Assembly (NCBI GenBank): GCA_031274595.1
Contig: JAISPX010000018.1
Span: 1-34,229, forward strand
Source of the DNA: Prevotellaceae bacterium
GTDB lineage: Bacteria; Bacteroidota; Bacteroidia; Bacteroidales; UBA932
Direction of reading: 5' to 3'
Length of the DNA stretch: 34,229 nucleotides
Below the pieces are notes generated by a model. That model ran no database searches. It had not been told where the DNA came from and saw nothing but the letters and a program-made list of their open reading frames with translations. Shown here piece by piece: positions 1-34,229 of this stretch. The translations under genes and the position numbers were made by a program. Positions within the stretch are counted from its first letter, which is position 1; each line of letters begins with the position of its first letter.

Positions 1-384
1 GGAAATCGCAGGATAGAAATTAATCACAAACTTAATGCATATCGAAAAAATGCACGCGACCATCTCACTTCCCAAGAAGGTTTGCTTCACCGAAGTCGCC
101 GACCGATAGAACCTGAGGCAGTGTTCGGGCAAATAAAAGCAAACAAGCAATACAATCGCTTCCGACATTCAGGCAAAGACAAGATAAAAATGGACTTTGC
201 CATATTTGCTATCGCTTTCAATTTGAGCAAATTAGCCAAATCAGTCAACAAATGTGCAAAATCCAAAAAAAACAACCAAAATCCACGGCAAGACAACAAA
301 AAATCGAAAATTTATCGGCTAATTTTCATTTTCTCTGCAAAAAACTGCTCTGACGAAATATTTCATCGCAAATGTGCCGCTTGA
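1..384 (+). CDS. transposase, C-terminal part (partial at 5' end)
   Basis: The reading frame is open from base 1 to the TGA at 382-384, so only the last 127 residues are present. The segment [20 protein letters not shown] followed by a basic stretch and [15 protein letters not shown] is typical of the C-terminus of IS1182/IS4-type DDE transposases, where the Glu in this block is the last catalytic acid of the DDE triad. The family is inferred from this block alone. No frameshift is visible in the part that is present. Whether the whole element is intact cannot be seen here. Confidence 0.75.
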
Positions 385-454
385 TACAAAAAAAAAGAAG
401 CAATCTTTTAGGACAGCCTCGACAATCGCTTTTTTGAGGCTTTTAAGACAACCT
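1..454 (+). mobile_element. 3' end of a DDE insertion sequence (IS1182/IS4-like), cut by the window edge
   Basis: The element runs from the window edge through the transposase C-terminus and about 70 bases of non-coding end. Two related segments, TTTTAGGACAGCCTC at 406-420 and TTTTAAGACAACCTC at 440-454, lie 34 bases apart after the transposase stop. One is probably the terminal inverted repeat, but the other end is outside the window, so the exact boundary is unknown and 454 is an upper estimate. The promoter region of the response regulator gene starts just after it, so the insertion sits immediately upstream of that operon. Confidence 0.6.
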
Positions 455-513
455 CTTTTGTTACATTTATGTTAAATATTTGATATACTAATCAAACTAT
501 TGAAAACTCAATT

Positions 514-521
514 TATATTTG
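514..521 (+). promoter_or_regulatory. putative -7 box (TATATTTG) for the response regulator operon
   Basis: TATATTTG fits the Bacteroidetes -7 consensus TAnnTTTG and lies 21 bases before the ATG at 543. No TTTG sits at the expected -33 spacing, so only half of the promoter is supported. Confidence 0.4.
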
Positions 522-542
522 CAATAATTTTATTTTAACAAA

Positions 543-1229
543 ATGAAAAAAAACAATATTCTAGTGGTTGACGATGAAGAATCGTTGTGTGAAATTCTTC
601 AGTTTAATCTCGAAGTAGAAGGTTACAATGTAGATGTGGCTTATAATGCAGAACAGGCATTGCAAATGGAATTGGAAAAATATTCATTAATTCTTCTTGA
701 TATAATGATGGGACCAATGAGCGGTCTGAAAATGGCTCAAATTGTTAAAAACAATGAGCGAACAGCAAATATTCCAATAATTTTTTGTACGGCAAAAGAA
801 AGCGAAGATGATACCGTAACGGGATTGAATATCGGCGCTGACGATTATATTGTTAAACCATTTTCAATACGCGAAGTTATTGCTCGTGTGAAAAGTGTTT
901 TGCGGCGAACGGAAACGCAAAATCAAGTAGCCGAAGTAAAAGAAATCCGCTATGAAACTCTTTGCATTGATGTTGAAAAGAAATGTTGCACATTGGATGG
1001 AAAAGATATTCAACTCACAAAAAAAGAACTGGAAATTCTTACTCTTTTTCTGAAAAATACAGACAAAATATTTTCGCGTGACGAAATACTGGAACGTGTA
1101 TGGCACAACGAAGTAATTGTGCTTGACAGAACCATAGATGTGAATATTACCCGTTTACGCAAAAAAATAGGACAATACGGCAAATTTATCATAACACGAA
1201 TAGGTTATGGCTACGGGTTTAAAAACTAA
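543..1229 (+). CDS. OmpR/PhoB-family response regulator
   Basis: This 228-residue cytoplasmic transcription regulator has an N-terminal receiver domain (about residues 4-120) and a C-terminal winged-helix DNA-binding domain (about 130-227). The acidic pair D10/D11, the phosphoacceptor D53 in LLLDIMM, T83 and K105 in YIVKPF are all in place, so it should be phosphorylatable. The C-terminal block TIDVNITRLRKKIG is the usual OmpR-class recognition-helix region. The last 23 bases overlap the start of the partner kinase, a sign of translational coupling. The phosphate transporter downstream suggests a PhoB-like role, but RprY-like or other roles cannot be excluded from sequence. Confidence 0.93.
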   Translation: MKKNNILVVDDEESLCEILQFNLEVEGYNVDVAYNAEQALQMELEKYSLILLDIMMGPMSGLKMAQIVKNNERTANIPIIFCTAKESEDDTVTGLNIGADDYIVKPFSIREVIARVKSVLRRTETQNQVAEVKEIRYETLCIDVEKKCCTLDGKDIQLTKKELEILTLFLKNTDKIFSRDEILERVWHNEVIVLDRTIDVNITRLRKKIGQYGKFIITRIGYGYGFKN

Positions 1230-2652
1230 AATATCATTTCATAAACGATTATTGATATTTCTGCTTTTGTCGTTTTGTTTTCTTTTGTTGTGTTTTTTTA
1301 TTTTTCAATATCATCGCGAAAAAATTTTTAAGGCGGAGCAATTAAACTATAAATTACAAAGTTTCAACACACAACTTGGAAATGCGCTATCCGACAAAAA
1401 TGCAATATCATTGCTTATCGAAAAAAAACGAAAATCGGAATTTGAAAATTTACGCGTAACGATTATTGATTCGCTTGGAAAAGTCGTTTTTGACACCGAA
1501 CAAAATAATTTTCCTTTTTTCAACCATTCAAACCGACCGGAAGTAATAGATGCATTGAAAAACGGAACCGCTTACACAATTCGCCGACATTCGGAAACAA
1601 CAAATAGCGACTATTTTTATTCGTCTCAAAAAATAAACGGATATATCGTACGTTCTGCGATTCCATATAATTTGTCGCTTAAAGAACTGCTGAAAGTTGA
1701 TAAGGATTTTTTGTGGTTTATGGTTATTTCCGTAATTGTTATAAGCATTGTAATATATATATTTACACAGCGGCTGGGTCAAAATATTAACCGACTTCGA
1801 CAATTTGCCCTACGCGCCGAAAAAGGTGAAATTATTGATGAAAATGAAAATTTTCATAATGATGAATTAGGCGAAATATCGCGTTTTATTGTACAAATAT
1901 ATTCGCGACTGCAACAGGCAAAAATTGATTTGGACAAAGAACAACAAGAAATTTTATTTCATGAAAACGAAAAAAACCGAATAAAAAAACAGTTAACACA
2001 AAATATAAATCACGAACTAAAAACTCCCGTAAGCAGTATTCTGGGCTATGTTGAAACAATCATGTATAATCCTGAAATTTCAAAAGAACAAATGTTTGAT
2101 TTTATTAGAAAAATTTATGCTCAAACCAATCGTCTTTCACAACTTCTTAAAGATGTTGCAACTCTCACGCGAATTGACGAAGCAAACAATATGATTGAAA
2201 AACAAAGCATAGATATTAACGAAATAATCGTTGAAATTATAAATGACATTTCGCTGTTGCCGGCAGACAAACGTATAAGAGTAAGCACAAATATCAACAA
2301 ACCCACTGTTGTACACGGAAATCAAACTTTATTACATTCCATTTTCAGAAATCTTGCCGATAATGCAATAACACATTCTGGCGCACGCGATATTTTTATA
2401 AATATAATTGCCGAAACCGAAAAAGATTATCTATTCTCATTTTCCGACAATGGAATAGGCGTGGAATCACAACATTTGTCACGAATTTTTGAACGGTTTT
2501 ACAGAGTCGATAAAGGTCGCAGCCGTAAACTTGGCGGAACTGGTTTAGGATTATCCATCGTAAAAAATGCCGTAATTTTTCACGGAGGAACAATCATTGC
2601 AAAAGCAAGCGCAAGCGGCGGTCTGGAATTTGTTTTTAATATCAAAAAATGA
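1207..2652 (+). CDS. membrane sensor histidine kinase (PhoR-like)
   Basis: This 481-residue kinase is the partner of the upstream regulator. There is a transmembrane helix at about 15-34, an extracytoplasmic sensor region at about 35-165, and a second helix at about 168-187. A HAMP-like linker and coiled segment follow (about 188-260). The HisKA domain has NINHELKTP with phosphoacceptor H269. The ATPase domain has the N box RNLADNAITHS (381-391), G1 DNGIG (414-418), F box FERFYR (428-433) and G2 GGTGLGLS (443-450), so it looks active. The ATG at 1207 lies inside the previous gene and is the only sensible start, because residues from about 12 form the first membrane helix. The sensed signal is unknown; phosphate is suggested by context only. 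Confidence 0.92.
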   Translation: MATGLKTKISFHKRLLIFLLLSFCFLLLCFFIFQYHREKIFKAEQLNYKLQSFNTQLGNALSDKNAISLLIEKKRKSEFENLRVTIIDSLGKVVFDTEQNNFPFFNHSNRPEVIDALKNGTAYTIRRHSETTNSDYFYSSQKINGYIVRSAIPYNLSLKELLKVDKDFLWFMVISVIVISIVIYIFTQRLGQNINRLRQFALRAEKGEIIDENENFHNDELGEISRFIVQIYSRLQQAKIDLDKEQQEILFHENEKNRIKKQLTQNINHELKTPVSSILGYVETIMYNPEISKEQMFDFIRKIYAQTNRLSQLLKDVATLTRIDEANNMIEKQSIDINEIIVEIINDISLLPADKRIRVSTNINKPTVVHGNQTLLHSIFRNLADNAITHSGARDIFINIIAETEKDYLFSFSDNGIGVESQHLSRIFERFYRVDKGRSRKLGGTGLGLSIVKNAVIFHGGTIIAKASASGGLEFVFNIKK

Positions 2653-2763
2653 TTTTTGCATGCGTTTCATTCGGTTTCACATCAACGTAATTATTTTGTA
2701 ATATATATGTAACACGGTATCATTTATTTTGTCGAATATTATAATTCAAAAACAAAATAAATT

Positions 2764-4995
2764 ATGAGCGACATTTACATTTTTATTGTTATCGCACTTG
2801 TGATACTTGCTGTTTCCGACATAATTGTAGGCGTTACAAATGATGCCGTTAATTTTCTAAATTCGGCGTTAGGGTCAAAAGTCGCTTCACGCAGAATTAT
2901 TTTAATGGTTGCCGCAATCGGAATACTTGTGGGAACGCTTACATCAACAGGAATGATGGAAATCGCCCGCAGCGGAGTATTTTATCCTGCTCAATTTACA
3001 TTCAACGAAATAATGTTGCTGTTTCTTGGAATGATGTTAAGCGATGTCATTTTATTAAATTTGTTTAATTCGCTTGGATTGCCTACATCTACAACCGTTT
3101 CAATGGTATTTGGTCTTTTGGGCGCTGCCGTAGCGGTAACGCTGCATCACATAAGCGCAGATGTAAGTTTATCTATAACCGATATTTCGCAATTTATCAA
3201 TTCGGGACGAGCAATGGTAATAATTTCGGCAATACTTATTTCTGTTGTTGTGGCTTTTATCGGCGGAATAATAATAATGTATATATCGCGACTGATTTTT
3301 TCGTTTCGTTACCACAAAATGTTTGCCAGATTCGGCGCAATATGGTGCGGTATATCTGTTGCAGTGATTGTCTATTTTGCGGTTTTCAAAGGATTAAAAA
3401 GTTCGGGATTGATTTCAGATAATGTCATAAACTTTGTAAATGATAATATTTATTTGGTTCTGCTTGGAACGTGGGCGGCATGCAGTTTGATGCTTTTCGT
3501 AATTCAGCAAATGAAAATAAACATTTTGCGAGTAACGATTCTTGCCGGCACATTTGCGCTTGCATTGGCATTTGCAGGTAACGACCTTGTAAATTTTATA
3601 GGAGTTCCTCTTGCCGGTATCGACTCGTTTAATACGGCGCAAACTGTCGGAAGCGCTGATATAACAATGGAAAGTCTTATGAAACCTGCAAATGCAAACT
3701 TTTTTATTTTGTTTGCATCGGGTGCAATAATGGTATTAACATTGTTCTTTTCAAAAAAAGCGATGTATGTTGCAGCAACAGAATTAAAATTATCCTCTCA
3801 AAATGAAGGCGATGAGAAATTCGGTTCGACAGTAATTTCCCGTTTTCTTGTACGTATTGCATTAAATATGAATAATCTATACAATAAAATCGTACCGAAA
3901 TCAGTACAAACAAAAATAGAAAAAAGATTTGAGCAATTATCCGAAATCGAACGCGGGAACTCGTTTTATGATTTAATACGGGGAACTGTAAATCTTACTG
4001 CTGCATCTATTCTTATATCATCGGCAACGGCTCTGAAATTACCGCTTTCCACAACTTATGTCATATTTATGGTTTCTATGGGAAGTTCGCTTGCCGACCG
4101 TGCTTGGGGACGCGAAAGCGCAGTATATCGCATCACAGGAGTAATGACGGTGATTTCAGGATGGTTTATCACGGCGATTGGCGGATTTATTATTGCTTTT
4201 ACGGTTGCAAGTCTCTTGATTTGGGGCGGAAATATTGTAGTTGTAATCATTTGCTTATTGTGTTTTTATCTGCTTATTCACAATAATTTTATTTCAAAAA
4301 AGAATAAAAACTATATGAAAGGGTTGGAAAATAACGCATCACAAAATACCGAAAGCGTCAACAATATTTTGGATAATTATGTCAAAGAAGTTTGCAGCAT
4401 TATGGAGCAAATAACAAAAATATACAACCGAACGTTGGTAGCAACATTTAAGGAAAACAGGAAAGTTTTGAGCGAAATGGTTGTCGATTCAAACAAATTG
4501 TTTCAACAGTCCCGACATCGGAAATACGAAGTTTTGCCTACATTAAAACACCTTCAAATTTCGGATATTAATTATGGATATTTTTACGTTCAAATAGTTG
4601 ATTATTTATCGGAAATTACAAAAGCGGTGTTGCATATAACCCGCCCTTGTTTTGACCATATCAACAACAGCCACGAAGGTTTAAGCAAGGAGCAGGTTGT
4701 TGATTTAATGAAAATAAACGATGAGGTCGAAAAAATTTACATGAAAATAAATGAAATGCTGTGGACAAAAAATTTTACGGAAATAGATTTGATTTTGGAT
4801 ATGCGCGATAATTTATTTGCAATGATTTCAGATGCAATTAAAGATGAATTGAAACGCGTGCAGGCAAACCAATCCAAAACCAAAACAAGCATATTGTATT
4901 TAACAATTCTGAACGAAACCAAAACGCTTGTTCTACAATTGCGCAATTTACTGAAATCACAAAAATATTTTTTGGAACAGTCGAATTTGCAATAA
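2764..4995 (+). CDS. PiT-family inorganic phosphate transporter with C-terminal PhoU-like domain
   Basis: This 743-residue inner-membrane protein should import phosphate by cation symport. The N-terminal ~510 residues form the PHO4/PiT core with many hydrophobic helices. The family signatures are visible twice: DIIVGVTNDAVNFLNSALGSK near residue 20, and AFAGNDLVNFIGVPLAG near 268, with matching PTSTT and PLSTT loops. From about residue 530 on, the protein is soluble and helical (repeated K/E/L heptads), like a PhoU or DUF47 domain. Simple PiT proteins are near 420-500 residues, so this is the long, tail-bearing type common in Bacteroidetes. It lies 111 bases after the kinase gene, which supports a phosphate-responsive unit. 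Confidence 0.9.
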   Translation: MSDIYIFIVIALVILAVSDIIVGVTNDAVNFLNSALGSKVASRRIILMVAAIGILVGTLTSTGMMEIARSGVFYPAQFTFNEIMLLFLGMMLSDVILLNLFNSLGLPTSTTVSMVFGLLGAAVAVTLHHISADVSLSITDISQFINSGRAMVIISAILISVVVAFIGGIIIMYISRLIFSFRYHKMFARFGAIWCGISVAVIVYFAVFKGLKSSGLISDNVINFVNDNIYLVLLGTWAACSLMLFVIQQMKINILRVTILAGTFALALAFAGNDLVNFIGVPLAGIDSFNTAQTVGSADITMESLMKPANANFFILFASGAIMVLTLFFSKKAMYVAATELKLSSQNEGDEKFGSTVISRFLVRIALNMNNLYNKIVPKSVQTKIEKRFEQLSEIERGNSFYDLIRGTVNLTAASILISSATALKLPLSTTYVIFMVSMGSSLADRAWGRESAVYRITGVMTVISGWFITAIGGFIIAFTVASLLIWGGNIVVVIICLLCFYLLIHNNFISKKNKNYMKGLENNASQNTESVNNILDNYVKEVCSIMEQITKIYNRTLVATFKENRKVLSEMVVDSNKLFQQSRHRKYEVLPTLKHLQISDINYGYFYVQIVDYLSEITKAVLHITRPCFDHINNSHEGLSKEQVVDLMKINDEVEKIYMKINEMLWTKNFTEIDLILDMRDNLFAMISDAIKDELKRVQANQSKTKTSILYLTILNETKTLVLQLRNLLKSQKYFLEQSNLQ

Positions 4996-5015
4996 ATTGA
5001 CTTCGGAAGAAACGA

Positions 5016-6062
5016 CTAATTATTAATTTTCATCCTTAACTCTTCGATTTCTTTTTTCAGTATTTGTATTTCGTCGCGCATTTGCGGCAAAGTGCGATAC
5101 ACGGCAATGTTGCGCTGATTTTTTGAGTAATCAATTGCCGGAGAACCTGCTATTGTTGCATTTTCCGTAGTGTTTTTAGATACTCCCGATTGCGCTCCTA
5201 TTTGCGTGCCATCGGCAATGCTGATATGACCGACAATTCCGACTTGTCCGCCGATTACACATTGTTTGCCGATTTTTGCCGAGCCTGCAATTCCCGCCTG
5301 TGCAGCAATCACAGTATTATCGCCAATCTCAACATTATGCGCAATTTGTACAAGATTATCAATTTTTGTTCCGCGATGAATTACTGTTGCTCCCATAGTG
5401 GCTCTGTCAATAGAAGTATTTGAGCCAATCTCGACATCATCTTCGACAATCACAATTCCTGTTTGTGCAATTTTTTTGTAAACGCCGTCATTTTGAGGTA
5501 CAAAACCAAAACCATCAGCGCCAATCACCGTACAGGAATGAATTATGCAATTTGCGCCTATTTTACATCCCGCATAAATTTTAACGCCTGAATATAATAT
5601 TGTATTATCGCCAATATGAACATTTTCGCCAACGTAAACATGAGGATATATTTTCACGTTATTTCCTATTACTGCGCCTTTTGCTATATATGCAAATGCT
5701 CCTACATAAACATTTTTACCGAGTTTTGCACGCCACGAAATTTTGCTGCGCCACGAATGTCCTTTTTTGCTTTGCATTTTTAATGTGTGCAGCAAATCAA
5801 GCATCGCTGCTATAGCCTGATAAGCATCGTCAACGCGAATAAGCGTAGCCGACACAGGTTGTTTCAGTTCAAAATTTTTGTTGATAAGAACAATACTTGC
5901 CTGAGTTGTATAAAGATATTTTTCGTATTTAGGATTAGCCAAAAAACATAATGTTCCCTGTTTTCCTTGTTCTATACGGGCTGCCGCCGATATTTCCACG
6001 TTAGGATTTCCTTCGACTGTTCCGCCCAAATGGTTGGCAATTGTCTGTGCTGATAATTCCAT
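5016..6062 (-). CDS. lpxD: UDP-3-O-(3-hydroxyacyl)glucosamine N-acyltransferase LpxD
   Basis: LpxD adds the N-linked hydroxyacyl chain from acyl-ACP to UDP-3-O-acyl-glucosamine in the third step of lipid A synthesis, in the cytoplasm. The 348 residues match the family length. An N-terminal uridine-binding domain (about 1-95) is followed by a left-handed beta-helix built of hexapeptide repeats (about 105-315) and a C-terminal helix (about 325-345). [13 protein letters not shown] carries H242, which corresponds to the catalytic His239 of E. coli LpxD. The gene stands alone and converges on the phosphate transporter with only 20 bases between stops. Many Bacteroidales have it next to lpxC/fabZ and lpxA, which are not here. 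Confidence 0.95.
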
Positions 6063-6083
6063 AAAATCAATTTTATATTTTTA

Positions 6084-6114
6084 CAAAAATAGTAAAAATC
6101 AGGCATCCGACAAT
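6084..6114 (-). promoter_or_regulatory. putative lpxD promoter
   Basis: Read on the minus strand, TATTTTTG (6091 down to 6084) fits TAnnTTTG, and ATTG (6114-6111) sits exactly 19 bases upstream as a 3-of-4 match to the -33 TTTG. The predicted transcript would have a leader of roughly 15 bases before the ATG at 6062. Confidence 0.5.
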
Positions 6115-6278
6115 ATAAATAATATAATTTTCTTTTTTATTGATAATACTGTTGCTTAATATGCAAATTATTACATAATTGTTTGCATAATTGAAGTTTT
6201 TTACCGAAATTTGTATTTATATATGAAACATCGTAAATTATTATAAAATCAAATATTATATAAAAATCGTTCATAATT

Positions 6279-8417
6279 ATGAAAAAAATTATTGTTACAG
6301 TCTGTATTATTATCACAACATTTACCGCATTTGCCGACGAAGGAATTTGGTTGCCTGTATTGCAAAAATACACTATTGAAGATATGCAAAAAAAGGGATT
6401 TAAACTCACATCGCAAGATATTTACGATATTAATAATTCGAGTTTGAAAGATGCGATAGTGCAATTTGACGGCGGATGCACGGGAGTGGTGGTTTCTGAG
6501 AACGGATTATTGTTTACAAATCATCATTGCGGATATCCTCAAATTCAGGAGCACAGTTCGGTTGAACACAATTATCTCGATGAAGGTTTTTGGGCAGAAT
6601 CATACAACGATGAACTGCCGAATCCAAAATTGACGGTAAAATTTCTTTACAGAATGGAAGATGTTACAACTCAAATTTTACAAGGCATTGACGACAACAT
6701 GCCCGAAACTGTTCGCGACAGTTTGGTGAAAACACGTTCGTTGAAAATTGCAAAAGAAGCCGAAGACAACGGAAAATTTGATGCCGCCGTAAAACCTATA
6801 TATTACGGCAATCAATATATTTTGTATGTTTATGAAGTTTACAAAGATGTGCGTTTGGTAGGAACTCCGCCCGACAACATCGGGAAATTCGGCGGCGATA
6901 CAGACAACTGGATGTGGCCTCGGCACACAGGAGATTTTTCTGTTTTCAGAATTTATGCAAACAAAGAAAACAAACCTGCCGAACATTCCGATAGCAATAT
7001 TCCGTATAAACCCAAACAATATATTAAAGTTTCGCTTGATGGTTATGAGGAAAACGATTTTACTTTTATTTACGGATTTCCGGGACGCACGCAGGAATAT
7101 TTGCCATCGTATGCAGTTGATATGTTGCTCAAACATAATCCTCATAAAATAAAATTGCGCACACAGCGGCTTAATATCATAAATGCCGACATGGCGAACG
7201 ATATTTCGGTACGAATAAAATATGCATCAAAACAGGCAAATATCGCAAATGCATGGAAAAAATGGCAAGGCGAATATTTGGGTTTGCAACGGTTGGATGC
7301 AGTGAATAAAAAAACAGAATTTGAAAAGCATTTTGCAGAGTGGGTTGCGAAAGACAACCATCGCTCGGTTTATAAAAATTTACTTGCCGATTTCAAACAA
7401 ATATATGATGAATTGGATACGTATTCGCTGATAAATGATTATTTTAACGAAGCAATAAAAGCACCGGAAATTATAAAACTTGCCTCATCTATTGATAATA
7501 TTTTTGACAAAAAACAAACGAAAAAGGACAACGACGAAGCGCTAAAACAGTTACAAACCACAATAAATAATTTCTTTAAAAATTATAATCTTGCAACCGA
7601 CAAAAAAATATTTGCCGAAGTCATACAAACTTATTACAGCAATATTTCAAATGAATATCATCCAGATATTTTCAAAAAATTTTATACGGAAAATAATGGT
7701 AATTTTACCGAAATGGCAAACAAAATATATTCAGAAACAAATCTTTTAAATCAAACGTGGGTTGATAATTTTTTGAATGATATTGATTTAAAATCCGGAG
7801 AATTTAACAATGATATTGCTGTCGTTTTTTATAAATCATTCTCCGATTTCCACGAAAAAAATATTTTGCCGAAACTGCAAGAACTCAATAAAACGCTTAA
7901 TATAAAACAGCGACTTTATATGCGTGCATTGCTTGAAATGAATAAAGAAAAAGTTTTATATCCCGATGCAAATTCAACATTGCGTATTGCTTACGGCAAA
8001 GTAGAAGGTTTTTCGCCTGTTGACGGAACAATTTACAAACATTATACAACTATAGACGGAATAATGGAAAAGAGCCGAAAAGACGATATTGCCGATTACA
8101 AAATTCCTTCTCAACTTGCCAAACTTTACGAGACAAAAGATTTTGGAAAATATACAAACAATAAAGGCGAACTGCCTGTCGCATTTTTAGCATCAAACCA
8201 CACGACAGGCGGAAATTCTGGAAGTCCGGTGCTAAATGCTTCGGGAGAATTAATAGGTTTGAATTTCGACCGCTGCTGGGAATCGACAATGAGCGATGTT
8301 ATGTTCGACCCTGATTATTGCCGAAATATTTCGGTTGATATTCGCTATGTTTTGTTTATTATCGACAAATTTTCGGGAGCAAAACGATTGATTGATGAAC
8401 TTGGAATAAACAAATAA
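6279..8417 (+). CDS. S46-family dipeptidyl-peptidase (DPP7/DPP11), probably DPP11-type
   Basis: This is an exported serine exopeptidase that releases dipeptides from oligopeptides in the periplasm. It has a signal peptide (MKKIIVTVCIIITTFTAFA) and 712 residues, the family's usual length. The triad is visible: H83 in LLFTNHHCGY, D219 in RHTGDFS and S647 in TTGGNSGSP. R665 in LNFDRCW lies 18 residues after the Ser, exactly the spacing between Ser655 and Arg673 in P. gingivalis DPP11. That Arg sets preference for Asp/Glu at P1, while DPP7 has Gly there. Acidic P1 preference is therefore inferred. It is the first gene of a run with an S41-like protein 3 bases downstream. Confidence 0.93.
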   Translation: MKKIIVTVCIIITTFTAFADEGIWLPVLQKYTIEDMQKKGFKLTSQDIYDINNSSLKDAIVQFDGGCTGVVVSENGLLFTNHHCGYPQIQEHSSVEHNYLDEGFWAESYNDELPNPKLTVKFLYRMEDVTTQILQGIDDNMPETVRDSLVKTRSLKIAKEAEDNGKFDAAVKPIYYGNQYILYVYEVYKDVRLVGTPPDNIGKFGGDTDNWMWPRHTGDFSVFRIYANKENKPAEHSDSNIPYKPKQYIKVSLDGYEENDFTFIYGFPGRTQEYLPSYAVDMLLKHNPHKIKLRTQRLNIINADMANDISVRIKYASKQANIANAWKKWQGEYLGLQRLDAVNKKTEFEKHFAEWVAKDNHRSVYKNLLADFKQIYDELDTYSLINDYFNEAIKAPEIIKLASSIDNIFDKKQTKKDNDEALKQLQTTINNFFKNYNLATDKKIFAEVIQTYYSNISNEYHPDIFKKFYTENNGNFTEMANKIYSETNLLNQTWVDNFLNDIDLKSGEFNNDIAVVFYKSFSDFHEKNILPKLQELNKTLNIKQRLYMRALLEMNKEKVLYPDANSTLRIAYGKVEGFSPVDGTIYKHYTTIDGIMEKSRKDDIADYKIPSQLAKLYETKDFGKYTNNKGELPVAFLASNHTTGGNSGSPVLNASGELIGLNFDRCWESTMSDVMFDPDYCRNISVDIRYVLFIIDKFSGAKRLIDELGINK

Positions 8418-8420
8418 TAC

Positions 8421-9620
8421 ATGAAAAATATTTTGATTTTATTCTTCGTGGCGGCAATAAATTCTTTTGCGTATTCTCAGGAATTTACAAAAAACGATTT
8501 CTTGGAAGATTTAGAATTTATCAAAACAACATTGCCGCAAAAACATATAAATCTTTTTGAGAAAATAAGCAGAAGCGAGTTTGAAAAAAGAATAGACTAT
8601 ATAAAAAGTCTGGCAGATTTTCTGAATACCGAAACTTTCATAAACGAACTTTTCAAATTACTGGTTCCTATAGGAGATGAACATACAAGAGTGGAAACTT
8701 TGCATCAAACCATTGCGCCAATACGATTTGAGATGTTCAAAGAAGGAATTTTTGTTACCGAAATAAGTCCTGAATATTCAAATATGCTATTAGCCGAAGT
8801 TATTGGAGTCAACGAACGACCGATAAGCAATGTTATCAACGAATTTAAAAAGATAATAATGAATCAGAATCAATCATATTTCAGTTTTTTCTTATTATAC
8901 TATTTAAATAATATTCCAATACTCAAAGGTTTGGGAATTGTAGATTCAGAGGATGAAATAACATACACGCTTAAAAATACAAACAACAATATTGTAAAAA
9001 TAAAATTCGATTTCACATCCGAAAATGTCGGCAAAAGCATGATAAAAGCAAACGGATATTTGCAAACGAACAAAAATAATTATTGGTATAAATATGATTC
9101 CATCAAAAATGAAATATATTTTAATTATTCAAGTTGCCGAAACGATGAACAATATCCATTCAGCAAATTCAATACCGATTTGTTCGAAAATATTAAAAAA
9201 AATAAGCCTCAAAAAATTATTTTGGATTTGCGATACAACGGCGGCGGTAATTCCACTGTGTTGAAGCCTTTTCTAAAAGAAATTAAAAAAAGTTATTTGA
9301 ATAAAACAGGCAAATTTTATGTTTTAATCGGTCGGACAACTTTTTCATCTGCTTTGTTGAACGCTGTTGAATTAAAAAGAAATTTCAACATAATACTCAT
9401 TGGCGAGCCGACAGCCGGAAGCATTAATCATTATGGTGAAATACTTGACTTTATGCTTCCGCGAACAAAAGCAAAAATAGTATATTCAACCAAATATTTT
9501 GAGAACTGGAAAGGTAAAAATGGTCCTTTATATCCCGATGTTGAAATTAATTATTCTGTCGAAAATTTCAAAGCAAACAAAGACGAAGCGATTGAATATA
9601 TTGACTCATTGGGAAAATAA
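8421..9620 (+). CDS. exported S41-family (tail-specific protease-like) protein
   Basis: This 399-residue protein has a signal peptide (about residues 1-19, ending YSQ). The C-terminal half looks like an S41 peptidase: DLRYNGGG at 269-276, GRTTFSSALLNAV at 304-316 with the presumed nucleophile at S309 or S310, and GEPTAG shortly after. No PDZ domain is obvious, which fits the non-CtpA, retinol-binding-like subgroup. The start is only 3 bases after the S46 stop, so the two are co-transcribed and probably coupled. A joint role in extracellular peptide breakdown is inferred. The substrate is unknown, and the catalytic Lys/Glu could not be placed with confidence. Confidence 0.8.
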   Translation: MKNILILFFVAAINSFAYSQEFTKNDFLEDLEFIKTTLPQKHINLFEKISRSEFEKRIDYIKSLADFLNTETFINELFKLLVPIGDEHTRVETLHQTIAPIRFEMFKEGIFVTEISPEYSNMLLAEVIGVNERPISNVINEFKKIIMNQNQSYFSFFLLYYLNNIPILKGLGIVDSEDEITYTLKNTNNNIVKIKFDFTSENVGKSMIKANGYLQTNKNNYWYKYDSIKNEIYFNYSSCRNDEQYPFSKFNTDLFENIKKNKPQKIILDLRYNGGGNSTVLKPFLKEIKKSYLNKTGKFYVLIGRTTFSSALLNAVELKRNFNIILIGEPTAGSINHYGEILDFMLPRTKAKIVYSTKYFENWKGKNGPLYPDVEINYSVENFKANKDEAIEYIDSLGK

Positions 9621-9632
9621 AAAATTATAAAA

Positions 9633-11033
9633 ATGGAAAAACAAACCCTGCGCATAGCATCAATTGATATTTTCAGAGCATTGACAATGCTTTTAATGAT
9701 TTTTGTAAACGATATTCCCGCACTTGGCGACACAATTCCGCATTGGCTGCATCATGCCGCACTTGGCGAAGATATGCTTGGTCTTTCGGATGTCATCTTT
9801 CCCTGCTTTTTGTTTTGCGTAGGATTGTCGATACCATTTGCAATAAAAAACCGAACAGCAAAAGGCGATTCAAATGTTCAGTTGCTTTCGCATATAGCGC
9901 AGCGCACTGTTGCTCTATTGGTTATCGGGTTGTTTTCGGTGAATAGTTTTGCTGAAACGGCAAAAATAATCGGCATCGCTCCTCAATGGTTCAAACTTAT
10001 ATCTGTTGCCGCCTTTTTCATGATTTGGAACGTTTATCCGCGAGCCGAAGGAACAGTAAAAAAAGTATTTTCAGCGCTGCAAATCTTCGGCTGGATCATA
10101 TTAACAGTTCTTGCATTAATATTCTTACGCACGCCGCAATTAGGCGAAACTTCGTTTACATTAGGATTTATTTCGATAGGATTTTCAAGCGGTTCGCGAT
10201 ACGTTTTTCAATATTTAATTATTGTTGTTTGCGCAATTTTTCCGATACTGACAAATTTTATAAGTACAAAAAACAAGACCAAATTACTTGTAAACACGGC
10301 AATTTTTGCAGTTGTTTTTTATCTTTTTTTATTCAAAGGAGCAAATGCTGACGGATTAACAGGTTTGCGCCCAAGTTGGTGGCAAATACTTGGACTGATT
10401 GGCTGGACATATTTTTACACTGCGGTTATTTTCGTGTTCACACGAAGCAATATTTTTCTTAATCTGATTGCGTGGATATTTTTCACTCTACTGTGCATTA
10501 GTTCAAATTTAGGATGGTTAGAAAATGTAGGTTTTGCAGGATTTATTCCGGGCAACGGCGCTTTTCAATCTTTGGCTTTTGCTGGAGTAATTGCATCGTT
10601 GCTCATGCAACGCAATACAGGCAAAGAAAAATTCGGGATTTTGAGTTCAACTTATACCGCAATTGCCGTTTTAATGTTTGCGGCAGCGATTGTCGCTAAT
10701 AAATATTTTATTATTTCAAAGTTAGAGGAAACATGTACATGGATTTTTTATTGCATTTCCATCTCGTTTGCCTTATTGATTTTTATTTATTGGCTTGCCG
10801 ATGTTAAAAACAAAAAATCATGGTTTGACGTAATAAAACCGGCAGGCACAAGTACGCTTACATGTTATATTATTCCCGGAGTTTGGTACAGCCTTGTTTC
10901 GCTTGCAGGAATCGCTTATCCTGCATTTACAAAATCAGGAATCGGCGGACTTGTAAAATCACTTGTATTTGCCTTCGCAATTATAGGCGTAACATGGATA
11001 CTCGGCAAATTCGGAATAAAACTGAAAATATAA
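9633..11033 (+). CDS. DUF5009 / YeiB-like acyltransferase-family membrane protein
   Basis: This 466-residue polytopic inner-membrane protein has roughly 11-12 hydrophobic helices. The N-terminal block RIASIDIFRALTMLLMIFVND, followed by HHA and DVIFPCFLFCVGLSIPFA, is typical of the DUF5009 and heparan-alpha-glucosaminide N-acetyltransferase-like group. These proteins are thought to move acyl groups across the membrane to sugars. It starts 12 bases after the S41-like gene and so belongs to the same run. The substrate is not known. A link to the two peptidases upstream is suggested only by position. Confidence 0.8.
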   Translation: MEKQTLRIASIDIFRALTMLLMIFVNDIPALGDTIPHWLHHAALGEDMLGLSDVIFPCFLFCVGLSIPFAIKNRTAKGDSNVQLLSHIAQRTVALLVIGLFSVNSFAETAKIIGIAPQWFKLISVAAFFMIWNVYPRAEGTVKKVFSALQIFGWIILTVLALIFLRTPQLGETSFTLGFISIGFSSGSRYVFQYLIIVVCAIFPILTNFISTKNKTKLLVNTAIFAVVFYLFLFKGANADGLTGLRPSWWQILGLIGWTYFYTAVIFVFTRSNIFLNLIAWIFFTLLCISSNLGWLENVGFAGFIPGNGAFQSLAFAGVIASLLMQRNTGKEKFGILSSTYTAIAVLMFAAAIVANKYFIISKLEETCTWIFYCISISFALLIFIYWLADVKNKKSWFDVIKPAGTSTLTCYIIPGVWYSLVSLAGIAYPAFTKSGIGGLVKSLVFAFAIIGVTWILGKFGIKLKI

Positions 11034-11351
11034 AAAGCAAATGGAAAAATGAAATTATCATGTGGCGCAAAATGAAATTGTTTCGAGACAATTTGCCAAT
11101 ATTTCGCATTACTTTTATCTGTGATAGTCGTTCCTTCCGAAGTCAAATTACCCAATAACTCAGTAAAGGGGCGACTATAATCAAATATTTACTCGCGTAA
11201 ATACGAATTTATCGGCGTGATATTTATCTATAAGATGACAAAAATAATTAGAAATTGAAAAACAAGAAATACAAAGTATTGCTCTATCTGCATGTTATAA
11301 ACAAATCAACAAACATACAAACATACAAATCAACAAAAAACTGATTATATT
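11034..11351. other. 318-base gap with a short direct repeat
   Basis: No convincing gene or RNA was seen. The gap separates the end of the DUF5009 gene from the 3' end of the ROK gene, which converge. It holds a 13-base direct repeat, ACAAATCAACAAA, at 11301-11313 and 11325-11337, in a simple A/C-rich stretch. No strong terminator hairpin was found. Confidence 0.5.
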
Positions 11352-12320
11352 TTACGGTTTATAAAAACATTCAATTGCTTTAAGCGCCATATATCCTGCG
11401 CCGATTAATACGGTTTCGTTTCCAAGTTGCGAGGCTTCGAGTTTCACTTTTTGTATTGATATTGGTTGAGCGTGTTTTTTTGCTTCTTCGTAAATATCAT
11501 CAATAAATTTTATGGCAGGACCAAATACGCCGCCGCCGAAAATTATTTTTTCAGGATCGAAAATACTGACAAGATTGGCAACCGCCATTCCCCAAAACAT
11601 AATTGCCGTGCGTATTGTGCGCTTGGCGATGTCGTCATTTTCATTATATGCGGCAAATATGTCGTGAGATGTTATTTCGTCAATATTTTTTTTACTTAAA
11701 ATTCCATTATAATTTTTGTCTGATGCAAGAATTTCGCGGGCTACTTTTGCTATTCCTTCGCCAGATGCATGATATTCAAAACATCCGCAAGGCGCAAATT
11801 TTTCCTGAAAGGGCGTATCCAAAGCCCACCAACCAATTGCTCCTGCAATATCATGCGCACCGCGAACAAGTTGATTATTCACTATTATTCCTGCGCCAAT
11901 TCCTGTTCCAACGGCAAGAAAAATTACATTTGCACAGTCTTTTGCCGCGCCAAGCCAACTCTCGCCGAATATAGCGCAGGCGCGGTCGCTGTCAACAATT
12001 ACTTTCACATCTTTGTTCACAACATCCTGAATTTTTTCGCGTATCGGATAATTTTCCCAGCCTTCTATATTCGGCGCCCATACGCAACCTGTTTCGTGAT
12101 AACTGATGCCCGGAATACAAATTCCCACAGCATATACAGTTATTTTTATTTTGGCGGCTTCGCCAAGTAAATATTTTACAAATTCCTGTATGAGCAAACC
12201 TACTTCATCGCCTGTTCGTTTTTCGAGTTTGCATGAATCCTTAAAAAGAAGTTCTCCGTTTTCGGCAAACAAGCCTCCCGAAAGTTTTGTGCCGCCAAGG
12301 TCTAATCCAATTACTGCCAT
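11352..12320 (-). CDS. ROK-family sugar kinase (glucokinase-like) with a degenerate zinc motif
   Basis: This 322-residue ROK protein should phosphorylate a hexose with ATP in the cytoplasm. IGLDLGGTKLSGG (4-16) is the phosphate-binding loop, and VGTGIGAGIIVN and IFGGGVFG are also typical. There is no helix-turn-helix, so it is an enzyme rather than a repressor. The normal ROK zinc site (a His after GEIG and a CxCGxxGCxE block) is reduced. GAIGWWAL lacks the His and only PCGCFEYHASG remains, so classical zinc binding is unlikely. Similar short motifs occur in other Bacteroidetes ROK proteins, to my memory. The substrate is uncertain. The gene ends a minus-strand run, 86 bases after the alpha/beta hydrolase. 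Confidence 0.87.
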   Translation of the reverse strand: MAVIGLDLGGTKLSGGLFAENGELLFKDSCKLEKRTGDEVGLLIQEFVKYLLGEAAKIKITVYAVGICIPGISYHETGCVWAPNIEGWENYPIREKIQDVVNKDVKVIVDSDRACAIFGESWLGAAKDCANVIFLAVGTGIGAGIIVNNQLVRGAHDIAGAIGWWALDTPFQEKFAPCGCFEYHASGEGIAKVAREILASDKNYNGILSKKNIDEITSHDIFAAYNENDDIAKRTIRTAIMFWGMAVANLVSIFDPEKIIFGGGVFGPAIKFIDDIYEEAKKHAQPISIQKVKLEASQLGNETVLIGAGYMALKAIECFYKP

Positions 12321-12375
12321 AGTGTGTTGTTTTAAAATTATTAAATATTAAATTATTCAATATCCAATTAACAGA

Positions 12376-12383
12376 CAAATTTA
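12376..12383 (-). promoter_or_regulatory. putative internal -7 box for the ROK gene
   Basis: On the minus strand this reads TAAATTTG, a full match to TAnnTTTG, about 55 bases before the ROK start and just after the alpha/beta hydrolase stop. No -33 TTTG lies at the right spacing, so this is weak support for separate expression. Confidence 0.35.
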
Positions 12384-12406
12384 TATTTTTTATTTTTAAT
12401 GCTGTT

Positions 12407-13207
12407 TTATTTCATCGTTTTTTCCGCAAAATCGCATAATATTTTTACTGATTCTTCGGGTTCTTCGATAAATCCGTTGTGTCCAGAATTTTGAAGTATA
12501 GCTGCTGTTGCCTGAGGATATTTTTGCATTATATTTTCTGCAACATCAAATGTTATGTAATTATCGAATTTTCCAAAAACAAAGAGCGTTTTGTGCTGAA
12601 TTGTTTTCATAAAATCGTTCATGTCTTCGCGCATTTTCATTGCCTGCAAAGCGGCAATAATGCCGTCAGTGTCGGCGACTGTTGCAGTATCTTCGATAGC
12701 AAATATTTCTTCATCAAATTTTTTTACATTAATATCGGCAAAACCGCGCTTGACGTTTGTTTTTAATATAAGTTCCAATTTTCCCGCTTTTATCAATTCT
12801 ATTTCTCGGTCGCGGTCTTTCTTTTTTTGCTCGGTGTCGCCATTTGGCGTAGAACTGAACAGACACAAGGCTTTTGCCGTTTCGGGATATTTTTTTGCAA
12901 AAGCCAATGCAACATATCCGCCCATAGAATGTCCCACGATTAAACATTCCGAAATTTTCAATTTATCCAAAAGCGATTTTATGCAATCAGCCATAAATTC
13001 CATTGTTGTCGAACCTTCGTTAAATTTCGACAATCCATGTCCGGGTAAATCAACAGCAACGGTTCTAAATTGTTTTGACAGTTCTGAGATTGTATTTTCC
13101 CATATTTCCATTGTTTCCAAATATCCGTGCAGCAAGATTATTACTTTTCCTTTTCCCGTATCGCTTGCGCGCATTGCAATATTGTTGGTTGTTATAAAAA
13201 AATCCAT
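12407..13207 (-). CDS. alpha/beta hydrolase
   Basis: This 266-residue cytoplasmic hydrolase has the full alpha/beta fold signature. The oxyanion region is LLHGYLE (25-31), with DLPGHGLS at 53-60. The nucleophile elbow GHSMGG has S94, an acid is likely in GKFDNYIT (about 210-217), and H243 is in NSGHNGF. It resembles the esterase/MhpC-like group, whose substrates cannot be read from sequence. It has no signal peptide. The gene follows the exported hypothetical by 21 bases on the same strand, so it is probably part of the trmH-led operon. Confidence 0.88.
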   Translation of the reverse strand: MDFFITTNNIAMRASDTGKGKVIILLHGYLETMEIWENTISELSKQFRTVAVDLPGHGLSKFNEGSTTMEFMADCIKSLLDKLKISECLIVGHSMGGYVALAFAKKYPETAKALCLFSSTPNGDTEQKKKDRDREIELIKAGKLELILKTNVKRGFADINVKKFDEEIFAIEDTATVADTDGIIAALQAMKMREDMNDFMKTIQHKTLFVFGKFDNYITFDVAENIMQKYPQATAAILQNSGHNGFIEEPEESVKILCDFAEKTMK

Positions 13208-13228
13208 AAATTTATTTTCTGTAGTAGT

Positions 13229-14014
13229 TTAATCTTCACGTTCAACCGATATGTTTTCTAAAAGCGTCCATTTTCCGTTTTTATATATCAATCCATCGTA
13301 GGAAAAATCGGCAACATAAAAACGATAATCTCCTTCAAAAACAGGATTTACAGGGGCAAGAAAATCATGAATTATCATTTTCTTTTCACGATTATATCGC
13401 AGATACATCGCAGAGCGGGCATTATATTCAAATATCAATCGCTGATGATTTGGTTTTTCAAAAATTTCAGCGCCGAAAACAGGTTTTTCGTCATCGTCAA
13501 AAGTCAAAACATCAATAATTTTTTTGTTCGACACAATTCCTTTCAAATCGTTGCCCAGCAAGGTATATGCTTTTTTATCATTTATATTTATTTCGATAAT
13601 ATCATAATAAACAGCGCCAAACCATTTGTTGTTTGTAAATTTTTCGTCAGTCATATATTCATCGTTGATATTTATATCTTGAAGAATAAATATTCCTTTT
13701 GGAGATTTTACTATTCCGTAATATTTGTACATTCCTCGTTCTGTCGGTATGCTCCATGTGTAAATTCCGATATTTTTGTCTTTCGAAAACAGTTGCGACA
13801 CACGGCGAGGCGCATCAATTCTTTCGGCATTTTCGCCAATGTTTATCATATTTGCAAGTTTATTGCAAAAAGTATCGGCTAATCTTATTCGCTGTTCAAT
13901 ATTTTCTTCGATAAATATTTCATCCAGTTCTTTTTGCAAACTATTTTGAGCAAATATTTTATTGCTTTGTAAAAGTGTTGCAAACATTATTATTATAAAA
14001 ATTTTATATTTCAT
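13229..14014 (-). CDS. conserved exported Bacteroidetes protein of unknown function
   Basis: This 261-residue protein has an N-terminal signal peptide (MKYKIFIIIMFATLLQ with cleavage near FAQ), so it is exported or periplasmic. The body is rich in beta-type segments, with blocks such as IYTWSIPTERGMYKYYG, YYDIIEI, YTLLGND and VIDVLTFDDDEKPVFG. I recall a similar Bacteroidetes-wide family but no named function, so none is given. ATG at 14014 is preferred over an upstream TTG at 14017 because it begins the signal peptide. The start lies inside the aminotransferase gene (11-base overlap), so the two are coupled. Confidence 0.75.
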   Translation of the reverse strand: MKYKIFIIIMFATLLQSNKIFAQNSLQKELDEIFIEENIEQRIRLADTFCNKLANMINIGENAERIDAPRRVSQLFSKDKNIGIYTWSIPTERGMYKYYGIVKSPKGIFILQDININDEYMTDEKFTNNKWFGAVYYDIIEININDKKAYTLLGNDLKGIVSNKKIIDVLTFDDDEKPVFGAEIFEKPNHQRLIFEYNARSAMYLRYNREKKMIIHDFLAPVNPVFEGDYRFYVADFSYDGLIYKNGKWTLLENISVERED

Positions 14015-15200
14015 CAAGTATTGAATTTATAATATTTACAGTTTCTTCTATTTGTTTATGAGTGATTGTGAGCGGCGGCGAGATACGAAAAGCAGTATCG
14101 CAAAACAAAAACCAGTCGGATAACAAACCGCGTTCAACGCCTTTGTTTATAAACCGTTCGCGCAGTTGTGAACATCCAAGTTCTACCGCAAAAAACAATC
14201 CTGTTCCTCTCACTTCTTTTATTTTTTTGTGAGTCAAAAGTAGTTTAAAAAGATTGGATTTTTCGTTCACCTGTTCTAAAAGTTTTTCGTCAACAACGAC
14301 ATTTAAAGCGGCAAGAGCGGCAGCGCACGAAACAGGATGTCCGCCAAACGTAGTAATATAGCCAAGCGCAGGATTTGTTTTCAGCGCCGACATAATATCG
14401 TTTGACGATACAAACGCGCCGAGAGGCATTCCTCCGCCCATCGATTTTGCCATGCACAAAATATCGGGAATTACGTTGTAATACTCAAATGCAAACAATT
14501 TTCCCATGCGACCGAATCCTGTCTGTATTTCATCAAAAATCAACAAAACATCTTTTTCACTACAACGTTTTCTGAGTTTTTTCAGAAAATCATTTTCAGG
14601 AAGTATAATTCCCGCTTCGCCTTGAACAGGCTCAACAATTACGCATGCGGTGCGTTCTGTTATCTGATTTAAATCGTTTTCATTATTAAAGTTTATTATA
14701 CGCGTGTCGGGCAAAAGCGGTCGAAACGAATTGCGAAAATCTTCATTGCCCATAACGCTTACAGCGCCATGCGAACTGCCGTGATACGCATTTTTGAATG
14801 AAATCATCTCTGTGCGATTTGTGTATCGTTTTGCAAGTTTCAGAGCGCCTTCCACTGCTTCGCTTCCCGAGTTTACAAAATATACAGACGATAATTTTTC
14901 GGGCAGCAATTCCGTCAAACGCTTTGCGTACAACACTTGCGGCGACTCAATATATTCGCCGTAAACCATCACGTGCAAATATTTTTCGACCTGCGCTTTT
15001 ACCGCGGCAACAACTTTCGGATGACAATGTCCTACATTGCTTACCGAAACGCCTGCAATCAAATCAATGTAAGTTTTTCCATCGGGCGAATAAATATAAA
15101 TTCCATCGGCATGGTCAACTTCTACGCACATTGGAAAATCAGATGTTTGCGCAACGTGTTGCAAAAAAAGCGTTCGTAAATTTAATCCGTTTTTATTCAT
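14004..15200 (-). CDS. class III PLP-dependent aminotransferase (acetylornithine/ornithine aminotransferase-like)
   Basis: This 398-residue cytoplasmic transaminase matches the family length. It shows VNSGSEAVEGALKLAKRY (109-126), the PLP-stacking AYHGSSHG block (138-145), VEPVQGEAG, the cofactor-binding D223 in IFDEIQTGFGRMG, and the Schiff-base lysine K252 in MAKSMGGGMPLGA. It resembles ArgD and GabT-type enzymes. The exact substrate (acetylornithine, succinylornithine, or an omega-amino acid) cannot be told, and no arginine biosynthesis genes are nearby. The start codon overlaps the trmH stop by 4 bases, so the two are translationally coupled. Confidence 0.87.
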   Translation of the reverse strand: MNKNGLNLRTLFLQHVAQTSDFPMCVEVDHADGIYIYSPDGKTYIDLIAGVSVSNVGHCHPKVVAAVKAQVEKYLHVMVYGEYIESPQVLYAKRLTELLPEKLSSVYFVNSGSEAVEGALKLAKRYTNRTEMISFKNAYHGSSHGAVSVMGNEDFRNSFRPLLPDTRIINFNNENDLNQITERTACVIVEPVQGEAGIILPENDFLKKLRKRCSEKDVLLIFDEIQTGFGRMGKLFAFEYYNVIPDILCMAKSMGGGMPLGAFVSSNDIMSALKTNPALGYITTFGGHPVSCAAALAALNVVVDEKLLEQVNEKSNLFKLLLTHKKIKEVRGTGLFFAVELGCSQLRERFINKGVERGLLSDWFLFCDTAFRISPPLTITHKQIEETVNIINSILDEI

Positions 15201-15877
15201 GATTTATCGTGTTCATGCAAGGTTTCATATCGTTCAATTATTTCGTCGGAACGGCGAATTGTTGCACGCAGCCATTGCAGCATTATTTTGTTTTGTTCAT
15301 CTTCGTTCAATTTCCATGCCGTTTTCGATTTCCGCAATTTCATTACCAAATGATGTAAAATTATTGCAGCCGACACCGAAATGTTGAAACTTTCAACAAA
15401 TCCGAACATCGGAATTGTTATAAACTCATCAGCATTTTCTTTTACAGTATTGGATATTCCCGAATATTCCGTTCCGAAAAATATTGCGGTTTTTCCTTTT
15501 GTTATATCAAAATTTTCGAGTGTAATATTATTGCCGTAAGGAGTTGTTGCAACAATACGGTATCCTTGATTTTTCAAATGTTTCACCGCATCGCGACTTG
15601 GTTGCGCCGAGTTGTATTTATATAAACTCAGCCATTTAGCCGAACCTTTTACTACCATTGGATTTATTTGATATTTATTTTTATCTTCTATAATATGAAT
15701 ATCCTGTATTCCGAAGGCTTCACATGTTCGTAACACCGCGCTTGCGTTTTGCGATTGATAAATATCTTCAAGACAAACGCAGATATAACGAGTTCGCTGC
15801 AACAATTTTTGCTGTAATAATTGCATGCGTTCATCTTGAACAAATTGCGCCAGATATTTGTTTAATTCCGTATTCAT
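15197..15877 (-). CDS. trmH: SpoU-family tRNA/rRNA 2'-O-methyltransferase (TrmH-like)
   Basis: This 226-residue SPOUT methyltransferase has the three knot motifs. Motif 1 is QNASAVLRTCEAFGI (43-57), motif 2 IFFGTEYSGIS, and motif 3 IPMFGFVESFNISVSAA, which together bind SAM. It lies nearer to TrmH (tRNA Gm18) than to RlmB because an N-terminal RNA-binding extension is lacking and a C-terminal helix-rich tail is present. TrmH is therefore the best guess, not certain. It is the first gene of a tightly packed minus-strand run. TTATTTTGC, close to the -7 consensus, lies only 4-5 bases before the ATG, so the transcript may have almost no leader. Confidence 0.85.
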   Translation of the reverse strand: MNTELNKYLAQFVQDERMQLLQQKLLQRTRYICVCLEDIYQSQNASAVLRTCEAFGIQDIHIIEDKNKYQINPMVVKGSAKWLSLYKYNSAQPSRDAVKHLKNQGYRIVATTPYGNNITLENFDITKGKTAIFFGTEYSGISNTVKENADEFITIPMFGFVESFNISVSAAIILHHLVMKLRKSKTAWKLNEDEQNKIMLQWLRATIRRSDEIIERYETLHEHDKS

Positions 15878-15891
15878 ACTGCAAAATAAAT

Positions 15892-15920
15892 AAAAAAGGG
15901 AAACTGTAAAAATTTCCCTT
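15892..15920 (-). terminator. rho-independent terminator of the HU gene
   Basis: On the minus strand AAGGGAAA (15920-15913) and TTTCCCTT (15903-15896) form an 8-bp stem with a 9-base loop, followed by a run of T. It lies 20 bases after the HU stop and directly before the trmH start region, separating the two transcripts. Confidence 0.75.
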
Positions 15921-15940
15921 CTTTGATAAGATAAAATACA

Positions 15941-16213
15941 TTATTTTACCTTTGCCGTAAGTTCGCTGCCAGCTTTGAATCTTACAACTTTCTTAGCTGC
16001 AATTTTAATAGTTGCGCCTGTTCTCGGATTTCTTCCAGCACGTGCGCTTCTTTTACTAACAGCGAAAGAACCAAATCCTACCAGAGCTACTTTATCGCCT
16101 TTCTTTAATGCTGTCGAAACAGCTTTAATAAAAGCGTCAAGAGCTTTTTTCGAATCCACTTTCGTCAAACCTGCATTTGTTGCAATTGCATCAATAAGTT
16201 CTGCTTTGTTCAT
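15941..16213 (-). CDS. hup: HU-family nucleoid DNA-binding protein
   Basis: This 90-residue HU protein bends and packs DNA as a dimer. The N-terminal helices (MNKAELIDAIATNAGLTKVD...) and the signature GFGSFAVSKRSARAGRNPRTG (about 46-66), with the DNA-arm proline in RNPRTG, are complete, followed by a Lys-rich end. The length is exactly that of the family. The gene stands alone with its own promoter and terminator. HU and IHF subunits look alike, but the RxGRNPxTG and AAKKVVRFKAG blocks fit HU. Confidence 0.95.
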   Translation of the reverse strand: MNKAELIDAIATNAGLTKVDSKKALDAFIKAVSTALKKGDKVALVGFGSFAVSKRSARAGRNPRTGATIKIAAKKVVRFKAGSELTAKVK

Positions 16214-16269
16214 AATAATTATAAATTTAAAAAGGTTATAAATAAGTTAAAACTTTTTATTAATTGATA

Positions 16270-16300
16270 CAAAAGTAATTTTTAAATGTTTACGTACAAA
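16270..16300 (-). promoter_or_regulatory. HU promoter, near-perfect Bacteroidetes consensus
   Basis: On the minus strand TTTG (16300-16297) and TACTTTTG (16277-16270) are separated by exactly 19 bases, a full match to TTTG-N19-TAnnTTTG. Transcription would start near 16264, giving a leader of about 50 bases before the HU ATG. Confidence 0.75.
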
Positions 16301-16734
16301 ACTTTATATGATTTTTTTTTGAATTTTTTTTCCCTTTTTTTAGAATATATTGGACAAAATAACAATTTTATTTAAATTAAAACCTTAATAACCAACGTAT
16401 TGTTTGGAAAGCCAAATAATATTTTATTTTCTTGTTACCTTTTCCCGATTTAATAAAAAATATTGTAGAAACAACATTTTTAACTGTTTTTTGGCAATTT
16501 CAAATATTTTTTTCGACACTCAATACCGCTTTTTTATCTGTTTTGTAGCCGAAATTTAATATGCTGATTTTTCAAAAAAATCATCAAAAATATATTTGAT
16601 TTTGATTTGTTTTTCCGACAAAATAATGTGTTTTCTGTCTTATTAATGACCAATTAAATAATCGCTGGAAAACAAATAATAAAGGCTGAAATGTTGGCTC
16701 AAAAATCAAATGGCGTTTCTGTGTTTTGACAAAT
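16301..16734. other. AT-rich intergenic stretch without recognisable gene
   Basis: This part of the 591-base gap between the divergent HU and kinase genes holds long T and A runs and stop codons in every frame. I see no tRNA, known RNA motif or conserved short gene. A weak imperfect hairpin is possible around 16573-16610. An unknown small RNA cannot be excluded. Confidence 0.5.
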
Positions 16735-16738
16735 TATT

Positions 16739-16769
16739 TTTGCTTGCAGATAAATAATTATTAATTTAG
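16739..16769 (+). promoter_or_regulatory. putative promoter of the kinase/RapZ-C gene
   Basis: TTTG (16739-16742) and TAATTTAG (16762-16769) are 19 bases apart. The -7 box differs from TAnnTTTG at one position. The predicted leader is about 30 bases to the ATG at 16805. Confidence 0.5.
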
Positions 16770-16804
16770 CAAAAAAAATTAAATTAAAATTGCTGCATTT
16801 ATAT

Positions 16805-18238
16805 ATGGATACGGAACTAAAATCATTATTTCAAAAGTACGCGGGGCAACAGGCAACCGATGTTACGGAACTTCCATCTTCAGGGTCGAATAGACGTTAT
16901 TTTAGATTGAAAAACAACACAATTTCGCTGATTGGAGTAAGAGGAACTTTGGCTGCTGAAAACCGCGCATTTTACGAAATGGCAAAACATTTCAAAAAAC
17001 AAGGAATTAACGTGCCTGATGTTTACCTGCACAGCAACGACTGGTTGCATTATATTCAGGAAGATTTGGGCGATACAATATTGTTTAATGTAATCCAAAA
17101 AGGTCGTTTGACGCGGGTTTTCGACCAGGACGAGAAAAAAATTCTTTGCAAAACAATTCGGATGCTGCCGTCAATTCAGTTTAAGGGCGCCGAAGGTCTG
17201 GATTTTGATATGTGTTTTCCTCAACCCGAATTTAACGAACGTTCGATACTTTGGGATTTAAATTATTTCAAATACTGTTTTCTGAAATCTACAGGAATAG
17301 ATTTTCAGGAAAATCTTTTGGAAGACGACTTTGCCAAAATGGTAAAAGCGCTTTTGTGCAACAAAACAAATACATTCATGTATCGCGATTTCCAGTCGCG
17401 CAATGTAATGATTAAAGATGATGAGCCATATTTTATTGACTTCCAAGGCGGGCGTAAAGGTCCGTTTTATTACGATGTAGCATCGTTTTTATGGCAGGCA
17501 AAAGCGAATTTCACCGAAGAACTTCGTAAACAACTCATAGATGAATATATCGAATCGCTGAAAAAATATACAAACATTGTCGAACAGGATTTTCATAACC
17601 AGTTGCAACATTTTGTATTGTTTCGCACTTTACAAGTGTTGGGCGCTTACGGTTTTAGAGGATATTTTGAGAAAAAACCTCATTTCATACAAAGCGTTCC
17701 GTTTGCAATTGATAATTTGCGAAGCCTGCTCAATCAAGGTTATAACGAGTATCCGTATCTTTGCGAAATACTTAATCAACTCACAAATCTTAAACAATTT
17801 TCGGACGACATAAAAAAACACACTTTGGAAGTGCATGTTTGCAGTTTTGCTTACAAAAAAGGTATTCCCAACGATGCTTCGGGCAACGGAGGCGGCTACG
17901 TTTTTGATTGTCGGGCAATCAATAATCCGGGAAAATACGAGCGCTACAATCAATTCACCGGCTTGGATGAACCTGTGATAAAATATCTCGAAGAAGATGG
18001 CGAAATCATAGCGTTTCTGGAAAATGTTTACAAAATAGTTGACAGTTCCGTAAACCGCTACATAAACAGAAAATTCACCAATTTAATGGTTTGTTTCGGC
18101 TGCACGGGCGGACAGCATCGCTCGGTTTATGCAGCGCAACATTTAGCAACGCATTTGAACGAAAAATTCGGAGTCAAAGTAAACCTTGTTCATCGCGAGC
18201 AAAATATAGAACAAACATTTGAAGCAAAAAATCAATAA
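16805..18238 (+). CDS. aminoglycoside-phosphotransferase-like (AmgK-like) kinase fused to a RapZ C-terminal domain
   Basis: This 477-residue cytoplasmic protein has two parts. Residues ~10-320 form an APH-fold kinase like AmgK (anomeric kinase for MurNAc/GlcNAc): catalytic D195 in YRDFQSRNVM and metal-binding D212 in FIDFQGGRKGP, which precedes YYDVAS. Residues ~340-470 match the C-terminal domain of RapZ: VHVCSFAYKKG, FDCRAINNPG, FGCTGGQHRSV and LVHRE. In E. coli that domain binds GlcN6P and small RNAs. The N-terminal P-loop half of RapZ is absent. ATG 16805 is preferred over an upstream TTG. A MurU-like gene follows 11 bases later, so a joint role in amino-sugar recycling is inferred. The function of the fusion is not known to me. 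Confidence 0.85.
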   Translation: MDTELKSLFQKYAGQQATDVTELPSSGSNRRYFRLKNNTISLIGVRGTLAAENRAFYEMAKHFKKQGINVPDVYLHSNDWLHYIQEDLGDTILFNVIQKGRLTRVFDQDEKKILCKTIRMLPSIQFKGAEGLDFDMCFPQPEFNERSILWDLNYFKYCFLKSTGIDFQENLLEDDFAKMVKALLCNKTNTFMYRDFQSRNVMIKDDEPYFIDFQGGRKGPFYYDVASFLWQAKANFTEELRKQLIDEYIESLKKYTNIVEQDFHNQLQHFVLFRTLQVLGAYGFRGYFEKKPHFIQSVPFAIDNLRSLLNQGYNEYPYLCEILNQLTNLKQFSDDIKKHTLEVHVCSFAYKKGIPNDASGNGGGYVFDCRAINNPGKYERYNQFTGLDEPVIKYLEEDGEIIAFLENVYKIVDSSVNRYINRKFTNLMVCFGCTGGQHRSVYAAQHLATHLNEKFGVKVNLVHREQNIEQTFEAKNQ

Positions 18239-18249
18239 AATAAACATCA

Positions 18250-19014
18250 ATGCAGAAATCAAACAATCATAAAGCAATGATTTTTGCCGCAGGAATGGGA
18301 ACACGCCTGAAACCCGTTACCGACAATTTGCCAAAAGCGCTTGTGCCGATTGCAGGAAAGCCAATGCTGGAGCATCTTATAAACAAACTAAAACTGTCAG
18401 GATTTACACAAATTGTAATCAACGTGCATCATTTTGCCGATATGATTATTGATTTTATAAACAGAAACAATAATTTTGGCATTGATATTTACATTTCCGA
18501 TGAGCGCAGTTGCCTGCTCGACACAGGCGGAGGAATAAAACATGCAGCCGATTTTTTGCAAGGCGGCGAACCGTTTTTAGTCCACAATGTAGATATTATT
18601 TCTAATGTAAATTTAGATGATATTTACAAAAAACATTGCGCCGATAATTCATTTGCAACGCTTCTCGTAAGCAAACGTAAAACATCGCGTTGCCTGCTGT
18701 TCAATGCCGCCGGCAAATTATGCGGCTGGCAAAACAAATTGACAAAAGAACTGAAATGGAGTAATTCACAGTTTGCATACAGCGACTGTACCGATTACGC
18801 TTTTGGCGGAATACACGTCATATCGCCCGAAATATTTAATTGTTTTAATAATTGGGATGGAAAATTTTCTATAATCGATTTCTATTTGTCTCAGGCGCAA
18901 AAACAGGATATTTGCGCATATATTCCGCAGCAACTACGATTGATTGATATTGGCAAACAAGAATCATTACTGCAAGCCGAAAAAGAATACTCCGATTTGC
19001 TGGTTAATGATTAA
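18250..19014 (+). CDS. sugar-1-phosphate nucleotidyltransferase (MurU-like)
   Basis: This 254-residue GT-A-fold nucleotidyltransferase carries the signature MIFAAGMGTRLKPVTDNLPK followed by ALVPIAGKPMLEHLI near its N-terminus. It also has LLDTGGGIKHA, VHNVDIISN (metal-binding Asp) and a late IDFYLSQA segment. Its length fits MurU (MurNAc-1-phosphate uridylyltransferase) rather than the longer GlmU or RmlA. It follows an AmgK-like kinase gene by 11 bases, the same pairing as amgK-murU in pseudomonads and Tannerella. The proposed route is sugar to sugar-1-phosphate to UDP-sugar, which bypasses de novo synthesis. The substrate is inferred from the pairing. Confidence 0.82.
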   Translation: MQKSNNHKAMIFAAGMGTRLKPVTDNLPKALVPIAGKPMLEHLINKLKLSGFTQIVINVHHFADMIIDFINRNNNFGIDIYISDERSCLLDTGGGIKHAADFLQGGEPFLVHNVDIISNVNLDDIYKKHCADNSFATLLVSKRKTSRCLLFNAAGKLCGWQNKLTKELKWSNSQFAYSDCTDYAFGGIHVISPEIFNCFNNWDGKFSIIDFYLSQAQKQDICAYIPQQLRLIDIGKQESLLQAEKEYSDLLVND

Positions 19015-19075
19015 TTATATAATGGTTAATGATTAATGCAAACCAGCAAGGCGACGCAACCATTAGCCATTTATT

Positions 19076-19735
19076 TTACGGAACAATTGCACTTTCTATC
19101 TCGCTCCAAGGTCCGTTTTTGCCCTTTTTGTTTTGCCAGCAGCAGGCAACATACACTGTTTTTCCGCGTTCTTCTTCGGTAAATTCGAGGGTGTAGGGTG
19201 TGCGAGTTGCCAATGTTGAGCGCATCAGCATGTTGTGGTCGGCGGGCGGCGTGTCAAGCGCTGCATATATAATCACAGCGCCGCTGATACCGTAGGGCTT
19301 GGCTTTGCTGCTGCTGTACATATCGCGAAAATGTATCTTCAACCGCCGTACATCCAATACGTCAATATCAAGTTCGGGGCGTGTTGCAGGCACAGGAATG
19401 GGGCTTGGCTTGGTCTTGCGCACATGAAGTCCAAGCGCTATGCGCTGGTCGGCGGTAATCACCGGATTACGCAGCCGAAAGTTTACAAGTCCGCGTACTG
19501 TTTCTTTGAATATTTCCCGCGCTTCATTTTTTTGAGCTACTATTATGCTTGTTTTTTCGGGGCTGCAGGCATGTGAAAATAATGCCTGAAAATTATCAAA
19601 TTTTCTTTGCAAATCAGTAACTTCGGTTGTAGTAATTTCCCATGCTGCGGCATTTGCAGCAACTTGCACCGTAAAATTGTTACCCCATGCAACAAGTTCG
19701 GCGTCTTTTGATGGTAAATAAGTTTTATGTGCCAT
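19076..19735 (-). CDS. orphan protein of unknown function with a fibronectin-III-like C-terminus
   Basis: This 219-residue protein has no signal peptide or membrane segment. The N-terminal half is helical (AELVAWGNNFTVQVAANAAA, then a heptad-like stretch). The middle holds a Pro-rich linker (PSPIPVPATRPE). The C-terminal ~90 residues are beta-rich with RRLKIHFRD, TPYTLEFTEEERGKTVYVA and a final WQNKKGKNGPWSEIES, like a fibronectin-III-type fold. I recall similar proteins in several gut Bacteroidetes and spirochaetes but no function. Its composition is visibly less AT-rich than the neighbours, a sign of transfer. Its leader holds the 21-bp array at 19784-20014. Confidence 0.75.
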   Translation of the reverse strand: MAHKTYLPSKDAELVAWGNNFTVQVAANAAAWEITTTEVTDLQRKFDNFQALFSHACSPEKTSIIVAQKNEAREIFKETVRGLVNFRLRNPVITADQRIALGLHVRKTKPSPIPVPATRPELDIDVLDVRRLKIHFRDMYSSSKAKPYGISGAVIIYAALDTPPADHNMLMRSTLATRTPYTLEFTEEERGKTVYVACCWQNKKGKNGPWSEIESAIVP

Positions 19736-19783
19736 AATTTATTTATTTTATTTTTTTATATTAATATTACTTTACTTAACTGT

Positions 19784-20014
19784 AACTCCGCAGTGATTTA
19801 TCTCTGCTCCAATGCTATTTGTTTCCACTCCGCAATGATTTATTTCTGCTCCGTAGTAATTTATTTCTACTCCAATGCTATTTGTTTCCACTCCGCAATG
19901 ATTTATTTCCGCTCCAATGCTATTTGTTTCCACTCCGCAATGATTTATTTCTGCTCCAATGCCATTTGTTTCCACTCCGCAATGATTTATTTCTACTCCA
20001 ATGCTATTTGTTTC
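19784..20014. repeat. 21-bp tandem array no. 1 (11 units, two alternating types)
   Basis: There are eleven contiguous 21-base units. Type A contains CACTCCGCAATGATTTATTTC and type B contains CTCCAATGCTATTTGTTTC, and they mostly alternate, which gives a 42-base higher period. On the minus strand each unit reads as seven codons, giving heptads such as GVETNSI and GAEINHC, open across the array and ending at 19772. The only start there is a GTG at 19975. A -7-like box lies upstream (20034-20041), so the array is probably transcribed as the leader of the orphan gene at 19076-19735. Translation is unproven. Confidence 0.9.
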
Positions 20015-20033
20015 TGTGCAAAATATAGCGGTG

Positions 20034-20041
20034 CAAAATTA
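20034..20041 (-). promoter_or_regulatory. putative -7 box upstream of array no. 1
   Basis: On the minus strand this reads TAATTTTG followed by C, a full match to TAnnTTTG. TTTA (20064-20061) lies 19 bases upstream as a 3-of-4 match to the -33 box. If active, the transcript would begin near 20027 and carry the whole array before the orphan gene's ATG. Confidence 0.4.
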
Positions 20042-20100
20042 TAAAATAATTTTTTAATGGTAAATAGTAAATAAAAAGTTCCGCAGGGACGACACTATTA

Positions 20101-20128
20101 AATGAAGAATGAAAAATGAAGAATGAAA
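20101..20128. repeat. 14-base direct repeat in the gap before DUF2723
   Basis: AATGAAGAATGAAA occurs twice in tandem. The surrounding 20045-20381 gap is simple-sequence AT-rich DNA with repeated TAGTAAAT words (20065, 20134 and 20156 regions) and a GC-richer word, GTTCCGCAGGGACGAC, near 20080-20095. No gene or RNA was seen. Confidence 0.5.
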
Positions 20129-20334
20129 AATAATAGTAAATCGTAAATAATAAAATAGTAAATGATAAACCTCTTTCAACTTTACAAACTTTATGAAAAA
20201 TAAATATTAATACTCAAAAAACATTATGCATATATTACTAAAAGAAACAACCCAAAATTCTTTATTATTGACCATACACAGAAAAAAATCAAATAAATTC
20301 AATGAATATAAATTTTAACTTTCAATTATTTTAC

Positions 20335-20342
20335 TACCTTTG
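20335..20342 (+). promoter_or_regulatory. putative -7 box (TACCTTTG) for the DUF2723 gene
   Basis: This is a full match to TAnnTTTG followed by C, 39 bases before the ATG at 20382. No TTTG at the -33 spacing. Confidence 0.45.
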
Positions 20343-20381
20343 CAATCGAATTAATGTATAAAACAAATACACTGTCAGAAT

Positions 20382-23300
20382 ATGAAAAATTTCAAACTTT
20401 TCGATATTATTTTCGGCTGGATTGCATTTGCTGTTGCAGCCGTAACTTATTTGCTTACAATTGAGCCTACAGCAAGCCTTTGGGATTGCGGTGAATTTAT
20501 ATCATCGGCATTTAAACTTGAAGTAGGACATCCGCCGGGAGCGCCTTTGTTTGCTCTGGTAGGACGTATTTTCAGTTTATTCGCTCCTTCGGTTGATAAA
20601 GTTGCAATGATGTTAAATTCATTGTCGGCGCTGGCAAGCGCATTTACCATTTTGTTCCTGTTTTGGTCGATAACTCTTTTAATGAGAAAATATTTCGACA
20701 AAAAAAATAACGAACTTACATTATCCGAATCTATTGTTACGCTTGGCTGCGGAATGATTGGAGCGCTGGCTTACACTTTTTCGGATTCGTTTTGGTTTTC
20801 GGCGGTCGAAGCCGAAGTTTATGCAACGTCATCATTATTCACTGCCGCTATTTTTTGGGCGGCGCTAAAATGGGAAGATGCTGCCGATACAAAATACGCC
20901 AATCGCTGGCTCATTCTTATAGCATATCTCACAGGATTGTCAATCGGCGTTCACTTGTTGAACCTGCTTGTTATTCCTGCAATTGCAATGCTTTATTATT
21001 TCAAAAAATATAAACCTACAACCAAAGGAGTTATTGCCAGTATTGTAACAGGAGGAATTATTCTGGGCATAGTATTGTATATAATTGTTCCATGGATACC
21101 GCGAATTGCATTCTGGTTTGACCTTTTATTTGTCAACGGATTCGGATTGCCGATTAACTCGGGAACATTATTCTTTATTGTAATTTTCGCCGCTGCGCTG
21201 TCATATCTTATTCATTATACGCATAAAAAAGGTAAAACGCTTGCAAATACCGTTGTGCTTTGCATTACGGTAATCTCCCTTGGATTCAGTTCGTATGCAA
21301 TGATACTTATACGCGCTTCGGCAAATACGCCAATGGAACAAAATAATCCCGACAATATACGCGCATTAATGAGTTATCTCAACAGAGAACAGTACGGAGA
21401 CTGGCCACTGTTTTCAGGACCCTATTATAACGCTCCGCGAATAAATGCAGATATTGATAATGTCTATACAAAGAACAATGGAAAATACGAAAAATTACAG
21501 GAAGTAGTAACATACGTTTATGATAAACGCTTTACAACTATATTTCCGCGTATGCACGGCACAGTCGAAGAAAGACATGCCCAAGCATATAAGGAATGGG
21601 GAAACGTAAAAGGAAAACCCGTCTCCGTTAACGGCAGAGACGGCAATAAGATAGAGATGGTTCCTACTTTTAGCGAAAACCTGCGATTTATGTTCTCGTA
21701 CCAATTAGGATGGATGTACTGGCGATATTTTATGTGGAATTTTGCAGGACGGCAAAACGATTATCAGGGATACGGAAATTGCATACACGGAAACTGGATT
21801 TCGGGCATTAATTTTATCGACAATGCCCGATTAGGTCCGCAGGACGAATTGCCCGATTTCCTGAAAAACAATAAAGCGCGCAACAAATATTACATGCTGC
21901 CTCTGTTGCTCGGAATACTTGGCATTGTAGTGCATTGGGCGCGCAGAAAAAAAGATTTCAGCATTGTATTTATGCTGTTTTTCCTTACGGGAATAGCAAT
22001 TGTAATTTATCTTAATCAAACGCCGTATCAGCCGCGCGAGCGCGATTACGCATACGTAGGTTCGTTTTATGCATTCGCAATCTGGATAGGTATTGGCGTT
22101 GCCGGATTGTATGAACTTATTAAAAAAATTTCGCCGAAAACTATAGCCGCATCAGTATCAATAATTTTATCGTTAAGCGTTCCATACATTATGGTAAGCG
22201 AAAACTGGGACGACCACGACCGTTCAGGACGTTACGTTACAGCCGATTTCGGTAAAAATTATCTTGAATCATGCGACAAAAACGGCGTCGTATTCACATA
22301 CGGCGATAACGATACTTTCTCGCTTTGGTATAATCAGGAAGTTGAAGGCAACCGAACAGATGTTCGCGTTGCAAACACATCGTATCTTTACTCGGATTGG
22401 TATTACGAACAATTGATGTACACATATTACGATTCACAGGCATTGAAACTTAGCGCAACTCCCGAAAAAGTTGTAGGAACAGTTAGAAATCAAATTCCTG
22501 TTATCGACAATAACAGCCGGCAATGGGAACTGAAACAGGCTTTATCCGTTGCCATGAGCGATGACCCAAGCGCAAAATTTATGACAAATTATTCAAACAG
22601 CGCCATCAATATTTTTCCAGCTAATTCCAACACGGTAAAAATAACCGTTGATAAAGACAAAGTAAGAAAAGGAGGACTTGTTGACTCGCTGCTGAGCGAT
22701 GATATGATTTACGACCAGATAAACGTAAAACTTCCGCAAGTCCTAATAAAAAATCATTTGGCTGTACTTGATATTGTTGCAAATAATTTTGGCGAACGTC
22801 CTATTTATCTTGGGCAGACAGCGCCTCAGGAATTTATTAATCTGTTCAGAAATAACATAAAAGTAACAGGTTTGGCATATCTTATAACACCCGAAAAACT
22901 TACGCGCGAAACAAGTTTTGATATAGAAAAAAATTATGATTTATTCATGAATAAATATCAATATCGCGGACTGAACGACCCGAATATTTATTGGGATGAA
23001 TCTGCCAAGCGCATAGCAGTAACATTGTATCGACAAGGATTTCTGTCGCTTGCCGATGCATTGCTTGATAAAGGAGATAAGGAAAGAGTAAAAGCAGTTC
23101 TTGACAAATATGACGAAGTATTGCCTGATATTATACACGGGTCGTATGGTCCAAACGAGCACATACCAATATATTTCAGATATCAGATAGGCGATACGGT
23201 AAAAGCCAACGAACAACTTGAAGCAAAGTTTAGCAAAGCAGATGAAGAATTGACATATTATGCCCGTCTTGATATGGATAAACAAATCGGCATTTCCAAC

Positions 23301-23447
23301 GAAATATCAGATATTATAAAATCGTTAAGAGATTTTACGCAGGTAGCAAATGGTTTTAATAGAGAACTTGGAACAAAATTTGCAGACCGATTAAATCTTC
23401 ACAAAGCGGCATTTCCCGAAATAGTGAAAGCATATAACATAAAATGA
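20382..23447 (+). CDS. DUF2723-family large membrane protein (TMEM260/O-mannosyltransferase-like)
   Basis: This 1021-residue inner-membrane protein has about ten hydrophobic helices in the first ~610 residues and a soluble C-terminal part rich in Asp/Tyr. The family signature is at residues 28-60: EPTASLWDCGEFI, then KLEVGHPPGAPLF. This resembles the first extracytoplasmic loop of GT-C glycosyltransferases with its acidic residues. NQTPYQPRERDYAYVGSFYA and GDNDTFSLWYNQEVEG are further conserved blocks. DUF2723 proteins are related to protein O-mannosyltransferases, so a lipid-linked-sugar transferase acting on exported proteins is likely. The substrate is unknown. The gene stands alone with its own promoter box. 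Confidence 0.85.
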   Translation: MKNFKLFDIIFGWIAFAVAAVTYLLTIEPTASLWDCGEFISSAFKLEVGHPPGAPLFALVGRIFSLFAPSVDKVAMMLNSLSALASAFTILFLFWSITLLMRKYFDKKNNELTLSESIVTLGCGMIGALAYTFSDSFWFSAVEAEVYATSSLFTAAIFWAALKWEDAADTKYANRWLILIAYLTGLSIGVHLLNLLVIPAIAMLYYFKKYKPTTKGVIASIVTGGIILGIVLYIIVPWIPRIAFWFDLLFVNGFGLPINSGTLFFIVIFAAALSYLIHYTHKKGKTLANTVVLCITVISLGFSSYAMILIRASANTPMEQNNPDNIRALMSYLNREQYGDWPLFSGPYYNAPRINADIDNVYTKNNGKYEKLQEVVTYVYDKRFTTIFPRMHGTVEERHAQAYKEWGNVKGKPVSVNGRDGNKIEMVPTFSENLRFMFSYQLGWMYWRYFMWNFAGRQNDYQGYGNCIHGNWISGINFIDNARLGPQDELPDFLKNNKARNKYYMLPLLLGILGIVVHWARRKKDFSIVFMLFFLTGIAIVIYLNQTPYQPRERDYAYVGSFYAFAIWIGIGVAGLYELIKKISPKTIAASVSIILSLSVPYIMVSENWDDHDRSGRYVTADFGKNYLESCDKNGVVFTYGDNDTFSLWYNQEVEGNRTDVRVANTSYLYSDWYYEQLMYTYYDSQALKLSATPEKVVGTVRNQIPVIDNNSRQWELKQALSVAMSDDPSAKFMTNYSNSAINIFPANSNTVKITVDKDKVRKGGLVDSLLSDDMIYDQINVKLPQVLIKNHLAVLDIVANNFGERPIYLGQTAPQEFINLFRNNIKVTGLAYLITPEKLTRETSFDIEKNYDLFMNKYQYRGLNDPNIYWDESAKRIAVTLYRQGFLSLADALLDKGDKERVKAVLDKYDEVLPDIIHGSYGPNEHIPIYFRYQIGDTVKANEQLEAKFSKADEELTYYARLDMDKQIGISNEISDIIKSLRDFTQVANGFNRELGTKFADRLNLHKAAFPEIVKAYNIK

Positions 23448-23576
23448 TGAATAGATTGAGATAATTGACGATATAAAATGCATGCAAATTAAATAAATAT
23501 CCGTAAAAATAAGCACAGAAAAATATAAGGCAAAACTATGTATTAATATTTTATAAAACGTATAAAAATAAAATAA

Positions 23577-24191
23577 ATGCGATTTCAGCCGCCAAAATTT
23601 ATAAAACGCTTGTATCCGTCGGTAATTTGGAACTTCTATAATGACGACGATACAAGCGTTTATTTAACTTTTGATGATGGACCAAATCCAGATGTAACGA
23701 CATGGGTGTTAAAGCAACTTGAAAAATACAATGCAAAAGCAACATTTTTTTGTTTGGGGAAAAACGTAGAACAATATCCCGAAATTTTCAAAATGATTTT
23801 GGAACAGGGACACAGTGTCGGAAATCATTCATACAGCCATGTAAAAGGATTTGGAGTAAGCGTTGGCAGGTATGTTGAAGATTTTGATTTTGCCGAAGAA
23901 TTTATTCAAACCAATTTATTGCGTCCGCCGTATGCACGCTGCACTCCGCGACAAATAAAAATGCTGAGCGAACGTTTCCATATCGTAATGATGGACATAG
24001 TCAGCCGCGATTACAGCAACAAGATTTCGCCGCGTCATTGTTTGAAAAATGTAACAAAATACGTACAGGCAGGTTCGATTATCGGATTGCACGACTCAAA
24101 AAAATCGGAAAAAAACATCAAATATGTTTTGCCTCGACTGCTCGAATTTCTTACCGAAAAAGGATTTGAATGTAAGGCTATTGTTCTTTAA
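23577..24191 (+). CDS. polysaccharide deacetylase (NodB homology domain)
   Basis: This 204-residue carbohydrate esterase 4 protein removes acetyl groups from a GlcNAc- or MurNAc-containing polymer. The metal-site motifs are complete: the TFDDGPNPD block with D33 and D34, and NHSYSH with H84 and H88. The later RPPYARCTPRQ block provides the catalytic Arg region, and IIGLHDSKKS the late His. There is no clear signal peptide, and the N-terminus (MRFQPPKFIKRLYP) is basic, so the location is uncertain. It lies 129 bases after the DUF2723 gene and is probably expressed separately. Confidence 0.88.
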   Translation: MRFQPPKFIKRLYPSVIWNFYNDDDTSVYLTFDDGPNPDVTTWVLKQLEKYNAKATFFCLGKNVEQYPEIFKMILEQGHSVGNHSYSHVKGFGVSVGRYVEDFDFAEEFIQTNLLRPPYARCTPRQIKMLSERFHIVMMDIVSRDYSNKISPRHCLKNVTKYVQAGSIIGLHDSKKSEKNIKYVLPRLLEFLTEKGFECKAIVL

Positions 24192-24258
24192 TATAATCTC
24201 GCTCTTTGGCAGCAAAGTTTAGCAAACAAAAAACAGCGTAATTGTGATAGCAATTTGT

Positions 24259-24379
24259 TTTTTTTGTTGATTTGTTTGTTTGGCGTCATTTGCGAATCTG
24301 AAAAGGTGGTGAAAGCAGTTCTCAGTAACAATGTAAATAATAAAACAATCTGCGTACTTATTTCAAATCAACAAAAAAA
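24259..24379. repeat. perfect 16-base inverted repeat before cutC
   Basis: TTTTTTTGTTGATTTG (24259-24274) and CAAATCAACAAAAAAA (24364-24379) are perfect inverted copies 89 bases apart. The right arm overlaps the predicted -33 region of the cutC promoter. The core CAAATCAACAAA also occurs twice at 11302-11337. The role is unknown and the sequence is of low complexity. Confidence 0.6.
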
Positions 24380-24391
24380 TCATTAAATTTG
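24361..24391 (+). promoter_or_regulatory. putative cutC promoter, possibly leaderless
   Basis: TTTC (24361-24364) and TAAATTTG (24384-24391) are 19 bases apart. The -7 box is a full match and the -33 box 3 of 4. The ATG at 24396 starts only 5 bases after the box, so the transcript may begin at or just before the start codon. An in-frame ATG at 24411 would leave a leader of about 13 bases. Confidence 0.5.
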
Positions 24392-24395
24392 TGGA

Positions 24396-27300
24396 ATGAA
24401 AGAATCTGGTATGGGAAAAAATAAAATACAATTGGAAGTTTGCGCCGACTCACAGGAAGGCGCATTAATTGCCCAATCAATGGGAGCTTGCCGAGTTGAA
24501 TTATGCGCTAATGTTGCAGAAGGAGGCGTTACTCCTTCGCCTGCTCAAATCAGCATAACCCGCAAAAAACTGAGCATTAAACTGTATGTACTTATACGTC
24601 CGCGAGGCGGCGACTTTTTGTACGATGATACGGAATTTGAAACCATGAAATCCGATATTCACTATTGCGGACAAACAGGATGCGACGGCGTGACGATTGG
24701 AATGTTATGTCCTGACGGAACAATAGATAAAGAAAGAAACCGCGAATTGATTAATATCGCTCATCAGTATTCTATGGGAGTTACTTTTCATCGGGCATTC
24801 GACCGCAGTCGCGATTTATTTCGGTCGCTGGAAGATATTATTGAATTAGGCTGTGAACGCATACTTACTTCTGGCGGGTGTAACACGGCTATCGAAGGCG
24901 CAGACACAATACGCCGGCTTATAGCGCAAGCCGATAATCGAATAGCAATAATGGCGGGAGCAGGAATTACGCCCGAAAATGCCGAAGATTTAATTACAAA
25001 AACCGTATTGAAAGAAATTCATGGAACTTTCCAAAGCCGTTTTCATAGCAAAATGCAATATCATAACGAAAAACTGTTGCATCAGGAAAACGAATACGCT
25101 TTGCGAAAAACCGACTCGGAAAAAATCAAGAAAATAATGAAAATCCTGTTATTTCCTCTTATCTTTTCGGCTTTGTTTTTATGCGCCTGTAATTCATATC
25201 AACAGCAGGTGCACAAACAATTTGAAAAGCGAAAAACAGAAATGGTAAACTCTAATAAAGATTTGTTTTCGATATTTGAAAAAAATGATCTTACTTCGGA
25301 ACAGCGTGAAGCGCTGGAATTTCTTTATGCATATATGCCGCTGAGCGATTTAGCCGATTATGATGGCGAATTTTTCCTCAATCAGGTAAATACAGCCTTT
25401 GAAGCGCGTGATTATTTTTCATGGGGGCAAACTGTTCCAGATGATATTTTCCGCCATTTCGTACTTGTTTACCGCGTAAATAATGAAAATTTAGACAACG
25501 CCCGTCAAATATTTTTTGAAGAACTAAAAGAACGGATAAAAAATCTCTCCATGTACGAAGCCGCATTGGAAGTAAATCATTGGTGTCATGAAAAAGTAAC
25601 ATATAAAGGAACTGATGCGCGAACTTCGTCGCCTTTGGCTTTGGTTCGCACTTCGTGGGGACGTTGCGGCGAAGAATCCACGTTTACAACTACGGCGCTT
25701 CGTGCGGTGTCGATTCCTGCTCGCCAATGCTATACGCCGCGCTGGGTACATACCGACGATAATCATGCATGGGTAGAAGTTTGGATTGATGGAAAATGGC
25801 ATTATCTGGGAGCCTGCGAACCCGAGCCTGAACTTGATGTGGCTTGGTTTACAGGCGCCGCATCTCGGGCAATGATGGTACACTCCACAGTTTTCGGATT
25901 ATACACGGGACAGGAAGAAAAGAACTTGGAAAAACCGCTATATTCCAAAATCAATTTATTGAAAAATTATACAGAAACACGCACCGTTAATGTGCAGGTA
26001 GTGGACGAAAAGAACCATCCTGTACAAGACGCTAACGTACAATTTATGGTGTATAATTATGCTGAACTATATCCTGTTTCTACTAATACAACAGATAATA
26101 AAGGTCGAACTTCGATTATTTCGGGGAAAGGCGATTTGATGATTTGGGCAAGCAAAGGCAACCGCTACGGTTATAATAAATCGACTCCGCAAGACGAAAC
26201 AACGGTAGTTAAATTAGAGCGTAAGTCGGGCGTGTCTTATTCTGAAAATTACGTAATGAATGTCCCGCCAGAGCAAACGGTTCGCGGGCTTTCGCAGGAA
26301 AAAATTGCCGCCAACGCCGCTCGTTTGTCAATAGAAGATTCCATCCGCAATGCTTATATGAATACGTTTATCAAGGAAAATGATGCTCGTCAATGGGCGC
26401 AGGAAAATAATCTGAATGTAGATGAAACATGGAAATATCTGAATGTGGCGCAAGGAAACTGGGAAGAAATAAAACAATTTATTTCTCAAAAAAAATACCA
26501 TCCTTTGCTGTTTGATTTTTTGGCAACCTTGACCGAAAAAGACCTCCGCGATACGCAAGCCGATTGTTTGAATAGTTATTTTCGGGATGATATTTCCGAA
26601 AATATGTATATCTTTTCTCCGCGCATTGAACTGGAAATAATTCGTCCGCAGGGTAATTTCTTTGAGCAAACCAATATCGACAGCGCATCTCACAATATTC
26701 ATACTTTAATCAATTTTGTGAAAAATCAAATAAAAATTGACGATGAAGAAAATTATTTTCAATGCAGAATATCGCCGCAAGGCGTTTACGGCTTACGAAT
26801 TGCCGACCGTATATCGCGCAATATATTTTTTGTTGCTCTTTGCCGAAAATTTGGCTTCCCTGCACGCATAGAACCTGCTACAGGCAAACCGCAATATTTC
26901 GAACACGAATGGATTGATGTTGCTTTCGACAATGACGAATCGGATGCTCAGCAATCGCTCAAAGTCCGATTGACGGTGCAAAATGATGAGAAAAACGTAA
27001 CACTTCCCGGATATTACACGCATTATACTCTGGCTTATTTCAAAGATGGTAATTTTCATACTTTGGATTTTGAAAATAATCCGCTTGTCGCCCGACTTCC
27101 ATATTCATTGGACATGGACGAAGGATATTATCGTCTGATGGTTGGCAGCCGCGCTAACGATGGTTCGGTTTTTGTTCATACGGAATATTTTGAGTTGAAA
27201 AAAGATAATCCTCATACTTTGACTGTAAGTTTGCCGCAGGTAACAGGAAAACTGTTTGTGAAAGGCATTGTAGATATGAATACAATTGTCTGTTTGGATA

Positions 27301-27704
27301 ACGGTTACAAAACGACATTGAAAGAATTATCACAAGGAAAAGGTTTGATGCTTTGCTTTCTTGATATGGGAAAAGAACCGTCGAAGCATGTTTTGCAAGA
27401 TTTTCCAGCAGTGAAATCGGCATTGGAAACTTGGGGCGGAGGCGTTTTGCTGATGACACATGACGATAAAAATCATCAAACGTTAGATCCTGCAACATTC
27501 AAAGGATTACCGCAACAAACGGCTTGGGGCAAAGATGCACAGCGAACCTTGTTGCAAACCGTTGCCTCCGTTTTACAAATAGACTTTCAGGATAATTTTC
27601 CGCTTACGGTTTATCTTTCCCGCAATGGCGGTATTTTATATTCTTCAGTCGGCTACAAAATCGGAACAGGCGAGGACGTGTGGAATGTGATACAAAGAGA
27701 GTGA
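24396..27704 (+). CDS. cutC: fused open frame: CutC protein joined to a transglutaminase-like lipoprotein
   Basis: The frame is open for 1102 residues without a stop. Residues 1-247 are a complete CutC TIM-barrel protein: LEVCADSQEGALIAQSMGA, RVELCANVAEGGVTPS, RPRGGDFLYDD, TFHRAFDRSRD, RILTSGG and the C-terminal EIHGTFQSRFHSKMQY. CutC is named for copper homeostasis, but its true reaction is unsettled. Residue 248 is a Met that begins a lipoprotein signal peptide. At the junction AATAATGAAA, a TAA in another frame (25135-25137) overlaps the ATG at 25137. A one-base change in the upstream A-run would split this into two coupled genes. I think the ancestral state was two genes; the fusion could be a real mutation or a sequence error. 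Confidence 0.7.
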   Translation: MKESGMGKNKIQLEVCADSQEGALIAQSMGACRVELCANVAEGGVTPSPAQISITRKKLSIKLYVLIRPRGGDFLYDDTEFETMKSDIHYCGQTGCDGVTIGMLCPDGTIDKERNRELINIAHQYSMGVTFHRAFDRSRDLFRSLEDIIELGCERILTSGGCNTAIEGADTIRRLIAQADNRIAIMAGAGITPENAEDLITKTVLKEIHGTFQSRFHSKMQYHNEKLLHQENEYALRKTDSEKIKKIMKILLFPLIFSALFLCACNSYQQQVHKQFEKRKTEMVNSNKDLFSIFEKNDLTSEQREALEFLYAYMPLSDLADYDGEFFLNQVNTAFEARDYFSWGQTVPDDIFRHFVLVYRVNNENLDNARQIFFEELKERIKNLSMYEAALEVNHWCHEKVTYKGTDARTSSPLALVRTSWGRCGEESTFTTTALRAVSIPARQCYTPRWVHTDDNHAWVEVWIDGKWHYLGACEPEPELDVAWFTGAASRAMMVHSTVFGLYTGQEEKNLEKPLYSKINLLKNYTETRTVNVQVVDEKNHPVQDANVQFMVYNYAELYPVSTNTTDNKGRTSIISGKGDLMIWASKGNRYGYNKSTPQDETTVVKLERKSGVSYSENYVMNVPPEQTVRGLSQEKIAANAARLSIEDSIRNAYMNTFIKENDARQWAQENNLNVDETWKYLNVAQGNWEEIKQFISQKKYHPLLFDFLATLTEKDLRDTQADCLNSYFRDDISENMYIFSPRIELEIIRPQGNFFEQTNIDSASHNIHTLINFVKNQIKIDDEENYFQCRISPQGVYGLRIADRISRNIFFVALCRKFGFPARIEPATGKPQYFEHEWIDVAFDNDESDAQQSLKVRLTVQNDEKNVTLPGYYTHYTLAYFKDGNFHTLDFENNPLVARLPYSLDMDEGYYRLMVGSRANDGSVFVHTEYFELKKDNPHTLTVSLPQVTGKLFVKGIVDMNTIVCLDNGYKTTLKELSQGKGLMLCFLDMGKEPSKHVLQDFPAVKSALETWGGGVLLMTHDDKNHQTLDPATFKGLPQQTAWGKDAQRTLLQTVASVLQIDFQDNFPLTVYLSRNGGILYSSVGYKIGTGEDVWNVIQRE
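25137..27704 (+). CDS. transglutaminase-like lipoprotein (likely separate translation unit within the fused frame)
   Basis: Read from the ATG at 25137 this gives 855 residues with a lipoprotein signal peptide, MKILLFPLIFSALFLCAC, and lipidated C18, which directs it to the cell envelope. A transglutaminase-core domain follows: C177 in SWGRCGEEST and H210 in DDNHAWVEVW, with GACEPEPELD after it. A carboxypeptidase-regulatory-like beta domain (about 275-345, NVQVVDEKNHPVQDANVQF...) comes next. The rest is a long C-terminal region with a second, degenerate transglutaminase-like stretch and a thioredoxin-like end. Such proteins probably act as peptidases or cross-linkers at the surface. An exported lipoprotein cannot work with a 247-residue cytosolic domain in front of its signal peptide, which supports this start. 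Confidence 0.65.
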   Translation: MKILLFPLIFSALFLCACNSYQQQVHKQFEKRKTEMVNSNKDLFSIFEKNDLTSEQREALEFLYAYMPLSDLADYDGEFFLNQVNTAFEARDYFSWGQTVPDDIFRHFVLVYRVNNENLDNARQIFFEELKERIKNLSMYEAALEVNHWCHEKVTYKGTDARTSSPLALVRTSWGRCGEESTFTTTALRAVSIPARQCYTPRWVHTDDNHAWVEVWIDGKWHYLGACEPEPELDVAWFTGAASRAMMVHSTVFGLYTGQEEKNLEKPLYSKINLLKNYTETRTVNVQVVDEKNHPVQDANVQFMVYNYAELYPVSTNTTDNKGRTSIISGKGDLMIWASKGNRYGYNKSTPQDETTVVKLERKSGVSYSENYVMNVPPEQTVRGLSQEKIAANAARLSIEDSIRNAYMNTFIKENDARQWAQENNLNVDETWKYLNVAQGNWEEIKQFISQKKYHPLLFDFLATLTEKDLRDTQADCLNSYFRDDISENMYIFSPRIELEIIRPQGNFFEQTNIDSASHNIHTLINFVKNQIKIDDEENYFQCRISPQGVYGLRIADRISRNIFFVALCRKFGFPARIEPATGKPQYFEHEWIDVAFDNDESDAQQSLKVRLTVQNDEKNVTLPGYYTHYTLAYFKDGNFHTLDFENNPLVARLPYSLDMDEGYYRLMVGSRANDGSVFVHTEYFELKKDNPHTLTVSLPQVTGKLFVKGIVDMNTIVCLDNGYKTTLKELSQGKGLMLCFLDMGKEPSKHVLQDFPAVKSALETWGGGVLLMTHDDKNHQTLDPATFKGLPQQTAWGKDAQRTLLQTVASVLQIDFQDNFPLTVYLSRNGGILYSSVGYKIGTGEDVWNVIQRE

Positions 27705-27741
27705 ACATGACGAACAGTAAATGTTACGACAAAGATAAATT

Positions 27742-27771
27742 TTTGTGTTTATCTGTTTTTTTGTATATTTG
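27742..27771 (+). promoter_or_regulatory. sirtuin promoter
   Basis: TTTG (27742-27745) and TATATTTG (27764-27771) are 18 bases apart, close to the Bacteroidetes consensus. The leader would be about 25 bases to the ATG at 27803. Confidence 0.6.
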
Positions 27772-27802
27772 ACGTGATAATATTAAAAACAATCTTGTAA
27801 AG

Positions 27803-28495
27803 ATGAAAAAAATAGCAGTATTAACAGGCGCAGGCATTAGCGCCGAAAGCGGAATATCGACATTCAGAGACAGCGATGGTCTTTGGGAACAACATAATGT
27901 TATGGACGTTGCAAGCATCGAAGGATGGTATAAAAACCCAAAACTTGTGCTTGATTTTTATAATGAACGCCGCAAACAACTCGAAACTGTTGAGCCTAAT
28001 GCAGCGCACAAAATTCTCCACGAACTTGAAAATCATTTTAATGTTTGCGTGATAACTCAAAATGTTGACAATTTGCACGAACGCGCAGGCAGTACAAACA
28101 TTATACATCTGCACGGAGAACTTACAAAAGTACGCAGCATTGCCGACGAAGACACAGTTTACGATATTGGCTACAAAGCGATAAACATAGGCGATACGGA
28201 TAAAAGCGGCGTGCAACTTCGTCCGCATATAGTTTGGTTTGGCGAAGCCGTGCCAATGCTCAACGCTGCCGCCGACAAAGTTGCGCAAGCCGATATTATT
28301 GCAATAATAGGAACTTCACTGAACGTATATCCTGCCGCAGGATTGGTGAATTATAAGAAAAACGGAATCCCTGTGTTTCTTATCAACCCAAACGATGTAA
28401 ATCCCTTTCATATTCAAAATTTGACATTAATACAAGAAAAAGCCACAACAGGCGTAGAAAAAATGCGAAATATACTTATTGAAAAATATTTGTGA
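27803..28495 (+). CDS. cobB: Sir2-family NAD-dependent protein deacylase lacking the zinc cysteines
   Basis: This 230-residue cytoplasmic sirtuin removes acyl groups from lysines using NAD. The Rossmann and active-site motifs are complete: TGAGISAESGISTFRDSDGLW (8-28), TQNVDNLHERAGS (85-97) with Q86, N87 and D89, catalytic H104 in HLHGEL, and GTSLNVYPAAG near the C-terminus. The four cysteines that bind structural zinc in most sirtuins, expected between about 112 and 150, are absent: that stretch (SIADEDTVYDIGYKAINIGD) has none. I recall the same in other Bacteroidetes CobB proteins. The length is short but normal for class III. Preference between acetyl and succinyl groups cannot be told. 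It converges with prfB. Confidence 0.9.
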   Translation: MKKIAVLTGAGISAESGISTFRDSDGLWEQHNVMDVASIEGWYKNPKLVLDFYNERRKQLETVEPNAAHKILHELENHFNVCVITQNVDNLHERAGSTNIIHLHGELTKVRSIADEDTVYDIGYKAINIGDTDKSGVQLRPHIVWFGEAVPMLNAAADKVAQADIIAIIGTSLNVYPAAGLVNYKKNGIPVFLINPNDVNPFHIQNLTLIQEKATTGVEKMRNILIEKYL

Positions 28496-28506
28496 TTTTT
28501 GCTTAA

Positions 28507-28537
28507 TGCAAAAGTTTTATGCGATTCTACTTTTGCA
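28507..28537. terminator. hairpin between convergent sirtuin and prfB genes
   Basis: TGCAAAAGT (28507-28515) and ACTTTTGCA (28529-28537) form a perfect 9-bp stem with a 13-base loop in the 80-base gap between the two stops. There is no clear T-run on either side, so rho-independent termination is uncertain. Confidence 0.4.
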
Positions 28538-28575
28538 CATCAATCGCCTCATATAGAAAAACTGAGATGAAAAAA

Positions 28576-29695
28576 TCAGTTGTCGATTTTCCAGCCAAAC
28601 TCCATTAAGTAGGCTTTAATAAAATCATCCAAATCGCCATCCATTACGCCTTGCACATCGGAGGTTTGATAATTTGTTCTATGGTCTTTTACTCTGCGGT
28701 CGTCGAAAACATAACTGCGAATTTGTGAACCCCATTCTATTTTTTTCTTTCCTGCTTCAAGTTTTGCTTTTTCCTCATTGCGTTTCTTAATTTCAATATC
28801 ATAGAGTTGTGATTTTAGAAGCCGCATTGCATTTTCACGATTTCCAAGTTGCGAACGACTTTCGGTATTTTCGATAAGAATTTCGCGAACTTCGCCGGTA
28901 TCAGGATCTTTATAATTATAACGAAGCCTGACGCCTGTTTCAACTTTATTCACATTTTGTCCGCCTGCGCCGCTCGACCTGAAAGTATCCCACGAAATAT
29001 CTGCTTGATTGACCACCACATCAATGCTGTCGTCAACAAGCGGCGAAACAAACACCGACGAAAACGAGGTCATTCTTTTTCCTTGCGCATTGAAAGGCGA
29101 TACGCGAACAAGACGATGCACGCCATTTTCGCTTTTCAAATATCCAAAAACAAAATCGCCTTCAATCTGTATGGTAACGCTTTTTATTCCTGCCGAATCG
29201 CCATCGAGAATGTTTACAATTTGTGTTTTATAACCTTTGTTTTCGCACCAGCGCAAATACATGCGCATTAGCATTTCAGCCCAATCCTGACTTTCGGTTC
29301 CGCCTGCGCCCGAATTTATTTTCAGCACAGCGCCAAGTTTGTCTTCATCGTTGCGAAGCATATTTTGCAATTCAAGTTTTTCAACCGAATTAAGCGTTAT
29401 GCGATATTGTTCGTCAACATCCTGCTCGGTTGTATCGCCCGATTTTGCAAAATCAAATAAAACTTCCAAATCGTTAAAATTATTATTTGCCTGTTCAAAT
29501 CCCGACAACCATGCTTTAATACCTGCAACTTTTTTCAACTGTATTTCCGCTTCTTTGGGATTATCCCAAAAGTTGGGATTTTGAGTTTTTTGTTGCTCTT
29601 CTTCAAATTGTATCAGTTTATTATCGATGTCAAAGATGCCTCCTCAACGCATCGATACGTTGTGATAAATCCTTTATGTTTTCTATTATAATCAT
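28576..29695 (-). CDS. prfB: peptide chain release factor 2, with programmed +1 frameshift
   Basis: RF2 ends translation at UGA and UAA. The gene has two frames. It starts at ATG 29695 and reads 21 codons to an in-frame TGA (29632-29630). The site is AGG AGG CAT CTT TGA C: an internal ribosome-binding sequence, a slippery CTT (29635-29633) and the TGA, the classic RF2 autoregulatory site. After a +1 slip, GAC continues to the end and gives about 372 residues. The SPF stop-recognition motif (VRVSPFNAQG) and the catalytic GGQ loop (RSSGAGGQNVNKVET) are present. Low RF2 lets the ribosome pause and shift, so the protein controls its own level. Calling the gene from the internal ATG at 29538 would wrongly trim about 52 residues. 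Confidence 0.95.
29630..29647 (-). promoter_or_regulatory. prfB programmed frameshift site
   Basis: Read on the minus strand the site is AGGAGG, three bases (CAT), then CTT TGA C. The spacing of the Shine-Dalgarno-like AGGAGG to CTT is the same as in E. coli prfB (AGG GGG TAT CTT TGA C). It is one of the few places in this window with a strong Shine-Dalgarno sequence, and here it promotes slippage rather than initiation. Confidence 0.92.
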
Positions 29696-29708
29696 ATTGT
29701 TTTTTCTG

Positions 29709-29743
29709 CAAATTTAATGATTTATTTTTAATCGCTATATTTG
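29709..29743. promoter_or_regulatory. overlapping divergent promoters of prfB and the VanX-like gene
   Basis: On the minus strand TAAATTTG (29716-29709) lies 13 bases before the prfB ATG. On the plus strand TATATTTG (29736-29743) lies 36 bases before the dipeptidase ATG at 29780, and its 3-of-4 -33 match TTTA (29713-29716) falls inside the prfB -7 box. The two promoters therefore overlap and may interfere. Confidence 0.5.
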
Positions 29744-29779
29744 CAGCAATTATAGTATAACATGATTTTTTAAGATAAA

Positions 29780-30460
29780 ATGTATATGAAAAGGTGTTTG
29801 TTTGTATTATTAATATTGAATTTTGCGTTTGCGGCATTTTGTCAGCAATCGGCTGAAAGCGAAACAGCGCAAAGGCTGCATAAAATCGGTCTTATAAATA
29901 TTAAAACCATTGACAAGGATATTGTCGTTGATTTGAAATATGCTACAACCGATAATTTTACGGGTAAAAATATGTATGGCGATTTTCGCGAGGCTTATTT
30001 GCAGCCCGAAGTTGCCAAAATGCTTGCAAGCGCTCAGAAAAAATTGAGAGAAAAACATAATGACTGGAATATTATAATTTACGATGCCGCCAGACCACGT
30101 AGCGTGCAACAAAAAATGTGGGACGTTGTGAAAAATACCGACTGGAAAAATTATGTGGCAAGTCCGACTCGCATAAGCATGCACAGTTACGGAGTTGCTG
30201 TTGATGTTGGAATTGTCGATACGCAAGGCAATATTATTGATATGGGAACGGGATTTGATGAATTTACCGAAAAATCGCAACCGCGTTACGAACAAAAATT
30301 TTTACAGGAAAAAAAACTTACCCGGCAACAAATAAACAATCGTCTTGTTTTGCGCAATGCCATGAAAAGCGCAGGATTCAGGTCGATACAAAACGAATGG
30401 TGGCATTTTGAGGCAATGACTCGCGAACAGGCAAAACAAAAACATAAACCGATAGATTGA
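29780..30460 (+). CDS. exported M15-family D-Ala-D-Ala dipeptidase (VanX/DdpX-like)
   Basis: This 226-residue zinc peptidase has a signal peptide (MKRCLFVLLILNFAFAAFCQ from the second ATG at 29786, which may be the true start). The metal and catalytic motifs are complete: H135 and D142 in SMHSYGVAVDVG, and E206 and H209 in NEWWHFE. DAARPRS (102-108) is the substrate-binding arginine region, usually YRP. Length and motifs match VanX/DdpX D-alanyl-D-alanine dipeptidases. With an export signal it more likely trims peptidoglycan fragments or salvages D-Ala-D-Ala outside the cytoplasm than confers vancomycin resistance; no vanH/A genes are present. Confidence 0.9.
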   Translation: MYMKRCLFVLLILNFAFAAFCQQSAESETAQRLHKIGLINIKTIDKDIVVDLKYATTDNFTGKNMYGDFREAYLQPEVAKMLASAQKKLREKHNDWNIIIYDAARPRSVQQKMWDVVKNTDWKNYVASPTRISMHSYGVAVDVGIVDTQGNIIDMGTGFDEFTEKSQPRYEQKFLQEKKLTRQQINNRLVLRNAMKSAGFRSIQNEWWHFEAMTREQAKQKHKPID

Positions 30461-30527
30461 ACCTTATTATCATTTTATGAGGCAATATAAATAAAACATA
30501 CGTAATAAACAAATACAAAATTTACAC

Positions 30528-30535
30528 TAATTTTG
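30528..30535 (+). promoter_or_regulatory. putative ribF -7 box, 4 bases before the start codon
   Basis: TAATTTTG followed by C fits TAnnTTTG. The ATG begins at 30540, so transcription would start at or beside the first codon, giving a leaderless or near-leaderless message. No clear -33 box was found. Confidence 0.4.
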
Positions 30536-30539
30536 CAGC

Positions 30540-31463
30540 ATGATAACATTAAATTATCCTGAAATACCGGCAGAAAAAAAACTTATTGCAACAACAGGTT
30601 TCTTTGATGGAGTTCATATCGGACACCAAGCCATATTGCGCAATATCGCAGAAGAGGCAAAAAAGCAAAACACAAAATCGTGTATCGTAACTTTCTGGCC
30701 TCATCCGCGCATAGTGTTGGGCAAAGATGCCGAAACGCTGAGATTGCTTACTGCCATTGATGAAAAAACCGAAATAATATCAAAATTCGGTATTGATTAT
30801 TTTTATCTGATTCCATTCACACGACAATTTTCACAACTGTCGCCAAAACAATTTTTTGAAAATATTTTGATAAAAAAAATAGATATACGCCAACTCTATA
30901 TAGGATATAATCATCATTTCGGACATAATGCCAGTGCAGGTTTTGACGAAATTAAAAAAATAAGCGGAAAGTTTAATATCGATGTTTTCAAGACAGATGA
31001 AATTAATTGCGGAAATAAAAAAGTGAGTTCAACAAACATACGAAAATTACTCGAAACAGGCGATATTGAAAATGCAAACGCAATGCTCGGTTATGATTAT
31101 TGCGTGCAGGGAATTGTTGTACGCGGCAATCAGATAGGACGAACAATAGGTTTTCCGACAGCAAACATTCAACCGCATGCATACAAAATGATTCCCAAAA
31201 ACGGCGTGTATGCTGCAATTGTGAAAATAAAAAATACCGAATACAAAGGAATGTTGAACATAGGTTTGCGACCCACGCTCAACAATACCGAAAAACCAAT
31301 TGTTGAGGTTAATATTTTTGATTTCAACGAAGATATTTATGACATTACCATAAGCATAAAATTGATGAAAAGAATACGAGACGAACGCTTTTTTGCCTCT
31401 CTCAATTTACTAAAAAATCAACTGAAGCAGGATGAATTAACTATTCGGGAAATACTTAAATAG
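30540..31463 (+). CDS. ribF: bifunctional riboflavin kinase / FAD synthetase
   Basis: This 307-residue cytoplasmic enzyme turns riboflavin into FMN and then FAD. The N-terminal nucleotidyltransferase domain (about 14-170) has the TGFFDGVHIGHQ motif and a late ISxTxxR-like VSSTNIRKLL. The C-terminal kinase domain (about 180-305) has GNQIGRTIGFPTANI, with the PTAN motif for Mg-ATP, and GMLNIGLRPT. The length is normal. It follows the dipeptidase by 79 bases with its own promoter box. The 3' side leads directly into array no. 2. Confidence 0.95.
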   Translation: MITLNYPEIPAEKKLIATTGFFDGVHIGHQAILRNIAEEAKKQNTKSCIVTFWPHPRIVLGKDAETLRLLTAIDEKTEIISKFGIDYFYLIPFTRQFSQLSPKQFFENILIKKIDIRQLYIGYNHHFGHNASAGFDEIKKISGKFNIDVFKTDEINCGNKKVSSTNIRKLLETGDIENANAMLGYDYCVQGIVVRGNQIGRTIGFPTANIQPHAYKMIPKNGVYAAIVKIKNTEYKGMLNIGLRPTLNNTEKPIVEVNIFDFNEDIYDITISIKLMKRIRDERFFASLNLLKNQLKQDELTIREILK

Positions 31464-31509
31464 CCACCTGACGCAAAAATGCAAATGACATTTTTGATAG
31501 GTTTTTTGA

Positions 31510-31761
31510 CATCTTTTTCCTACCTCCGAGCTACCTTTTCCTATCTTTGATCTACCTTTTCCTACCTCCGAGCTACCTTTTTGTACCTCCGAGCTACCTT
31601 TTCCTACCTCTGAGCTACCTTTTCCTACCTCTGAGCTACCTTTTCCTACCTCTGAGCTACCTTTTCCTATCTTTGAGGTACCTTTTCCTACCTCCGAGCT
31701 ACCTTTTCCTATCTTTGAGCTACCTTTTCCTACCTCAGAGCTACCTTTTTCAATGTTTGAG
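31510..31761. repeat. 21-bp tandem array no. 2 (12 units)
   Basis: There are twelve contiguous 21-base units. The plus strand of a typical unit begins CTACCTTTTC and ends CTCCGAG. Units vary mainly at one position (CCGAG, CTGAG, CAGAG) or as a block (TATCTTTGAG). On the minus strand a unit is seven codons, G-S-S-E-V-G-K, and the single-base variants fall on the third base of a Ser codon (TCG/TCA/TCT), so they are silent. That frame is open from about 31775 past the array but has no ATG. The plus-strand frame (YLFLPPS heptads) has an ATG at 31547 but its variants change residues. The array lies between the ribF stop and the terminator of the next minus-strand gene. Confidence 0.93.
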
Positions 31762-31779
31762 GATAGAAACGGATACTAC

Positions 31780-31814
31780 AAAAACGCAGGGGCGGAAAAT
31801 TCTCCACCCCTGCG
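31780..31814 (-). terminator. strong terminator of the orphan gene at 31847
   Basis: CGCAGGGG (31785-31792) pairs with CCCCTGCG (31807-31814), and three more pairs continue the stem after one mismatch. Read on the minus strand the hairpin is followed by TTTTT (31784-31780). It insulates the gene from array no. 2. Confidence 0.8.
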
Positions 31815-31846
31815 ATTCGGGTAAACGGAAACAGAGATGCTGCACA

Positions 31847-32314
31847 TCACTGTTCGTCCGTTTTGCGTTTCTTGCATGAAAAACGGGCTTTCAAGTCGTT
31901 GTACACTTCTTTGGCGCCGGGGATGTCCTGTGCGGAAGCGGCTTTCACGGCGTTGTAGAATACGAGCGAGGCTTGATAGGCTTCGCTTCCGGCTACCATT
32001 GCGGTGTCGTCGATATTGTCGGCGAGCTGGCGTGCGGAAATGTGCAGCACGCGCAATCCTGTGGCGTCAGCAATGTCGGTGTCAAACTCCGCGGTGTTGA
32101 GGTACGAAGGCACGAAAGCGGGATACTGACTCACATAATCGTGCGCTTTTTCTACAAAACTCAGGGTTTTGTCGCCCATTTTCGGCAGTTCCATCCGTTC
32201 CTGCGGCGTGAGCGGCAGTAGATAGGGGGCAAGCAGTGCGTTTGCCTCATCGATTTTTTTCTGTGCCTGCGCCAGAATCTCCGGCGGTATAGGCAGTACA
32301 TGTTTATTTTCCAT
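31847..32314 (-). CDS. orphan cytoplasmic protein of unknown function
   Basis: This 155-residue soluble, mostly helical protein starts MENKHVLPIPPEIL and contains LLPLTPQERMELPKMGDKTLSFVEKA, then HISARQLADNID, GSEAYQASLVFYNAVK and a basic end (CKKRKTDEQ). No signal peptide, membrane segment or catalytic motif is visible. I recall similar proteins scattered in gut Bacteroidetes, without known function. It is clearly less AT-rich than the core genes here, as is the orphan at 19076. Its promoter region is one copy of a duplicated ~93-bp header, and it ends at a strong terminator, so it is a compact single-gene transcription unit. Confidence 0.75.
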   Translation of the reverse strand: MENKHVLPIPPEILAQAQKKIDEANALLAPYLLPLTPQERMELPKMGDKTLSFVEKAHDYVSQYPAFVPSYLNTAEFDTDIADATGLRVLHISARQLADNIDDTAMVAGSEAYQASLVFYNAVKAASAQDIPGAKEVYNDLKARFSCKKRKTDEQ

Positions 32315-32340
32315 TCTTTTTACAGTTTTTTATATTATTT

Positions 32341-32435
32341 TTACTTATTCAGGCACAAAGATAAAATATTTTTTTGATACGAAAGCATATTAAATTAAAT
32401 TCGAACTCGTGAATCGAGTTGTTTTCGTTGTCCAT
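32341..32435 (-). repeat. header copy 1: methyltransferase-like N-terminal fragment plus promoter box
   Basis: This aligns along its whole length with 33126-33218. On the minus strand it begins with ATG (32435) and encodes MDNENNSIHEFEFNLICFRI and eight more residues to a TGA at 32349. The first 17 codons resemble the start of a Bacteroidetes SAM-dependent methyltransferase family (IHEFDF...LICEYF, from memory). The rest of that gene is missing. TATCTTTG (32363-32356) is a good -7 box placed to drive the orphan gene at 31847-32314. AACTCG/CGAGTT (32404-32420) is an inverted repeat with a 5-base loop. Confidence 0.8.
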
Positions 32436-32483
32436 GTTTTTATGATAATTTTTCAGTTGTAACCGTAAAATCAGAATATGTTT

Positions 32484-32978
32484 TCAATGTCGCAGTGAAA
32501 AAGCGTCCGACTTGTATATGTTTGGTTCCTCATAGGAATTCCATATTTTCAATGTCGCAGGCACAAATCGCAAAAGCGTATAATCGCTGTCGCCTTTCGG
32601 ATAATACAACTCTCCCCAATCTTTCTGCCACGCCCGTTGCCGCAATTCGTTGTCGGTAATGATTTCCACCGTACCCTGAAGCAATACGGCATAAAATTTT
32701 TGCGGATCGCAATAATACAGGTTCGCTTTACCGTTTTGCTCGATTTCGGCAAATTTTTGCGAACTTGTATTGGTGGACATAAAAACCGTAAGCGGGTTTT
32801 CTTCCGCCTCGTGTACCGCCACTAATCCGGGGTACTCGTTCGGATTTTTCAGGTTGAGCATGGCACGGGTAGAGGGAAAACCGTCTTTGTCGATATTCGT
32901 TAAATAAACTACCGACGCGGCTTCCATCATTTTCAGGCATTCTGCCTGCTTCGCTGATAAATTCATTTTTGATTCCAT
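32484..32978 (-). CDS. pyridoxamine-5'-phosphate-oxidase-like flavin protein (general stress protein 26 type)
   Basis: This 164-residue split-barrel protein of the PNPOx-like superfamily would bind FMN or another flavin or heme cofactor. It shows VVYLTNIDKDGFPSTRAMLN near the N-terminus, FMSTNTSSQKFAEIEQNGKANLYY in the middle, and VLLQGTVEIITDNELRQRAWQKDWGELY, the usual pattern of COG3871 stress proteins. The true substrate is unknown, and these are not the PdxH enzyme. The start may be the second Met at 32966. A 15-base word, TTTTCAATGTCGCAG, occurs near the 3' end (32481-32495 and 32546-32560), which could mark a small duplication. The gene is preceded by header copy 2. Confidence 0.85.
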   Translation of the reverse strand: MESKMNLSAKQAECLKMMEAASVVYLTNIDKDGFPSTRAMLNLKNPNEYPGLVAVHEAEENPLTVFMSTNTSSQKFAEIEQNGKANLYYCDPQKFYAVLLQGTVEIITDNELRQRAWQKDWGELYYPKGDSDYTLLRFVPATLKIWNSYEEPNIYKSDAFSLRH

Positions 32979-33125
32979 TTTTAATTTATATTTATTGTGT
33001 TATAAAATTCTGATTTTATGTACAAATTTGTCTATATTGACTGAAAGCCCTCCAATCAATTAATAGTATTTTTCAATTCCCCCAAATCCTGTTATCTTTT
33101 TATTTTCTTCATTGTTCCTTATTTT
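32979..33125. other. gap between the PNPOx-like gene and header copy 2
   Basis: If the -7 box in header copy 2 drives the PNPOx-like gene, this stretch is its ~155-base leader. It holds a palindrome, ACAAATTTGT, near 33021-33030, and no recognisable gene. Confidence 0.4.
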
Positions 33126-33218
33126 TTACTTATTCAGGTACAAAGATAAAATATTTTCGATACGCAGGAAGATTAAATTGAATTCGAACTCGTGAATGGA
33201 GTTGGTTTCGTTGTCCAT
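33126..33218 (-). repeat. header copy 2: methyltransferase-like N-terminal fragment plus promoter box
   Basis: This is the second copy of the header. The minus-strand ATG at 33218 opens a 30-codon frame beginning MDNETNSIHEFEFNLI and ending at TAA 33126. Against copy 1, the differences within the first 16 codons are one amino-acid change (N to T) and three silent changes (TCG/TCC, TTT/TTC, ATA/ATC), a pattern that suggests past selection on the protein. TATCTTTG (33148-33141) is conserved. The AACTC/GAGTT inverted repeat (33187-33203) is kept with a slightly longer loop. Confidence 0.8.
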
Positions 33219-33325
33219 TTTATTTTTAATTTAAAATCTAATCTTATCAATTGCAAAAAAATAATTGGCGCTCCAAATATACATTTCTACAGGATTTTTA
33301 ATAAACGGGCGAACATTGTTTTTAA

Positions 33326-33408
33326 CCTCATTTCCACTTAATTTTCTTAACAAAACAACCTCAGTAGCCAATGAGTTACCCCAGAAACCCAACCTCATTA
33401 CCTCATTA
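33326..33408 (+). repeat. left inverted arm of the transposase element
   Basis: This arm reads CCTCATTTCCAC... to CCTCATTACCTCATTA. It pairs with the reverse complement of 33864-33949. The last three bases are the transposase stop codon. Confidence 0.8.
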
Positions 33409-33861
33409 TTTTTCATTTTTTTTCTTATTAATTGTTTGCTGATAAAATTTAATGTACTTTTCGTATTCCTGTGCGTATGTTTCTTTTGTGGCGTGGTGCT
33501 CTTTCTGATTTTCAATATATCCGCACAATTCGTGAATATTGCGTTTCGATACCGAAAACGCCGAACACGATTGTTGCCACTGAAAAATGCCTGCACACAA
33601 ACGGTTATCGTTGATAAACTTTTCCGAACTGATGGCAACGATTGTCGCTAAACTTTCTTCGTCCAACTGTGGCGCACGCGACACAAGAAAATGTACATGT
33701 TCGGGATTGGCATAAATTGAATACATCTTGCATCCGTTATTATTTACAATCCCCGTGATATATTTTTCAATTCGTTCGCGGACTGTTTCTAAAATAAGCG
33801 GCATTCTGTTCAATGTTGTAAAAACAAAATGCGTGTATAAATTATTGTATTCTACTTTCAT
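33406..33861 (-). CDS. IS200/IS605-type Y1 transposase (REP-associated tyrosine transposase-like)
   Basis: This 151-residue single-domain HUH transposase begins MKVEYNNLYTHFVFTTLNRMP. It has the metal-binding HUH motif EHVHFLVSRAP (about 74-84) and a C-terminal CGYIENQKEHH with the likely catalytic Tyr (about residue 114), followed by YEKYIKFYQ. The conserved WQQSCSAFSVSKR block is also typical. The length is normal and no frameshift is seen, so the protein may be active. Such enzymes cut and move single-stranded DNA at hairpins and recognise arms like those flanking this gene. The lack of TnpB or other cargo fits a solo IS200 or a domesticated RAYT. Confidence 0.9.
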   Translation of the reverse strand: MKVEYNNLYTHFVFTTLNRMPLILETVRERIEKYITGIVNNNGCKMYSIYANPEHVHFLVSRAPQLDEESLATIVAISSEKFINDNRLCAGIFQWQQSCSAFSVSKRNIHELCGYIENQKEHHATKETYAQEYEKYIKFYQQTINKKKNEK

Positions 33862-33863
33862 TT

Positions 33864-33949
33864 TAATGAGGTAATGAGGTTATTGTTATTTGTATTATTT
33901 CATTGGCTACTGAGGTTGTTTTGTTGGAAAAAATTAGGTGGAAATGAGG
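33864..33949 (-). repeat. right inverted arm of the transposase element
   Basis: This is the inverted copy of 33326-33408 with a divergent central block (33880-33901). It begins 2 bases upstream of the transposase ATG, so it also contains that gene's leader and any promoter. Confidence 0.8.
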
Positions 33950-34084
33950 TTTTTGTACTCCAAAACCTGCCCCGATACAAGTTTGCCAACGCCGTTTGCT
34001 GCATAGTTATAATCAAGTCCATTTTTTGTTGTATTTCTCTATCAATTTATTATTTGCTTCTATGATTTTTCTAAAATCTATCAT
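33950..34084 (-). pseudogene. possible broken gene fragment beside the transposase element
   Basis: On the minus strand ATG 34084 opens MIDFRKIIEANNKLIEKYNK and three more residues to a TGA at 34013. With a +1 shift the sequence continues as DYNYAANGVGKLVSGQVLEY and runs into the right arm. On the other side of the element, 33325-33231 reads NNVRPFIKNPVEMYIWSANY and ends FFAIDKIRF with a stop. These could be two parts of one gene split by the element and frameshifted, but the three reading frames do not line up simply. The family is not recognised. Confidence 0.3.
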
Positions 34085-34147
34085 GTTTGAATTAAATATC
34101 AAATCATAATCGCAGGGTCAACGCATTAAAAATTAAAAAAAGGAACT

Positions 34148-34182
34148 GTTATCAACAATTTCCTGCGGCGCATGTTGATAAC
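34148..34182. promoter_or_regulatory. 10-base inverted repeat resembling paired DnaA boxes
   Basis: GTTATCAACA (34148-34157) and TGTTGATAAC (34173-34182) are perfect inverted copies around a 15-base spacer. TTATCAACA differs from the DnaA box TTATCCACA at one base. Two TGTACA palindromes follow at 34190-34195 and 34207-34212. The next gene lies outside the window, so this could be an operator, a hairpin or part of an origin. Confidence 0.5.
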
Positions 34183-34220
34183 TATTTGATGTACAGTTAT
34201 ATAATATGTACAATTAGTTG

Positions 34221-34228
34221 TATATTTG
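34221..34228 (+). promoter_or_regulatory. putative -7 box (TATATTTG) for a gene beyond the window
   Basis: This is a full match to TAnnTTTG followed by C at the window edge, reading outward. No -33 TTTG lies at the expected spacing. Confidence 0.4.
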
Positions 34229-34229
34229 C

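Follow-up and report, generated by a model that had tools for sequence, protein, structure and literature searches.

A probable duplicated deletion scar, joining a methyltransferase start to a promoter, precedes two unrelated genes in a Prevotellaceae bacterium

Results

The window, that is, the whole stretch of 34,229 nucleotides that was analysed, carries on its minus strand, in this order, a RAYT-type transposase gene, a short header (copy U), a PNPOx-like gene, a second header (copy D) and an orphan gene. The first-pass annotation had described two tandem units of header plus gene here, and both were recovered. The features are as follows.

33861-33406, minus strand: RAYT-type transposase gene, upstream of header copy U
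33281-33274, minus strand: TATATTTG, possible original methyltransferase promoter, its function predicted from a motif scan; present only before copy U
33218-33123, minus strand: header copy U, a 17-codon methyltransferase start fused to a promoter; 89% identity to copy D over 98 nt
33218-33168, minus strand: methyltransferase 5' remnant in copy U (MDNETNSIHEFEFNLIF), in register with the ATG of intact methyltransferases, for example G005:C65 (~80% DNA identity over 59 nt)
33180-33092, minus strand: promoter, 5' UTR and first codons (MKKIKR, then a stop) resembling the 5' region of gene X in G168:C275 (79% over 84 nt)
33148-33141, minus strand: TATCTTTG, predicted -7 promoter element of copy U, from the sequence and the TAnnTTTG consensus (PMC7366714)
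32978-32484, minus strand: PNPOx-like gene (flavin-binding split-barrel family), 164 aa; Pfam PNPOx_N at 1.4e-12
32435-32335, minus strand: header copy D, from the repeat alignment with copy U
32435-32385, minus strand: methyltransferase 5' remnant in copy D (MDNENNSIHEFEFNLIC), 84% DNA identity over 55 nt to the methyltransferase start of G111:C15 (L074)
32363-32356, minus strand: TATCTTTG, predicted -7 promoter element of copy D, from a motif scan
32314-31847, minus strand: orphan gene, 155 aa, all-helical, probably driven by the copy D promoter (14 homologues aligned; AlphaFold2)

The two headers are direct repeats with the 98-nt stretch as their core, and a gapped alignment extends them to 33232-33099 (U) and 32451-32303 (D). 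Their local alignment scores 148, against a maximum of 32 among 500 shuffles, so that the likeness of the copies is not due to chance. Exactly two copies, separated by 783 bp, occur in the source genome. In copy U an ORF opens with the ATG at 33218 and reads MDNETNSIHEFEFNLIFLRIENILSLYLNK up to a stop codon, and in copy D the ORF opens with the ATG at 32435 and reads MDNENNSIHEFEFNLICFRIKKIFYLCA, again up to a stop; these ORFs comprise 28 or 30 codons, and their ends differ in both frame and sequence. Three silent differences and one replacement separate codons 1-16 of the copies, exactly as first counted, and codon 17 contributes a second replacement (TTC/TGC). With ~15% of random changes computed to be silent, three silent changes out of four have a probability of ~0.01, and three out of five (codon 17 included) of ~0.03, in a comparison picked post hoc. 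The first-pass annotation had taken these differences as a sign that the fragment once evolved as protein. They fit a protein ancestry that is shown independently below; they number four and do not demonstrate selection after the duplication.

The stretch between copy U and the PNPOx-like gene shows no significant trace of the orphan gene, and the sequence upstream of copy U none of the PNPOx-like gene. The PNPOx-like gene is also framed by an inverted repeat (ATAAAATCAGAAT with its reverse complement), which was considered as a pair of transposon ends and rejected as weak (P ~0.01 before choice of region).

By homology, the header opens with the first 17 codons of a class I SAM methyltransferase gene of the Bacteroidales, which bears out the earlier description of a methyltransferase-like N-terminal fragment: 16-17 codons match the starts of intact methyltransferases in register, and DNA matches to the header start at or beside the methyltransferase ATG with the reading frame preserved. 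Intact methyltransferases with matching protein starts occur, for example, in G049 and G005, the latter from the same genus and carrying a methyltransferase of the header's family whose protein matches Pfam Methyltransf_11 at 1.6e-15. The remainder of the gene is absent at the locus, and whole-protein and C-terminal-half searches found no methyltransferase of this family in the source genome, an 87% complete draft in which a gap is possible. No 3' methyltransferase fragments were found in a search most sensitive for 5' fragments. As the possible methyltransferase promoter TATATTTG precedes copy U alone, copy U may be nearer the original methyltransferase site.

A search of 399 family genomes for the motif HEFDFNLIC, allowing two mismatches, returned 13 sites. 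Two are the headers themselves and one, in G406, lies in an unrelated frame; of the others, nine start intact methyltransferases and the last, in G154:C2, is a truncated gene. Outside the source genome, nine of the ten methyltransferase starts found in this way thus begin intact genes, and full-length methyltransferases sharing the header's first residues, which the first-pass annotation had suggested looking for, do exist. The fused header itself was absent from the 149 relatives and 399 family genomes searched, from viral contigs (exact 23-base pattern) and from plasmids, where a single 31-nt match fell outside the methyltransferase part; many promoter-only matches were rejected as header copies, being ordinary promoters. 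We found no intermediate genome with a single header or with a methyltransferase directly upstream of X or of the orphan gene, and no two of orphan, PNPOx, methyltransferase, RAYT and ribF stood together at any of the loci fetched from outside this locus.

Truncated methyltransferase starts were seen in two other genomes. In G154:C2 (L160, ~1484-1650) a methyltransferase is cut after ~36 codons and runs into a promoter and the start of a TonB-like gene, and G154 also has an intact copy; in G168:C462, found by DNA search, a frameshifted methyltransferase start of ~33 nt is fused to unrelated sequence and followed by a RAYT element. These fusions have different neighbours and lack the header promoter, and from their sequences both truncations look as scars would.

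The promoter half of the header is of a common type. Promoters of the Bacteroidetes primary sigma factor (sigma-ABfr) have TAnnTTTG at -7 (PMC7366714), and TATCTTTG fits this element, in agreement with the promoter first proposed within the header. Its distance to the start codon is suitable, at ~41 nt from motif to orphan ATG in copy D, where the 25 nt of 5' UTR beside that ATG are 96% identical to the homologue in G002. Near-identical promoter cores precede many unrelated genes in relatives, and other genes of the orphan family in Bacteroidales mostly have their own promoter of the same type at a similar distance. The predicted promoter of copy D, its 5' UTR and the orphan gene would make an ordinary transcription unit, and the predicted promoter of copy U lies ~160 nt from the PNPOx-like gene.

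Past the point where U and D diverge, copy U goes on to match the beginning of a third, unrelated gene, X, found in one relative, where (G168:C275) it begins MKKLKNVLVIVGG; the match covers 33180-33099, and the stop codon of the stub falls just past its end. The comparison of U with the gene X 5' region scored 72 in the aligner, and the next best of the unrelated promoters (~1029 compared) scored 48, so that copy U very probably carries the gene X promoter together with a six-codon stub of X. No gene X homologue was found in the 61 relatives searched; X is therefore sporadic and its history not traceable.

The genes behind the headers are unrelated to each other. The best match to the PNPOx-like protein within the genus is 31% identical, so there is no close homologue there, and the nearest found (64% identical) comes from another family of the same order; the gene was therefore probably acquired. 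The AlphaFold2 model of the orphan protein consists entirely of helices (mean pLDDT 91); no Pfam family scored above the cut-off, and a fold search with the model gave nothing significant (best E 2.1). Its all-helical family (L050-L068), which has no named counterpart, is common to Bacteroidales and Treponema, being spread across their metagenome-assembled genomes; some members have several paralogues in one genome. Judging from the isolate series, these metagenome-assembled genomes look to be from termite gut.

Two further features lie on either side of the two units. The RAYT/IS200-like element spans 34019-33314 (minus strand), with inverted, palindromic REP-like copies of ~85 nt (33951-33864 and 33408-33324) on either side of its gene, and 30 of 250 family genomes contain matches to the element, mostly to the palindromes. 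Its identity is 92% to the element of G168:C462, from another genus, against 79% to that of G005, a member of the same genus, which suggests horizontal movement. A 21-bp tandem repeat in ~11 copies (TTTTCCTACCTCTGAGCTACC) lies at 31515-31749, a short way downstream of the orphan gene.

Discussion

Taken together, the homology, the copy number, the failure to find a methyltransferase in the genome, the promoter motif and the match to X make it probable that the header is a deletion or rearrangement scar which was then duplicated locally. The order of events that we infer is that a class I SAM methyltransferase gene was cut after about codon 17 and joined to the promoter and 5' UTR of gene X, and that a block of ~100-130 bp, comprising the methyltransferase start and the promoter, was then duplicated locally. 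The PNPOx-like gene would thereby have gained one copy upstream, still carrying a remnant of the first codons of X, and the second copy would have come to sit immediately in front of the orphan gene. At present the orphan gene would most likely be transcribed from copy D as an ordinary housekeeping promoter, the PNPOx-like gene may receive some additional transcription from copy U, and the methyltransferase codons of the header would be non-functional debris. The silent excess, three of the first four differences, counts against debris and is slightly odd. Also against the scar reading, the truncated genes seen in other genomes are all 5' fragments, although these were the fragments to which the search was most sensitive.

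That excess would be accounted for if each of the two genes had once been preceded by an intact methyltransferase, and these copies had diverged under selection and been truncated later, with gene conversion evening the junctions, and some relatives (G049, G013) do have two methyltransferase genes. This history is nonetheless improbable; it requires two truncations and a conversion across the same junction, and one truncation followed by duplication is simpler.

The window, G154:C2 and G168:C462 might together suggest that methyltransferase starts are a recurrent recombination point in the Bacteroidales of this family, their 5' fragments being repeatedly joined to new promoters or genes and thereby providing or capturing promoters for genes that arrive, the PNPOx-like gene among them; we consider such a general role very unlikely.

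We also think it very unlikely that the header is a mobile or capturable 5' module that moves or recombines as a unit, with unrelated genes placed behind it. Part of the cassette idea put forward by the first-pass annotation stands, in that the same 5' block precedes two unrelated genes, and the ~100-bp direct repeats flanking the PNPOx-like gene would allow it to loop out by homologous recombination; methyltransferase starts fused to other sequence also occur in G154 and G168. A capture system is not supported, however: the only copies are the two adjacent ones, at a single locus of a single genome, with none among the relatives, family genomes, viral contigs and plasmids searched, and the G154 and G168 fusions are without the header promoter. 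Moreover, the methyltransferase start in relatives almost always begins an intact methyltransferase, largely the outcome that the annotation had itself set against cassettes.

A translated leader peptide, by which the 28- or 30-codon ORF would regulate the gene behind it, is just as doubtful: the retention of the ATG and open frame by both headers, the silent differences and the possible promoter TATATTTG upstream of copy U would suit it, but methyltransferase homology accounts for ATG and frame, the ORF ends are unlike, no Rfam element was found, and the header promoter lies 3' of the ATG, overlapping the ORF tail, so that its transcript lacks the ATG and a leader peptide on it is excluded. 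A peptide from transcripts starting further upstream is possible but unsupported.

The best reading of the whole feature is a duplicated scar, the product of ordinary genome decay with promoter reuse. The case illustrates how minor rearrangements at one place, in a genome region that is decaying and changing fast, can put a promoter to new use in front of unrelated genes; it also disposes of the cassette system as a false lead, and its effect is otherwise local.

Among known systems, the class I SAM-dependent methyltransferases (Methyltransf_11/Methyltransf_25) are matched by the 17 header codons at their start and in register (G005:C65, G049:C13, G111:C15), whereas the remnant, with ~7% of the gene left, lacks the SAM-binding domain. 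As in local tandem or segmental duplication with promoter reuse, the header copies lie on the same strand, a few hundred bp apart and ~11% diverged, although the genes flanking them are not themselves duplicated. Compared with the sigma-ABfr promoter (PMC7366714), both copies have TATCTTTG, with a short A/T-rich 5' UTR before the orphan gene; a clear TTTG at -33 is absent from both, and otherwise the header promoter has nothing unusual.
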